From NCBI GenBank assembly GCA_025699005.1, contig JAILWI010000001.1:620001-684000 (forward strand): a stretch of DNA of 64,000 bases, read 5' to 3'. Under the pieces are notes generated by a model that searched no databases, was not told where the DNA came from, and was given only the letters and a program-made list of their open reading frames with translations. The position numbers were made by a program, and so were the translations under genes. This document shows positions 1-64,000 of the stretch, in pieces; position 1 is the stretch's first letter; every line of letters starts with the position of its first letter. The stretch comes from Chloroflexota bacterium (GTDB lineage Bacteria; Chloroflexota; Limnocylindria; QHBO01).

Positions 1-885
1 GGAACAGCCCGGCCAGCGCGACGCCGGGCATCGTCAGGGTCCCGAGGGTGGCTACCACGATGCCCGTGTAGCCGTAGCCGGGTGAGATTCCCGAGGTCAG
101 GCGGTTCTGGATCCCCGCGACCTCGCCGACCCCGGCGAGCCCGGCGATCGCCCCGCTCATGAGCGCGGCCCCGAGCAGGGTGCGCGAGACGTTGATGCCG
201 GCGAACCGCGCGCCGTGCGGGCTGAGACCGGCGGCGCGCAGCCGGAGCCCGGTCGGGGTGCGAACCAGGACGTACCAGGCCACGCCGATCACGGCGATCG
301 CGATGAGGAACCCGATATGGAGCCGCGAGCGCTCGATGAGAGTGGGGAACTCGGCCGACGCCGCGATCCGCGCGGACTCCGGGAAGCCGGTCTCCGGATC
401 GCGCCACGGGCCGTGGAGCAGGCCGTTCACGAGCAGCAGCGCCACGGGGTTGAGCAGGAGGGTGGTCACCACCTCGTCGATCCCGAACCGCACCCGCAGC
501 AGAGCCGGAACCAGGGCCCACGCCGCGCCGGCCAGCGCCCCGCCGACGACCATGACCGGAAGCGCGAGGACCGGTGGCAGGTCACCGACCATGGTGCCGA
601 TGCCGGCGGCGGCGATCGCGCCGAGCAGGAGCTGGCCCTCCGCGCCGATGTTCCAGTACCCGGCCCGGAAGGCGATCGCCACGGCAGCCCCGGTGAGCAG
701 GATCGGGGTCGCGCTGACGAGGACCTCGAGCAGCGTGAACTGCGAGGTCAGCGGGACCACCAGGTAGGCGGCGTATGCCGCGATCGGGTTCGCGCCCGCC
801 AGGATGATCGGGCCCGCGGTGATCAGGAAGGTCAGCAGGACAGCGAGGATCACGAGGACCGGCGTGGAGCGGACGGTGATCCGTC

Positions 886-889
<4 letters not shown>
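1..889 (-). CDS. ABC transporter permease (simple sugar/nucleoside BMP-type system), partial at window edge
   Basis: Minus frame from ATG at 889 reads MRRITVRSTPVLVILAVLLTFLITAGPIILAG...AFRAGYWNIGAEGQLLLGAIAA, typical of BPD_transp_2 permeases; ATGA overlap with upstream ATPase gene. Confidence 0.85.
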
Positions 890-2394
<1,505 letters not shown>

Positions 2395-2406
2395 GGGCGC
2401 GGCCCG

Positions 2407-3474
2407 TTACGCGTCGGGGAAGGTCGAGCCCGGAGGCGTGGCCTCGTTGATGTCCACCCGGAAGGTGCCGGCCTTGATGGCCGCCTCCTTCTCCGCGACC
2501 GCGGCCGCGAGATCTTCCGGGATGCCGCCGGGGACGTCGCTGTTGATCTCGGCGAGTGCCGCGCCGCCCTTGCCGACCATCGAGAAGTCCTTCAGGTCCT
2601 GAGCGGTGTACGACCCGGCGATCACCTGGTCGATCACGTACTCCACCGTCGGCGTCATGTTCCAGGTGACGCTCGTCGCCACGTGCTCCGGGGCGAGGTC
2701 CTTCTGGTCGCTCATGTTGCCGATGACCACCAGGTCGTTCTCCTGCGCCGCCTCGATCACGCCGAAGCGCTCGGCGTAGAGGACATCGGCGCCCGCGCCG
2801 ACCTGGGCAAGCGCGGCCTCCTTGGCGGCGGCGGGGTCGAACCAGCTGTTGATGAAGGTGACCTTGACCTCGACGTCGGGGTTCGTCTCCTGGGCTCCGG
2901 CAATGAAGGCGTTGACGATCCGGTTCACCTCGGGAACCGGGTTGCCGCCCACCACGCCGATGACGTTCGACTCGGTGACGCCGCCGGCGATCATGCCCGC
3001 CAGGTACGCGGGCTCGTGGATCCAGTTGTCGAACACGGAGAAGTTCGGCTCGGCGGGTCCACCACCGGACCCGAAGACGAAGGCGATCTCGGGATAGTCG
3101 GCGGCGACCGCGCGGGTGGCCTCCTCGTTGCCGAAGGCGTCGCCGAAGATGATGTCCGGCTGATCCTGCTCGGCGGTCTCGCGCAGGACGCGCTCCATGT
3201 CGCCCGCGTAGCCGATGTCATCGGTGAAGGTGTAGGTGATGCGGCCGGCATCGGCCTCGGCCTGGAGGGCGCTGTGGATCACGCCGTCCCACGGCTCCTC
3301 GATCTGCGTGGCGTACGCGCCGAAGACCTTCAAGGCATCTCCGTCGCCCCCGCCTCCGGTCGGGGCCGCGGCGCCGCCGCAGGCGCTCAGCAGGAGCAGC
3401 GCGCTGATGGCGACGGCCAGGGGCGGACTGAGCCGCCGGGCGTCGCTGAACGTTCGGATGCGAGCGGAGATCAT
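2407..3474 (-). CDS. BMP family (PnrA-like) substrate-binding lipoprotein
   Basis: Lipobox LLLLSACGG; AYATQIEEPWDGVIHSAL; strong RBS AGGAGGG before ATG at 3474; operon with ABC ATPase and permease. Confidence 0.92.
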   Translation of the reverse strand: MISARIRTFSDARRLSPPLAVAISALLLLSACGGAAAPTGGGGDGDALKVFGAYATQIEEPWDGVIHSALQAEADAGRITYTFTDDIGYAGDMERVLRETAEQDQPDIIFGDAFGNEEATRAVAADYPEIAFVFGSGGGPAEPNFSVFDNWIHEPAYLAGMIAGGVTESNVIGVVGGNPVPEVNRIVNAFIAGAQETNPDVEVKVTFINSWFDPAAAKEAALAQVGAGADVLYAERFGVIEAAQENDLVVIGNMSDQKDLAPEHVATSVTWNMTPTVEYVIDQVIAGSYTAQDLKDFSMVGKGGAALAEINSDVPGGIPEDLAAAVAEKEAAIKAGTFRVDINEATPPGSTFPDA

Positions 3475-3665
3475 GGGATCGGACCCTCCTGCGGTGCACG
3501 GCTCGGGGCCGCGGCGGAACGATCGCGAAAGCCTACGCCACTGGCCCCTGACCTGGGCGGCAAATTCGCCACGGTTCGCGCGCTTCAGGAGCTGCGCTCG
3601 TCGAGTCGCTGGATAAGGTGGAACGAAGCCATCGGCCAATATGCGGCGTGGCGTAGAGTTGGCCC

Positions 3666-4697
3666 GTGCGACTCGGATTCGGCCTCGTCACCGTTCAGCA
3701 CCATCCCGACGATCCGCGGACCGACGTCGAGCTGTACCGCGAGGCGATCGAGATCGCCGTGGAGCTCGAGTCGGCCGGCTTCGACTCGATCTGGACGAGC
3801 GAGCACCACTTCGTGGACGACGGCTATCTTCCCGCACAGCTGCCGCTCCTCGCGGCGATGGCGGCCAGGACGGAACGGATTCGGCTCGGCACGGGCGTCC
3901 TCCTCGCACCGATGTTCGACCCGCTGCGGCTTGCGGAGGATGCCGTCGTCGTGGACCTCATCTCGGGCGGCCGGCTCGACCTCGGCCTGGGTATCGGCTG
4001 GCGGGAGGAGGAGTTCGACGGCTTCGGAATCTCGATGCGCGAGCGCGGCTCGCGGCTCGAGGGTCACCTCGCGGTGCTGCGCCAGGCATGGTCCGACGGG
4101 ACCGTGACCGGAGACGGCCGGCACTTCGCGTATCCCGGCCTTCGGGTCACGCCGAAGCCGGCGCAGCCGGACGGGCCGCCGATCTGGCTGGGAGCCGGCG
4201 CCGAGGCCGCGGTGCGCCGTGCCGGTCGTCTCGCCGATGGGTACTTGGCGGGCCCGGCGTCGCCGGAGGGGATGGCTCGTCGCCGGGGCTGGGTGCGCGA
4301 GGCGGCCGAGGCCGCGGGGCGAGATCCCGACGCCGCTCGCATCGGCCTGTATCGGCCGACCTTCGTCTGGCGCGACGGCGATGCGTGGAACACGGTCCGC
4401 GATGCCGCCTGGTACATGGACTGGAAGTACGGTGACATGGAGACGGCGCGGGGCAAGCAGGCGGGGGAGCGTCCTCCCCCGATGCCGGCCGAGGACGAGG
4501 AGCGCCTGCGCCGGCAGACGACCTTCGGCACCCCGGAAGAGGTCGTGGCCCAGCTGCGTGCCTACGCCAATGTCCTCGGTGACGATGGCCTCTACGTGGC
4601 CCGCGCCCACTTCCCCGGCCTGGATCCGGAGATCGCGGCGGCGTCGCGGCGCCTGCTCGCGAGCGAGGTGCTGCCGCACGTGACGTCCCGCACGTGA
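3666..4697 (+). CDS. LLM class (luciferase-like) F420-type oxidoreductase
   Basis: MRLGFGLVTVQHHPDDPRTD...GFDSIWTSEHHFVDDGYLPAQLPLLAAMAARTERIRLGTGVLLAP; GTG start. Confidence 0.88.
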   Translation: MRLGFGLVTVQHHPDDPRTDVELYREAIEIAVELESAGFDSIWTSEHHFVDDGYLPAQLPLLAAMAARTERIRLGTGVLLAPMFDPLRLAEDAVVVDLISGGRLDLGLGIGWREEEFDGFGISMRERGSRLEGHLAVLRQAWSDGTVTGDGRHFAYPGLRVTPKPAQPDGPPIWLGAGAEAAVRRAGRLADGYLAGPASPEGMARRRGWVREAAEAAGRDPDAARIGLYRPTFVWRDGDAWNTVRDAAWYMDWKYGDMETARGKQAGERPPPMPAEDEERLRRQTTFGTPEEVVAQLRAYANVLGDDGLYVARAHFPGLDPEIAAASRRLLASEVLPHVTSRT

Positions 4698-4751
4698 CGT
4701 CCCGCGCCTGATCGCCCCGGGCTTGGAGCCTCGCCTGGCTCGTGGCGCGGG

Positions 4752-5540
4752 CTAGACGCCGATGTCCCGGCGGTTGAAGACGATCGTGCCGGCGGCCACG
4801 AAGACGGCGGCGAAGCCACCGAGCAGAAGGGCCGCACCGAGATCGACCCCATCCACCAGCGGGTTCGTGCCCAGGTACCAGTAGAACGGGGAGAGCTCCT
4901 GCGCGCGCTCCCAACCTTCGACGAGCGGCAGGAACGCATTGGCGACGAACGCGAGCACGGCGAGCCCGGCGCTCACCGCGGCAGCGAGCCCGGGTCGCCC
5001 GGTTGCTGCACCGATGCCGAAGGCGAGGCACGCGAAGAACGCGCCGAAGAGGACGCTCATGACGGTTCCGGCCAGCAGCATGTCCGCCCCGATCTCGACG
5101 TTGCCCAGTGCCGCACCGAGGACCAGCGAGGCCCAGCTGACAGCTCCCAGGATTGCCAGGAGCAGCACGAGTGCTGCGGCCTTCGAGGCTGCCACCCGCA
5201 TTCGCTCGACCGGTGCCGCGAGGAGCACATTGAGGGTCATCCGGTCCTCCTCACCGGCGATCGCCCCGACCCCGATGACGATGCCCACCCCCACGAGCGC
5301 GATGGGAATCACAAGCGAGAACATCTCGGCGTTCAGCCAGCCGGCCGGCGTTCCGAGGTCGTTCGCTCCGAGCGCGGCCAGGATCTCGGGCGGCATCACC
5401 TCGAGGATGTCGGCGTACTGCTCGCCCAGGGATCCGAACAGCAGGAGCACGAGCACGTTCATGGCGGCCAGGCTGCCGGCAACGATGCCGATCAGCCGCA
5501 TACGGTCGACGAGCGACTTGCGGAAGATGTCAACCGACAT
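4752..5540 (-). CDS. ABC-2 type transporter permease
   Basis: Six hydrophobic segments; MSVDIFRKSLVDRMRLIGIVAGSL; coupled to ATPase gene at 5530. Confidence 0.8.
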   Translation of the reverse strand: MSVDIFRKSLVDRMRLIGIVAGSLAAMNVLVLLLFGSLGEQYADILEVMPPEILAALGANDLGTPAGWLNAEMFSLVIPIALVGVGIVIGVGAIAGEEDRMTLNVLLAAPVERMRVAASKAAALVLLLAILGAVSWASLVLGAALGNVEIGADMLLAGTVMSVLFGAFFACLAFGIGAATGRPGLAAAVSAGLAVLAFVANAFLPLVEGWERAQELSPFYWYLGTNPLVDGVDLGAALLLGGFAAVFVAAGTIVFNRRDIGV

Positions 5541-6510
5541 GGGTGACCTCCCGAGCCGGCGACGGGGTCGCCGCGTCGGTCTCGCCGCGGTAGTAGGCGA
5601 GGAAAATCTCGTCCAGGTCGGCCTCGACCGAGCTGATGTTGACGATCGTGAGCGCCGATGCCGCACGGACGGCCGGGTCGACCATCCCCTCGACGGAGAT
5701 GTTCGCCACGCGGCCCTCGATCCGGATGTCGCGGACGCCCTCGACGCCGTCGAACAGCCCGGCCGGGACGGGCCGGTCGAACTCGAACTCCAGGTGACGG
5801 ACAGCCTTGGCCTTGAGATCGCTCAGGCGCTCGACCACGACGAGGCGCCCCTCGCGGATGATCCCGACGCGATCCGTGACCCTCTCGACCTCGGCCAGGG
5901 TGTGCGAGCTGAGGAAGACGGTGCGACCCTCGTCCCGCGTCTCGCGCAGCACAGCCTGGAACTCCTGCTGGACCAGGGGGTCGAGACCGGTGCTCGGCTC
6001 ATCCAGCACGAGGAGCTCCGGCTTGTGCATGAGGGCCAGCACGATCGCCACCTTGTGCTTGTTGCCCGTCGACAGCTTGCCGATCGGGCGGTCCAGATCT
6101 GCCCGGAAGCGCTCCGCCAGCTCGAAGGCGTAGGTCGTGTCGATTCCGCCTCGGAGACCGGCGAAGTAGCGGATGGCGGCTGTGCCCGATTGGCTCCCAT
6201 AGAGGGCCAGCTCGCCCGGAACGTATCCGGTTCGGTGGCGGATCTCGAGCGACTCGGTCGCGACATCGAGGTCCAGCACGCGCGCCGTCCCCGCGCTGGG
6301 ACGGATGAGGTCGAGGAGCAGGCGGATGGTCGTGGACTTCCCCGATCCATTCGGCCCGAGAAACCCGAAGATCTCGCCGCGCGGCACTTCGAGGCTGACA
6401 TCGAGAATGCCGCGATTGCGGCCGTACCACTTCGTGAGCTCGCGCGTCTCGACCGCGAGTCCCGAGGCCGGGCGGCGCGCGCGGATATCGATGGGCTGCA
6501 CGTCCGTCAT
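5530..6510 (-). CDS. ABC transporter ATP-binding protein
   Basis: FLGPNGSGKSTTIRLLLDLIRP, LSTGNKHKVAIVLALMHKPELLVLDEPSTGLDP. Confidence 0.93.
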   Translation of the reverse strand: MTDVQPIDIRARRPASGLAVETRELTKWYGRNRGILDVSLEVPRGEIFGFLGPNGSGKSTTIRLLLDLIRPSAGTARVLDLDVATESLEIRHRTGYVPGELALYGSQSGTAAIRYFAGLRGGIDTTYAFELAERFRADLDRPIGKLSTGNKHKVAIVLALMHKPELLVLDEPSTGLDPLVQQEFQAVLRETRDEGRTVFLSSHTLAEVERVTDRVGIIREGRLVVVERLSDLKAKAVRHLEFEFDRPVPAGLFDGVEGVRDIRIEGRVANISVEGMVDPAVRAASALTIVNISSVEADLDEIFLAYYRGETDAATPSPAREVTHVG

Positions 6511-6588
6511 GGCAACGAGGCTAGGGACCAGTCTCGGGGTTGGGGAGGGCCGAACGGCCCCGCCTCGTCACGCCATTGCGCCCGTCGG

Positions 6589-7575
6589 TCAGGTCGAGCG
6601 TGCCTCGATCGGCTCCGGCCGGCCGAGCAGGTAGCCCTGCCCGAGGGTCAGGCCGATGCGAAGGAGGACGTCCCGCTCGGCGACCGTCTCCACCCCCTCG
6701 GCGATGAGCACCGACGCCGATCCCTCCGCGTAGCGCTGGAGGCCGGCGACGATCGCCTGCCGGGTCGGGTCGTTCTCCAGGCCATGAATCAGGTCCCGGT
6801 CGAGCTTCACGATCGCCGGGCGGAGCTCGGCGAGGTGGCGGAGGCTGGCGAAGCCGGCTCCCGTGTCATCCACCGCCAGACGCACCGCGTCACCGAAGCT
6901 CTCGAGCACGGATCGCATCGCGCAGTAATCGGCCACGGGCTCGTGCTCGGTCAGCTCGAGCACGACCGGCCGGCGCTCGACCCGACGCAGCAGCCGTGCG
7001 AGCCGTGGACTCGTGAGCATGCTCGCTGACGCATTGAGGCTCAGCCATGCTTCGGCGGGCAGACGATCCGAGGCGCGCATCGCCGCCTCGATGCACGCGG
7101 CCTCGAGCTCGACGCCGAGCTCGAGCTCGACGGCATCGGCGAAACGTACCGACGGGGCGATGCCGTCATCGAACCGGGTGAGGGCCTCGTACCCGACGGG
7201 ACGACCCGTCTCCAGCTCCACGATGGGCTGGAAGACGATCTCGAACGCGCGCTCGCGAATGATCCCGGAGAGATGTCGGGTGCGCTGTCGTACGAGCTCA
7301 CGCGCGCGAAGCTCGCCCGAGATCCCTCGGCGGTCCTGTCGGATGAGGACGACCAGCAGCAGGGACGCAGCGCCCGCAAACACGATGTCCTTGATCGGCC
7401 GGACACCCGCGGCGATTCCCGGATCGGGGATCGCGTTCACCGCCCGGTCGCTGAGGAGCATCCACGCCAGGAGCGTCACGAACGTGAGCGCCGCGATGCC
7501 GTGCGGCGACACCAGGGCATCACCAAGCCGGCGGCTGGCTCCCCCGGGCGCAGCCCAAGCGCCGCGATCGGTCAC
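6589..7575 (-). CDS. Membrane-anchored EAL domain c-di-GMP phosphodiesterase
   Basis: Two N-terminal TM segments, then VFQPIVELETGRPVGYEALTRF, LSLNAS, LELTEHEP, DDTGAGFASL, VKLDRDLI, IAEGVET, GQGYLLGRP; GTG start with GGAGAG RBS. Confidence 0.88.
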   Translation of the reverse strand: MTDRGAWAAPGGASRRLGDALVSPHGIAALTFVTLLAWMLLSDRAVNAIPDPGIAAGVRPIKDIVFAGAASLLLVVLIRQDRRGISGELRARELVRQRTRHLSGIIRERAFEIVFQPIVELETGRPVGYEALTRFDDGIAPSVRFADAVELELGVELEAACIEAAMRASDRLPAEAWLSLNASASMLTSPRLARLLRRVERRPVVLELTEHEPVADYCAMRSVLESFGDAVRLAVDDTGAGFASLRHLAELRPAIVKLDRDLIHGLENDPTRQAIVAGLQRYAEGSASVLIAEGVETVAERDVLLRIGLTLGQGYLLGRPEPIEARST

Positions 7576-7623
7576 CGGGCTCTCCTATGACAGAAGTGTT
7601 GGGTCGTGAGATGAATAATAGTT

Positions 7624-7651
7624 GTTAGTGCCCGCCGTCGCGGGTACTAAC
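7624..7651. promoter_or_regulatory. Imperfect palindromic operator-like site GTTAGTGCCCGC-CGTC-GCGGGTACTAAC
   Basis: 12-bp arms with one mismatch, between divergent EAL gene (start 7575) and small peptide ORF (start 7702); no T-run. Confidence 0.6.
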
Positions 7652-7701
7652 GGCGGCCTCTGGGTGGGTCGAGCGGCTGGCGGGCGGAAAGGGAATCACC
7701 C

Positions 7702-7809
7702 ATGCGTCGTATCCGCTCGTACCTGTTCTCGGTCGCACTGTCCGCGCTTCTCACGCTTCTCACGGCTGCAGCCGTCCTGGCAGAGGGCCAGCCTCCGTTC
7801 CCGCGCTGA
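7702..7809 (+). CDS. Small secreted peptide precursor, 35 aa: MRRIRSYLFSVALSALLTLLTAAAVLAEGQPPFPR
   Basis: Basic N-terminus, hydrophobic core, V-L-A cleavage motif leaving EGQPPFPR; GGAAAGGGAA RBS-like sequence; not in ORF track because shorter than 60 aa. Confidence 0.55.
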   Translation: MRRIRSYLFSVALSALLTLLTAAAVLAEGQPPFPR

Positions 7810-7871
7810 TCTGACGGCCCGGTAGAGACGAAACAAGTGCCCGCCGGCCGCGCCCGCCCCCCAGGCTCGAC

Positions 7872-9200
7872 CTAGCGCTCCGCGCTGCGGACCCCGGTCC
7901 CCCGACCGAGTGCCTCGGCGTAGAGGGCATTGGCTGCCGCGAGATCGCCCAGCTCCGTCAACATCCCGGCCCACTCGCCCAGCACGTCCCGCCGCCGGCT
8001 CACGGCGTGATGCGCTTCGAGGAGGTCAGCCGCCGACCGATACGAGTCCTCGGCGGCCGAGCGCAGGCCGCGGCGTCGTGCGACGCGGGCCAGGGTCAGG
8101 TGCGCGCCGACGCCAGCGAGGAACGAAGCACCGGTCGCGAGGCGATCCAGGGTGCTCGACGCAAGGCGATGGGCCCGCTCCTCGTCGCCACGTGCCAATG
8201 CAAGCTGCGCGTCGGCTTCGATGACGTCGGCCGCGAGCCGCTCGTCCCCACACGCTTCGGCGAGGGCGCGAGCACGATCGAGGTGGGCCTGCGACCGATC
8301 GAGGTTTCCCATCTGGAGGAAGACGAGGCCGAGGTTGATCTCCAGCGACGCCTCGTCGCGCTCGGTGTCGGATGCACCGTACAGGCCCAACGCTTCCTGG
8401 CCCGCTCGCAGGGAGGCCTCGAGATCGCCGACGCGCCGGTACTGGAGCGCGAGCCCGGAGAGGAAGGCGGCACGCTGTCGCACCGACGCGCTCCCGGTCA
8501 GTGCCCGCGCCTCCTCCATGTAGGCGATGGCACGATCGGGCTGCCCGTCCCACGCCTCCACGTTTCCGAGCGCCGCGAGGAGTCGAAATCGGAAATCGGG
8601 CGCGACGGCGATGCCGCGGCGATCGTCGGCGAGCAGCTCGACCAGGATTCCGCGGGCCTCGGCAGGGTTGTCGTCCTGGTACTGGGCGTACGCCAGCCAG
8701 TAGCGAGCCATCGCCGCATCGGCTGGGTGCCCGAGGCCGGAGAACAGCTCGGCCGCCTCCGACGCCGGACGAATCGCCTCCCGGCCCTTTCCGAGACGGC
8801 AGAGGGCCTCGGCTCGGCCGCGCAGCAGCTCCGCGCGCTGACGACGGTCGCTGCCCGCCCGATCCAGGAGGGTCTCGTAGGCGTCGAGCGCTCGCTGGGC
8901 ATCGCCGGCAGCGAGGAGGAGATCGGCCTCGAGTCGGGCCGCGGCGGGCGGCTCCTCGGCCACGAGGTCGGTGATGGCGACCCCGAGCCGTTCGCTGAGG
9001 AAGGTGAGGGCGGCCATCGACGGCTTGGCGAGCCCGCGCTCGAGCGCGCTGATGTACGCGGCCGTGTAGCGACCGCGAGCGACATCGGCCTGGGTCAGCT
9101 CTGCGCGCGTCCGCGCTTCCCGGATCCGATCGCCGATGCGTCGCGCGACGTGCGAGTTGTCGACGACGGTCACCCGCCGCCGAGCCCGGGTGGTCTTCAC
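7872..9200 (-). CDS. XRE-family HTH transcriptional regulator with C-terminal TPR repeats (RRNPP-like architecture)
   Basis: HTH: IGDRIREARTRAELTQADVARGRYTAAYISALERGLAKPSMAALTFLSERLGV, followed by repeated TPR-like helices; GTG at 9200 with TATCAT -10 8 nt upstream. Confidence 0.85.
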   Translation of the reverse strand: MKTTRARRRVTVVDNSHVARRIGDRIREARTRAELTQADVARGRYTAAYISALERGLAKPSMAALTFLSERLGVAITDLVAEEPPAAARLEADLLLAAGDAQRALDAYETLLDRAGSDRRQRAELLRGRAEALCRLGKGREAIRPASEAAELFSGLGHPADAAMARYWLAYAQYQDDNPAEARGILVELLADDRRGIAVAPDFRFRLLAALGNVEAWDGQPDRAIAYMEEARALTGSASVRQRAAFLSGLALQYRRVGDLEASLRAGQEALGLYGASDTERDEASLEINLGLVFLQMGNLDRSQAHLDRARALAEACGDERLAADVIEADAQLALARGDEERAHRLASSTLDRLATGASFLAGVGAHLTLARVARRRGLRSAAEDSYRSAADLLEAHHAVSRRRDVLGEWAGMLTELGDLAAANALYAEALGRGTGVRSAER

Positions 9201-9226
9201 GGTCGTCGATGATACAGGGCCGATGC

Positions 9227-9258
9227 CAACTGATAGTTGTTCCCGCCGCGGCGCGGGC
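9227..9258. promoter_or_regulatory. Operator-like region CAACTGATAGTTGTTCCCGCCGCGGCGCGGGC upstream of XRE-TPR gene
   Basis: CAACT-GAT-AGTTG palindrome plus CCCGC-N6-GCGGG; shares ATAGTTGTT...CCCGC...GCGGG with 7618-7644. Confidence 0.5.
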
Positions 9259-9275
9259 ATGAGACGTGCTTCGGG

Positions 9276-9827
9276 ATGAGCATGAGCACACCACGCGTCC
9301 TCGGCATCTGCGGCAGCCTTCGGGTCGACTCCCACAACCGCCGGCTGCTCGAGGCGGCGACCGACGCCCTTCCCCATGCCGACTGGGCGATCGCCCGGCT
9401 GCGTGGCATTCCCGCCTACGACGCCGACATCGAGGCTCGCGGCCTTCCACCGGCGGTCGTGCAGCTCAAGGACCAGATCGGCGACGCCGATGCGATCGTC
9501 ATCGCGACGCCCGAGTACAACCACTCGATTCCCGGCGTGCTGAAGAACGCGATCGACTGGGCTTCGCGGCCGGCGATGCGCTCTCCGTTCGTCGGCAAGC
9601 CCGTCCTCATGATGGGTGCCTCGCCGGGTCGCGGTGGCGCGCAGCGGGCACTCGCCCACCTTCGCCAGGTGCTCGAGTCGATGGAGGCTCGCCCCATGGA
9701 CGACGTCGTATCGGTCCCCGAGGTTCGACGTCGATTCCACGACGCCCGCCCGGACGCCGAGCTTGACGCCGAGCTGCGGCAGGCGCTCACGCAGCTCGGG
9801 CTGCCATCGCCGCATCCGATCAGGTAG
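9276..9827 (+). CDS. NADPH-dependent FMN reductase family protein
   Basis: TPRVLGICGSLRVDSHNRRLLEAA...ATPEYNHSIPGVLKNAIDWASRP. Confidence 0.93.
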   Translation: MSMSTPRVLGICGSLRVDSHNRRLLEAATDALPHADWAIARLRGIPAYDADIEARGLPPAVVQLKDQIGDADAIVIATPEYNHSIPGVLKNAIDWASRPAMRSPFVGKPVLMMGASPGRGGAQRALAHLRQVLESMEARPMDDVVSVPEVRRRFHDARPDAELDAELRQALTQLGLPSPHPIR

Positions 9828-10338
9828 GCGGAGTGAGGTCGTATCGGGCGATGACGTCGGGCAGCCAATCGGGCTCAACGAACGGCAGCTGGTAGCGCTC
9901 GGCCTCGCGAACGACCGCGTCGAGGTCGACGGGCCCGTGGGCGGTCATCCGCGCCAGGCTCCGGAAGAACTCCTCGAACCCCGCCGGGGTGATGATCTCG
10001 ATCATGCGGGCGGGAGTCGAACCGGCGTTCCACATGGCATGCACCTGGGAGCGAGGCTTGATGATGTAGCCACCCCGGGCCAGCACGACCTCCTGGTCCT
10101 CCGATCGGAAGCCGATCTCGCCCTCGAGCACGATCGAGATCTCGTCCTCGAGCTGATGCACGTGCGGCGGGACGAGCGCCCCGACCTCGAAGGGGTGCTC
10201 GACGATCGACAGCACGCCGCCCGTGTCGCGCCCGTCGATCTTGAACGCCACGCCGATGCCGTCGCCCAGGTCGCCGACCTCGCCCTGGTCGGGCCGGACG
10301 ACCTTCAGCTTCGCTCCGGGGGATTCGTGAACGGCCAT
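9820..10338 (-). CDS. Cupin domain protein
   Basis: VPPHVHQLEDEISIVLEGEIGF...RGGYIIKPRSQVHAMWN. Confidence 0.88.
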   Translation of the reverse strand: MAVHESPGAKLKVVRPDQGEVGDLGDGIGVAFKIDGRDTGGVLSIVEHPFEVGALVPPHVHQLEDEISIVLEGEIGFRSEDQEVVLARGGYIIKPRSQVHAMWNAGSTPARMIEIITPAGFEEFFRSLARMTAHGPVDLDAVVREAERYQLPFVEPDWLPDVIARYDLTPPT

Positions 10339-10414
10339 GGACGCGGCTCCTCGTTGCTGCTGAACGCCGATTCTGGACCGGCCGTCCGCTCTCCGTCGAC
10401 CGGTGACGGCAGGG

Positions 10415-11344
10415 TCAATCCGACAGGCGGCGGATCACGGGCTCCATGAGCGGGAGCTGCGTCGGCGTCACCGCCAGGTAGGTGACGCCCCAGCGCTCAC
10501 GCCGCGCCAGGAGCGTATCGACGATCTCCTCGGTATCGCCGACCAGGTAGTGGGGGCTTCGTGCGAGCTCGTCCTCGCCGATTCCCCGGGACCGCGGAGG
10601 TGGGGGACCGGTCCGCCGATGGAAGTCGGGGTCGACCTCGAACAGCGAGATGTTGATCTCGATCTCGGCCCACCGTTCACCGGCGGCCTCGCGCACCCAG
10701 GCCACCTTTCGATCGATCGCGGCCTCGGTGATGTCGGTCGGGTCGCCTCCGCCCCGGGGAAGCGATCGCGGGTCGAATCCCACGATGTTCGCCTCACGTG
10801 CGGCGAACGCCAGCAGCTTCGGTCCGCCGCCGCCGATGAAGATCGGTGGGTGGGGCCGCTGGACCGAGGCCGGCAGGTCGCGCTGATGGATGTCGGGGTA
10901 GGCCACATCGGCGTCGTGGTCGATTCGCCCATCGCGCATCGCCTGCTTGAGCATGCCGACGGTGGCGCGCATGCGCCGCAGCCGGTCCGCCGGTGGGTCG
11001 AACGGCAGGCCGGCGGCCTCGTACTCGAGATGATTCCACCCGGCGCCGATGCCGATCTCCAGGCGCCCGTCGGTCACGGCATCGATCGTCGTCAGCTCCT
11101 GCGCGAGCACCGCGGGGTGTCGCAGGTCGTTGTTCAGCACGAATGGGCCGATGCGCAGGCTCGTCACGGCGGCGGCGGCCTGGAGCAACGGCAGGGCTGC
11201 CAGGCTTCCCAGGTGATCCGTGGCCAGCAGGATCGAGATGCCGGCCGCCTCGGCGCGTCTCGCCGTCTCCGCGATCCGGGCCGGATGGCCGTCGTGGGCG
11301 TCCAGGACGAGGCCGAATCGAAATGGCCGCGTCTCGGGCGGCAT
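10415..11344 (-). CDS. LLM class F420-type oxidoreductase
   Basis: FRFGLVLDAHDGHPARIAETARRAEAAGISILLATDHLGS...TDGRLEIGIGAGW; TGATG coupling with upstream gene. Confidence 0.87.
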   Translation of the reverse strand: MPPETRPFRFGLVLDAHDGHPARIAETARRAEAAGISILLATDHLGSLAALPLLQAAAAVTSLRIGPFVLNNDLRHPAVLAQELTTIDAVTDGRLEIGIGAGWNHLEYEAAGLPFDPPADRLRRMRATVGMLKQAMRDGRIDHDADVAYPDIHQRDLPASVQRPHPPIFIGGGGPKLLAFAAREANIVGFDPRSLPRGGGDPTDITEAAIDRKVAWVREAAGERWAEIEINISLFEVDPDFHRRTGPPPPRSRGIGEDELARSPHYLVGDTEEIVDTLLARRERWGVTYLAVTPTQLPLMEPVIRRLSD

Positions 11345-12027
11345 CAGAGCTTCCAGTACTCGCCCGTGAGGCCGAGCGCCGCGAAGTGAGCCAACAGCTC
11401 GTCCTTGCCCGGACGCGCATAGTCGACCGCGAACTTCGTCCGGTAGATCGGGCCGCTCAACGCGTGGACCTGGTCCGGCGTGAGCGAGGCTGCCTGCTCA
11501 GGTGGTGCGCACAGGTCGGATGCGTCGCGATGCGCCTCGGACGAGAAGAAGACCATCGTGTTCGAGCAGGTGGTGACGATGTCCTCCCACCACTGGGTTG
11601 GCTTCAGGGCCAGGTAGACGATCGCGTCCGCGGGCTCGACCACGCTGGCGCTCCCCCCGCGCATCTCGATGTGGATCGGCTCGGCGCAGTGATGGCACGC
11701 CGAGTCGACCGTCACGTCGGCCTCGTCGAGCATGGCGTGGAAGGCGACCGCGTCCCACGCGCAGTTCGCGAAATAGGTGCGCTCCTTCGTCGTGACCCGG
11801 AACGGCGTCGCGATGGCGGAGTAGGGAAAGGCCATCAGGATGCGTGCGGTGCCGCGGACCAGCGCGATGTGCCGCGCGGCGTCCAGCTCCCGGAGGATCT
11901 CGGCCGCATCGTCGCGGGCGAGCGAGAACTCGACCATGAGCTGCTCGACCACGGGCGGGACGCCATGCCGATCGAAGTGCTCGAAGATGAGGCGCCGGAT
12001 GCGCTGGGTCACCGTCGGGGCGTTCAT
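11344..12027 (-). CDS. Alkylmercury (organomercurial) lyase family protein, MerB-like
   Basis: FANCAWDAVAF (C-x-x-D), DSACHHC, TTCSNTMVFFSSEAH match positions of MerB Cys96/Asp99, Cys117 and Cys159. Confidence 0.8.
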   Translation of the reverse strand: MNAPTVTQRIRRLIFEHFDRHGVPPVVEQLMVEFSLARDDAAEILRELDAARHIALVRGTARILMAFPYSAIATPFRVTTKERTYFANCAWDAVAFHAMLDEADVTVDSACHHCAEPIHIEMRGGSASVVEPADAIVYLALKPTQWWEDIVTTCSNTMVFFSSEAHRDASDLCAPPEQAASLTPDQVHALSGPIYRTKFAVDYARPGKDELLAHFAALGLTGEYWKL

Positions 12028-12255
12028 GCCGGACCTTGTGCGGGAGATATCGGCGCAGTGTAGCGACGGCCTCGGGTCTCAGCGGGCGCACAGCCTCCTC
12101 TCAGGCCGGCCTCAGGGTCCGGTCCTCGCCCCCGCTTGAGCCCGCGGCATCCGCGCCGATCCCACACGACGTTCACAGTTCCTGCGCAATTCCACGCCAC
12201 TCTGCATGGCAGTGGTCGGACAGCGACCAGTGAATTGCATGAGGAGTGCATCGAC

Positions 12256-12645
12256 ATGAACGTCTTTCGAGTTCTGGCCTTCGTGCTGGCGCTCGTCGTC
12301 GCCGTCGGCATCGGGACGGCCGTGTACAACGCCGGCGTGACGGCCGGCCTGGCGGAGGCGGCGCGGCAGGCCGCAGCGAACGGGGATCCCGTGCCGGTCG
12401 TCCCGGGCGGCTACTACGGCTGGGGTCCGTACGGCCCGGGATTCTTCGGGTTCGGGTTCTTCGGGATCATCTTCTGGATCCTGGGGATCTTCCTCATCAT
12501 CGGCCTCGTGCGCGGCGCCTTCGGACGCGGCCGATGGGGTGGCCCGGGCGGCGGCCCCGGCCGCCGTGAAGGGATCGAGGCATGGCATCGCGAGCTGCAT
12601 CGAAGGGATGGCAGCGACAGCCAGCCGAGCACCTCCGGCGGATGA
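12256..12645 (+). CDS. Small Gly/aromatic-rich membrane protein
   Basis: N-terminal TM, YYGWGPYGPGFFGFGFFGIIFWILGIFLIIGLV, then hydrophilic tail. Confidence 0.65.
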   Translation: MNVFRVLAFVLALVVAVGIGTAVYNAGVTAGLAEAARQAAANGDPVPVVPGGYYGWGPYGPGFFGFGFFGIIFWILGIFLIIGLVRGAFGRGRWGGPGGGPGRREGIEAWHRELHRRDGSDSQPSTSGG

Positions 12646-12667
12646 CGCGGCCTACCATGGCCACACG

Positions 12668-13342
12668 ATGCCGCAGATCCTGATCGTGGACGACGAGCCG
12701 AAGATCCTTCGGCTCGTCCACGACTTCCTCGAAGCCTCGGGCTTCGACGTGGCGAGCGCTTCCTCGGGCGAGGAGGCGCTCATGCGCGTCAGGACCGATC
12801 CACCGGACCTCGTCGTGCTGGACCTCGGACTGCCCGGTCTCGATGGGCTGGACGTCACCCGCGCGATCCGGCGCGCCGGTGACCTCCCGATCATCATGCT
12901 CACCGCCCGTGACGACGAGACGGACAAGCTCATCGGCCTCGAGCTTGGGGCAGACGACTACGTCACCAAGCCGTTCAGCCCGCGTGAGCTCGTGGCTCGC
13001 ATCCGTGCCGTGCTGCGCCGCCACGCGGGCGCCGGGGATCCCGAGACGCTGCGCGCCGGCGACCTCGTCCTGGACGTGCCACGGATGCGGGTGACCCGCG
13101 ACGGCGAGCCGGTGGACCTCACCGCCACCGAATTCTCGCTGCTCGCCCACATGGCCCGGCAGCCCGGGCGTGTCTTCACGCGCTCGCAGCTGCTGGACGC
13201 GATCCACGGGGTCGCCTTCGAGTCCTACGAGCGCGCGATCGACGCGCACATCAAGAACATCCGGCGCAAGCTCGAGCGCGACCCTCGGTCGCCCCGCCAC
13301 CTCGTCACCGTGTACGGCGTGGGGTACCGCCTTGCCGAGTGA
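12668..13342 (+). CDS. OmpR-family two-component response regulator
   Basis: MPQILIVDDEPKILRL...VVLDLGLPGLDGL...LELGADDYVTKPFSPREL; winged-helix C-terminus HIKNIRRKLERDPRSPRHLVTVYGVGYRL. Confidence 0.95.
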   Translation: MPQILIVDDEPKILRLVHDFLEASGFDVASASSGEEALMRVRTDPPDLVVLDLGLPGLDGLDVTRAIRRAGDLPIIMLTARDDETDKLIGLELGADDYVTKPFSPRELVARIRAVLRRHAGAGDPETLRAGDLVLDVPRMRVTRDGEPVDLTATEFSLLAHMARQPGRVFTRSQLLDAIHGVAFESYERAIDAHIKNIRRKLERDPRSPRHLVTVYGVGYRLAE

Positions 13343-14453
13343 GCGCCGACGCCCTGCGTGGGGTCCCGGCCGCTGGCGGCACGGTGGCGGACGTCCACCG
13401 TGGTGGCCGGAAGGCGAGGCATTTCCGCCGGAAGGTGCGGACGCCTGGCGGACCATGCGTGGCCGGTTCGCCCGTCGGGCGGCGGGCTTCGTCGGCCTGG
13501 TCGTGCTGTTCCTGGTGGTCCTGACTGCCGCCGTGTCGTGGCTGCTGACGACGCTGTTCGGCGGTGGGTGGGTCTCGGTCGTCCTCCTCGTCTTCGTCCT
13601 CCTGGTCGCCGCCGCCGTCATTCGACAGGTCGTTCGCTCCGTCCGGCTCACCGTCGCGCCCATGGGCGACCTGATCGAGGCATCGGCGCGGGTCGAAGCA
13701 GGGGAGCTCGGCACGGTGGTCCCCGAGCGCGGTCCGCGCGAGGTTCGCACCCTCGCTCGCGCGTTCAACGCGATGAGCGCACGACTGGCTGCGAACGAGA
13801 ACGAGCGACGACGCCTGATCGCCGATGTCAGCCACGAGCTGCGGACGCCGCTGACCGTGATCCAGGGCGACGTCGAGGGGATGATCGACGGGCTCTATCC
13901 GGCGGACGTCGAGCATCTCGAACGGATCCTCGCGGAGACTCGCCAGCTCGAGCGTCTGATCGACGACCTGCGCACGCTCTCGCTCGCCGATGCCGGCGCA
14001 CTGGGTCTTCAGCGTGAGCCGACCGATCTCGCCGTTCTGACGGCCGATGCGGTCTCGGCGCTCGAACCGCAGGCCGACGCCGCCGGAGTGACGATGGCCG
14101 TCGACGCCGACGTCGACCTGCCGACGATCGACGTCGACCCGCTCCGGATCCGCCAGGTCGTCACGAACCTCGTCATGAACGCGCTGCGCCACACGGCGCG
14201 GGGCGGCCGAGTCATCGCCCAGGTCCGTGCCGACGCGGATGGCCAGCTGCTTTCGGTGAGCGACACCGGTGTCGGGATGGACGCCGAGACGGCGACGCGG
14301 GCCTTCGAGCGCTTCTGGCGCACGGCCGACTCGTCGGGCGCTGGATTGGGCCTTGCCATCGTCCGCGACCTCGTGACGGCGCACGGCGGAACGGTCGATC
14401 TGCGATCGGAGCCGGGGCGTGGGACGACGGTGACCTGTCGCTTCGAGCGCTAG
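13332..14453 (+). CDS. HAMP-containing sensor histidine kinase
   Basis: TTG start overlapping RR stop; RPPWWPEGEAFPPEGADAW N-terminus, two TM, HAMP, DVSHELRTPLTVIQGDVEGM, NLVMNALRHTARGG, DTGVGMD, GAGLGLAIV. Confidence 0.88.
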   Translation: MPSERRRPAWGPGRWRHGGGRPPWWPEGEAFPPEGADAWRTMRGRFARRAAGFVGLVVLFLVVLTAAVSWLLTTLFGGGWVSVVLLVFVLLVAAAVIRQVVRSVRLTVAPMGDLIEASARVEAGELGTVVPERGPREVRTLARAFNAMSARLAANENERRRLIADVSHELRTPLTVIQGDVEGMIDGLYPADVEHLERILAETRQLERLIDDLRTLSLADAGALGLQREPTDLAVLTADAVSALEPQADAAGVTMAVDADVDLPTIDVDPLRIRQVVTNLVMNALRHTARGGRVIAQVRADADGQLLSVSDTGVGMDAETATRAFERFWRTADSSGAGLGLAIVRDLVTAHGGTVDLRSEPGRGTTVTCRFER

Positions 14454-14464
14454 CATCTGCGCCG

Positions 14465-16078
14465 ATGAAGCAGGTGACCCACGCCGACCTGGCCTTTCTC
14501 GGCGCACGCGTCGAGGCCATGCACCCGGGTGCCCCACCTGCTGACGCGGTCGCGGTTCGGGGCGGTCAGATCATCGCGGTCGGGGCGGTCCGTGACGTGC
14601 GGGAGCTCATCGGCCCGGCGACCGAGGTCATCGAGCTGTCCGGCGAGACGCTGCTGCCCGGATTCCAGGACGCGCACATCCACCCGATCGAGGGCGGCCT
14701 GCTCGCCGATCGCTGCGACCTCCATCCGCTCGCCGACGCGACTGCGTACCTGGCGGCGGTCGAGCGATACGCCGCCGCGCATCCCGAGCGTCCATGGGTC
14801 GAGGGCAGCGGATGGTCCCTCTCGGCGTTTCCGCGCGGCGAGCCGGGGCGCGAGCTGCTCGACCGAATCGTTCCGGATCGACCCGCGATGCTCGAGAGCA
14901 ATGACGGGCACGTCGCCTGGGTGAACACGCGAGCTCTCGAGCTCGCCGGGGTGACGGCTTCCACCGCTGAGCCGGCCGACGGACGAATCGCGCGCGACGA
15001 ACACGGCGCGCCGACCGGCACGCTCGTCGACGGCGCGATCGACCTGGTCGCCCGCCACCTGCCCCCGCCGACCCACAAGGACCTGCTCGGGGGCCTTCGG
15101 GCCGCGCAGCAGCAGCTCCACGCGCTCGGCATCACGGCATGGCAGGACGCCCACGTCGAGCCGGCCAACCTGGCCGTGTACCGCGAGGCGGCGTCATCCG
15201 GCTGGCTGACCGCGCGGGTGGTTGCCGCCCTCTGGTGGGACCGCGAGCGTGGGCTCGAGCAGATTGAGGAGTTCGAGGAGCAGCGATCGGAGGGCGCGGT
15301 GGGCCGGCTGCGGGCCGACAGCGTGAAGCTCATGCTCGACGGCATCCTGGAGTCCCGAACCGCGTTCCTGAACGATCCCTACACCGGCACCGGTGACGCC
15401 GGCGTCCCGTTCATCGACCCCGATCTCCTGCATCGGGCAGTGGTCGAGCTGGATCGCCGGGGCTTCCAGGCCCATTTCCACGCCATCGGCGATGGTGCCA
15501 TCCGGCTGGCGCTCGACGCCATCGAGTCGGCACGAACGAGGAACGGCCCGGGCGACCGCCGTCATCACATCAGCCATCTCGAGCTGATCCATCCGGACGA
15601 CATCCCGCGCTTCGCGGCACTCGACGCGGTCGCCAACATCCAGCCCTTCTGGGCGGTCGATGACGATCAGATGCAGGAGCTTCGCATCCCGTCGCTGGGG
15701 CCGGATCGGGCTGGCTGGCAGTTCTCGTTCGGCAGCCTGGCGCGATCCGGTGCCCGGCTCGCGGCCGGCAGCGACTGGACGGTCACGACCGCGAACCCGC
15801 TGCTGGAGATCGAGGTGGCCGTCCACCGCGTGCCGCCCGACGACCGCGACGCCGCGCCCTTCCTCCCCGATGAGTGCCTCAGCCTCGACGAGGCTCTCGC
15901 GGCCTTCACCATCGGCAGTGCGTGGGTGAACCATCTCGACCGCGACACGGGCAGCATCGAGGTCGGCAAGCTCGCCGACCTCGTCATCCTCGACCGCGAT
16001 CTTCGCGAGGCCGACGCGGGACCGATCGGCGAGGCGACCGTTCGGGGGACGTGGGTGGAGGGCGAGCGGGTCTTCTAG
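14465..16078 (+). CDS. Amidohydrolase family protein (YtcJ-like)
   Basis: LLPGFQDAHIHPIEGGLL...FHAIGDGAIRLALDAIE...GSDWTVTTANPLLEIEVAVHR. Confidence 0.93.
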   Translation: MKQVTHADLAFLGARVEAMHPGAPPADAVAVRGGQIIAVGAVRDVRELIGPATEVIELSGETLLPGFQDAHIHPIEGGLLADRCDLHPLADATAYLAAVERYAAAHPERPWVEGSGWSLSAFPRGEPGRELLDRIVPDRPAMLESNDGHVAWVNTRALELAGVTASTAEPADGRIARDEHGAPTGTLVDGAIDLVARHLPPPTHKDLLGGLRAAQQQLHALGITAWQDAHVEPANLAVYREAASSGWLTARVVAALWWDRERGLEQIEEFEEQRSEGAVGRLRADSVKLMLDGILESRTAFLNDPYTGTGDAGVPFIDPDLLHRAVVELDRRGFQAHFHAIGDGAIRLALDAIESARTRNGPGDRRHHISHLELIHPDDIPRFAALDAVANIQPFWAVDDDQMQELRIPSLGPDRAGWQFSFGSLARSGARLAAGSDWTVTTANPLLEIEVAVHRVPPDDRDAAPFLPDECLSLDEALAAFTIGSAWVNHLDRDTGSIEVGKLADLVILDRDLREADAGPIGEATVRGTWVEGERVF

Positions 16079-16644
16079 GCCAGCGCGCGGCCGAGCGCGA
16101 CGATCCAGCCGAGGAAGGACCCGAGCAGCGCGACGCCGAAGACGGACCAGACCCCGATCGGCAGCAGCGGCCAGGTCGCCGCCGCCAGCGCCAGGGCCGC
16201 GGCGAACGCGACACCCCACCAGCCGACCGGCGGCTCGAGCAATCGTCCGCGAAGGGACAGAACGGCGAGCGCGGCGGCCCACAGCATGAAGGGCAGCACG
16301 CCGAACCCGAGCGTCGCGAATGAGACGCCGAGCGGAATGAGGCCGGTCACGAGCAGCACCTGGCCGACGACGAGGACCGCGATCCCGCCGATGGCGAGCA
16401 GTGCCAGCCAGGAGAACCAGGCTCCGGCAACCGACGCGGCTCGCCGGCGAACCTCGAGCACCGCGGGGATCAGCAGGATGAACGTCAGGCCGAGCAGGAT
16501 GTCGTTGATCGGTCCGAAGATGCCTCCGAGTGGTCCGAAGAACAGCGCGAGGGCGATCCCCGAGAGCAGGAGCGTCACCGCTGCGGCGAACGTGGTCGTC
16601 GCGGCTCGCGCGGTCGATGATGTGGGCTGGGCGTCGACAGTCAT
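16075..16644 (-). CDS. Hypothetical multi-pass membrane protein
   Basis: Multiple hydrophobic helices; ATG at 16644 preceded by TAGCCT-N6. Confidence 0.7.
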   Translation of the reverse strand: MTVDAQPTSSTARAATTTFAAAVTLLLSGIALALFFGPLGGIFGPINDILLGLTFILLIPAVLEVRRRAASVAGAWFSWLALLAIGGIAVLVVGQVLLVTGLIPLGVSFATLGFGVLPFMLWAAALAVLSLRGRLLEPPVGWWGVAFAAALALAAATWPLLPIGVWSVFGVALLGSFLGWIVALGRALA

Positions 16645-16803
16645 GCCCACAGGCTACCGGGGTCGGGCGATGCCACGGCAGTCCTCAGCGCACCGAGCCG
16701 GCATGTGGCGGGCTGCGCGCACGCCCCGTAGTATGGGCGCACGAGCATCCGCGCCCGCGACCGTCATCGGCAGCGTCGGGCACCCCGATGAAGGAGACGA
16801 GTC

Positions 16804-17616
16804 TTGGCCACCGACGTACGGCAGCGCAACAACGTGCGCGTTGGGGGCAAGGGCACCCAGCCGATGCTGTTCGCGCATGGGTTCGGCTGCGACCAGAACA
16901 TGTGGCGCTGGATGACGCCGGCGTTCGAGGACGACTACCAGATCGTGCTGTTCGACTACGTGGGCAGCGGCAAGTCCGACCTGTCGGCCTACGATCGCCG
17001 GCGCTACGCCAGCCTCGACGGTTATGCGCAAGACATCGTCGACATCGTCCGCGAGCTCGATCTTCGCGACGTCATTCTCGTCGCGCACTCGGTGAGCAGC
17101 ATGATCGGGATCCTGGCCGCCATCCAGGAGCCGGATCGGTTCGCGCAGCTGATCCTCATCGGGCCATCGCCGAGCTACCTCAACGATGCCGACTACCGGG
17201 GAGGATTCGAGCGGGCCGACATCGAGGGGCTCCTCGACCTCATGGACAAGAACTACATCGGCTGGGCCAACTTCCTGACCCCGGTGATCATGAAGAACGA
17301 GGATCGGCCCGAGCTCACGCGCGAGCTCCACGAGAGCTTCTGCTCGACGGACCCGGTCATCGCGCGGCAGTTCGCGGAGGTCACGTTCCTCTCGGACAAT
17401 CGCAGCGATCTGCCGCGCCTCACGGTCCCGGCCCTGGTCCTCCAGTGCACGGAGGACGCGATCGCGCCGCAGGGAGTCGGTGAGTACGTCGCGGACCGCG
17501 TTCCGAATGCGACGTTCCGGCAGCTGGGCGCCATCGGCCACTGCCCGCACATGAGCCACCCCGAGGAGACGATCGCCGCGATCCGCGAGCACCTGGCGGG
17601 AGTCAAGGCTGCCTGA
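16804..17616 (+). CDS. RsbQ-like alpha/beta hydrolase
   Basis: AHSVSSMIGILAAIQEPDRFAQLILIGPSPSYLND...DKNYIGWANFL...FCSTDPVIARQFA...LQCTEDAIAP...GHCPHMSHPEETI. Confidence 0.92.
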   Translation: MATDVRQRNNVRVGGKGTQPMLFAHGFGCDQNMWRWMTPAFEDDYQIVLFDYVGSGKSDLSAYDRRRYASLDGYAQDIVDIVRELDLRDVILVAHSVSSMIGILAAIQEPDRFAQLILIGPSPSYLNDADYRGGFERADIEGLLDLMDKNYIGWANFLTPVIMKNEDRPELTRELHESFCSTDPVIARQFAEVTFLSDNRSDLPRLTVPALVLQCTEDAIAPQGVGEYVADRVPNATFRQLGAIGHCPHMSHPEETIAAIREHLAGVKAA

Positions 17617-17620
17617 ATCC

Positions 17621-18712
17621 ATGCCACGGCTGGCCCCGCTCGACCCGATCCTCGACGGGGCCGCCTGCGGCTACCTGTCGATCGACGAGACGGGCACGGT
17701 CCGCGCGGCGAACACGACCCTCGCCGAGCTCATCGGCCGACCGCGCGCCCAGATCGAGCAGCATCACATCGACACCCTCCTGTCACCGGCGGGCAGGATC
17801 TTCTACACCACGCATCTCTTCCCGCTTCTCCGGCTTCACCGGCGAGCGGAGGAGGTGTACCTGCCGCTCCGCAATGCCAGCGACGAGGAGATTCCCGTCC
17901 TCGTCAACGGCGTGGCCCGCGCGGCGGACGAAGGCACGCTGCACGATCTCATCGTCGTGCCCGTGCGTCAGCGGAACGAGCTGGAGAGCGAGCTCATCGC
18001 CGCCCGAGAGGTGGCGCAGCAGGCTGCTGCGGCCAAGGACCGATTCCTGTCGATCGTGTCGCACGAGCTCCGCACGCCGCTCGGCGCCGCCCGTGGCTAT
18101 GCCGAGCTCCTGCTTCGTGAGCGGAACGGGACGCTGACCGATGGCCAGCGTCAGTACGTTCAGCGGATCCTGAACGCGACGGTGTACCAGGCCTCGCTGA
18201 TCGAGGACATCCTCGACTACGCCGGCCAGCACGGGCAGCGGCGAACGCTCGAGATCGAAACGCTCGAGCTCGAGGACGTGATGGAGCGTGCGGAAACGCT
18301 CCTCGCCGTGCGTGCTGGCGAGGAGCAGCGTGCGCTTCGCCGCGAGCCACGGTCGGCGTCCGGGACCCTGCGCGGGGATCCGAGGGCCATCCAGCAGATC
18401 CTCCTCAACCTCGGCACGAACGCGATCAAGTTCAGCCCGCCCGACGCGGAGGTGCTGCTGACGTCCGATGTGAGCGGCGAGGTCGTGAGGATCGGCGTCA
18501 GGGATACCGGGACCGGGATTCCGGACGACCAGCTCGATCGGATCTTCGAGCCATTCGTCCGCGTCGATTCCTCGGCGGCGGCCAGCGCCAAGGGCCTCGG
18601 CCTCGGACTGGCGATCAGCCGCGACCTCGCGCGGTCGATGGGTGGCGACATCACGGTCGAGAGCACGCTCGGCGAAGGCTCGCTCTTCACGCTGGAGCTG
18701 CCGGTCGGCTGA
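17621..18712 (+). CDS. PAS domain sensor histidine kinase
   Basis: RsbP-type PAS segment SPAGRIFYTTHLFPLLRLHRRAEEVYLPLRNASDEEIPVLVNGVAR; FLSIVSHELRTPLGAARGYAELLL; NLGTNAIKFSPP; DTGTGIPD; GLGLAIS. Confidence 0.92.
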   Translation: MPRLAPLDPILDGAACGYLSIDETGTVRAANTTLAELIGRPRAQIEQHHIDTLLSPAGRIFYTTHLFPLLRLHRRAEEVYLPLRNASDEEIPVLVNGVARAADEGTLHDLIVVPVRQRNELESELIAAREVAQQAAAAKDRFLSIVSHELRTPLGAARGYAELLLRERNGTLTDGQRQYVQRILNATVYQASLIEDILDYAGQHGQRRTLEIETLELEDVMERAETLLAVRAGEEQRALRREPRSASGTLRGDPRAIQQILLNLGTNAIKFSPPDAEVLLTSDVSGEVVRIGVRDTGTGIPDDQLDRIFEPFVRVDSSAAASAKGLGLGLAISRDLARSMGGDITVESTLGEGSLFTLELPVG

Positions 18713-18749
18713 CGGGCCGCCGACGCCACGGAGCGCTATCCTCGGATCC

Positions 18750-19511
18750 ATGGATCTCGGCCTCCGCTACCGCGTCGTGCTCATCACTGGGGCGGGTGGT
18801 GGCATCGGGCCGACGCTCGCCGAAGCCTTCGGTGCCGAGGGCGCAAGCGTGGCGCTCCACGTGCGCGACGCGACCGCGAAGGGTCGCGCCCACGAGATCG
18901 CCGATGCGATCGCCGCGAGCGGCGGCCGGGCCGCGGTCGTCGGTGCGGACCTCCGCTCGACGGACGAGGTCGATGCCATGGTCGGCGACATCGGGCGCCA
19001 GCTGGGCTCGGTCGCCGTTCTCGTCAACGCGACGTCCGCGTTCCGCACCGAGGCAATCGCCGACATCGACGATGACAGCTGGGACGGCATGATTGGCGAC
19101 ATGCTGGGCGCGACGTTCCGCGTCAGCCGCGCCGTGGCGCCGGGGATGCGCGAGGCAGGTTGGGGCCGAATCGTCAGCTTCGCATCTCGTTCCGGGATCG
19201 CCGGTGTCGGAAAGGCGAGCCACTATGCGGCGGCCAAGGCGGGCGTCATCGGCCTCACCGCGGCACTGGCCAAGGAGCTCGGTCCCGATGGCATCCTCGT
19301 GAATGCGATCGCTCCGACGCAGATCCTCACGACCCGGGGCGGCGAGCCATCGATCCCCGACGAGCGCGCCGAGAAGATGGCGAAGTCGATCCCGCTGCGG
19401 CGGCTGGCGACGCCGGACGACGTCGCGCCGCTCGTCGTGTGGCTCGGCTCTGACGCGAACCGCTACGTCAGCGGCGAGACGATCTCGTTCACCGGCGGCG
19501 CGCGCAGCTAG
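18750..19511 (+). CDS. SDR family oxidoreductase
   Basis: VVLITGAGGGIGPTLAEAFG...YAAAKAGVIGLTAALAKELGPDGILVNAIAP...YVSGETISFTGG. Confidence 0.93.
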   Translation: MDLGLRYRVVLITGAGGGIGPTLAEAFGAEGASVALHVRDATAKGRAHEIADAIAASGGRAAVVGADLRSTDEVDAMVGDIGRQLGSVAVLVNATSAFRTEAIADIDDDSWDGMIGDMLGATFRVSRAVAPGMREAGWGRIVSFASRSGIAGVGKASHYAAAKAGVIGLTAALAKELGPDGILVNAIAPTQILTTRGGEPSIPDERAEKMAKSIPLRRLATPDDVAPLVVWLGSDANRYVSGETISFTGGARS

Positions 19512-19894
19512 CCCTCGACCTCGCTTCGGCGCTCCATGGCGTGGCGCGGTGCCTCGTGGACCGCGGTCTGGCGCAGCGGTCCGTCCCCGGTGCTCGTGAA
19601 GGAGTGCCAGGCGTTCGGCGGCACGATGACGACGTCCCCGGCGACCGCGGCGAACGACTCGTCGTCGACGAGGTACGTCCCCTGGCCGTCGTGGAGCACG
19701 AAGTACTCGGCATAGGGGTGGCGGTGCGGCGGCGGACCGGCACCCGGCGGGACCTGCGAGTGGTACGCCGAGGTCCGGAGGCCGTGGCGCTCGCCCTCCA
19801 GGTAGCGGACCCCGCCACCCGCGCGGGTCACCTCGATGTCGAGCAGCTCGAGCTCCGAGCTCGAGACGTGGGCAGGCCGGATCTGTCGCGACAT
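19508..19894 (-). CDS. Cupin domain protein
   Basis: PPPHRHPYAEYFVLHDGQGTYLVD...GDVVIVPPNAWHSFTS. Confidence 0.88.
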   Translation of the reverse strand: MSRQIRPAHVSSSELELLDIEVTRAGGGVRYLEGERHGLRTSAYHSQVPPGAGPPPHRHPYAEYFVLHDGQGTYLVDDESFAAVAGDVVIVPPNAWHSFTSTGDGPLRQTAVHEAPRHAMERRSEVEG

Positions 19895-19986
19895 TCGGCA
19901 GCAACCTCGTTCATGGCAGGTCACACCACGAGGAATCGCGGGCGTGCGATGCGCACTCTAGCGCGCGAGCCGCGGACGCAGCCTCG

Positions 19987-20727
19987 TCAGGGAGCCGCGA
20001 ACGTGAATGCGTCGAAGACGATCTCCACCGGCCGGCCATCGGTCGGCGCTGCGCCCCGGAAGAGCCACAGGTTGATGCGGGGCTGCTCGCCGCCGGGAAT
20101 CGGCACGTCGGTCCCGGTGTAGGTGTACGACGCGAGGACGGTCCCGTCGGCACGCCGGCTGATGAAGTCGACCCGCCCCGGTGCCCAGGTGAACGAGTGG
20201 ACGGTGTTCGTGAGACCGGCCGGCTGGGCCCAGCGATGGTCGTGGTCCGGTGCGTCCCACGGCTGAACCACGTACTGCGCGTTCGTCGGATCGGCGGCGT
20301 TGCCCCAGCGGGCGAACTCGATGTCGATCTCGCGATGGGCGTACGCCGGGTCGTCGTTCCAGGTGAACATGCCGATCACCACGTTCGGGTCGACGTCCGG
20401 TGCCGAGCGAATGGTCCACGTGTAGGTGCCGTACGCGAGGCTCGCGTCGGCGATGACCTCGGCAACCGTCCACTTCTTCCCGGACCGACTGATCGACATG
20501 CGCAGGTCATCGTTCGCGACGTCGACCGATACGTTCGACGCGCTGAAGAAGTTGGGACCCGGGCCGATCTTGCGGTTGTGCTCCTTCACCTGCCAGGTGA
20601 ACCCGGACCATTCGATCGTGGTCGGGCCGGACGGAGCGGGGCGTGCCGCGGACACCGGGATCGGCAGCGAGGTGAGCAGGAGCGCCGCGGTGAGGATGGC
20701 GAAGGTACGGTGGGTTCGTGTCGGCAT
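19987..20727 (-). CDS. Secreted glycoside hydrolase family 16-like protein
   Basis: Signal peptide; HREIDIEFARWGN matches GH16 E-x-D-x-E catalytic motif; YVVQPWDAPDHDHRW. Confidence 0.72.
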   Translation of the reverse strand: MPTRTHRTFAILTAALLLTSLPIPVSAARPAPSGPTTIEWSGFTWQVKEHNRKIGPGPNFFSASNVSVDVANDDLRMSISRSGKKWTVAEVIADASLAYGTYTWTIRSAPDVDPNVVIGMFTWNDDPAYAHREIDIEFARWGNAADPTNAQYVVQPWDAPDHDHRWAQPAGLTNTVHSFTWAPGRVDFISRRADGTVLASYTYTGTDVPIPGGEQPRINLWLFRGAAPTDGRPVEIVFDAFTFAAP

Positions 20728-20885
20728 TCGGGCAGTACGTTCGTACGGGTCGCGCCGTAGGCTGCAGCACCGGACCTGTTCCTGTCCAGACCCGTCAGCG
20801 ACGGATGAGTTGCCCGGTGGCACCGCGGCAGCCGTGGCGCAGCCTCACTCGATGCGGCGGAGCTGCCGACTCTAGACTTCGTGCC

Positions 20886-21482
20886 ATGGCCCGTGACCTG
20901 GCTGGCGCTCCCTGCCGCATCGTGCTCATCGGCATGATGGGCAGCGGAAAGTCCACCATCGGACGACTGCTCGCCGATGCGACCGGATGGCCGTATCTCG
21001 ACAACGACGAGCTCGTCCGCCGAGCACAGGGCGCGACCGCGCGCCAGATCGCGGCCCGAGACGGCGAGGAAGACCTTCGGGCGGCGGAGTCGGCTGCGCT
21101 CGCCATCGGCCTCGAGGCCGATGAGCCGTGCGTGGTGGGTGTCGCCGCGGGAACCGTGCTCGACGAAGCGGATCGCCGGCGAATGCGCGATGCGGCCATC
21201 GTCGTGTGGCTGGACGCCGATCCGGCAACGCTGGCGCGTCGCGCTGCCGGCAGCAGGCACCGGCCGTGGCTCGACGGCGACGCCGAGACGTGGATGCGCC
21301 GCACTCTCGACGAGCGCCTGCCGCTCTACCGCTCGGTGGCGGACATCCATGTCGATACCGGCTCCAACACCCCGCAGGCATCCGTCGATGCCATGCTCGA
21401 CGCGCTCGACGCGCGCTCGGCCTGCCGGCGACACGGCCGCGCATCCAGGAGCGCCGACACCCAGCAGGAGGCAACCCCGTGA
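20886..21482 (+). CDS. Shikimate kinase/gluconokinase-like P-loop kinase
   Basis: IVLIGMMGSGKSTIGRLLADATGWPYLDNDELVRRAQG; AGSRHRPWL lid-like segment. Confidence 0.78.
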   Translation: MARDLAGAPCRIVLIGMMGSGKSTIGRLLADATGWPYLDNDELVRRAQGATARQIAARDGEEDLRAAESAALAIGLEADEPCVVGVAAGTVLDEADRRRMRDAAIVVWLDADPATLARRAAGSRHRPWLDGDAETWMRRTLDERLPLYRSVADIHVDTGSNTPQASVDAMLDALDARSACRRHGRASRSADTQQEATP

Positions 21483-21847
21483 GAATCGCCCGCCAGTCCG
21501 AGACCCCACTCGAGCCGATGGCGACCGACACGTTCAGCGGCACGGTCCGGCGACGGGACCTGGGCACGATCGGCACGCCGCAGGGAGCGGCGTTGGCCGT
21601 CACGTTCAGCGACGGTGCCCGCACCCACTGGCACCGGCATACCGGCGGCCAGCTCATCCACGTCGTCGAGGGGGCCGGTCGGGTGGGAACACGCGACGGT
21701 ACGACGGAGGAGATCGGCCCGGGTGACCTCGTCGAGACCCCGCCCGACGAGGAGCATTGGCACGGCGCGGCCCCCGGGGCGTCGATGACCCACGTTGCGC
21801 TGAGCTTCGGTGAGACCCTCTGGGGCGACCCGGTCGAAGGCGACTGA
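21479..21847 (+). CDS. Cupin domain protein
   Basis: THWHRHTGGQLIHVVEGAGRVG...GDLVETPPDEEHWHGA; GTG start overlapping upstream gene. Confidence 0.85.
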   Translation: MRIARQSETPLEPMATDTFSGTVRRRDLGTIGTPQGAALAVTFSDGARTHWHRHTGGQLIHVVEGAGRVGTRDGTTEEIGPGDLVETPPDEEHWHGAAPGASMTHVALSFGETLWGDPVEGD

Positions 21848-21854
21848 CCGGGCC

Positions 21855-22868
21855 GTGCCGTTTCCGCGGCGCCTCCCCGGAACGGGGGAGCCGGCATACG
21901 AGCCACCCGACCGCGCGATGCTCGATGTGGCGGTCCGATGGCTGGCGCGCATCGACCCCGGGCGACTGCGCGACCGCGTCGCCGCGCTCCCGGGTCCGAG
22001 GAATCGGTCGGATGCACCGGTCGCGATGCGGGCGACGGATCGCCTGCTGGAGCGGTCGTGGCGTGCGGCGGGGTGGCGGATCGGCCGGCAGCGCGTGCAG
22101 CCTGGTGGATTGAACATCGTCGCCGTCCGCGAAGGCCGAGAGGCGCCGAACGAGGCGATCGTGGTCGTCGCCCACCATGACACCGTCCCGGGTTCGCCGG
22201 GTGCCGACGACAACGGAGCGGGGCTGGCCGTGCTCCTCGAGCTCGCGGAGCAGCTCGGCGGGGAGCGGCACCGTCGGACCCTGATCCTCGCGGCACCCGA
22301 CTACGAGGAGATCGGTCTCGTCGGGTCACGACCGCTCGCCCGATGGCTGCGCGCCACGTACCAGGTTCGTGCCGCGATCGTGTTCGACCCGATCGGCTTC
22401 ATGGACCCGCGGCCCGGGGCTCAGCAGGTGCCGGCCGGCATCGGCATGCTCTATCCCGATCAGCTCGCGCGCCTCGACCGACGAGAGCGTCGCGGGGACA
22501 CCGTCGTGGCGATCTACCGGCGTCGATCGCTCGACGTGGCGCGGGCGTGGGCCACGTCGCTGGCCGCCACGCTCGACCCCGACCGCATCATCCTCCTGCG
22601 CGATCCGCTCGACCTGCCGGTCGTCGGGCCGATGCTCATGGCCGTGCCGCTCGCCCGTCACTTCTCACGCAGCGACCACGTGCGGCTGTGGCAGGCCGGC
22701 CTGCCCGCGATCCAGGTCACGAACACGGCGAACTTTCGCAACCCGAACTACCACCGTCCGACCGATACGCCCGACACGCTCGACTACGAGACGCTGCGGC
22801 GCGTTGTCGCGGCGACGGCGATGACCGTGGAGCGGCTGGCGGCCGTCGATCCGGTGTCGCACGACTGA
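21855..22868 (+). CDS. M28-family metallopeptidase
   Basis: VVVAHHDTVPGSPGADDNGAGLAVLLELAEQL...LAAPDYEEIGLVGSRPLARWL; start uncertain (21855 GTG or 21918 ATG). Confidence 0.82.
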   Translation: MPFPRRLPGTGEPAYEPPDRAMLDVAVRWLARIDPGRLRDRVAALPGPRNRSDAPVAMRATDRLLERSWRAAGWRIGRQRVQPGGLNIVAVREGREAPNEAIVVVAHHDTVPGSPGADDNGAGLAVLLELAEQLGGERHRRTLILAAPDYEEIGLVGSRPLARWLRATYQVRAAIVFDPIGFMDPRPGAQQVPAGIGMLYPDQLARLDRRERRGDTVVAIYRRRSLDVARAWATSLAATLDPDRIILLRDPLDLPVVGPMLMAVPLARHFSRSDHVRLWQAGLPAIQVTNTANFRNPNYHRPTDTPDTLDYETLRRVVAATAMTVERLAAVDPVSHD

Positions 22869-22919
22869 ACCCGAGCGAGCCCCGGCCGGCGCCGTCGTCG
22901 GGTTGTCTACACTCCGGCC

Positions 22920-23015
22920 ATGGTCCGGTCGGTCGAGATCACGCGCTACATCACGCCGCTGCGGGAAGGCAGCTCGCTGCCCGCGCTCTTCACGACCCTC
23001 GTCCGTCGCCGATGA
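22920..23015 (+). CDS. 31-aa mini-ORF MVRSVEITRYITPLREGSSLPALFTTLVRRR, resembling the N-terminus of HipA-family kinases (remnant or coupled leader)
   Basis: TACACT -10-like box 6 nt before ATG; ATGA overlap with 23012 gene; EITRYITPLREGSSLPAL recalls HipA-family N-termini. Confidence 0.5.
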   Translation: MVRSVEITRYITPLREGSSLPALFTTLVRRR

Positions 23016-23827
23016 CCCGGCGTCGCTGGCTGCTCATCGCGGCGGTGGCCGGGGTGCTGCTCTTCGGCCTCTCGTTCGTCAACGGCTGGATCTTCCACGA
23101 TCGCGAGCTGCGGGGCGAGGGGTATCGCCAGGTGCAGGTCCTTCTCAGCGCGTGGCGCGGGGTCGCGATGCCGGTCACCTCGACCGCCGCCGTCCTGGCG
23201 CTCCTCGTCGGGGTGGCCGCAGCGATCGACGCACTCGCCCGGCGCCGGCTCCCGGCGTGGGCGCCGGTGGTCGGGTCGGCGCTCGTCATAGGGCTGATCG
23301 CAGCCAGCGCATGGCCGGTGGTGAAGGACGGGCACGCGTCGACGGTCCGGCTCACCGCCTGGTGGCTGCTGCCCCTGGCCCTCGGGCTCGCGCTCGTGCT
23401 CGGCATTGCCGTGCGCGCGGCGTATCGCCCGTCGAGCAGGCTCCTCGGGCTGGCGATGCTCGTGGCTGTCCTCGCGATCCCGGCCGGCGCTGCCGCGCGC
23501 TGGCAGGGGCTGCAGTGGGCCGAGGGCACCGGCCGGCACTGGGAGGTCGGGACCTACACCCGTCCGGCCGTCGGTGGACAGCCGACCGAGACGATGACCC
23601 TCACCGGCGATCGATACCGGATCGCCGATCGCTGGCAGGGCACGTTCGAGAGCAGTGGCTGGACCGTCGTACTCGACGGGGATCCGGCATGCCCCGATGC
23701 CCGCGGCACGTACCACGCCCACGGCGAAAACGAGGAAGACCTGCGATTCGTGATGGTGGTCGATGCCTGCCTCGATGGGGAGCGAGCCGCCGATCTCGAG
23801 ACGGGCATCTGGCTCCGCGACCCGTAG
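23012..23827 (+). CDS. Hypothetical membrane protein
   Basis: MTRRRWLLIAAVAGVLLFGLSFVNGWIF, several TM helices, C-terminal extracytoplasmic domain. Confidence 0.7.
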   Translation: MTRRRWLLIAAVAGVLLFGLSFVNGWIFHDRELRGEGYRQVQVLLSAWRGVAMPVTSTAAVLALLVGVAAAIDALARRRLPAWAPVVGSALVIGLIAASAWPVVKDGHASTVRLTAWWLLPLALGLALVLGIAVRAAYRPSSRLLGLAMLVAVLAIPAGAAARWQGLQWAEGTGRHWEVGTYTRPAVGGQPTETMTLTGDRYRIADRWQGTFESSGWTVVLDGDPACPDARGTYHAHGENEEDLRFVMVVDACLDGERAADLETGIWLRDP

Positions 23828-23962
23828 GCGCGCGCTCGGAGCCACGCCGAACCTCCGGTGCGGCGGCGCACCGGCGGTCCTTCTGTGTCAGTTGTCACGC
23901 AAGGTGACGGCCGTATCCTGCACCGGTCCAGAACCCGCGCTTCCACCTTCCAGGGAGTCCGA

Positions 23963-24445
23963 ATGAACCGCCGCAACCGCTTCGCCCTGATCGGCGCCGC
24001 CGCGCTGCTGCTCGTGGCCGCTGGCAGTGCGCTCGCCAACCGCGCCCCCGTGACCGATGACGGGCCCGCGGCGCCCGCATCCAGCCACGAGCCCGACGAT
24101 GGTGAAGGGGTCAAGGAACCGGTCACGGCGGAGGATCTCGCGCACGCTGCCGATCGGCTGACCCTGAGCGAGATCGCGTTCGAGGACGGGCAGCTCGCCG
24201 ACCTCGCGGATCGCTACGGCCTGGGTGGCGCGGTTCGCGTCCTGGCCTGGGCCGAGGAGACCGGTCTCAGCGTCGACGAGATCACGACGATGCGCGACGG
24301 AACGGACTCCGAGCCGCCGATGGGATGGGGTCGCATCGCGAAGGAGCTCGACGTCCATCCCGGCATCGGCAAGGTCATGGGCAACGGCAACGGCCACGGC
24401 CGGGACTCCGCCCCGGGCCAGGAGAAGCAGCAGGCGGACGAGTAG
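23963..24445 (+). CDS. Hypothetical secreted protein
   Basis: Signal peptide MNRRNRFALIGAAALLLVAAGSALA, acidic mature region. Confidence 0.7.
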   Translation: MNRRNRFALIGAAALLLVAAGSALANRAPVTDDGPAAPASSHEPDDGEGVKEPVTAEDLAHAADRLTLSEIAFEDGQLADLADRYGLGGAVRVLAWAEETGLSVDEITTMRDGTDSEPPMGWGRIAKELDVHPGIGKVMGNGNGHGRDSAPGQEKQQADE

Positions 24446-24451
24446 CGCCCC

Positions 24452-24835
24452 TCAGCTCGTGGCGCGTCCGCGCAGCGAGAAGAGCATTCGAGCCGCGACG
24501 GCCAGGATCAGGAGGGCGAACAGCCGCCGCAGCAGCTCGTCGTCGAGCGAGAGCGCCGTCAGGCTGCCGGCCAGCGCTCCGAGCACGCCCCCGACCGCCA
24601 GCAGGCCGGCGTCCGCCAGCTTGAACCGGCGATGCCGGTAGTGGGTCACGGACCCCAACAGTGCCGATGGGATGATCACCACGAGCGAAGTTCCCTGCGC
24701 CACGTGCTGGTCGAAGCCTGCGAGCAGGACCATGGCCGGCACGATGACGACGCCTCCGCCGATGCCCATGAGCCCGGCAAGGACGCCCGCCCCGAGGCCG
24801 ATGCCGAGCAGCAGGACGATCTCGCCGGGACTCAT
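24452..24835 (-). CDS. Half-length TauE/SafE-family membrane protein
   Basis: GAGVLAGLMGIGGGVVIVPAMVLLAGFDQHVAQGTSLVVIIPSALLG. Confidence 0.85.
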   Translation of the reverse strand: MSPGEIVLLLGIGLGAGVLAGLMGIGGGVVIVPAMVLLAGFDQHVAQGTSLVVIIPSALLGSVTHYRHRRFKLADAGLLAVGGVLGALAGSLTALSLDDELLRRLFALLILAVAARMLFSLRGRATS

Positions 24836-25197
24836 GACAGCAGCATCGCGGCGGCGACCGCGATCATGAGCACGGCAAAGGCGGCCCGCAGCCGATCATC
24901 GCCGACGCGTGGCATGGCCCACGCACCGGCCTGAACGCCGACGATCGAGCCCACCGCCACGACCACGGCGGCCACGAAGTCGACGTTGTCGGCACCGCCG
25001 AACACGACCGCCCCGACGACGGCGATCGGGACGATGGCGGCCAGTGACGACGCGGCGGCGCTCGACTGGACCATGCCGGCCAGCAGGACGAGGGCAGGCA
25101 CGAGAATGATTCCGCCGCCGACGCCGAAGAGCCCGCTCAGGACACCGGCCCCGGCACCGATCGTGACGAGCAGGAGCGGGTTGGCGCGATCGTTCAC
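24832..25197 (-). CDS. Half-length TauE/SafE-family membrane protein
   Basis: GAGVLSGLFGVGGGIILVPALVLLAGMVQSSAAASSLAAIVPIAVVG; GTG at 25197; ATGA overlap with next gene. Confidence 0.83.
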   Translation of the reverse strand: MNDRANPLLLVTIGAGAGVLSGLFGVGGGIILVPALVLLAGMVQSSAAASSLAAIVPIAVVGAVVFGGADNVDFVAAVVVAVGSIVGVQAGAWAMPRVGDDRLRAAFAVLMIAVAAAMLLS

Positions 25198-25201
25198 CGC
25201 G

Positions 25202-25972
25202 CTACTGGGTCGTGCGTCGGTTGTAGAGCCAGAGTCCCAGCGGGAACGCCACGACGAGCGTGCCGAGCGACCACAGCACCGCCGGGATCGCCGCCGGGCC
25301 GGGTTCCCCGAACAGCGTGAGACTGCGGACCGCATCGATGACGAGCGTCATCGGCTGGCGATCGGCGAACCATCCGAGCCACTCCGGCATTCGTCGGGTC
25401 TCGACGAATGCGCTGCTCACGAACGTCAGGGGGAAGACCACGGCGAAGATGATCCCCTGCAGAGCCTCGGGCGTGCGTACGAGCGATCCGGCGGCGACGC
25501 CGACCCACGACAGCGCGAAGCCGAAGAGGAGCATGAGGCCGATGGCGGCAACGCTCGCCGCCAGGCCGCCCTCGGGACGGAAGCCGACGAGCAGGCCGAC
25601 CACCCACATGATGCTCACGGCCAGGAGCGCTCGGAACAGGTCGGTGATCGTGCGGCCGGTGAGGACCGACGACTGCGACATCGGCAGCGAGCGGAAGCGG
25701 TCGATCATGCCCTTCTGGAGATCGTTCGCCAGGAGCACGGAGGTGTAGATGCCGGCGAAGGCGATCGTCTGGACGAAGATGCCGGCCATGAGGAAGCTCG
25801 TGTAATCCACGTTCGGGATGACGATCGATCCCCCGAAGACGAGGCTGAACAGGAGCACGAACATGATCGGGCTCAGGGTCACGTCGAGGAGAAGCTCTGG
25901 CGTGCGCTTGATGTGGATGAGGTTGCGGACGACCATCTCCCACGAGTCGCGGATCCACCAGGCAGCGTTCAT
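25202..25972 (-). CDS. ABC-2 permease (daunorubicin-type)
   Basis: SWEMVVRNLIHIKRTPELLLDVTLSPIMFVLLFSLVFGGSI. Confidence 0.9.
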   Translation of the reverse strand: MNAAWWIRDSWEMVVRNLIHIKRTPELLLDVTLSPIMFVLLFSLVFGGSIVIPNVDYTSFLMAGIFVQTIAFAGIYTSVLLANDLQKGMIDRFRSLPMSQSSVLTGRTITDLFRALLAVSIMWVVGLLVGFRPEGGLAASVAAIGLMLLFGFALSWVGVAAGSLVRTPEALQGIIFAVVFPLTFVSSAFVETRRMPEWLGWFADRQPMTLVIDAVRSLTLFGEPGPAAIPAVLWSLGTLVVAFPLGLWLYNRRTTQ

Positions 25973-26934
25973 GCCACCACCTCCGCTGGCTCCTCGGCCG
26001 GCCGGCCGGTGAGCGACAGGAACACCTCGTCGAGCGTCGGTCGCCGGAAGCCGATGTCGTCCACGTGCACCCCGGCGGCGTCCAGCTCTCGGATGGCGCG
26101 GGTCAGCACCGCCCCGTGCGATTCGACCGCCACGCTCACCGCGCGCGAGGCATCATCGACCCGGGCGGGGCCCTCGCCGATCGACTCGAGCACGCGGCGC
26201 GCGGGATCGAGCGTCGACTCTTGGCTGATCGTGACCACCAGGCGCTCGCCGCCGACCTGCCGCTTCAGCGCGTCCGCCGTCCCGCGGGCGATCACCCGGC
26301 CATGGTCGATGACGGCGATGTCATCGGCCAGCCGATCGGCCTCCTCGAGATACTGCGTCGTCATGAGCACGGTGGTGCCGCCCCGCGCGAGGCCTGCGAT
26401 GAGGTCCCACATCGACAGCCGCCCCTTCGGGTCGAGCCCGGTCGTCGGCTCGTCGAGGAAGATCACCGGCGGCTCGGCGATCAGCGCCGCGCCGAGGTCG
26501 AGGCGACGTCGCATGCCCCCGGAGTACGTCTTGACCGGACGGTTGGCTGCGTCACCGAGCTCGAATCGCTCGATGAGCGCCGCCGCCCGCTGCTTGGCCA
26601 CCGGCGCCGGCACGCGATAGAGGCGTCCGACCATCTCGAGGTTCTCGCTGCCCGTGAGGAGCTCGTCGAGCGCTGCGTACTGGCCCGCCACCCCGATCCT
26701 GGACCGAACCGCGGCGGGGTCCTTCGTGACGTCGATCCCGGCAACGGTCGCATGACCGGCGTCCGGCCGGATCAGGGTGGTGAGGACACGGACGGCGGTC
26801 GTCTTCCCGGCGCCGTTCGGACCCAGCACGCCGAGGATGGTGCCCTCGGTCGCGTCGAGATCCAGGCCGGCGAGCGCGTGAGTGTCACCGAACGACTTGT
26901 GGAGGCCGACGGCCTCGATCATGGCTCGGGTCAT
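25969..26934 (-). CDS. Daunorubicin resistance-type ABC ATP-binding protein
   Basis: LGPNGAGKTTAVRVLTTLIRPDAG...YSGGMRRRLDLGAALIAEPPVIFLDEPTTGLDP. Confidence 0.93.
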   Translation of the reverse strand: MTRAMIEAVGLHKSFGDTHALAGLDLDATEGTILGVLGPNGAGKTTAVRVLTTLIRPDAGHATVAGIDVTKDPAAVRSRIGVAGQYAALDELLTGSENLEMVGRLYRVPAPVAKQRAAALIERFELGDAANRPVKTYSGGMRRRLDLGAALIAEPPVIFLDEPTTGLDPKGRLSMWDLIAGLARGGTTVLMTTQYLEEADRLADDIAVIDHGRVIARGTADALKRQVGGERLVVTISQESTLDPARRVLESIGEGPARVDDASRAVSVAVESHGAVLTRAIRELDAAGVHVDDIGFRRPTLDEVFLSLTGRPAEEPAEVVA

Positions 26935-26991
26935 GTGCGGGCAGCCTACTCGACTTTCTTTTTCGTGGCGGTTCGGTCATTGTGCGACACC

Positions 26992-27432
26992 ATGAAACGC
27001 CCCGTGCACGACGAGGGAGGGCCGGGCGGCAGCCCCGGCGGGGTCGATTCGCAGCCATATCCGCCACAGCGCATCCTCATCGTCGACGACCACCGAGACG
27101 CCGCCGATGCGCTCGCCGCTCTCCTCGAGCTGGATGGCAACGACGTGCACGTCGCGCACGACGGCGAGGCGGCGCTGGCGATGGCAGAGGAGCTGCATCC
27201 CGGCGTCGTCCTTCTCGACATCGGCCTGCCGCGTCTTGACGGCTACCAGGTCGCGGAGCGGATCCGGGCGAGCGCGTGGGGGACCGACCTCCTGCTCCTC
27301 GCGCTGACGGGATGGAGCCATCCGGAGGACCGCTCGCGATCCGAGCGCGCGGGGTTCGACGGGCATCTCGTCAAGCCGGTCGACCTCGACGCACTCAGCC
27401 AGCTCCTGGCGCGACGCACGAGCCCTCGCTGA
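26992..27432 (+). CDS. Stand-alone receiver domain response regulator
   Basis: ILIVDDHRDAADALAALLELDGNDVHVAHDG...VVLLDIGLPRLDGYQVAERIR...FDGHLVKPVDL. Confidence 0.9.
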   Translation: MKRPVHDEGGPGGSPGGVDSQPYPPQRILIVDDHRDAADALAALLELDGNDVHVAHDGEAALAMAEELHPGVVLLDIGLPRLDGYQVAERIRASAWGTDLLLLALTGWSHPEDRSRSERAGFDGHLVKPVDLDALSQLLARRTSPR

Positions 27433-27472
27433 CCCTCGACGCTCCGGCCCGCCGCGGGGGCATACTGCACCC

Positions 27473-28459
27473 ATGGTGCGCATCGCCGTCGTCTTCACCG
27501 GTGGGACCATCGCCATGCGGTCCGACGCCGGCGCCGACGGCAACGTGCCCACGCTGCGCGGTGAAGAGCTCCTCGCGTCGGTCCCGGGGCTCGAGGCTGT
27601 GGCGGACATCGAGCCGATCGATTGGGGCCTGGTCCCCGCATCCCATCTCTCGTTCGACCAGGTCCTCGACATCGGCCGCGTGCTGGAGGATCGGCTGGGC
27701 CGCCCCGAGATCGACGGGATCGTCGTCGTCCAGGGCACCGACGTCATCGACGAGACCGCGTTCGCCTGGGACCTCCTGCCGCTGCCCCCGAAGCCGATCG
27801 TGGTGGTGGGCGCCATGCGATCGGCGTCGCAGGAAGGCTATGACGGGCCGGAGAACCTTCGGAACGCGCTGAGAGTCGCGGCCGATCCGGGCGCCGCCGG
27901 TCGTGGCGTGCTGGTGGCGATGGCCGGGGAGATTCACGGCGCCGACTTCGTGCGCAAGACCCACACGCACGCGTACGGGACGTTCAAGAGTCCCGTCGCC
28001 GGCCCCCTCGGCCTCGTCGCCGATGACGGCGTCACGTGGCTCGGCAGCCGAACGCCCGTCCGCCTGCCGGTGATCCCCGAGCACGCCGCGCTGCCCGTGC
28101 CACTGCTCACCGTCGTCTTGGACGCTGATCCGACCGTGCCCGACGCGCCCGCCGGGCTCGTCGTGGCCGCGGCGGGCGGCGGCAACTCGCCCGCCAGCTA
28201 CCTCGAGCTGGGTCGGCGCCTGCTGGCCGACGGCACCCCCGTCGTGCTGTCCACGCGCGTCGGAACCGGGCGGCCGTTGCCCGGCTACGCGTTCCCGGGA
28301 GGCAGCTCGGAGTGGTGGGAGGCCGGTGTGATCTTCTCCGGAGCGCTCGACGCCCTGAAGTCGCGCGTGCTCGTCGCCCTCGGGGTCGGGAGCGGGCTCG
28401 GCGTGACGGAGCTGGCGGAGCGATTCACGGCCTTCGGGGGCGGCCGGCGCGACGCCTGA
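27473..28459 (+). CDS. Asparaginase
   Basis: VVFTGGTIAMRSD...DGIVVVQGTDVIDETAFAWDLL; MRSASQEGYDGPENL. Confidence 0.92.
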   Translation: MVRIAVVFTGGTIAMRSDAGADGNVPTLRGEELLASVPGLEAVADIEPIDWGLVPASHLSFDQVLDIGRVLEDRLGRPEIDGIVVVQGTDVIDETAFAWDLLPLPPKPIVVVGAMRSASQEGYDGPENLRNALRVAADPGAAGRGVLVAMAGEIHGADFVRKTHTHAYGTFKSPVAGPLGLVADDGVTWLGSRTPVRLPVIPEHAALPVPLLTVVLDADPTVPDAPAGLVVAAAGGGNSPASYLELGRRLLADGTPVVLSTRVGTGRPLPGYAFPGGSSEWWEAGVIFSGALDALKSRVLVALGVGSGLGVTELAERFTAFGGGRRDA

Positions 28460-29866
28460 TCAGGTCGGGACCCGGTGCACCTCGAGCAGGTTCGGGCCGG
28501 ACCCCGGCCGGGCCGTCGAGGCGACGAGCACGACCGCCGAGCCCGGCGCCAGCGCGCGGTCCTCGCCGATGAGCCACGCCATGAGGCCGAGCCGCTCGGC
28601 GTTGGCGTCGGGCGGGACGCACTGCCGGGAACGCACACCGTGGACGAGCGCGAGACGCGCCACCACGCTCGCGTCGGGCGAGAAGGCGTGGATCGGCACC
28701 CGGGGCCTCAGGGCCGCGAGGATCCGCGCCGTGCGACCGCTGCGCGTGTAGCAGGCGATGGCGGAGACATCGCGATCGGCGCCGGCGAGCGCCACCGCCG
28801 CGTACGCGAGCGCGTCGGCATCCGTCTCGGCTCCGGGCGGCGCGCCCTCGGCGAGGTACTCGGCACCGGCGTCCTCGCACAGGCGGCTGATGCGGACCGC
28901 GGCCTCGGCGGCGAGAATCGGATGCTCGCCGATGGCGGTCTCGCCCGACAGCATGATCGCGTCCGCGCCGTCGAAAATCGCATTCGCGACGTCGCTCGCC
29001 TCGGCGCGCGTGGGGCGGGGCGAGCCGATCATCGACTCGAGCATCTGGGTCGCCACGATCGTCGGCGTCCCCCGGTCGAGCGCGCGCCGCACGAGCTGCT
29101 TCTGGAGGATCGGAACCTCCTCGTACGGAAGCTCGACGCCGAGGTCGCCCCTCGCGATCATCACCGCATCGGCCGCCTCGCAGATGTCGTCGAAGGCGTC
29201 GATCGCCGGCCGCGTCTCGATCTTCGCGACGATCGGCGGCCCGGACTCGCCGAGCAGCGCGCGGAGCTCGGCGACATCCGAGGCGCGGCGCACGAACGAC
29301 TGCGCGACGTAGTCCACGCCGAGGCCGACGGCGCGCGGCGCATCGGCGCGGTCCCGGTCCGTGAGCGACGGGCTCGACAGGCGCTCGGACGGGACGCTGA
29401 CCCCCGCGCGAGAGCGGACGAGTCCGCCCCGCACGACCTCGGTCACGACGTCGTCGCCGTCGAACGCGTCGACCCGGAGCTCGGCGGCGCCGTCGGCGAG
29501 AAGGACCCGATCACCCACGTCGAGATCGTGCGCCAGGCCGCCCTGGCTGACCGTCGCGCCGTGGACGTCCCCGGGCCCGTCGGCGGCCCGCAGGATGAAC
29601 CTCGCGCCGGGCTCGAGATCGATCTCGTCGTCTGCGAGGCCCCCGATCCGGATCTTCGGGCCGGACAGGTCGGCCATGAGCGCCACGCTGCGCCCGGTGG
29701 TGGTCGCCGCCGCGCGCACGCGCTCCGCGCTGAGCGCGTGGCGGTCGGGCGTGCCGTGGCTGAAGTTGATGCGGGCGACGTCCATGCCGGCCGCGACCAG
29801 CTCATCGACGCGGTCGATGCTCGCCGGGCCGATCGTGCAGACGAGCTTCGTGCGTGGCTGCGTCAC
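28460..29866 (-). CDS. pyk: Pyruvate kinase
   Basis: RTKLVCTIGPAS...MDVARINFSHG...DLSGPKIRIGG...IARGDLGVELPYEEVPILQKQLVRRA...ATQMLESMI...DGADAIMLSGETAIGEHPILA. Confidence 0.96.
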   Translation of the reverse strand: MTQPRTKLVCTIGPASIDRVDELVAAGMDVARINFSHGTPDRHALSAERVRAAATTTGRSVALMADLSGPKIRIGGLADDEIDLEPGARFILRAADGPGDVHGATVSQGGLAHDLDVGDRVLLADGAAELRVDAFDGDDVVTEVVRGGLVRSRAGVSVPSERLSSPSLTDRDRADAPRAVGLGVDYVAQSFVRRASDVAELRALLGESGPPIVAKIETRPAIDAFDDICEAADAVMIARGDLGVELPYEEVPILQKQLVRRALDRGTPTIVATQMLESMIGSPRPTRAEASDVANAIFDGADAIMLSGETAIGEHPILAAEAAVRISRLCEDAGAEYLAEGAPPGAETDADALAYAAVALAGADRDVSAIACYTRSGRTARILAALRPRVPIHAFSPDASVVARLALVHGVRSRQCVPPDANAERLGLMAWLIGEDRALAPGSAVVLVASTARPGSGPNLLEVHRVPT

Positions 29867-29980
29867 CGCTCGAGTCTAGGTCACCCCGTCGCAATGTCGT
29901 ACGCCGCGTGCTGCAATCGCGCGATGTGTCACCGGGTGCGGGACGCCGATGCTCGCGGCAACGAACTCACGAAGCGGAGC

Positions 29981-30169
29981 ATGACCATGCGCACCCTGGC
30001 GTTCCTCGCCGCCAGCCTGCTGGCGATCGGCGGCTACCTCGTCGTCGCGACGATCCTCGCGCTGTCCATGGCGTGGATCGGCACCGGCACGATCTTCATC
30101 GCCGCCGTGGCTGCCATCGCGCTCGTCGCGGTCGAGGCGGGCTGGCGCCCGATGCCGCGCGGAACCTGA
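29981..30169 (+). CDS. Small membrane protein (62 aa)
   Basis: MTMRTLAFLAASLLAIGGYLVVATILALSMAWIGTGTIFIAAVAAIALVAVEAGWRPMPRGT, two TM. Confidence 0.5.
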   Translation: MTMRTLAFLAASLLAIGGYLVVATILALSMAWIGTGTIFIAAVAAIALVAVEAGWRPMPRGT

Positions 30170-30172
30170 GCC

Positions 30173-32059
<1,887 letters not shown>

Positions 32060-32228
32060 CGGCCCCATCGTGGCAGAAGCGGGCGTCCGCCGCAGTCGGG
32101 GCCCCTGGAAGTACCGGTGCCGGGGGGTCCCATCGGCTATGGGAGGTGGGGGACCCGGCCGGTACGGTGGACCTGGCCGCTTTCCCCCCGATGCGGTCTC
32201 GAGCCCCCAACATCCCGGAGCCCCTCCC

Positions 32229-34145
32229 TTGTCACGCCTGTTCCGTGCTGCCCTGGCCGCGTTGAGCCTGGCAGCGGCCCTCGGCCTGCCGATCACCCCA
32301 GCCCACGCCGCTCAGCCCACCAAGGTCGCGATCATCGTCGGTCCGGTCGGATCGCTGACCCCCACGTACCTCGCCCTCGCCGATGCCGCCGCCCGCGCGG
32401 CGGAGCAGCAGGGTGCCATTGTCGCGCGCGCCTGGTCGCCGCATGCCACCAAGGCGAACGTCCTCGCCGCCGTCGCCGATGCGAACGTCATCGTCTATTT
32501 CGGGCACGGCTACGGCCATCCGAGCCCGTACGGCGGCCTGAATCGGGCCCGACAGAACGGATGGGGCCTCCAGGGACCGCGGGCGCACGGCACGCACGGC
32601 GACAGCCTCGGCGGCGAGCTCGAGTACGTCGGCGAGGACTGGATCGTGGCCAACGCACGTCCCGCGCCCGGGTTCGTGATGATCTACTCGAACACGTGCT
32701 ACGCCCCTGGCGCGTCGGAGGGCGGCGACCCGGCGGCAACCCCCGGCGTGGCCGCCCAGCGCGTCGCCCATTACTCGCGGAAGGTCTTCGCGATGGGCGG
32801 GTCCGCCTACTACGCGACGGACTTCGATCGTGGCGCCGCCGACCTGTTGACCCGCCTGCTCGGCAACCGCGCGGCCGGCTTCGGCTCCGCGTTCGCCTCC
32901 GACCACCGGTTCGTCCCCTCCGCGCTCACCGCGCAGGCCCACCCGTTCGCCGCCGGCCAGACGATCTGGCTGCACCGCTCGAAGTACACCGACGGGCCGC
33001 CGAACTACTGGTACGCCTTCGCCGGCAACCCCGACCTGTCGCCGCAGCTCGCCTGGGACCGCACCGCGCCGACCGCGACGCTCACCTCGGCTGCCGCCGA
33101 TCACGGTCCGGTGGCACCGGTGACGCTGCAGTTCAGCGAGGCGGTGTTCGGCGTCGACGCCACCTCTCTCCGTCTCGTGGACGCGTCGAACGAGCCGGTC
33201 GAGGCCACCGTGGCCCTGGACGCGGAGACGCGTGTCGCCACGATCACGCCTGCACGGCCCCTCGAGCTGAGCGCCCGGTATTCGATCGTCGGCGGAGACG
33301 GCATCCGAGACGCCGTGGGCAGGGCCATGAAGGCGACGACGTGGACCTTCACGACTCGGTTCGACGCAGACCCGCTCGTCGCCGACCTGTCGGTCGTCCT
33401 CGAAGGGGGAACCCACGAGCTGCTGAAGCTGGCACCCGATGGGTCGATGACCGAGCGCCGCACCCTCACCGTCAGCGACCGCCGCTGGCTCCTTGCCGAC
33501 CGGCGCGTGCGCATCGTCGGTCGCGACGGGTCCTGGCTGCGCATCGCCGACGACGATCAGCGGCTCGGCGGCTGGTGGATCGCCGAGTCCTCGATGGCCC
33601 ACGGGCTGGGGCTGGTCGATGAAGCGCTTCTTCCCGATCGTCCGAGCGTCTCGCTGCCGCGTGGCCGGCACCCCCTGTACGCCCTCGGGCCGGACGGGCC
33701 CGAGGTGCATCGGCGGCTCGCCGTGGCGGGTCCGCTCGAGGTCGTCGTGGACCGCCGCCGCGTGGTCGATGGCCGGACGTTCCTGCACCTCGCCGATCCG
33801 GAGCACGGGGGCGGGTGGGTCGAGCTGGCGCCCGATGTCGTCTCGACGGAGTCGGGCTCGTCCCGCCTGCTCGGCGTCGAGCCGCGGGGGGCGCTCGTCC
33901 GGCTCGTGCCGTCCGGCGCCTCCTTCACCGCGTTCCGGTTCGATGCCGACGGCCGGGTGACCGCCCGTCGGAGCGTTGACGTGGCCGATCTGCTCTCCCC
34001 CGCGCTCACCAGCGAGGAGTCACGGCGCATCGGCATCGGCTCCTACGCCGTGGTTGCGTCGGGCGAGCTCGCCGGATGGGCGATCCCCGAGGGCCCGCAG
34101 CTCCAGGCCGTGCCCATCGGCCTGGATCCGGTGCCGGCCGGCTGA
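32229..34145 (+). CDS. Secreted protein of unknown function with N-terminal caspase-like or novel domain and SbsA-like Ig (Big_5) domain
   Basis: TTG start, signal peptide [86 protein letters not shown]...TTWTFTT. Confidence 0.75.
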
Positions 34146-34175
34146 TCAGCGAATCTGCTCGACAAGAACTGCGTA

Positions 34176-34190
34176 GGCCGAATGACGTAG
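34176..34190. repeat. 15-bp motif GGCCGAATGACGTAG, copy 1
   Basis: Exact match to 35560-35574. Confidence 0.6.
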
Positions 34191-34274
34191 GCGCGACCGC
34201 GACGGGTGCTTGATCCGTTCTTCACGAGGCGGGCGTAGCGTGAGGCTCAGTCAACCTCACCGGAGTCCACTTCA

Positions 34275-34391
34275 ATGCTCCGCCACCATCCGACTCGCGC
34301 CTCGGTCGCCGATTGGGAGCTCGGCATCGCCGCCGTTCTTCTCCTCATCGGGGTCGTGCTCACGACCCTCGTCGTTCCCGCCCTCGTCTGA
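34275..34391 (+). CDS. Small single-pass membrane peptide (38 aa) MLRHHPTRASVADWELGIAAVLLLIGVVLTTLVVPALV
   Basis: Read directly; one TM helix; in convergent gap. Confidence 0.4.
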   Translation: MLRHHPTRASVADWELGIAAVLLLIGVVLTTLVVPALV

Positions 34392-34393
34392 CC

Positions 34394-35449
34394 TCAGGCG
34401 CGGAGCCGATAGAACCGGAAGAAGTCGTTCTCGATGTCGAGGACCTCGAACCGGCTGAATCCTGCCTCCGTCGCGTAGCCGCGCAGCGTCTCGGGACGCA
34501 TCACCGTGCCGGTGGCAACGCTCGGAGACCGGGACCGCCCATCCGGGAGGCAGGTCGTGATGCTCCATCCGTACATGAAGCGCTCGACGTCGTCGGCCGG
34601 GGCGGCGAAGGACTCCGCAACGCGCTCATCGACGACCACGAGCGATCCGTCCGCCGCCAGCGCCTCGCGGATGGCGCGCAGCACCGGCACCGGGTTCGCC
34701 ATGTCGTGAACCGCCTCGATGATGATCGCCGCGTCGAACTGCTCGCCGCGCAGCGAGGCTGCGTCCGAGGCTCGCAGGTCGAGTCGGTCCGCCAAACCGG
34801 CGGCCTGGGCATGGTCGCGCGCCGACACGATCGACGGCTCATCGAGGTCGATCCCCACGATCCGGGCGTGGGGGTAGGCCCGCGCCAGCGCGATCGTCGA
34901 CCATCCCTCGCCGCAGCCGACGTCGAGGATGCCGGCGGCATCGGCCGATGAGAGACGGTCGTGAAGGTCGGGGATGGCTGGCAGCCACTTGCCGGTGAGC
35001 AGGTGGGTGAACGCGGGCCGGTTGAATGCCGCCTGGCCCTCGCGCATGTCCGCGCCGTAGCGCTCCCAGCCGACGCCGTCACCCGTGCGGTACGCCTCGA
35101 CGAGATCGGGCAGCCGCCCGTAGGCACCGACCATCATCCGTGCCAGTGGCGCCATGAGGTTCAGGCTCTCCGGGTCGACGAGCACGGTCCGATGATCGTC
35201 GCTCAGGGCGAAGCGGTCATTGCCGTCCACGTCGAGGAGGCCGGACGCGGCCTGCTGCTCGAGCCATTCGCGGGCGTAGCGGGCGTCGATGCCCGCTCGG
35301 GACGCCAGCTCGTCGGGACTCGCCGGACCGTCGTCGGCGAGGCTGCGGTACAGCCCTAGCCGATCGCCGAGGTAGACCCCGGCGAGGTCGAAGGCCCCCA
35401 GCGCGGACGCGAAGAGGCGCTCGCTGAGCGCGTCGGCAGCGGATGTCAT
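34394..35449 (-). CDS. SAM-dependent methyltransferase with N-terminal winged-helix dimerisation domain
   Basis: AAGILDVGCGEGWSTIALARAYPHARIVGIDLDEPSI; EWLEQQAASGLLDVDGNDRFALSDDHRTVL. Confidence 0.9.
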   Translation of the reverse strand: MTSAADALSERLFASALGAFDLAGVYLGDRLGLYRSLADDGPASPDELASRAGIDARYAREWLEQQAASGLLDVDGNDRFALSDDHRTVLVDPESLNLMAPLARMMVGAYGRLPDLVEAYRTGDGVGWERYGADMREGQAAFNRPAFTHLLTGKWLPAIPDLHDRLSSADAAGILDVGCGEGWSTIALARAYPHARIVGIDLDEPSIVSARDHAQAAGLADRLDLRASDAASLRGEQFDAAIIIEAVHDMANPVPVLRAIREALAADGSLVVVDERVAESFAAPADDVERFMYGWSITTCLPDGRSRSPSVATGTVMRPETLRGYATEAGFSRFEVLDIENDFFRFYRLRA

Positions 35450-35559
35450 GCTCAACCTCGGTGCGGGCACGTGGCACGCGGCGCTCGGACGCCGGGCGGG
35501 CGATCATCATGCACGTGCGGGGGACCCGCGTCATCCGCCGATCGACGGCCGCGTCGCGT

Positions 35560-35574
35560 GGCCGAATGACGTAG
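35560..35574. repeat. 15-bp motif GGCCGAATGACGTAG, copy 2
   Basis: Exact match to 34176-34190. Confidence 0.6.
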
Positions 35575-35582
35575 CCCTCGGG

Positions 35583-35858
35583 TCAGTCGGGGGCAGTCTC
35601 ACCTCGGAAGCGGATGACGATCGCGATCGTCGCCGCACCGATGAGGAACGCCACCGTGTTCGGCACGATGATCGCGAGGTTGCCCAGCGAGATCCCGTAC
35701 GCGATCCACAGCGTGAAGCCCACCTCGAGAACGCCGAGGTACGCGATCGAGATGTCGGCGGACGAACGCCGGCCGAGCATGCGGCGGATCTGGAGCAGGG
35801 GAGAGAGGGCCATGAGCACGCCCCAGCTGGCGGCCAGGAAGCCGAGTGCATCGGTCAT
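35583..35858 (-). CDS. SemiSWEET/PQ-loop-like small membrane transporter
   Basis: 91 aa, three TM; SPLLQIRRMLGRRSSADISIAYLGVLEVGFTLWIAYGISLGNLAIIVPNTVAFLIG. Confidence 0.75.
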   Translation of the reverse strand: MTDALGFLAASWGVLMALSPLLQIRRMLGRRSSADISIAYLGVLEVGFTLWIAYGISLGNLAIIVPNTVAFLIGAATIAIVIRFRGETAPD

Positions 35859-35861
35859 CGG

Positions 35862-37550
35862 CTACTCCACCACCGGCATGGCCGGGCCGGGCGTGCCATC
35901 GGCGGATGCCTCTCGAGCGCGGCGATCCGTGGCCGGGCGCTGCTCGGGTCCCTGGCGCAGCTCGAGCTCGGGCACGCCGATCGCGACGATCACGGCGGCC
36001 GCCGCCGCGGCGACCAGCCCGAGCCACAGCGCATTCGCGATGGCGATCGAGAAGGCGGCGTACACCGCATCGGCGATCTGGCCGAGGAACGGCTCGATCG
36101 CGTCGCGAGCCTGCGGCGGAGCGGCGGCGAGGAGCTGCTGCTCGAGATCAACGCCGACACCCACGAGCTCGTCGTTCAGGCTCGCTCCCGAGGCCGTGAA
36201 GGCATCGACCAGGGGCCCCGGAACTCCGTTCGCCGACAGCTGGCGCGGAAGCTCCGCCGTGAGCGAGCTGCCGAAGATGGCGCCGGCGAAGGCGAGCCCC
36301 ACCGATCCTCCGACCTGCCGGAAGAAGGTCAGCGCGCTCGACACCGCGCCGAGCATGCTGCGGTCGACCGCGTTCTGGACCACGATCGTGAAGATCGAGA
36401 ACGACGGACCGATGCCGATCCCGGCGATCGCCATCCAGATCCAGACCGTCGTGACCGGGGTGTCGGCGCGCAGGTTCGTCATGAGGAAGAGGCCGAGCGC
36501 GGCGAGCGACATGGCACCGACGGCGAGCCACTTGTAGCGGCCGGTGCGCGCGACGATCTGCCCGGTGATGATCGACGAGGACATCACCCCGATCATCAGC
36601 GGCAGCATCTGGTAGCCCGACTCGGTCGCCGATGAGCCGAGCACGAACTGGAACCAGCGCGGGATGAAGATCACGCTGCCGAAGAAGCCGAACGTGACGA
36701 GGAAGGTGGCGATGATCGATGCCGTCACCGTCCGGTTGCGGAACAGGGACAGTGGGAGGATCGGCTGCACTGCCCGTGACTCGACCCAGATGAAGAGGGC
36801 GCCGATGGCGAGGCCGGTTCCGATGAGCCCGCCCACCTGCGGGTCGCTCCACGCGCCGCTCTGCGCATTCGTCAGGCCGAGGAGGAATGGAACGAGCGCG
36901 GCCGTGAAGACCGCCGCGCCGAGGTAGTCGATCGATCGCACGGACTCGGGATGCCGAACGGTCGGCAGCAGCCGCCACAGCACGGCGAGCGCGACGAGGC
37001 CCAGCGGCAGGTTCACGAGGAAGACCCAGTGCCAGCTGATCGTGTCGGTGAGAAAGCCGCCGATGGCGGGTCCGAGGATCGACGCCAGGGCGAAGACGCC
37101 GCCGAACAGGCCCTGGTACTTGCCCCGCTCGCGGGGGCTGAAGAGGTCGCCGATGACGGCCAACGCGATCGGGAAGATGGCCCCGGCGCCGAGGCCCTGG
37201 ACGCCGCGCGCGGCGATCAGCTGCCACATCTCCTGCGACAGGCCCGAAAGGAGCGAGCCGACCAGGAAGAGGCTCACGCCGATCATGAGCAGCGGCCGCC
37301 GCCCGAACTGGTCGGAGAGCTTCCCGTAGATGGGTCCGGTGACGGTGGCGGTCAGCAGGTAGATCGTGACCACCCACACGTAGAGCTCGTTGCCCTTGAG
37401 GTCGGTCACGATCCTCGGCAACGCCGTGCCCACCACGGTCTGGTCGAGCGCCGAGAGGAAGATCGTGAGAAGAATGGCGCCGAGGATCTCCATCCTGGCG
37501 CGCTGGTCGACGTGTACCGGAGCGTCGTCGCGCGGTGGTGCCTGGGTCAT
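35862..37550 (-). CDS. MFS transporter, DHA2 (EmrB/QacA-like)
   Basis: FLSALDQTVVGTALPRIVTDLKG...GKLSDQFGRRPLLMIG...GLGAGAIFPIALAVIGDLFSPRERGKYQG. Confidence 0.95.
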   Translation of the reverse strand: MTQAPPRDDAPVHVDQRARMEILGAILLTIFLSALDQTVVGTALPRIVTDLKGNELYVWVVTIYLLTATVTGPIYGKLSDQFGRRPLLMIGVSLFLVGSLLSGLSQEMWQLIAARGVQGLGAGAIFPIALAVIGDLFSPRERGKYQGLFGGVFALASILGPAIGGFLTDTISWHWVFLVNLPLGLVALAVLWRLLPTVRHPESVRSIDYLGAAVFTAALVPFLLGLTNAQSGAWSDPQVGGLIGTGLAIGALFIWVESRAVQPILPLSLFRNRTVTASIIATFLVTFGFFGSVIFIPRWFQFVLGSSATESGYQMLPLMIGVMSSSIITGQIVARTGRYKWLAVGAMSLAALGLFLMTNLRADTPVTTVWIWMAIAGIGIGPSFSIFTIVVQNAVDRSMLGAVSSALTFFRQVGGSVGLAFAGAIFGSSLTAELPRQLSANGVPGPLVDAFTASGASLNDELVGVGVDLEQQLLAAAPPQARDAIEPFLGQIADAVYAAFSIAIANALWLGLVAAAAAAVIVAIGVPELELRQGPEQRPATDRRAREASADGTPGPAMPVVE

Positions 37551-38017
37551 GTGGCCGCTTCGTCCTCCGCGGCGAGGCGTGCGGCGGCCTGGTTCAGGTC
37601 CTTCACGGCACGAGCGACGCGCTGCTGCTGCGCCGGCTCCATGACGCCGAGGAGACGGGCGACCCGCCGCCGTCGCTCCTCCTCCATCTCCGCGATGAGT
37701 GCGCGGCCCGCTTCGGTCAGGCCGACGAGGACGATGCGCCGATCGGTCGTGTCGTGGGTGCGCTGGACGATTCCGCGCTCGGCGAGCCGTCCGATGATGC
37801 CGGTCGCGTTCGGCAGGGCGACGTCGAGATCCTCCGCGATGCGGCTCATGGGCATCGGTCCACTCATCTCGAGCAGGGCCAGGACCCCGAAACCGACCAT
37901 GGACAGTCCGTGCTGGTGGCATCGGACCGCCCACGCACGTCGGTGCCGTGCGAGGAGCGGCGCCAAGCCCTCGACGATCTCGGCAGTGAGGTCCGGCGCG
38001 GTCGGGGAAGCGGTCAC
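37547..38017 (-). CDS. MarR family transcriptional regulator
   Basis: MSRIAEDLDVALPNATGIIGRLAERGIVQRTHDTTDRRIVLVGLTEAG; GTG at 38017 favoured by promoter position. Confidence 0.88.
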   Translation of the reverse strand: MTASPTAPDLTAEIVEGLAPLLARHRRAWAVRCHQHGLSMVGFGVLALLEMSGPMPMSRIAEDLDVALPNATGIIGRLAERGIVQRTHDTTDRRIVLVGLTEAGRALIAEMEEERRRRVARLLGVMEPAQQQRVARAVKDLNQAAARLAAEDEAAT

Positions 38018-38024
38018 CGTGGTG

Positions 38025-38052
38025 ATTATGGTGAGATGAATCATTCTGTCAA
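38025..38052 (-). promoter_or_regulatory. Sigma70-like promoter TTGACA-N16-CATAAT for marR/MFS
   Basis: Reverse strand TTGACA (38052-38047), CATAAT (38030-38025), GTG 7 nt downstream; ATGATTCAT near-palindrome in spacer. Confidence 0.7.
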
Positions 38053-38084
38053 CCGCAATGGTTAGCATGGCTCAGGGGTCGTGT

Positions 38085-38312
38085 CGTGGACGGAGTGTGG
38101 ACAGGTCGTCATCGGGCTTGAAAAGTCGGGGATAAGTGGGGTTGTCGAGGCGACGGCGATGACCCGATACTGATGTCGTCCCGAAGGGGCAAGCGACCGG
38201 ATCACAAGGTTTCGATCATGAGTTCCGGCAGCGGAACCGGAGGCTTCGGCCGGCGGTTCTGACGACAGCGGTGGCTTCGGCCGCCGAGGTCGGACGCCTG
38301 TTCCTTCGGGAC
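38085..38312 (+). ncRNA. Structured noncoding repeat element, copy A
   Basis: Extensive similarity to 47485-47683; closing stem GTCCCGAAGGGGCA (38178-38191)/TGTTCCTTCGGGAC (38299-38312) with G-U pairs; GGCTTCGGCC hairpins inside. Confidence 0.55.
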
Positions 38313-38344
38313 ATTTCGCGCGCCCGCGAAACAGGAGCGACAGA

Positions 38345-38380
38345 AAAGAGACCGGCCCCACGCTCGTGGAGCCGGTCTCG
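38345..38380 (-). terminator. Rho-independent terminator of protease gene
   Basis: Minus strand GAGACCGGCTCCACGAGCGTGGGGCCGGTCTCTTTTCT. Confidence 0.8.
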
Positions 38381-38403
38381 TGTTGCCGAGGAGGGTTGGT
38401 CCT

Positions 38404-39374
38404 CTAGGGGACGATGGTGTTGCTCGTCGCCTGGTTCGCCGCCGAGTACACGTCCGCGGTGTCGGCATTGAACTTTGGACCGTGCATCGCGGTCACGCCG
38501 CTGTAGCCGTACGAGTTGACCGAGCTCAAGGAACCGGAGCCCGTGCTCGTCGAGAAGTTCGACATCCAGGGTCCTCCCGATGACCCCCCGGTCATGTTGC
38601 AGGGCAATCCCCACGTCAGCTCGTCGTTGTACGGATCCTCGAAGATCGACCCCGAGCAGTACACGAGATCCTCCCCTTGTACTTCTGCGCGGCCGGATAG
38701 CCGAAGGCATACGCGGTCTGGCCGGCGGCCGTGAATCCGGGGATGGCGACGCCGAAGGCGCCGACCGTCGCATCCAGCTGCGCCGTGCGGCTGTGCCCGC
38801 CGGGACCGGCGACCGCGAACGCGAAGTCGTGAACGGTCGCCTGCGTGTTGAAGCTGCCCGCCGATGCGTAGCCGCTGTGCACGACGAGGGCCTGCGCGGT
38901 CCAGCAGCCGTACTCCGTCTGCGAGCACGTGAACGTCGGTGACTGGTCGAAGTCGGGGATGAACAGCCAGTTTTCGGCGAACGCGCCGGCCGTCTCGTCG
39001 TAGGCGCAGTGCCCGGCCGTGAGGACCAGCGAATAGCCCGTACGCGAGTCCGAGGCGACCGCGCCGGAGCACACGTAGCCGCTCCCGCCCATCTCGAAGT
39101 ACACCTTGCCGGCGCGCTCCTTGATGGCGCCGTTTCCGTTCCAGCTGGCGCCGGTCGTCCCGCCGCTCCCACTTCCCGGCTTGCCGCGTACTTCGAATCC
39201 GCGTCCGGGCTGGTAGACGAAGTCTCGCGGGGTGGCGGCCGCCATCCGGGCCGGTGTCCAGTGGGCCACGATTCGCTCGTGCTGGTTGGCGGCCGGCTCG
39301 CGCGCCTGGAGCGGCGCAGCAGCGGCCATGACCAGCAGGGCGGCGCTGGCCAGTGCGAAGAGACGTCGACGCAT
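38404..39374 (-). pseudogene. Secreted trypsin-like serine protease with 1-nt frameshift
   Basis: Frame 1 (from 39374) carries signal peptide and LTAGHC; frame 2 carries NMTGGSSGGPWMSNF; frames meet at GGGG/CCCC run 38673-38676. Confidence 0.8.
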
Positions 39375-39547
39375 GTGATCCTCCCTCTGGTTATCCGGTC
39401 TGGGCGCTCGGATGGAGCGGAGTATGCCGTCACCGGATGCCTCGCACTACCCCTTGCGGTGCGGCTGTGACCGCGGGCACCACCGAACCGAACCATGTCC
39501 GGGGGAGTACGTTCTTCGAGAGCGACGATCCATGATCGGAGGCAGCC

Positions 39548-40306
39548 ATGGGAACCGAGGACGATCGCGCCAGCGTTCGCGTGAAGGACGTCCGGCTGCC
39601 CGACGGCGGCGAAGCCTACGTCGTCGAACCGGATGGCGGCGGCCGCGGACCGGGAGTCCTGTTCCTCCACTGGTTCGACACCGAGGCGCCGGACGGAAAC
39701 CGCAGCCAGTTCCTGGACGAGGCCTCCGAGCTGGCGATCGAGATCGGCGCCGTGTCGCTGCTCCCGCAGGGCCGGTTTCCGTGGGCCGCGGCGCCGGCAT
39801 CGGCGTCCGATGACGGGAAGCGGATCGGGTCGGAGGTCGCCGCGCATCGGGCCGCGCTCGACCTTCTCGTCGCTCGCCATGACGTCGATGCGGGGCGGAT
39901 CGGCCTCGTGGGGCATGACTTCGGAGGCATGCACGGCGTGCTCCTGGCGGCGGACGACCCCCGGATCGCGTGCCTCGCACTCCAGGCAGTCACCCCGCGC
40001 TGGGGAGATTGGTTCCTGCCGTTCTGGCCGATCGCCGGGGACCGCCACGACTACCTGCGCGCCCTGGCTCCGCTCGACCCGATCGCGCGCATCCCGGACA
40101 TCGCGCCCCGACCCCTCCTGCTCCAGTTCGCGCGGAACGACTTCTACATCGCGGCCATGACCGGTCTCGAGCTGCGGCGAGCAGCCGGAGAGGAGGCCGA
40201 CATGCGCGCGTATGACACCGACCACGCCATGCGAGACCCGACGGCGCGCCGCGATCGGCTCGAATTCCTTCGCGAGCACCTTGGCGGAGGCGCCTCTTCC
40301 GGCTGA
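39548..40306 (+). CDS. Dienelactone hydrolase family protein
   Basis: GPGVLFLHWFDTEAPDGNRSQFLDEA...RIGLVGHDFGGMHGVLLA...YDTDHAM. Confidence 0.85.
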   Translation: MGTEDDRASVRVKDVRLPDGGEAYVVEPDGGGRGPGVLFLHWFDTEAPDGNRSQFLDEASELAIEIGAVSLLPQGRFPWAAAPASASDDGKRIGSEVAAHRAALDLLVARHDVDAGRIGLVGHDFGGMHGVLLAADDPRIACLALQAVTPRWGDWFLPFWPIAGDRHDYLRALAPLDPIARIPDIAPRPLLLQFARNDFYIAAMTGLELRRAAGEEADMRAYDTDHAMRDPTARRDRLEFLREHLGGGASSG

Positions 40307-40391
40307 GGAGCGATCGAGGCGGGGTTGCGTCCCGGCGGTATGCTGGCCGGGCCGTTATGCCCTTCGGCGGAAGTGGGGGAAAGCTTCCCGC

Positions 40392-40487
40392 ATGGAGGTG
40401 CTGCGCGTGGATCTGGCGGTCGGACGAGAGCTGCTCGTCATCATCCTGCTCGTGATCGCCGTGACCGGAACGATGTGGATCCTGTAG
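40392..40487 (+). CDS. Small single-pass membrane peptide (31 aa) MEVLRVDLAVGRELLVIILLVIAVTGTMWIL
   Basis: Read directly; hairpin-prone leader GCGGAAGTGGGGGAAAGCTTCCCGC just before ATG. Confidence 0.4.
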   Translation: MEVLRVDLAVGRELLVIILLVIAVTGTMWIL

Positions 40488-40520
40488 GCCACGCGCCGAT
40501 CACCCCGCTGAGCAACGACG

Positions 40521-41342
40521 CTATTCCGGGAAGTGCCAGCGTCCGACGCGTGACGCCAGCTGCTCGGGCTGGAGAATCTCGATCGATCCGGCCGCCGTGG
40601 CCACGACGCCGTCGTGGCGAAACTCCTGGAGGACGCGGGCGACCACCTCGCGCGCCGTGCCGACCGCCTCGGCAAGCTCCTGCTGCGTGACGCGCGCCAC
40701 GAGCCGCTTCGTGTCATCCGCCGGCTGGGCCAGATCGAGGAGGTGTCCCGCGACCCGCTCCGCCATCGTCCCGAAGGCATGCGCGGCGAGCGTCGCGTAC
40801 GTGTCCTGGAGTCGCTGGCTCAACGCGTCGACGACCTGATTCGCCGCGGTCGCATCGCTCGCGATGACCTGGCGAAGGTCCTCGATGTCGAATTCCAGGA
40901 TGACGCACGGCGTCACGGCGGAGATCCCCAAGGGGGCGCGCTTCCCGATGATCGGGAATGGACTGCCGATCAGCTCACCCGGACGCACGTAGCGGATGGT
41001 GAGCATCCGACCGCCGCCGGCGGCCAGATAGGCGCGGGCGACCCCCGATTCGACGACGCCCGACCGCGTCCACCCGGCCATCGGCGGAAAGATCGCCCCG
41101 CCCGCTGAAACCTCGCGGCGGGATGCCGATCGGACGAGCCGATCCCGGACGGTCCGGCTCAGGCCGGAGAGGAACGAGCCGTCCAGATCGCGCCAGTGCG
41201 AACTGTCCGTTGCAGCACCTCCATCCGACCCACGCTCGGGCTCACCGCACGGACGTGTGACCTCGGTCACGGACCACCGGCGCCCGGCCCCATCCGATCG
41301 ACGGATGGTAGCCGGGGGGACGATCGTGTGTGATGCGCACAT
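40521..41342 (-). CDS. Crp/Fnr family transcriptional regulator
   Basis: Cyclic-nucleotide-like domain plus VTQQELAEAVGTAREVVARVLQEFRHDGVV HTH; start uncertain, may be near 41270. Confidence 0.9.
   Translation of the reverse strand: MCASHTIVPPATIRRSDGAGRRWSVTEVTRPCGEPERGSDGGAATDSSHWRDLDGSFLSGLSRTVRDRLVRSASRREVSAGGAIFPPMAGWTRSGVVESGVARAYLAAGGGRMLTIRYVRPGELIGSPFPIIGKRAPLGISAVTPCVILEFDIEDLRQVIASDATAANQVVDALSQRLQDTYATLAAHAFGTMAERVAGHLLDLAQPADDTKRLVARVTQQELAEAVGTAREVVARVLQEFRHDGVVATAAGSIEILQPEQLASRVGRWHFPE
41256..41271. promoter_or_regulatory. Crp-like binding site TGTGA-CCTCGG-TCACG
   Basis: Matches TGTGA-N6-TCACA except last base; in Crp-family regulator/SipW operon divergent region. Confidence 0.5.
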
Positions 41343-41386
41343 TGCACATGCTTATCACTCCCTGATCCCCGTTCTGGAGCAACACA

Positions 41387-41776
41387 ATGAAGCGGATTCT
41401 CTTCGTGGCCCTCGCCGGACTCTTCACGTTCGGCGGCGTGTATGGCCTCGCGGCCAGCTTGAACCTGACGTCGGACGGCCTCGGCGCCGCGACCCAGGTC
41501 GTGGCCGGCTGTCAGGCGGGCACGCTGACGGCCACGTACACGTCGTCCTACTCGGCCTCAACTCCCGGCTACACCGTTCCGACGGTGACCGTCACGGGCC
41601 TGGCGTCGACCTGCTACAGCAAGGCATACCGGATCACCCTCACCGGTGCGGGCAACGCATCCCTGGGTGAGGCCACGGGCACGACACCAGCGTCCGGAAC
41701 GAGCTTTGCCGCCACGTTCTCGCCGGCGGTGAGCGCCACCTCGATCACCGGCGTCTCGATCGTCATCAGCGGCTGA
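41387..41776 (+). CDS. Small secreted protein of SipW-like operon
   Basis: MKRILFVALAGLFTFGGVYGLAASLNLTSDGLGAATQVVAGC; two Cys; Thr/Ser/Gly-rich. Confidence 0.75.
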   Translation: MKRILFVALAGLFTFGGVYGLAASLNLTSDGLGAATQVVAGCQAGTLTATYTSSYSASTPGYTVPTVTVTGLASTCYSKAYRITLTGAGNASLGEATGTTPASGTSFAATFSPAVSATSITGVSIVISG

Positions 41777-41833
41777 TCCGATTGACCGGTGGGTCCCTGT
41801 GACGTGACCCACCGGCGATCGGCCGCGAGAGCC

Positions 41834-42211
41834 ATGACGATGAGCGGGTGGCGCGCGCTGGTCACCACGGTGCTCGGCACTGCCGCCGCCGCGAGCTTCG
41901 GTGCCGCGGCGTCGCTGGCCCTCTCCACCGGCTCGCTGGGGTTTGCCACCGTCGCGACACCTCGGTGCACGACGACGGCCATGGCCGTGACTCCGGCGCT
42001 CACCGCGACCACGATCTCGAGCGTCACGGTCGGCGCCGTCCCATCCGCGTGCGGCGGGGCGACGCTGAACGTGACAGCTGATGACGGCACATCGGCGGCG
42101 AGCGGAACCGCCGTCATCCCGGGTGGCGGAGGAACGGTGAGCGTGGCCCTCACGGGGGCGGCGTCGCTGCTCACCTCGGTGCGCGTAGATCTCGTGATCG
42201 TCGGCCCATGA
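41834..42211 (+). CDS. Small secreted protein of SipW-like operon
   Basis: TVLGTAAAASFGAAASLALSTGSLGFATVATPRC; two Cys; shares AASLxL motif with neighbours. Confidence 0.72.
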   Translation: MTMSGWRALVTTVLGTAAAASFGAAASLALSTGSLGFATVATPRCTTTAMAVTPALTATTISSVTVGAVPSACGGATLNVTADDGTSAASGTAVIPGGGGTVSVALTGAASLLTSVRVDLVIVGP

Positions 42212-42936
42212 TCAGCCGACCCGCCTCTCACCTCCGGCGCGTCGCCATTCCGGTGGCGCTCGCGATCGGTTTCTCGGGCGCCATCGGCCAGGCGGCGAGC
42301 CTCACCCTCGCGTCGCAGCCGCTCACCCCCGTGCGAACGTGCGTGATCACCGCCACCCCGGCGACCACCACGTCGGTGATCGACGCGGAGGTCCGGCAGG
42401 CGACCGCAACCACCAACTACGGCACCGCTACCACCCTGGTCGTGTCGTCCGGCGTGAACGCCAACCGACGGGCCTACGTGATGTTCAACCTCGCGGCCTG
42501 TTCCCCGGCGATCCCCTCCACCGCCACGATCCAACTGGCGACGCTGCGGCTGTACGCGAGCGCGCTGCCCGCTGCCTGCCGCACCCTGGACGTCTTCCGG
42601 GCGACGGCCTCCTGGACCGAGGCCGGGATCACGTGGAACAACCAGCCGTTCGGGGCGACGATCAACAACCCCGCGAACACGTCCCGGACGGACTCGTTCA
42701 ACATCGGCACACCGGCCGGGTGCGAGAACCTGACGGTGGGTGCGTACATCACGGGCGCCACGGTGACCGCCGACGTCGCGAGCTTCGTTGCAGGCGGCGC
42801 GACGAACTTCGGGTGGATGATCCGGGATGACGTCGAAGGTTCGACGACGGCTCGCACCGTGACCTTCTCGGCGAAGAATCTGGGAACGCTGGCACAGGCC
42901 CCTCAGCTCATCGTCAGCTACGTGGCCGTCCCGTGA
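42208..42936 (+). CDS. Secreted DNRLRE/CBM96-like domain protein
   Basis: AEVRQATATTNYGTATTLVVSSGVNANRRAYVMFNLA...ATLRLYA...SWTEAGITWNNQP...ASFVAGGATNFGWMIRD; AASLTLAS N-terminal motif. Confidence 0.82.
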   Translation: MISRPASHLRRVAIPVALAIGFSGAIGQAASLTLASQPLTPVRTCVITATPATTTSVIDAEVRQATATTNYGTATTLVVSSGVNANRRAYVMFNLAACSPAIPSTATIQLATLRLYASALPAACRTLDVFRATASWTEAGITWNNQPFGATINNPANTSRTDSFNIGTPAGCENLTVGAYITGATVTADVASFVAGGATNFGWMIRDDVEGSTTARTVTFSAKNLGTLAQAPQLIVSYVAVP

Positions 42937-43469
42937 GCCGTCGCCTGTCGAGCCTCGCCGGCACGATCCTGCTCGTCGTCCTGTTCGGCGTGTGGTTCGG
43001 GCTGTTCCGGCCCGTGAGCCTGGGCGGACCGGCCACCTGGGTCGTGATCCGGGGTTCGTCCATGCTGCCGGTCTACGACACCGGTGACCTCGTGATCATG
43101 CATGCGGCATCCGCCTATTCGGTCGGCGACATCGTGGCCTATCGCGTGCCGGCCGGCGAGATCGGCGAGGGTCGCGTGGTGGTGCATCGCCTCGTCGGTG
43201 GGTCGTCCAGCGGGTTCGAGGTCCTTGGTGACAACAACGAGTCGGTCGATCCCTGGCACCCGAGCTCTGCGGACATCCTCGGCCGCCCGTGGATCACGCT
43301 CCCGGGTGTCGGGCGGGTGATCACGTGGCTCCACCAGCCCGTGGTGCTCGCGGCCCTGGCTGCGGCCGTCGTCGTCTCGATGCTGGTCGGGGGTGCATCA
43401 CCCGAAGGACACGAGCGTCGGCGACGTGAGATCGCACCCGAGGCGGAGCCGGCGGCGCCGCCGTCGTGA
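42933..43469 (+). CDS. Signal peptidase I, SipW/S26B-like
   Basis: VVIRGSSMLPVYDTGDLVIMH...VGDIVAYRVP...VVHRLVG...EVLGDNNESVDPW...ILGRPWITLPGVGRVITWL. Confidence 0.88.
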   Translation: MSRRLSSLAGTILLVVLFGVWFGLFRPVSLGGPATWVVIRGSSMLPVYDTGDLVIMHAASAYSVGDIVAYRVPAGEIGEGRVVVHRLVGGSSSGFEVLGDNNESVDPWHPSSADILGRPWITLPGVGRVITWLHQPVVLAALAAAVVVSMLVGGASPEGHERRRREIAPEAEPAAPPS

Positions 43470-43481
43470 GACCGAAGCCGG

Positions 43482-44165
<684 letters not shown>

Positions 44166-44223
44166 GCGCGAAGTCTACGCCTGATTCATGACGATCTCGT
44201 GACGGCAGGATCGAAGCCGCGGA

Positions 44224-44460
44224 TCAGCCGGCGTTGGACAACCCCTGCTCCAGCTTGGTCTCGACCACGTCCTCGAGCGGGACGCTGCGGATCGGCTCGA
44301 GCGTCACCGTCGCGAACTCGCTGGCAGGGTTCATGTCGCGCATGACACCGCGGACCCGGTACGTGACGCTCTCGCCATTCTCCACGAGCGTCATCGGCTC
44401 GCCCGGGCGCCAGAATCGATCACGGGGCCAGGGCAGGTGTCGCTCGATCGTGGGGGGGCA
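44224..44460 (-). CDS. Hypothetical short protein (start uncertain)
   Basis: [60 protein letters not shown] reads protein-like; frame remains open upstream. Confidence 0.35.
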
Positions 44461-44566
44461 TGCATTCCTCGTCGGTTGGGCAGGGACTGATCCTACGGGG
44501 TCGCATGGCTTCCCCGTATGGCCCGATTCGCAGATTCCGGGCGATGCGGACCGATACCATCGGGTC

Positions 44567-44953
44567 ATGACGACCGATCCGTCCGACATTCCCGAGGTCC
44601 GGCTGGCGGAGCTCATCATGCCGAACCGGACGAACCACCATGGAACGCTGTTCGGTGGCCATGCGCTCGGCCTGATGGACCACGCCGGATGGGTGGCCGC
44701 AACTCGATGCGCGCGCCGCACGATGGTGACGGTGGCCTCGGACCGCGTCGAGTTCAAGGTCCCGGTGCGCGCGGGCCAGCTCGTGGAGCTCGTCGCCCGG
44801 GTCAGCGCCGTCGGACGCACCTCGGTCACCGTCGGCGTCGACATGTATGCCGAGGACGTGGCCACCGGCGAGCGGCGTCTCGCGACGTCGGGATCCTTCG
44901 TGTTCGTCGCCCTCGACGACCAAGGTCGTCCCACCCCGATCGCCGGGTCCTGA
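44567..44953 (+). CDS. Hotdog-fold acyl-CoA thioesterase
   Basis: MPNRTNHHGTLFGGHALGLMDHAGWVAATRCARRTMVTVASDRVEFKVPVRAGQLVEL. Confidence 0.92.
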   Translation: MTTDPSDIPEVRLAELIMPNRTNHHGTLFGGHALGLMDHAGWVAATRCARRTMVTVASDRVEFKVPVRAGQLVELVARVSAVGRTSVTVGVDMYAEDVATGERRLATSGSFVFVALDDQGRPTPIAGS

Positions 44954-45067
44954 CGCCCCGTCCGTCGGGGATGAACGTTTCGCCCACCCGCACCGTATCC
45001 ATGGCACGAGGCGGGTAGGTCCGAAGACGCCATCGCAACCCTCCTCGTCCGTCCGCCGTGACACCGC

Positions 45068-45099
45068 GGCGCGGCCCAGGGGCGTGGGTCGCGCCGCAA
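45068..45099. other. Strong intergenic hairpin GCGGCGCGGCCCA-ggggcg-TGGGTCGCGCCGC
   Basis: 13-bp stem (one G-U) in convergent gap. Confidence 0.5.
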
Positions 45100-45193
45100 C
45101 TCGTTCCCGTCAGGCTTCCCGAGGCCGTTGACCCTGTGCATCCCCGGTGACGCAGGTGGCGGCGCGCGGCGGAGCGAGCACTGAACGGACGAC

Positions 45194-45232
45194 AAACGCC
45201 CCGGTCGGTCTCGGTCCGATCGGGGCGTTCGC
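45194..45232. terminator. Probable (bidirectional) terminator hairpin AACGCCCCG...CGGGGCGTT
   Basis: Perfect 9-bp outer stem with inner pairing, between convergent thioesterase and P1 peptidase genes. Confidence 0.6.
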
Positions 45233-45335
45233 CTGGAGGGAGGTTTGGGCTGAGGTGAGTGTCGCTCGCCCGCACCATCGACGAAAGGGACGATGGCCGC
45301 ATGCCGGCGTACGTCAAGTGACGTAGGGGAGGCGA

Positions 45336-46460
45336 TCAGCGCGGGCCGCGGCCGTGGGAGCGCAGCGCGGCCATGACGCGGTCGGGATCCAGGGCATGCG
45401 CCGTGATCCCGTCCCGTCCGACCATCGTCTCGGCGCCGAGCAGCGCGTTTGTGATTGCCTCCTCGGTCGCCTCGGCGGTGGCCTCGAGGAGCGGGTTGAT
45501 CTGCTCGTCGACGACCATGCGAAGGTCGACCGTCGGCCGGGGATCATCCTCGCCGGCGCGGCGTGAGAGCCCGCGATTCCCCGTGGCGAGGGCGATGAAC
45601 AGGTCGCCCGAGCCATGCGACGCGTAGCTGCCCATGCGCGCCACGCCCATGCCGATCCGCTGCGCGAGGCGGGTGCACTGGTGGGGGAGCAGCGGCGCGT
45701 CGGTCGCCGCGATGCCGATGATCGAGCCTCCCTCCGGACCCAGACGGCCGGAGACCTCCTCGACCTGGTCCCAGGGAGACGGAACGTCGTGTCGCGAGAT
45801 CGCCGCTCCGACCGGTACGCCGTCGATGCGCAGCAGCTCCCTCGCCCCGTAGTTCGCCTGGACCAGCACGCCGACGGTCCACGTCCCGGCGCGGCGGGAG
45901 GCGGTGCCGATCCCGCCCTTGAACTCGTGGCAGATCATCCCCGTCCCGCCGCCCACGCTTCCCTCCGCCACCGGGCCGGTGGTCGCAGCGTCCAGGGCAG
46001 CGGCCACGTGCTCGGGACGGACGTGGAAGCCGTTGATGTCGTTCAGCGCGCCGTCGTACGTCTCGCCCACCACCGGCAGGTGCCAGAACGTCTCGTGAAG
46101 TCCATGCGTGGCGGCCGCATGCTCGAGCAGGGCGTCGCGCACGACCCCGACGCTGCTCGTGTTCGTGATGGCGATCGGACCGGCCAGCATGCCCGACTCG
46201 CGGACCCACTCGAGGCCGGTGAGCTCCCCGTTGCCGTTCAGCCGGTGCGCGCCGGCGAAGACCGGCTCGGTCCAGACGTCGCCGTCGTGCGGGATGACAA
46301 CCGTGACGCCGGTGCGCACCGGGCCATGACCGCGGCGCAGGGGTCCCTCGCCGGAGACGAGCGTCGTGTGGCCGACGCGAATGCCGGGGATGTCGGTGAT
46401 CGCGTCGAGGTCGCCCGGCACCATGCGGCCGATGCGAATGCCGAGCTCGGGTGCGCGCAT
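45336..46460 (-). CDS. P1 family peptidase (DmpA/BapA-like)
   Basis: DAITDIPGIRVGHTTLVSGEGPLRRGHGPVRTGVTVVIPH...GSVGGGTGMICHEFKGGIGTASRR...VGVLVQANYG. Confidence 0.93.
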   Translation of the reverse strand: MRAPELGIRIGRMVPGDLDAITDIPGIRVGHTTLVSGEGPLRRGHGPVRTGVTVVIPHDGDVWTEPVFAGAHRLNGNGELTGLEWVRESGMLAGPIAITNTSSVGVVRDALLEHAAATHGLHETFWHLPVVGETYDGALNDINGFHVRPEHVAAALDAATTGPVAEGSVGGGTGMICHEFKGGIGTASRRAGTWTVGVLVQANYGARELLRIDGVPVGAAISRHDVPSPWDQVEEVSGRLGPEGGSIIGIAATDAPLLPHQCTRLAQRIGMGVARMGSYASHGSGDLFIALATGNRGLSRRAGEDDPRPTVDLRMVVDEQINPLLEATAEATEEAITNALLGAETMVGRDGITAHALDPDRVMAALRSHGRGPR

Positions 46461-46484
46461 CGGCGCAGTCTAGCGGGCGGCTCC

Positions 46485-47414
46485 TCAGGCGCGGCTGAGG
46501 TCGGGGCTGGCGGCGCTCCGCGCCCGTGGGGCACTTGAGCCGCGATGCTCCACGATCCAGAGGCCGACGAGGACGATGACACCGCCGATGACCGTCAGCG
46601 GCCCGAGCCGCTCGCCCAGGAGCGCGACCGACGACAGCACGCCGACGATCGGGACCAGGAAGGCGAACGCGCTCGCGCGTGCCGCGCCGATGCGTGCCAC
46701 GCCCAGGTTGAAGAGGACGAACGCGGCGACGGTGCCGAACACCGCGAGGTAGCCGATGCCGGCGATGGCGTCGAGCGGCGCCGTCGTGACGGTGTCGAGC
46801 CCGCCCTCGAGCAGCGCCGGCGGGATGAGGACGAGGGTGCCGAGCGCCGTGCCGTACAGCGTGGTGCTGACCGCGTCGAAGCGTCGATGGGCGAAGCGGG
46901 CGAGGACGGAGTAGATGCCCCAGAATGCCGCCCCGGTGATGAAGAGCAGGTCTCCGAGCAGGCGGCGACCATCCGCTTCTCCACTCGGCGTGACGACGAG
47001 CAGGAGCCCGACGGCCGCGATCGCCGTGCCGACGAGGCCGCGCGCCCCGAGCCGCTCGCCGAGGAACAGGCCGGCCAGCAGCAGCGTGAAGAGCGGCGCC
47101 AGGCCGGGGACGATGATCGCGCCGTCAGTGGCCGGGGCCATCGTGAGCGCCGTGAGGAACAGCCAGTTGTAGCCGGCGACCGCGGTGAGAGCCAGCCCGA
47201 CGATCAGGGGCAGGTCGACCAGGCGGATGGGGGACAGCGGGCGTCCCGACAGACGTGCCCAGGCGAACAGCAGGATCGAGGCGATGCCGAAGCGCAGCGC
47301 GGCGATCGTGAACGGTGGCGCCGCCGCCACGGCCACGTCGGCCGCGACCCACGTCCCACCGAAGGCCACGGCCATGCCGGTGAGCATGAGGTAGGCGGTT
47401 CGATCGTGCGTCAT
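46485..47414 (-). CDS. EamA/DMT family transporter
   Basis: AYLMLTGMAVAFGGTWVAADVAVAAAPPFTIAALRFGIASILLFAWAR; duplicated 5-TM EamA pattern. Confidence 0.92.
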   Translation of the reverse strand: MTHDRTAYLMLTGMAVAFGGTWVAADVAVAAAPPFTIAALRFGIASILLFAWARLSGRPLSPIRLVDLPLIVGLALTAVAGYNWLFLTALTMAPATDGAIIVPGLAPLFTLLLAGLFLGERLGARGLVGTAIAAVGLLLVVTPSGEADGRRLLGDLLFITGAAFWGIYSVLARFAHRRFDAVSTTLYGTALGTLVLIPPALLEGGLDTVTTAPLDAIAGIGYLAVFGTVAAFVLFNLGVARIGAARASAFAFLVPIVGVLSSVALLGERLGPLTVIGGVIVLVGLWIVEHRGSSAPRARSAASPDLSRA

Positions 47415-47484
47415 GTCGTGAGCCTCGCATGGGCGGACGGTCCGTGCATCGGTCAAACGTCGCGGCGTCCCGAAACGTGAGGTT

Positions 47485-47683
47485 CGTGGATGCGGTGTGG
47501 ACAGGTCGCGAACGAGGCTCGAGATTCGGGGATAACGGGCCTTGCCGTCCCGAGGCCGTCGCCCCGATACTGACGGCGTCCCGAAGGGGCAAGCGATACC
47601 GGATCCGGAGGCTTCGGCCGAGGGATGCGGTGCCGGCAACGGAGGCTTCGGCCGCCGGGGTCGGGCGCCTGTTCCTTCGGGAC
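47485..47683 (+). ncRNA. Structured noncoding repeat element, copy B
   Basis: Homologous to 38085-38312; stem GTCCCGAAGGGGCA (47578-47591)/TGTTCCTTCGGGAC (47670-47683); two GGAGGCTTCGGCCG hairpins. Confidence 0.55.
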
Positions 47684-47704
47684 GTTACTGTGTTCGCCAG
47701 CTCC

Positions 47705-48262
47705 TCAGCGGCGCTCCACCCGCGCCGAGGAGATCTCGTCGGCACCCTGCAGGCGGAAGACCGCGTCGTATCCCTCGCCGTCGAGCTCGGCGAGCGATTC
47801 GCTCAGCCAACGGTGCTGCCGCCGAAGCGCCGCCGGGGGTGGCCGGGGCGCCGATCGTGTGGCGTTGCGCTCGAGCGCAACGGCCAGCGGAACCTCGAGC
47901 ACGATCGCGATCGCGGGGCGGCGATGGCGGCGAGCCACGGCCAGGAGCCGTTCCCGAGCCCAGGGTTCGACATTCGTCGCATCCACGACCGTCAGACGGC
48001 CGCGCCGGAGGCGCATGGCGAGCAGCCGATGGAGGAGGTCGAACGCGTCGTCGGTCGCTTCCTGCGCGGTCGGGTCGTCGGTGATCATGCCGCGCAACGC
48101 GTCCGACGACAGCACCTCGGTGGCGGCGAAATGCTCGCGGGCGAACGTCGTCTTGCCGCTGGCGGAGATGCCGACGAGGAGGCATAGCGCGTCGGACGGC
48201 AGCGCGATGAGCCGGGAAACGGACCGACCGCCGGGGTCGTCGGCGGTCGGTGGGATGCTCAT
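47705..48262 (-). CDS. AAA/P-loop kinase (polynucleotide-kinase or zeta-like)
   Basis: LCLLVGISASGKTTFAREHFAATEVLSSDALRGMITDDPTAQEATDDAFDLLHRLLAMRLRRGRLTVVDATNVEPWARERLL. Confidence 0.82.
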   Translation of the reverse strand: MSIPPTADDPGGRSVSRLIALPSDALCLLVGISASGKTTFAREHFAATEVLSSDALRGMITDDPTAQEATDDAFDLLHRLLAMRLRRGRLTVVDATNVEPWARERLLAVARRHRRPAIAIVLEVPLAVALERNATRSAPRPPPAALRRQHRWLSESLAELDGEGYDAVFRLQGADEISSARVERR

Positions 48263-48276
48263 CGGGAGACTCTGGG

Positions 48277-48435
48277 TCAGCCCTGGGCGTCGCAGTCCGG
48301 GCACATCTCCGAGTCGGGGATCGGCGCCTTCGGCTGTCCGACGGCACGCGGCAGAGCGCGACCACAGATGGTCGAGCCAGGTTCGCCAACCAGGTGAACC
48401 TTGCTGAAGTGGCGATCTGGCAGCCGCCACGTCAC
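48277..48435 (-). CDS. Short Cys-containing hypothetical protein (zinc-ribbon-like tail)
   Basis: VTWRLPDRHFSKVHLVGEPGSTICGRALPRAVGQPKAPIPDSEMCPDCDAQG; GTG start at 48435 or longer. Confidence 0.45.
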   Translation of the reverse strand: MTWRLPDRHFSKVHLVGEPGSTICGRALPRAVGQPKAPIPDSEMCPDCDAQG

Positions 48436-48545
48436 ATAACGACGCTGGCGCGTGGGGGTCGAGGACACAGGGCGGGACTCCGATTGCGGAACGTAATTCT
48501 GCCAGAATTCGGCACTTTTCACAAATGCGGCCCCGATCTGGCAGC

Positions 48546-49736
48546 ATGGCCCGTGCACCCATGAAACGCATTGGAATCCTGACCGGCGGCGGCGACGTCC
48601 CGGGCCTCAACTCCGTCATCAAGAGCGTCGTCTACCGGTCGAGCGAGGTCGGCTGGGAGACGATCGGCATCCGTCGTGGCTGGCAGGGCCTGACGCACGT
48701 CGATCCGGGGAGCGAGGACGGCGGCGGGTACCTTCGCCGGCTCGACCGGGTGAGCACGCGCGCGATCGACCGCACTGGCGGGACGGTCCTGCACACCTCA
48801 CGCACGAGCCCGTCGTCGATGGGGAAGGACGCTCTCCCGCTCACGATCATGAAGTCGCGGCTCGCCGAGCTCGAGACGGAGGACGGCCGGTACGACCTGA
48901 CGCCCCACGTGCTCGAGAACCTCGGTCGCCTCGGCGTCGATGCTCTCGTGGCGATCGGCGGCGACGACACGCTCAGCTACGCGGCTCGGCTGGGCCGGGA
49001 AGGCTTCCCCGTCATCGCCATCCCGAAGACGATGGACAACGACGTGCACGGCACCGAATACTGCATCGGCTTCTCGACCGCCGTGACGCGTGCCAAGGAG
49101 CTCATCAACCGCCAGCGAACGACGCTCGGCAGCCACGAGCGGATCGGCGTGTTCCGGATCTTCGGACGCAACGCCGGGTACACCGCCTGGTACGCAGCCT
49201 ACGTGACGAGCGCGCGATGCGTGATCCCCGAGGCCCCGTTCGATCTCGAGGCGCTGGCGGAGATCCTCGCGGACGACCGCAGCCGCAATCCGTCGAAGTA
49301 CGCCTTCGTGATCGCCAGCGAGGGCGCCATCTGGAAGGGCGGTGAGCTTCGCGAGGTCGGCGAGGCCGATGCGTTCGGCCACCGTCACAAGGCCGATGTC
49401 GGTGAGACCCTGGCCTACGAGCTCAAGAGCCGCACGGGCGTCGAGACGGTCCACTCCGACCTCACCTACGACCTGCGCTCGGGCGATCCGGATGCCCTGG
49501 ACCAGATGGTCGCGATCACGTTCGCGAACGTCGCGGTCGACCTGCTGGCGAACGGTCAGTTCGGCCGGATGGTGGCGATCCGCGACGGCAAGTACTCCCA
49601 CGCGCCGCTCCCGGAGCGATCGCTGGGAGCTCGCACCATCGACGTCGAGGCCATGTACAACACCGCCCGCTTCCGTCCGCGCTATGAGGCGAAGCTCGGA
49701 TCGCCGCTGCTGCTGGGGACGGCGGTCGCCGAGTGA
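48546..49736 (+). CDS. 6-phosphofructokinase, residues suggest PPi-dependent
   Basis: IGILTGGGDVPGLNSVI; AIGGDDTLSYAARL; IPKTMDNDVHGTEYCIGFSTAVTRAKELI. Confidence 0.93.
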   Translation: MARAPMKRIGILTGGGDVPGLNSVIKSVVYRSSEVGWETIGIRRGWQGLTHVDPGSEDGGGYLRRLDRVSTRAIDRTGGTVLHTSRTSPSSMGKDALPLTIMKSRLAELETEDGRYDLTPHVLENLGRLGVDALVAIGGDDTLSYAARLGREGFPVIAIPKTMDNDVHGTEYCIGFSTAVTRAKELINRQRTTLGSHERIGVFRIFGRNAGYTAWYAAYVTSARCVIPEAPFDLEALAEILADDRSRNPSKYAFVIASEGAIWKGGELREVGEADAFGHRHKADVGETLAYELKSRTGVETVHSDLTYDLRSGDPDALDQMVAITFANVAVDLLANGQFGRMVAIRDGKYSHAPLPERSLGARTIDVEAMYNTARFRPRYEAKLGSPLLLGTAVAE

Positions 49737-51187
49737 CCGGGGGTTCAGGTCCCTTCGCGCCGGAACGGCGCCTTCTCACGGTCGGCCTCATCGGCCTGGT
49801 GACGGCGGGAGCCTTCGAGGGAATGGCGGTTCCGACTGTCCTGCCGGCCCTGGTGGGCGAGCTCGGCGGCCTCGATCTCTACGGCTGGGCGTTCAGTGCG
49901 TTCTGGCTGACGAACATCATCGGAATCACGCTCGCCGGCTCCGACGCCGATCGGCGCGGTCCGGGCCGCGCCCTGGGCACCGGCGTGGTGCTCTTTGCCG
50001 CCGGCATGGTGGTTTCCGGCATCGCGACCGACATGATGATCGTGATCGCCGGACGGGCGATCCAGGGATTCGGATCCGGCGCGATCGGCTCGGTGGTCTA
50101 TGCATCGATCGCCCGCGCCTACCCGCCGTCGGCGACGCCACGCATGATCGCGCTCATCTCGAGCGCCTGGATCGTCCCCGGCCTGGTGGGACCGGCCCTC
50201 GCCGGATGGGTGGCGGAGTCCATCGGCTGGCGCTGGGTCTTCCTCGGCATCGTCGGTCCGCTGCTGCTCATGGGGCTGGCCGTCTATCCGCGCCTGTCCC
50301 GGCTGGGCCCGGCGAGGCCCGCGGATGCCCCGCAGCGCAGCGATGCTCGTCGCGGCCTGGACTCGGTGCTGCTGGCGTTGGGATCGACCCTGGTCCTGGG
50401 CTCGCTGTCGGCAGGCGACCTGCGGTTGGGTTCGCTCGACATCCCCACCATGGTGGTCGCCGTCGCGCTGCTCGGCCCGGGCCTGATCCTGGCGCTCACG
50501 GCACTGCGCCACCTCCTGCCGTCCGGCACGTTGAAGCTGCGCCGCGGCCGGCCATCGGTGTTCGCGGGCGTCTTCGCGATTGCCTTCGCGTTCTTCGGGA
50601 CCGAGGCATTCGTCCCGCTGGCGATGGTCGAGGTGCGCGGTGCCAGCGTGACGATCGGCGGGCTTGCGCTCTCGGCTGCCGCCGTCTCGTGGTCGACGGG
50701 GTCGTGGCTCCAGGCTCGGGCCGCGTCCGCCGGGATCCGGCGCACGCTGGTCGTCACCGGCGCCGCCCTCATCGGCCTCGGCATCGTCGTCACGTCACTC
50801 GTCCTGCTGCCCGAGCTGCCGATCGCCGTCGCGGCGCTGGGCTGGGCCGTCGCCGGTCTCGGGATGGGCCTCGCCTACTCGATGCTGGCGCTCCTCGTGC
50901 TCGAGACCGCCGAGCCGGGTCAGGAGGGATTCAGCTCATCCGGGCTCCAGCTCATGTTCACGCTGGGCACGGCATTCGGCGCCGGGGCGGGGGGTGCGAT
51001 CGTCGCTCTTGCCGATGCCGGCCGTCTCGAGCTTCCCACGGCGATCGGCATCGTGGACGCCATCATGCTGGCGATGGCGCTCTTCGCGGTCGTCATCGCC
51101 GTGCGCGTCCCGCACCGTCAGGCGAGGCGTCCACCGCCGAACGCCGACGAGGCCGTGCCGACGATACCGGTCGCCGTGCCCCAGTAG
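49733..51187 (+). CDS. MFS transporter (14-TM-like)
   Basis: MAVPTVLPALVGELGGLDLYGWAFSAFWLTNIIGITLAGSDADRRGPGRAL...GFGSGAIGSVVYASIARAYP. Confidence 0.9.
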   Translation: MTGGSGPFAPERRLLTVGLIGLVTAGAFEGMAVPTVLPALVGELGGLDLYGWAFSAFWLTNIIGITLAGSDADRRGPGRALGTGVVLFAAGMVVSGIATDMMIVIAGRAIQGFGSGAIGSVVYASIARAYPPSATPRMIALISSAWIVPGLVGPALAGWVAESIGWRWVFLGIVGPLLLMGLAVYPRLSRLGPARPADAPQRSDARRGLDSVLLALGSTLVLGSLSAGDLRLGSLDIPTMVVAVALLGPGLILALTALRHLLPSGTLKLRRGRPSVFAGVFAIAFAFFGTEAFVPLAMVEVRGASVTIGGLALSAAAVSWSTGSWLQARAASAGIRRTLVVTGAALIGLGIVVTSLVLLPELPIAVAALGWAVAGLGMGLAYSMLALLVLETAEPGQEGFSSSGLQLMFTLGTAFGAGAGGAIVALADAGRLELPTAIGIVDAIMLAMALFAVVIAVRVPHRQARRPPPNADEAVPTIPVAVPQ

Positions 51188-51289
51188 CCGCCGGAGGACT
51201 CGAGTCCCTCGAGCGGCGGGACATTCGCCACTTGCCCGCTCGACGAGCGAGGTGCCTCATGAGGGCGTCGGCCCCGGGGAGGTCTCGCC

Positions 51290-51874
51290 ATGCTCGACCA
51301 GCGCACCCTCAGCCGTCGATCGTTCATGCGCCGGGTCCTGGGGGCCGGCGTCGGCCTGCTCTCACTCGAGTTCGCGGGCGGAACGCTCGCGTTCCTGTGG
51401 CCGAACATCACCGAGGGCCTCGGAGCTCGGCTCCGCGTCGGCCGGCTCCCGGAGCTGGTCGCCGCCCAGCCGACGTTCGCCGACGGCTACCCGATGTCGG
51501 TCTCGAGCGCGCGCAGCTTCCTGATCAACGTTCCCGCCGCGACGGCACTCGCGTCGGGGTCGCCGCGCCGGGTGCCCGCGCCGGGCGCCGACCAGCTCAT
51601 CGCGCTGTGGCGCAAGTGCCCGCACCTGGGCTGCATGGTCCCGGACCTGTGCGATTCGGTGAAGCGATTTCAGTGCCGGTGCCACGGCAGCACGTACAAC
51701 ATCCTGGGCGAGAAGCTCGAGCGCGGACCCGCCGAACGAGGGATGGATCGCTTCGCGGTCGAGATCGAGGATGGCGACCTCGTGATCATCGACACGAGCG
51801 AGATCCTGTTCGGCGCTCCGGAGGGCATCCTGACGTTCACCGATCCCCACGCGCCCGACACCGGCTGCGCGTGA
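51290..51874 (+). CDS. Rieske [2Fe-2S] protein with Tat-like signal
   Basis: SRRSFMRRVLGAGVGLLSLEFAGG; CPHLGC...CRCHGSTYN. Confidence 0.92.
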   Translation: MLDQRTLSRRSFMRRVLGAGVGLLSLEFAGGTLAFLWPNITEGLGARLRVGRLPELVAAQPTFADGYPMSVSSARSFLINVPAATALASGSPRRVPAPGADQLIALWRKCPHLGCMVPDLCDSVKRFQCRCHGSTYNILGEKLERGPAERGMDRFAVEIEDGDLVIIDTSEILFGAPEGILTFTDPHAPDTGCA

Positions 51875-51883
51875 TGCCGTCGC

Positions 51884-53071
51884 TCAGACGACGTTGAGCT
51901 CGCGGATCGGCTCGTTGCGCAGGACTCGTTCGAAGCCGAGGGGAGCGAGGTCGAGGGTCTCGTAGCGACCGGTGGCAATCCACTCGGCCAGACCACGGCC
52001 GACCGCCGGTGCCTGCTGCAGGCCGTGACCCGAGAAGCCGTTCGCGAACAGGAGGTTCGGGAGATCGGGGTGCGCGCCGATGATGGCATTGGCGTCGAGC
52101 GGGTTCACCTCGTAGTGGCCGGCCCAGCTGTCCAGCAGGCGGAGCTGGTCGAACCCGGGCACGCGATGGGCGAGCGACGGCCACACGAACGATTCGAACG
52201 GGCCGTGGTCCGCCGCCAGATCGAGCGTGTCGGGGTCGGGCTCGCCCTCCCGCGGTGAGAAGCCGGCGATGTAGGCCGGTCCCTCGGGCCGGAAGTACAC
52301 GCCGCTCGGATCGATGGTGAGCGGCGCCGCGCCAAGGCTCGCCGGCGAGGCGACGTGATAGACGAAGCGCTTCCGCGGGTGAACCGGCAGCTCGATCCCG
52401 ACCATCCGCGCCAGCTCCGCCGCTCGTGGCCCGGTGGCGTTGACGAACCACGTCGCCTCGATGGTCGTGCCGTCGGCGAGGGTCACTGCCCTGAGCCGGT
52501 CGGCGTCGCGCTCGATGCCCGTGACCGCGCCCACCTTCTCGACCACGCCGAGCGACCTCGCCCGGCGGCGGAAGCCCTGGAGCCAGGCGTACGCGTCGAA
52601 CCAGCCCTCGTCCGCGCGCCCCAGCGACCCCGCGGCCAGGTCCTCGACGTTGAGCCAGGCAAACCGTGCGGCGAGCTCGCGCGGATCGAGGATCTCGACC
52701 GCGACGCCGAGCTTGCGCTGGACGCGGTGATTGTGCTCGAGCGTTCCGAGGCCGCGCTCGGTGGCGAGGAACAGGTAGCCGTTCTCGACGAAGTCGACCT
52801 CGGGGGTCTCGCCGTCGACGGCGAGGTAACGCTCCGGGTGGCGAAGGACCTCGACCCCGAAGCGGCTGATCTCGATGTTGAGCGGCGTGCTGAACTGCAG
52901 GCGGATGCTTGCTGCGGAGAGCGTGGTGGACGAGGTCCGAAACGTCGGGTCGCGCTCCACCACGACGATGCGGCCGTCGAAGTCCGGACGCATGGCCAGG
53001 AATGTCGCCACCGCCGATCCGATGATCGCGCCACCCACGATCACGACGTCGGCTCGCTCGGCCTGGCTCAT
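51884..53071 (-). CDS. FAD-dependent oxidoreductase (DAO family)
   Basis: ADVVIVGGAIIGSAVATFLAMRPDFDGRIVVVERDPTF...NGFSGHGLQQAPAVGRGLAEWI. Confidence 0.92.
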   Translation of the reverse strand: MSQAERADVVIVGGAIIGSAVATFLAMRPDFDGRIVVVERDPTFRTSSTTLSAASIRLQFSTPLNIEISRFGVEVLRHPERYLAVDGETPEVDFVENGYLFLATERGLGTLEHNHRVQRKLGVAVEILDPRELAARFAWLNVEDLAAGSLGRADEGWFDAYAWLQGFRRRARSLGVVEKVGAVTGIERDADRLRAVTLADGTTIEATWFVNATGPRAAELARMVGIELPVHPRKRFVYHVASPASLGAAPLTIDPSGVYFRPEGPAYIAGFSPREGEPDPDTLDLAADHGPFESFVWPSLAHRVPGFDQLRLLDSWAGHYEVNPLDANAIIGAHPDLPNLLFANGFSGHGLQQAPAVGRGLAEWIATGRYETLDLAPLGFERVLRNEPIRELNVV

Positions 53072-53101
53072 CGGCCCGATCGTAGCGGCTAGCATGCCGG
53101 C

Positions 53102-54349
53102 ATGTCCGATCCGACCGTGCACTTCGCCGATGCGCTTCCGCCACGGGCTCAGATGGTCGTCATCGGCGGCGGGGTCATCGGCTGCGCGACCGCGTTCTTC
53201 GCGGCACGGGCCGGGCTCGAGGTCGCCGTCCTCGAGCGCCGCGCCGCGATCTCGACGCTCACCACGCCGGTCTCGACCGGCGCGTTCCGGCTCCAGTTCG
53301 ACAACCCCGAGGAGATCGCCACGGTCCGCGAGGGCGTCGAGCTGTTCGACGCGTTCGCCGAGCGGACGGGTCTCGGCGGCTGGGACATTGGCCTGCGGCA
53401 CGGCGGCTACCTGTTCTGCTCGCTGACCGAAGCCACGCTCCAGCGGTCGCGGGCGCTCGTCGAGCGGCAGCGTGCGTGGGGTCTGACGGACGTCGAGCTC
53501 CTGACCGGCGACGAGGCCAGGGCGCGATGGCCGTGGCTCTCGCCCGCCGTTCGCGGCGCACGCTACCGGGCCGGAGACGGCTGGCTCGACGTGAAGCGGC
53601 TTTCGGCGGGGTACGCAGCCGCCGCCTCGAACGCCGAGCGGATCCCCGATGCGGTCGGCGGAGGGTCGGCCACCTTCGTGACCGGCGTCGACGTGATGGG
53701 CATCGAGGTGGACGGTGATCGGGTGAGCGCAGTGCGGACCTCGCGCGGATCGATCGCCGCAGAGGTCGTCGTCGTGGCCGCCGGGCCGTTCAGCGCCCGC
53801 GTCGCAGCCATGGCCGGCGTCGAGGTGGCGATGGCGCCGACCCGACGTCAGAAGCTCGTCGTGCCGGAGATGCCGTCAGTCCCCGCGGATGCTCCGATGA
53901 CGATCGAGGAGGAGACCGCGGCGCACTGGCGTCCCGCGATGCGCGGGTGCCTGGCGCTGTTCACCGACGCTCGGATGGGCGCGGGTGAGCCGATGGACCC
54001 CGTGCCGATCGAGCACGACTGGGCATTCGGGCTGCTCGATCCGACCTCGGACCACGCCCTTGCCCGGGTCGCGCCGTTCTGGCGCGATGCCTGGGGCGGA
54101 GGCGCGCCGACGGTCCACTGGTTTCTGCAGGCGGGACAGTACGAGTACACCCCGGATCGGCGCCCGTACCTCGGCGCCGCCGGTCCGGACGGCCTCTACC
54201 TCAACGCCGGGTACTCGGGCCACGGGATCATGGCCGGCGCGGGAGGAAGCCGGCTCGTGGTCGACCTGGTCACCGGACGCGCCGATGCGGCCGAGAACCC
54301 CTATCGGCCGGATCGGTCGTTCGCGGAGCGCGAGCTCGACATCCTCTAG
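53102..54349 (+). CDS. FAD-dependent oxidoreductase (DAO family)
   Basis: QMVVIGGGVIGCATAFFAARAGLEVAVLERRAAISTLTTPVSTGAFRLQFDNPEEI...NAGYSGHGIMAGAGGSRLVVDLV. Confidence 0.93.
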   Translation: MSDPTVHFADALPPRAQMVVIGGGVIGCATAFFAARAGLEVAVLERRAAISTLTTPVSTGAFRLQFDNPEEIATVREGVELFDAFAERTGLGGWDIGLRHGGYLFCSLTEATLQRSRALVERQRAWGLTDVELLTGDEARARWPWLSPAVRGARYRAGDGWLDVKRLSAGYAAAASNAERIPDAVGGGSATFVTGVDVMGIEVDGDRVSAVRTSRGSIAAEVVVVAAGPFSARVAAMAGVEVAMAPTRRQKLVVPEMPSVPADAPMTIEEETAAHWRPAMRGCLALFTDARMGAGEPMDPVPIEHDWAFGLLDPTSDHALARVAPFWRDAWGGGAPTVHWFLQAGQYEYTPDRRPYLGAAGPDGLYLNAGYSGHGIMAGAGGSRLVVDLVTGRADAAENPYRPDRSFAERELDIL

Positions 54350-54358
54350 GCCGGGCGC

Positions 54359-54592
54359 TCACGCTCCTCGGTCGGTCGCCTCTGGATCGGCCTGGCCCTC
54401 GCGCTGTCCATACGCCTGGTCGGGACTCGCGCCGAAGTCGTCGCTGGCCTGGTCATCGTCCACCGGCTGGTTCATCGGGCCGTCCGGTCGTGGATCGCGG
54501 ACCGCCGGGTCCTGGTCGCCGGCCTGTGTCGGTTCCTGGTCCTTGCCCATCGTCTCGCCGCCGGCGACGTTGCCGCCACCCTCTCGCTCCAT
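54359..54592 (-). CDS. Small hydrophilic acidic hypothetical protein
   Basis: MEREGGGNVAGGETMGKDQEPTQAGDQDPAVRDPRPDGPMNQPVDDDQASDDFGASPDQAYGQREGQADPEATDRGA. Confidence 0.45.
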   Translation of the reverse strand: MEREGGGNVAGGETMGKDQEPTQAGDQDPAVRDPRPDGPMNQPVDDDQASDDFGASPDQAYGQREGQADPEATDRGA

Positions 54593-54736
54593 CGGTCGCT
54601 CGCCTCCTGATCTTCGGTGTGGCCGGCTCGTGCCGGCTTCGTCGATCCGCCGGTTCGCATGCCCCGTGCCAGCCGGATGGAGCGGGCAGGACCATCGTGG
54701 CATTGAGCTCCCGCGGCGTTCGGCCACCATGAGTTC

Positions 54737-55939
54737 GTGCTCTCGCCATCCTGGCCGAACCCTGCCGATGGCCGCCGCGCCGTACCTCCGCAGATCCGGA
54801 GGCGCGTTCGGGCGGCCGAGCGGCGTGCCCTGCGCCGAGCGGTGACGTTGAGCTCGGCATTCATGGGCAGCCTCGTGCTCGCGGATCTGGCGGCCGCCGC
54901 GGCGATCGGCACACGAGGCGTCGAGGACCTCGCGCCCATCTCGCTCGCGGTGGCGGCCGTTGCCATCGCGACCAGCCTTTTCGCCCACCGCGGCGTGCGG
55001 CCGGAGCCCCTGGCCCTCGTCGCACTGCTCGGCGTGTTCGGCATGGCGCTGCTCGGCCACGGCGTCATGCCCGACGGACGGCTGCTGGGAACCGCGCAGC
55101 TCGCGATCATCCTGCTGGGCGCCGGCCTCTTCCTGCCGTGGCACCAGCGCTGGCATCTCGGGGCGCTGGCCGCCGCATTCGGCATGACGGCGGCATTCGT
55201 CATCAGCCCCCTCTCGGTGACGATGACGTTCGTCGACCGCGGCAACCTCGTCGTGGCCGTCGCCATGGCCGCCCTGACCAGCGGCCTCGGGCACCAGCTG
55301 TGGCAGCGACGCCTGCGGAGCATGCTCGAGCAGCAGTTCGCCCTGCGACGGCTGAGCCGCTACGCACAGCGCCAGGAGGCGCATGTCACCGAGCTCAACC
55401 GCGAGCTCAACCGCGTCGCTCGGCGCGACTCGCTCACCGGCGTCGGCAACCGGCTGGCGCTCGACGAGGCCGTTTCCCGACTCCTCGAGCAGGGCGACCG
55501 GCTGCGGCCACTGCCGTTCGCCATGGTCCTGTTCGACATCGACCACTTCAAGGCCTACAACGACGCGCACGGCCACCTGGCCGGTGACGCGGCCCTCGGG
55601 CGGCTCGGCGAGATCCTGCGTCGGGCGACCCGTGGCAGCGACCTCGCGTTCCGCTACGGCGGCGAGGAGTTCCTGCTGCTCCTGCCGGACGTCGACCTCA
55701 ATGGTGCGATCGCGGTGGCCGAGCGCGTTCGCGCGGCCGCGCTCGAGGCGCGGGACCTGCCTCCGTTCACGGTGTCCGGTGGCGTCGCGCTGTGCGACCC
55801 GGCGGATGGACGCGATCCGGAGCCGCTCCTGCGGCGGGCCGATGCCGCGTTGTACCTCGCCAAGCGCGCCGGACGCGACCGCATCGCCGCGGACGAGCTT
55901 TCGGTCGCGATGCAGCGGCACGAGATCGCACTCGCCTGA
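54737..55939 (+). CDS. Membrane diguanylate cyclase (GGDEF, GGEEF variant) with RxxD I-site
   Basis: ARRDSLTGVGNRLALDEAV...FDIDHFKAYNDAHGHLAGDAAL...RGSDLAFRYGGEEFLLLLPD. Confidence 0.94.
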   Translation: MLSPSWPNPADGRRAVPPQIRRRVRAAERRALRRAVTLSSAFMGSLVLADLAAAAAIGTRGVEDLAPISLAVAAVAIATSLFAHRGVRPEPLALVALLGVFGMALLGHGVMPDGRLLGTAQLAIILLGAGLFLPWHQRWHLGALAAAFGMTAAFVISPLSVTMTFVDRGNLVVAVAMAALTSGLGHQLWQRRLRSMLEQQFALRRLSRYAQRQEAHVTELNRELNRVARRDSLTGVGNRLALDEAVSRLLEQGDRLRPLPFAMVLFDIDHFKAYNDAHGHLAGDAALGRLGEILRRATRGSDLAFRYGGEEFLLLLPDVDLNGAIAVAERVRAAALEARDLPPFTVSGGVALCDPADGRDPEPLLRRADAALYLAKRAGRDRIAADELSVAMQRHEIALA

Positions 55940-55967
55940 GGCGATCGTGGAGGTCCGCTGCGGCGAG

Positions 55968-57509
55968 CTAGTACGTCGGCTCGTCGAGCAGCCAGCGCCC
56001 GTCCGACCTGATGAGGCGCCAGTACCCGACGAAGTCGCGTGACGAGCCCGAGTCGTAGGTCTCGGTGAAGTTCGCCTGCACGGTCGCCCGGGTGGCCGAT
56101 TGGTCGGCGACGTACAGGCTGCTGAACGAGATGGCCGCCGTGTTCGCGAACCGATCGTCCAGGTTGCCCTGTCGCTCGTAGGTCGCCTTCATCCTCGGGC
56201 TCCAGAGCGCGTACGCGTCGTCGAAGCGGCCATCCACGACGTGGTCGTAGAACGCGGCCACGGCGTCGTCAGGCCCGGCGAAGGCCACGCTCGCCGCCGT
56301 CGGGGCCGGCGTCGGCACCGGAGCCCGGGTCGCGGGTGCCCGGGTCGGCGCGTCCGATGGAGTGTTCACGGCCGATGCCTCGTCGCTCGGTGATGGCTCG
56401 GTGGTCGGTGATGGTGTCGGGGTGAAGGCATGTCCGCCGATCGACCCCAGCACCGCCTCGGGCAGCGGGACATCGAGGTTGTCGTCTCCGATGAGCGCCC
56501 GTCCGACGCCGTACCCCCCGCCGGCCAGGAGGAGCAGCAGCAACGCTGCCCATGCGATCACGGGTCCGCGTCGGGCCGGACGCCGCGGGTCCTTCGCCGC
56601 CGCCACGCGTGGGCCCATGACCGGCGCCAGGAGCTCGGTGCCGGGTCGCTGCGGTGCCGCCTTCGCACGTTCGATCCAGGCGTGGAGGGCGACGCGCATC
56701 GCCTCGGCGTTGGCGTAGCGGTCGGCCGGTGACTCGGCCATCGCCCGTTGGACGATCGAAGCCAGGTCGCGCGGGATCGCGGGCGCGACCATGCGTGGAT
56801 CGGGAGGTGGACGGCCGATCCGCGCGGTCGCCACCGCGTACGGTCCGTCACCGTCGAATGGCCGCCGCCCGGTCAGCATCTCGTAGAGCACCACGCCGAG
56901 CCCATAGAGGTCGCTGCGCTCATCGGCTCGATCGCCGCGCGCCTGCTCCGGGCTGATGTAGTCGACGGATCCGAGCAGCGCGCCGGTCTTCGTGAGAGTC
57001 CCGGCGCCCATCGCGCGGGCAATGCCGAAGTCGGCGACGGCCGCGCGCCCGTCCGACCGCAGAAGGACGTTGCCCGGCTTCACGTCGCGATGGACGACTC
57101 CGGCGGCGTGCGCCGCCTCGAGCGCGGCCGCGACGTCCGCCGCGATCTGGGCCGCCTGAGCCGGGTCGAGCTGTCCCTCTTGCCTGAGCAGCCCGGAGAG
57201 GTCGCCGCCGTCCACGAGCTCCATGACGATCGAGGCCACGGGCTCGGTGCCGACGTCGTAGATCGCCACGACGTTCGGGTGGGTGACCGACGCGGCGCTG
57301 CGGGCCTCGGCGGCGAAGCGCGCGGTGAAGTGAGCGTCCTCGGCGAGATCCGGGCGCATGAGCTTGATGGCGACGGGCCGATCGAGCTGCTCGTCATGGC
57401 CGCGGAAGACCGATGCCATCCCGCCCCTCGCGATGAGCTCGCCGATCCGATACCGCCCGCCCACGACGGCAGGTAGCCCTTCCCGACCGTGGCCTTCCGC
57501 ACCCTGCAT
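55968..57509 (-). CDS. PknB-type Ser/Thr protein kinase with TM and extracytoplasmic NTF2-like domain
   Basis: YRIGELIARGGMASVFRGHDEQLDRPVAIKLM...VVHRDVKPGNVLL...VADFGIARAM...SPEQARG; TM; TPTPSPTTEPS linker. Confidence 0.93.
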   Translation of the reverse strand: MQGAEGHGREGLPAVVGGRYRIGELIARGGMASVFRGHDEQLDRPVAIKLMRPDLAEDAHFTARFAAEARSAASVTHPNVVAIYDVGTEPVASIVMELVDGGDLSGLLRQEGQLDPAQAAQIAADVAAALEAAHAAGVVHRDVKPGNVLLRSDGRAAVADFGIARAMGAGTLTKTGALLGSVDYISPEQARGDRADERSDLYGLGVVLYEMLTGRRPFDGDGPYAVATARIGRPPPDPRMVAPAIPRDLASIVQRAMAESPADRYANAEAMRVALHAWIERAKAAPQRPGTELLAPVMGPRVAAAKDPRRPARRGPVIAWAALLLLLLAGGGYGVGRALIGDDNLDVPLPEAVLGSIGGHAFTPTPSPTTEPSPSDEASAVNTPSDAPTRAPATRAPVPTPAPTAASVAFAGPDDAVAAFYDHVVDGRFDDAYALWSPRMKATYERQGNLDDRFANTAAISFSSLYVADQSATRATVQANFTETYDSGSSRDFVGYWRLIRSDGRWLLDEPTY

Positions 57510-57557
57510 GAGGAGGGAACAAGCAGGTCGCGTACCACCGTATGGCACCATCGACCG

Positions 57558-58433
57558 ATGCGGGTCGGGCTCCAGATCAACCAGTTCACGTGGCCCGGCG
57601 GAGCGTCGGCCATCGGCCCGACGTTGGCGCGCATCGGCCGCACCGCCGACGACGTCGGTTTCGACTCGATCTGGGTCATGGACCACTTCTTCCAGATCCG
57701 CGGCCTCGGGCCACCGGAGGCGCCGATGCTCGAGGGCCAGACGGCGCTCGGCTTTCTCGCCGCGCACACCGAGCGTGCGCGGATCGGGCTCATGGTCGGC
57801 GGCGTCCACTACCGCCGCCCCGGGCTGTGGATCAAGGCCACCACCACCCTGGACGTCCTGAGCGGTGGACGCGCCTGGTTCGGCATCGGTGCGGCATGGA
57901 ACGTCCACGAGTCGAAGGGGCTCGGCTTCGGCTTTCCGGAGCTGAAGGAGCGGTTCGCGATGCTCGAGGACACGCTGCGGATGGCCCACGGCATGTGGAG
58001 CGGTGGCAGCGGCAGTGGCGAGGCCCTCGAGGGCACGACGATGACGGCGACGCACCTCATCAACTCGCCGCAGTCGCTGAGCCGTCCGCGCGTGCCGATC
58101 CTGGTCGGCGGCGGCGGTGAGCGCAGGACGCTGCGCCTCGCGGCCCAGTACGCCGACGCGTGCAACATCTTCGGGCGCTCGCCGGAGTTCGTGCGCCACA
58201 AGCTCTCGATCCTGCGGGAGCACTGCGACCGCCTCGACCGCCCCTACGACGAGATCGAGCGCACGATCCTCACCTCCTACGACATGGGTGCGGAGTCACC
58301 CTCGGAGCTCGTCGACCGCCTCGGAGCGCTGGGCGAGGCCGGGGCGCAGCATGCGATCCTCAGCGTCCGCGGCGTTGCCGACACGTCCCGTCTCGAGCGC
58401 ATCGGGGCGGAGGTGCTCCCGCAGCTACGCTGA
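57558..58433 (+). CDS. LLM class F420-type oxidoreductase
   Basis: MRVGLQINQFTWPGG...DVGFDSIWVMDHFFQIRGLG...IGLMVGGVHYRRPGLWIKATTTLDVLSGGRAWFGIGAAWN. Confidence 0.92.
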   Translation: MRVGLQINQFTWPGGASAIGPTLARIGRTADDVGFDSIWVMDHFFQIRGLGPPEAPMLEGQTALGFLAAHTERARIGLMVGGVHYRRPGLWIKATTTLDVLSGGRAWFGIGAAWNVHESKGLGFGFPELKERFAMLEDTLRMAHGMWSGGSGSGEALEGTTMTATHLINSPQSLSRPRVPILVGGGGERRTLRLAAQYADACNIFGRSPEFVRHKLSILREHCDRLDRPYDEIERTILTSYDMGAESPSELVDRLGALGEAGAQHAILSVRGVADTSRLERIGAEVLPQLR

Positions 58434-58474
58434 GCCTCGCTCGTCGCCGTCGGGGTAGGCCATCGGCTTCGCCG

Positions 58475-59809
58475 TCAGCTCGAGGCTGGCTGCGCCAGGC
58501 CGGGTCGGACGCCGACGAGATGCTCCGAGGCCCGTAGCCACCGCAGCGGCAGCAGCGCCACGATGAGCAGGCCGGCCGATACGAGCAGCAGCCCGTCCAC
58601 ACCCAGGTAGCCGGCCGCGCCACCGCCCGCCAGCGAGCCGACGACCTGCCCGACCGCCAGGAAGACGGAATAGAGCCCCATGATCGCCCCGCGATCGACC
58701 GGATGCTCCTCGCTGATGTCGGCGAGCATGCCGAGCGCCGCCGGCGTCGCCCCGGCGAGCACGAACAGGCCGCCCGCCGCCACGAGACCCAATCCGATGA
58801 GGAGCGGTGCGCCCCACGTCGCGGCATGGTTGAGCCCGAACACCGCTCCGGCCATGACCAGGCCGCCGATGATGCCGATGGCCATGATCGTCGTGCGCCG
58901 ATAGGCCTTGAAGCGGTTGCCCCAGTAGAACAGGCCGGCGAAGAACACGAGCATCGCCACCGCGAGGCCGATGCTCACCTGGGTCGGCTCGAACCCGCCC
59001 ATCAGGAGCTGGTCCTCGAACCCGGGGCGCGGCTCGTCGACGAGCTGGAAGATGGATTGGCTGGTCCAGGCACCGATGAACGCGTTCACGGCGATCCAGG
59101 TCGGGGCCAGCAGCCACACCGATCGGCTCGACAGGACGGCCCGATAGCGGGCGAAGTCGAATCCGCGCGCGGTGGCGGCGACCCCGCCCGCGCGGATCTC
59201 GGACGCCGCCGCCCCGGTCGCTTCCGACCCCCGCTGGTCCTCGTCGCGCGAAACGCCGAAGCGGTAGATGAGGAAGCTGACTCCGTACAGCACCGCGTTG
59301 AGATAGAACGCGTTGCGATCGAGCAGCGCCCACAGTCCGCCGGCCGCGACGAGCCCGCCGCCGATGCCGGCGAGGGTGGCCGCCTCGAACTGGGCGACGG
59401 TGCGGCCGCGCAGGCCCTCGTCATGCGACGTGGCGAGCGCGATGAAACCGAGGATCGACGGGATGCTGGCCGCGGCCGCGGCGCCCTCCAGCCAGCGGGT
59501 GCCGCCCAGGATGACGAGATCGGTGGTGAGGGCGGTCATGACGACCGCGACCGCTCCGAAGATCGGCCCGATCTGCATGATGCGCCTCGCGCCGAAGCGG
59601 TCGGAGAGCACGCCGAAGATGGGGGAGAGGACGAGCTCGGCCAGGAAGAACGTGGCCGTCAGCAGGCCGACCTCGAAGGCGGTGACGTTCCGTCCGGCCT
59701 CGAAGTTCTCCAGCTCGGCCAGGTAGAAGACGAGCAGCCCCCCGGTCAGCCCGGTGCTGAAGCGGAGGGTGAACGTACCGACCAGGACGGCGTTGAGCGA
59801 GCGGCGCAT
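58475..59809 (-). CDS. MFS transporter
   Basis: GLLTATFFLAELVLSPIFGVLSDRFGARRIMQIGPIFGAVAVVMTAL. Confidence 0.9.
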   Translation of the reverse strand: MRRSLNAVLVGTFTLRFSTGLTGGLLVFYLAELENFEAGRNVTAFEVGLLTATFFLAELVLSPIFGVLSDRFGARRIMQIGPIFGAVAVVMTALTTDLVILGGTRWLEGAAAAASIPSILGFIALATSHDEGLRGRTVAQFEAATLAGIGGGLVAAGGLWALLDRNAFYLNAVLYGVSFLIYRFGVSRDEDQRGSEATGAAASEIRAGGVAATARGFDFARYRAVLSSRSVWLLAPTWIAVNAFIGAWTSQSIFQLVDEPRPGFEDQLLMGGFEPTQVSIGLAVAMLVFFAGLFYWGNRFKAYRRTTIMAIGIIGGLVMAGAVFGLNHAATWGAPLLIGLGLVAAGGLFVLAGATPAALGMLADISEEHPVDRGAIMGLYSVFLAVGQVVGSLAGGGAAGYLGVDGLLLVSAGLLIVALLPLRWLRASEHLVGVRPGLAQPASS

Positions 59810-59860
59810 GAGCGCGCAGTATGCCGCGCCGCCGGGTGGCGGTCCACGGTCGGGCAGCAG

Positions 59861-59888
59861 GACGCCCCCGCCGCTGGGCGGGGGCGTC
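59861..59888. terminator. GC-rich hairpin downstream of thioredoxin gene
   Basis: GACGCCCCCGCC-gctg-GGCGGGGGCGTC, perfect 12-bp stem; no clear T tail. Confidence 0.6.
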
Positions 59889-59905
59889 GAATGCTGGGTC
59901 GACGG

Positions 59906-60253
59906 TCAGGCGGTGGCGCCGTTGCTCAACGCAGGAAGGCCGAACGCCTCCTCGAGCGCCTCGGCGGGACGGAACCCGACCGCGGCCTTGGGGGCCTCAC
60001 CCGGTGCGAACAGCGCAACCGTCGGGATGCTCATGATCCCGTAGCGCATGGCGGTCTGCGGGTTGGCGTCGACGTCGAGCTTGCGGACCTCGACGGTGCC
60101 CTCGTACTTGGCGGCGAGCTTCTCGATCTCCGGGGCGACCATGCGGCACGGACCGCACCATTCTGCCCAGAAATCGACGACGACGGGCTTGTCGCTCTGG
60201 AGGACATCGGCCTCGAAGGTCGCATCGGTGACTTCGCGAACGTTGGCGGACAT
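59906..60253 (-). CDS. trxA: Thioredoxin
   Basis: VVVDFWAEWCGPCRMVAPEIEKLAAKYEGTVEVRKLDVDANPQTAMRYGIMSIPTVALF. Confidence 0.97.
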   Translation of the reverse strand: MSANVREVTDATFEADVLQSDKPVVVDFWAEWCGPCRMVAPEIEKLAAKYEGTVEVRKLDVDANPQTAMRYGIMSIPTVALFAPGEAPKAAVGFRPAEALEEAFGLPALSNGATA

Positions 60254-60291
60254 GGGATTCCTTTCTCGTGGTCGGACTGAGCGTCGCGGCG

Positions 60292-60585
60292 TCAGCCGGC
60301 GACGAGCTGAAGTGCTCGGTAGGCGTCGAGGACTCGGTCATCGACGAGTCGGTAGAAGACGGTCGTCCCGTCACGGCGGCTGCGCACCAGGCCGGCCGAG
60401 CGGAGCACGCTGAGGTGCTGGCTCATGTTCGGCACCTGGCAGCCGACGTCGTGCGACAGGTCGCTCACGCTTCGCTCGCCTCCGGCGAGCTGCTCGAGGA
60501 CGCAGAGCCGCTTCGGATCGGCCATGGCACGCGCGATGAGCGCGGCCCGATTTCGTGCATCCTCGCTGGTGAATGTCGCCTCCAT
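60292..60585 (-). CDS. ArsR family transcriptional regulator
   Basis: ALIARAMADPKRLCVLEQLAGGERSVSDLSHDVGCQVPNMSQHLSVLRSAGLVRSRRDGTTVFYRL. Confidence 0.93.
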   Translation of the reverse strand: MEATFTSEDARNRAALIARAMADPKRLCVLEQLAGGERSVSDLSHDVGCQVPNMSQHLSVLRSAGLVRSRRDGTTVFYRLVDDRVLDAYRALQLVAG

Positions 60586-60605
60586 GGCGCATACTATCTC
60601 ACAAG

Positions 60606-60621
60606 TTGCGCAATCACGCAA
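60606..60621. promoter_or_regulatory. ArsR operator-like palindrome TTGCG-CAATCA-CGCAA
   Basis: Perfect 5-6-5 inverted repeat immediately upstream of arsR start, overlapping promoter-like TTGCGT-N17-GATAGT on minus strand. Confidence 0.55.
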
Positions 60622-60658
60622 TGATAGGGTGCGCCTCGACGGGTGACCGGGACGGCGG

Positions 60659-62068
60659 TCAGGCCGCTGCCGAGCTCGCCTCGCTCGGGAGTTGGGCGGG
60701 TCGCGACACCTCGGTGACACGGGCCGCCGTGAAGCGGCCGATGCCCGCACCGACGAACAGGATGGCGAAGGCGGGATAGCCGCCGAGCAGCATCACCACC
60801 GACGACAGCGCCACGCCGCCCGTGTAGGCACCGACGTTGCGCACGACGAAGTGGCTCTGGAAGGCGAGGACGTCCGGCCCGGTCGCGAGGCGGAAGAGCC
60901 GCTCGTTGGCTGCGAGCTGGCCGGCGGTGTCGCCGGCTGCCATGAGCACCGTGACGAGCACGAGCACGAGCGGCGCGAGCGGGTTCACCGGGTGGGCCGC
61001 CAGGCCGAGGGTCAGCGCCACGCCGCGCAGCAGGAACGAGTTTCGCAGGAGGCGAGACGAGGAACCTCCGCGAAGGTGCGAGCTGACGTACAGCGATGCG
61101 AGAACCAGGGTCCCGGAGCTGATGGCCGACAGGGCGATCGCGAAGCCGGCGCCCGTGTTCAGGACGGCGATGGCGTAGACGGAGAGGAACGGCGACAGAC
61201 CGGCCGAGAGGAGCGCCAGTGTCATGACGTTCCCGTGCCGGCGCAGCCGGGCCTGCTCGTCGCTGTTCCACGCCGTCCGACGGGGCACCCGAATCCGACC
61301 CGGAGCGGGCAGACGCCGCAGGATCACGAGCGGCACGAGTCCGGCGATGCCGGACACGAGGAGTGGGATGACGTAGGCCCACAGGCCGATGCCGGCCACG
61401 AGACCGTCGATGGTGAAGGCGATGGGCAGCAGGATCACCGAGCCGATCCCGAGCGCGATGCCCCCGAGGCGAGGAGCGATCAGGCGTCGCTCGTCGTCGG
61501 GCAGGATGATCTGGTACCACGACTGCTGGAGGCTATACGCGGTCGCGCCCAGCGCGCCGAGGATGCCGCTGACCACGCCGATGAGCGCGATCGCCGCCCA
61601 GGTCGGCAGGAGTCCGATCGCGGCGAGCGCCACGGCGCCGGCGAGCAGGAAGCCACGTGGCTCCCCGATCGTGGCGAACAGCACGACGAGCCCGCGAAGG
61701 TTGCCATCGGTCCGATCGAGCCAGCTGGGGAGCCAGCGCTGCGACATCGTCCCCACGGCCGGCAGGACGGCGACCGCCGTCGCCAGGGCCGGGTGGGCGC
61801 CGAGAGCCAGGAGCAGCGGAATCGTGATGGCGGGGCCGGTCAGCGCGCCGATGAAACCCTGGGCGATCGCCAGGATGCGAAACGGTCGGTACTGCCGGGC
61901 GGCGAAGGATCGCCAGTCGAGGACGGCGGGATGACGGGAAATTCGAGGTGCGCGCACGGAGGTCGAGTTGCCTTGTCCGGGAGCGCGCGTACTCCGATCA
62001 GACCCGTTCTGATCGACGTCGGTGCAGGGCGTCCCAGCCGGGCATCCGACTCCAGGAGCATACGGCAT
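60659..62068 (-). CDS. MFS-like transporter (start uncertain)
   Basis: FRILAIAQGFIGALTGPAITIPLLLALG...VLASLYVSSHLRGG; about 10-12 TM segments. Confidence 0.82.
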   Translation of the reverse strand: MPYAPGVGCPAGTPCTDVDQNGSDRSTRAPGQGNSTSVRAPRISRHPAVLDWRSFAARQYRPFRILAIAQGFIGALTGPAITIPLLLALGAHPALATAVAVLPAVGTMSQRWLPSWLDRTDGNLRGLVVLFATIGEPRGFLLAGAVALAAIGLLPTWAAIALIGVVSGILGALGATAYSLQQSWYQIILPDDERRLIAPRLGGIALGIGSVILLPIAFTIDGLVAGIGLWAYVIPLLVSGIAGLVPLVILRRLPAPGRIRVPRRTAWNSDEQARLRRHGNVMTLALLSAGLSPFLSVYAIAVLNTGAGFAIALSAISSGTLVLASLYVSSHLRGGSSSRLLRNSFLLRGVALTLGLAAHPVNPLAPLVLVLVTVLMAAGDTAGQLAANERLFRLATGPDVLAFQSHFVVRNVGAYTGGVALSSVVMLLGGYPAFAILFVGAGIGRFTAARVTEVSRPAQLPSEASSAAA

Positions 62069-62159
62069 CCCTCAGTGGCATGCGCATGACCGGATCGTCC
62101 GGGGTCGGGTCCGGGTTGCGACACACGAGTTGTCGCGATCGGCGCCCAATCTCACCGGC

Positions 62160-62324
62160 ATGAACATTCTTCTCGACTGCGCGTGGTGCGGCGACGAGGT
62201 CGTCTTCTCGGTCGACGAGACCGACGACGAGCTCGTGTGCAGCGCCTGCAACACCCGAATGGCGTTCGCACCGGATCCGATGACCACGTATCAGCTGCTG
62301 TACGAGGGCGCGCAGGCCGCCTGA
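62160..62324 (+). CDS. Small zinc-ribbon protein (54 aa)
   Basis: MNILLDCAWCGDEVVFSVDETDDELVCSACNTRMAFAPDPMTTYQLLYEGAQAA; two CxxC. Confidence 0.72.
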   Translation: MNILLDCAWCGDEVVFSVDETDDELVCSACNTRMAFAPDPMTTYQLLYEGAQAA

Positions 62325-62371
62325 CGCGTCCGCCGCTGCAGCCCGTCTGCCGATGTGGCAGGCTCGGCGGC

Positions 62372-63061
62372 ATGGGACCCGCTCCGCGCGCCTCGGCCCG
62401 GCGTCGCATCGGATCGACGCTGCTGGCGGCCGCGCTGCTGGTCGGCCTCGGCGCGATCGCCGCGTACTCGTTCGGTGCCGTCGACCTGGCGCCGGTCTTC
62501 GGTGGTCGCATTCCGCGGGTCGCCTACGACGCGTACCTCTCGGCCGAGCGCAATGCCCCCACGATCACCGAGTCGTGCAGCGTCGACTGGGCCGTCGTGG
62601 CCGGCATCGCCCAGGTCGAGTCACGCCATGGCCGGATCGACGAGGACCATCGGCTCGACGCGGACGGCACGGTCGAGCCGCCGATTCGCGGACGGCAGCT
62701 CGACGGCACGGGAGGGACGCAGACGATCGTCGATACCGACGATGGCGAGCTGGACGGAGACCCTGCCTGGGACCGTGCGATGGGTCCGCTGCAGTTCATT
62801 CCGACCACGTGGCGTGAGCTTGGACGGGACGGCAACGACGACGGAACGGCCGACCCGGACAACCTCTATGACGCCGCCCTGACCGCGGTCGCCCACCTCT
62901 GTCTGCGCGAGCCGGGCGACTACAGCGCGCGCGCCGAGCTGCGGCGGGCGCTCATCGCCTACAACGCCTCGGGCCGCTACGCGGACGATGTGCTGCGCTG
63001 GATCGAGCGCTACCGGTCAGAGCCGCTCGACGAGATCCTCGAGGCCTCGCCCGAGGCCTGA
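62372..63061 (+). CDS. Lytic transglycosylase (MltB-like/SLT domain)
   Basis: VAGIAQVESRHGRIDEDH...WDRAMGPLQFIPTTWRELGRDGNDDGTADPDNLYDAALTAVAHLC...ALIAYNASGRYADDVL. Confidence 0.9.
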   Translation: MGPAPRASARRRIGSTLLAAALLVGLGAIAAYSFGAVDLAPVFGGRIPRVAYDAYLSAERNAPTITESCSVDWAVVAGIAQVESRHGRIDEDHRLDADGTVEPPIRGRQLDGTGGTQTIVDTDDGELDGDPAWDRAMGPLQFIPTTWRELGRDGNDDGTADPDNLYDAALTAVAHLCLREPGDYSARAELRRALIAYNASGRYADDVLRWIERYRSEPLDEILEASPEA

Positions 63062-63065
63062 CGGT

Positions 63066-63572
63066 TCAGGACTCGTTGATCTCGATCGTCTCGATCCGAT
63101 CGCCGGGCTCACGGTCGCGCTGAGGGTCGCGCTCGCGCAGTGACATCACGACGTCCATGCCGTCGGTGACGTGACCGAAGACCGAGTGGCGGTTGTCGAG
63201 GTGCGGCGTGGGGCCATGCGTGATGAAGAACTGGCTGCCGTTCGTCCCGGGGCCCGCATTGGCCATCGACAGGACCCCGGCGCCGTCGTGTCGCAGCTCC
63301 GGGTGGAACTCGTCGCCGAACTGGTAGCCGGGACCGCCCGTACCGGTGCCGGTCGGATCGCCTCCCTGGGCCATGAACCCCCCGATCACCCGGTGGAACG
63401 TGGTGCCGTCGTAGAAGCCCGATCGGGCGAGATTGACGAAATTCTCGACGGTCAGCGGCGCGCGGTCGGCATGGAGATCGACGACGAAGTCGCCCTTCTC
63501 GGTCTTGAATCGGGCGCTGTACTGCTTCGAGGTGTCGAGCGCGCCTGTCGGCGGGCTGGGTCGGTCGGCCAT
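63066..63572 (-). CDS. Cyclophilin-type peptidylprolyl isomerase
   Basis: [70 protein letters not shown]...[25 protein letters not shown]. Confidence 0.96.
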
Positions 63573-63638
63573 CGGTTCTCCTGCGTTGGTGTGCGCATCG
63601 ATGCTACCGGACCTCGCCTCCGCTGGTAGCCTCCGCCC

Positions 63639-64000
63639 ATGACGCGGGCCCTGTTCGCCGGCGGAACCGTCATCGATGGGACCGGGGCGGCACCAGCGCG
63701 AGCCGACATCGTGGTCGAGGACGGGAGGATCGTCGAGATCGGCCCGGGGTTGGACGGCGATGTGTCGGTGGACGTCACGGGCCGAACGCTGTTGCCGGGG
63801 ATGTTCGACTGCCACACGCACGTCGCGGTGAGCACGATCGACCTGCTCGAGGAGCTCCAGACTCCGTTCAGCTACCAGTTCTTCCAGGCCGCTCGCAATC
63901 TCGAGGCGACGCTCCGCATCGGGATCACGACGGTCCGCGACGCCGGCGGCGCCGATCTCGGCATCAAGCAGGCCGTCGCCGACGGGCTCGTCCGGGGCCC
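63639..64000 (+). CDS. Imidazolonepropionase-like amidohydrolase, partial at window edge
   Basis: [38 protein letters not shown]...[17 protein letters not shown]...[13 protein letters not shown]. Confidence 0.88.

Follow-up and report, generated by a model that had tools for sequence, protein, structure and literature searches.

The described systems most similar to the locus analyzed here are NprR-NprX and AloR-AloP of Bacillaceae and Paenibacillaceae, PlcR-PapR, and Rap-Phr. NprR consists of an HTH domain followed by nine TPRs, PlcR carries five TPRs, and Rap proteins have no DNA-binding HTH and target response regulators. An HTH-9TPR architecture is also described for AloR, in a study that discusses nine- and five-TPR architectures, raises the question of which of the two the ancestral receptor possessed, and treats RRNPP as a family belonging to gram-positive bacteria and the viruses that infect them (PMC12700828). 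In general, RRNPP(A) receptors carry an N-terminal XRE/HTH domain (except Rap) and a C-terminal superhelix of 5-9 TPRs whose concave face binds a peptide of about 5-10 residues, which derives from the C-terminus of its precursor and returns through an oligopeptide permease. Such signaling is regarded as a trait of Bacillota (Firmicutes). The RRNPP_detector survey was restricted to complete Firmicutes genomes (PMC10075063). Our literature search found no paper linking RRNPP with Chloroflexota, and the single co-mention of RRNPP and Chloroflexi was in a Streptococcus paper.

We computationally analyzed a stretch of 64,000 nucleotides, here called the window, from the genome of a Chloroflexota bacterium (2.57 Mb in 30 contigs, 94.5% complete). 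We consider it quite probable that this stretch harbors an RRNPP-like peptide-signaling module, in which a secreted octapeptide would be re-imported, bind the TPR domain of a regulator and thereby operate an autoregulated switch. The features of the locus are as follows:

7872..9200, minus strand: receptor/regulator gene, 442 amino acids, XRE HTH and nine TPR repeats (Pfam, AlphaFold model)
7702..7809, plus strand: propeptide gene, 35 amino acids, with a predicted Sec signal sequence (residues 1-27) and the C-terminal octapeptide EGQPPFPR (28-35) (translation, conserved mini-ORF, pN/pS)
7783..7806, plus strand: predicted mature signal EGQPPFPR, after V-L-A (sequence; precursor anatomy in the clade)
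7686..7694, plus strand: ribosome-binding site GGAAAGGGA (sequence; comparable purine-rich sites before orthologous peptides)
7622..7650, plus strand: putative peptide promoter TTGTTA-N17-TACTAA (alignment with the orthologue promoters TTGATT-N17-TACCAT)
7610..7626, plus strand: operator-like 17-mer GATGAATAATAGTTGTT, overlapping the -35 region of the peptide promoter (position and similarity to the clade motif)
9227..9239, no strand assigned: operator-like dyad CAACTgatAGTTG, roughly 30 nt ahead of the regulator start (second of two genome-wide 13-mer matches)

As in NprR-NprX and AloR-AloP, a single cytoplasmic protein combines an XRE-type HTH with nine subsequent TPRs (modeled here), the gene of a small exported propeptide (export predicted here) lies next to that of the receptor, and the mature peptide, which is predicted here, is short and C-terminal. 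The differences concern the phylum (Chloroflexota instead of Bacillota), the gene arrangement, with the peptide gene downstream in tandem in the two described systems but usually divergent in the Chloroflexota family and convergent in the window, and the peptides, which have a Pro-rich [FYWIL]P[RHK] C-terminus in Chloroflexota, where in addition no RRNPP model matches. PlcR-PapR likewise combines an HTH-TPR regulator with a neighboring exported peptide (predicted here) and a dyad DNA site (putative here), but PlcR has five instead of nine TPRs, the operator sequence differs, and the TM-score of our regulator to the PlcR structure 3u3w is just 0.39 by query length. Rap-Phr shares the TPR superhelix and the neighboring exported precursor (predicted here), whereas the Chloroflexota regulator carries a highly conserved HTH. 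Most likely, the Chloroflexota system works like RRNPP systems, but it belongs to another phylum and differs in its peptide chemistry, its operator and the way its genes are arranged.

A preliminary description of the window had recognized a protein of about 440 amino acids with an N-terminal XRE HTH and TPR-like repeats at 7872-9200 on the minus strand. This was borne out: the gene starts with a GTG codon, its product has 442 residues, and Pfam matches HTH_3 at residues 26-79 and TPR_12/TPR_2 in addition. Comparison of 20 homologues revealed RYTxAYISALE as the strongly conserved recognition region of the HTH. In the AlphaFold2 model (mean pLDDT 89.9), five helices of the HTH region precede 18 helices that make up nine TPRs, which as modeled is a layout of the NprR/AloR type. 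A PDB profile search matched PlcR (HTH; 2qfc, E 2e-7), NprR (TPR; 4gpk, E 2e-5), RapH and ComR, with eukaryotic TPR proteins (kinesin light chain, LGN) scoring equal to or above PlcR, NprR and Rap. Using the model as query, Foldseek ranked designed and LGN-type TPRs first and returned PlcR-PapR7-DNA (3u3w, E 1e-6), RapJ-CSF (4gyo) and RapF (3ulq) within the top 50; AimR-like structures were not named among the top viral fold matches. Judged by the model, the fold similarity is that of TPR proteins in general. None of the curated models for RRNPP families (Rgg, Rap, NprR, PlcR, AimR) matched the regulator in Pfam (E ≤ 0.01) or NCBIfam (E ≤ 0.1). Since an RRNPP-like layout is here combined with generic TPR similarity and no family-model match, kinship with the RRNPP systems of Bacillota is unproven, but not excluded. 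The best NCBIfam match by E-value was the NsdA family of TPR-like Streptomyces regulators (NF053720, E 3.9e-11, best stretch in the TPR region), of which the regulator is not a member, scoring 43.1 bits against a cut-off of 75. NsdA is not known to have a paired peptide.

The preliminary description had also placed a 35-amino-acid ORF with a good ribosome-binding site on the opposite strand, just past the regulator stop, and we found positions, ribosome-binding site and arrangement as described. Translation of the plus strand from 7702 to 7809 yields MRRIRSYLFSVALSALLTLLTAAAVLAEGQPPFPR followed by a stop codon, an AAGGGA-type ribosome-binding site lies 8 nt upstream, and the two genes converge stop to stop with 62 nt between them. 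For eight precursors that we searched, Pfam returned nothing and NCBIfam nothing above its cut-off.

To judge the pairing, we collected regulator homologues with their flanking regions from the same genus, family, class and phylum, many of them from fragmented MAGs, and obtained 131 distinct regulators (82 from the close clade and 49 distant ones). A blind scan for ORFs of 25-60 amino acids that follow a Shine-Dalgarno site and encode a basic N-terminus plus a hydrophobic core, in which signal peptides were called by a simple hydrophobicity rule and not by SignalP, found such a mini-ORF next to 89 of the 131 regulators (55/82 close-clade, 34/49 distant), compared with 6 of 159 control genes of the same loci. 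The corresponding Fisher p-value of 3e-34 is nominal, as the regulators are related and independence is overstated. A profile of the close-clade peptides identified a partner for 61/82 regulators; 61/76 is the fairer figure, as six of the unpartnered regulators lie on contigs ending less than 500 nt upstream and were set aside. About 20% of the close-clade regulators with enough flanking sequence thus show no recognizable peptide gene. Regulators without such a gene nearby include L018, L019, L030, L032, L035, L037, L038, L052, L054 and L064, and these partnerless proteins, several of which come from genomes with a paired paralogue, may be orphan receptors.

Of the 61 peptide genes, 56 are located upstream of the regulator and divergent, four downstream and convergent, and one downstream on the same strand. 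The four convergent genes are those of the window and of L137, L138 and L139, which together form the window's own subclade. The two closest orthologues of the regulator (69% and 67% identity) retain the 35-mer in the same convergent place; their precursors end in ...AAALADGQPPIPR, that of the window in ...AAAVLAEGQPPFPR, and both have DGQPPIPR in place of EGQPPFPR. For the orthologues of the window peptide, pN/pS is 0.33 (0.33 and 0.47 for two other peptide groups) and the three codon positions show a variability of 4.3/2.0/9.0, which is what a translated and constrained ORF should show. Two of the checks on which the preliminary description had let its proposal depend, namely a short secreted ORF conserved beside orthologous XRE-TPR genes and constrained substitutions in the 35-mer among relatives, both turned out in its favor, the former for orthologues and paralogues alike.

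The precursors of the clade share a common anatomy. In 58/61, a small-x-A site would leave 6-12 residues upon processing, which is predicted; in most members, the tail after A-x-A comprises 7-10 residues and is hydrophilic or Pro/Gly-rich. A proline occurs within the last three residues of 55/61 precursors, and the tails mostly end with [FYWIL]P[RHK]. One precursor of the sample contains the putative signal twice (DLAGAPWPK-ARVTAPPLATTQ-DLAGAPWPR):

-368 to -182 from the regulator start, on the regulator's 5' side, minus strand: double-signal precursor of locus L116 (sequence)

A duplicated tail of this kind is reminiscent of RRNPPA systems, in which precursors with tandem pheromones have been described (PMC11343458). 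The distant-family precursor L164 contains an IWPN repeat, and tandem copies as in L116 and L164 would mark the start and the end of the mature peptide. Distant Chloroflexota families with the same type of regulator have unrelated tails, such as ACDPEGSGGHC, SPPLCC, DTLPGPR and GIWPAPF. In L142-L158 (family f2 of the same class), the peptide genes lie upstream of the regulator on the same strand and encode two-cysteine tails of the AC(D/N/G)PxGxGGxC type, possibly a disulfide or another macrocyclic signal. We also asked for co-variation between peptide and TPR region by a partial Mantel test, but the partial r of 0.20 (p 0.002) was lower than the correlation of the signal-sequence part with the TPR region (0.34). 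We therefore dropped peptide-receptor co-evolution as evidence; the weak co-variation may reflect phylogeny.

Upstream of most close-clade peptide genes, we identified the 17-bp motif GTTTAGnAATA[CG]TTGAC, which ends in the -35 box (TTGAC); TA[GC][CG]AT comes after a further 17 nt or so. The motif is an imperfect dyad, GTnnAGTA-n-TACTnnAC. When a weight matrix was run over both strands of 577 kb, peptide promoters accounted for 36 of the 37 best matches. The exception, in L117, is directly followed by a peptide gene whose broken frame had hidden it from the ORF scan. As the matrix was trained on peptide sites, the informative part of this result is the near-absence of equal sites elsewhere, together with the discovery of L117; leave-one-out scores at peptide promoters had a median of 28.9. 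Compared with this, the window's own 17-mer at 7610-7626 is a weak match (11/17 positions, PWM 14.1), and its peptide promoter is weak as well, falling below the threshold of a consensus scanner, which made no call. A near-perfect 12-nt inverted repeat (GTTAGTGCCCGC/GCGGGTACTAAC, 7624-7651) spans the putative -35 to -10 region; we rejected it as a general operator, as it is missing from both orthologous promoters.

Within the whole 2.57-Mb genome, the 13-mer AMTRATAGTTGTT occurs at two sites with at most one mismatch, 7614-7626 before the peptide gene and 9229-9241 before the regulator gene, and the reversed control pattern has no site. The 13-mer was written from these two sites, so that the informative observation is the lack of a third one in the genome; a motif-based regulon with distant targets did not emerge at this stringency. 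The putative operator-like element common to both promoters would, from its sequence, tie the peptide to the regulator. Many promoters of homologous regulators contain a palindrome, GTCAAG-N5-CTTG[AC]C, for which 15/17 sites (at most one mismatch) lie within -80..+10 of the regulator start. A 17-bp palindrome resembling it, such as GTCAATTGAGTATTGAC, extends across the regulator stop codon (-9 to +8) in many family f1 loci (L010, L014, L031, L034, L053 and others) and might serve as an auxiliary operator in DNA looping.

In the mechanism that we propose, we infer that the precursor is cleaved and secreted, that the peptide is imported, binds the regulator and activates or derepresses, and that the regulator binds DNA. 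The 35-residue precursor would be exported by Sec and cut after VLA to release EGQPPFPR or a shortened version. Once its concentration is high enough, the peptide would re-enter the cell, probably via an oligopeptide ABC importer, and bind to the TPR superhelix of the 442-residue regulator. Binding would then change the occupancy of the dyad operator of about 17 bp by the HTH dimer, and, with this operator both overlapping the -35 region of the peptide promoter and preceding the regulator gene, an autoregulated switch would result. A position over the -35 region fits a repressor, but an operator centered near -39 would be compatible with an XRE activator as well. The genome encodes signal peptidase I and several OppA-type (SBP_bac_5) binding proteins, and machinery of the kind needed is therefore present.

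Spurious ORFs are plentiful in high-GC genomes, but the idea that the mini-ORF is merely a chance ORF near the regulator deserves practically no credence, as it is contradicted by the occurrence of the mini-ORF beside orthologous and paralogous regulators, its sequence conservation and pN/pS, the ribosome-binding sites, the conserved promoter and the enrichment over controls. A genuine small protein could instead be the output of a regulator that senses another ligand, that is, a secreted or membrane microprotein such as an antimicrobial peptide, a small toxin or an envelope factor, and not a signal. The motif, which would put the peptide gene under direct local control, would agree with such a role, a small-toxin arrangement might also place a short signal-peptide ORF next to an XRE gene, and one distant-family precursor weakly matches entericidin A (E 0.007, far below the cut-off). 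We nevertheless regard this role as unlikely: in most members the tail, hydrophilic or Pro/Gly-rich, lacks the length of a typical pore former, its duplication in one precursor resembles tandem pheromone precursors (PMC11343458), the tails are unrelated across Chloroflexota lineages while the HTH-TPR partner is constant, and this partner is a peptide-binding type of scaffold.

It is very unlikely that the peptide stays in the producing cell and that its hydrophobic or C-terminal part contacts the regulator there, be it to inhibit it or as a leader-like sensor of translation. Nearly every family member shows the conserved n-, h- and A-x-A regions that mark an exported precursor, whereas the regulators are cytoplasmic DNA-binding proteins. 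Such a role would suit a short ORF that is apparently autoregulated together with its receptor, and Firmicutes are known to use leaderless communication peptides, which act on RopB-type receptors (PMC10518010). We favor a secreted signal that is sensed by the TPR domain of the regulator. As to the preliminary proposal of an RRNPP-like pair outside Bacillota, the conserved pairing, the constraint on the peptide and the shared operator-like element speak for it; homology of the pair to the RRNPP systems of Bacillota, over and above the general HTH-TPR architecture, is unproven.

The preliminary description further suggested that the system might regulate the neighboring EAL and FMN-reductase genes. 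Synteny lends this no support, and we rejected the two genes as conserved targets, since the orthologous pairs L137-L139 adjoin other genes (by eye, MFS-like, beta-propeller-like, cyclase-like and phosphotransferase-like ORFs). In the window itself such control is possible, as the divergent promoter regions shared with these two genes contain both operator-like sites.

In a scan of named genomes, all 16 near full-length regulator matches came from Chloroflexi/Chloroflexota MAGs, and six others covered little beyond the HTH. Carriage of the system by phages or plasmids was dropped as an explanation, as no relatives were found among viral contigs or plasmids. The tiny peptide gene, retained next to the regulator through much of the class, points to peptide-based cell-to-cell signaling in Chloroflexota, a phylum for which no such case appears to have been described. 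Going further, we lean slightly towards a widespread and diversified superfamily of peptide quorum-sensing systems in this phylum, which would occur in several of its families, combine HTH-TPR receptors with exported mini-precursors, and use four or more unrelated types of pheromone (tails of the kinds [FYWIL]P[RHK]; ACDPxGxGGxC; SPPxCC; short PGPR-/WPN-type), having either evolved separately from Bacillota RRNPP or split off from it very early. If peptide binding is confirmed, intracellular peptide quorum sensing would extend to a second, deeply separated phylum, the Chloroflexota receptors would become a candidate outgroup for the question of a five- or nine-TPR ancestor, and many receptor-peptide-operator sets would be ready for use in mostly uncultured bacteria. 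The signaling claim is directly testable, as octapeptides are cheap to synthesize.

Two further observations concern the gene content of these loci. Several loci of family f3 (L007, L028, L029, L022, L025, L005) contain a separate short HTH match of about 60 amino acids between the peptide gene and the regulator, an example just upstream of the regulator being G053:C86:11740-11925. The window's own genome carries a second copy of the system (L034, G000:C23) with the tail SGGGDFPLRR and a different type of promoter, so that, from the sequences, EGQPPFPR and SGGGDFPLRR would be two candidate signals in one cell.
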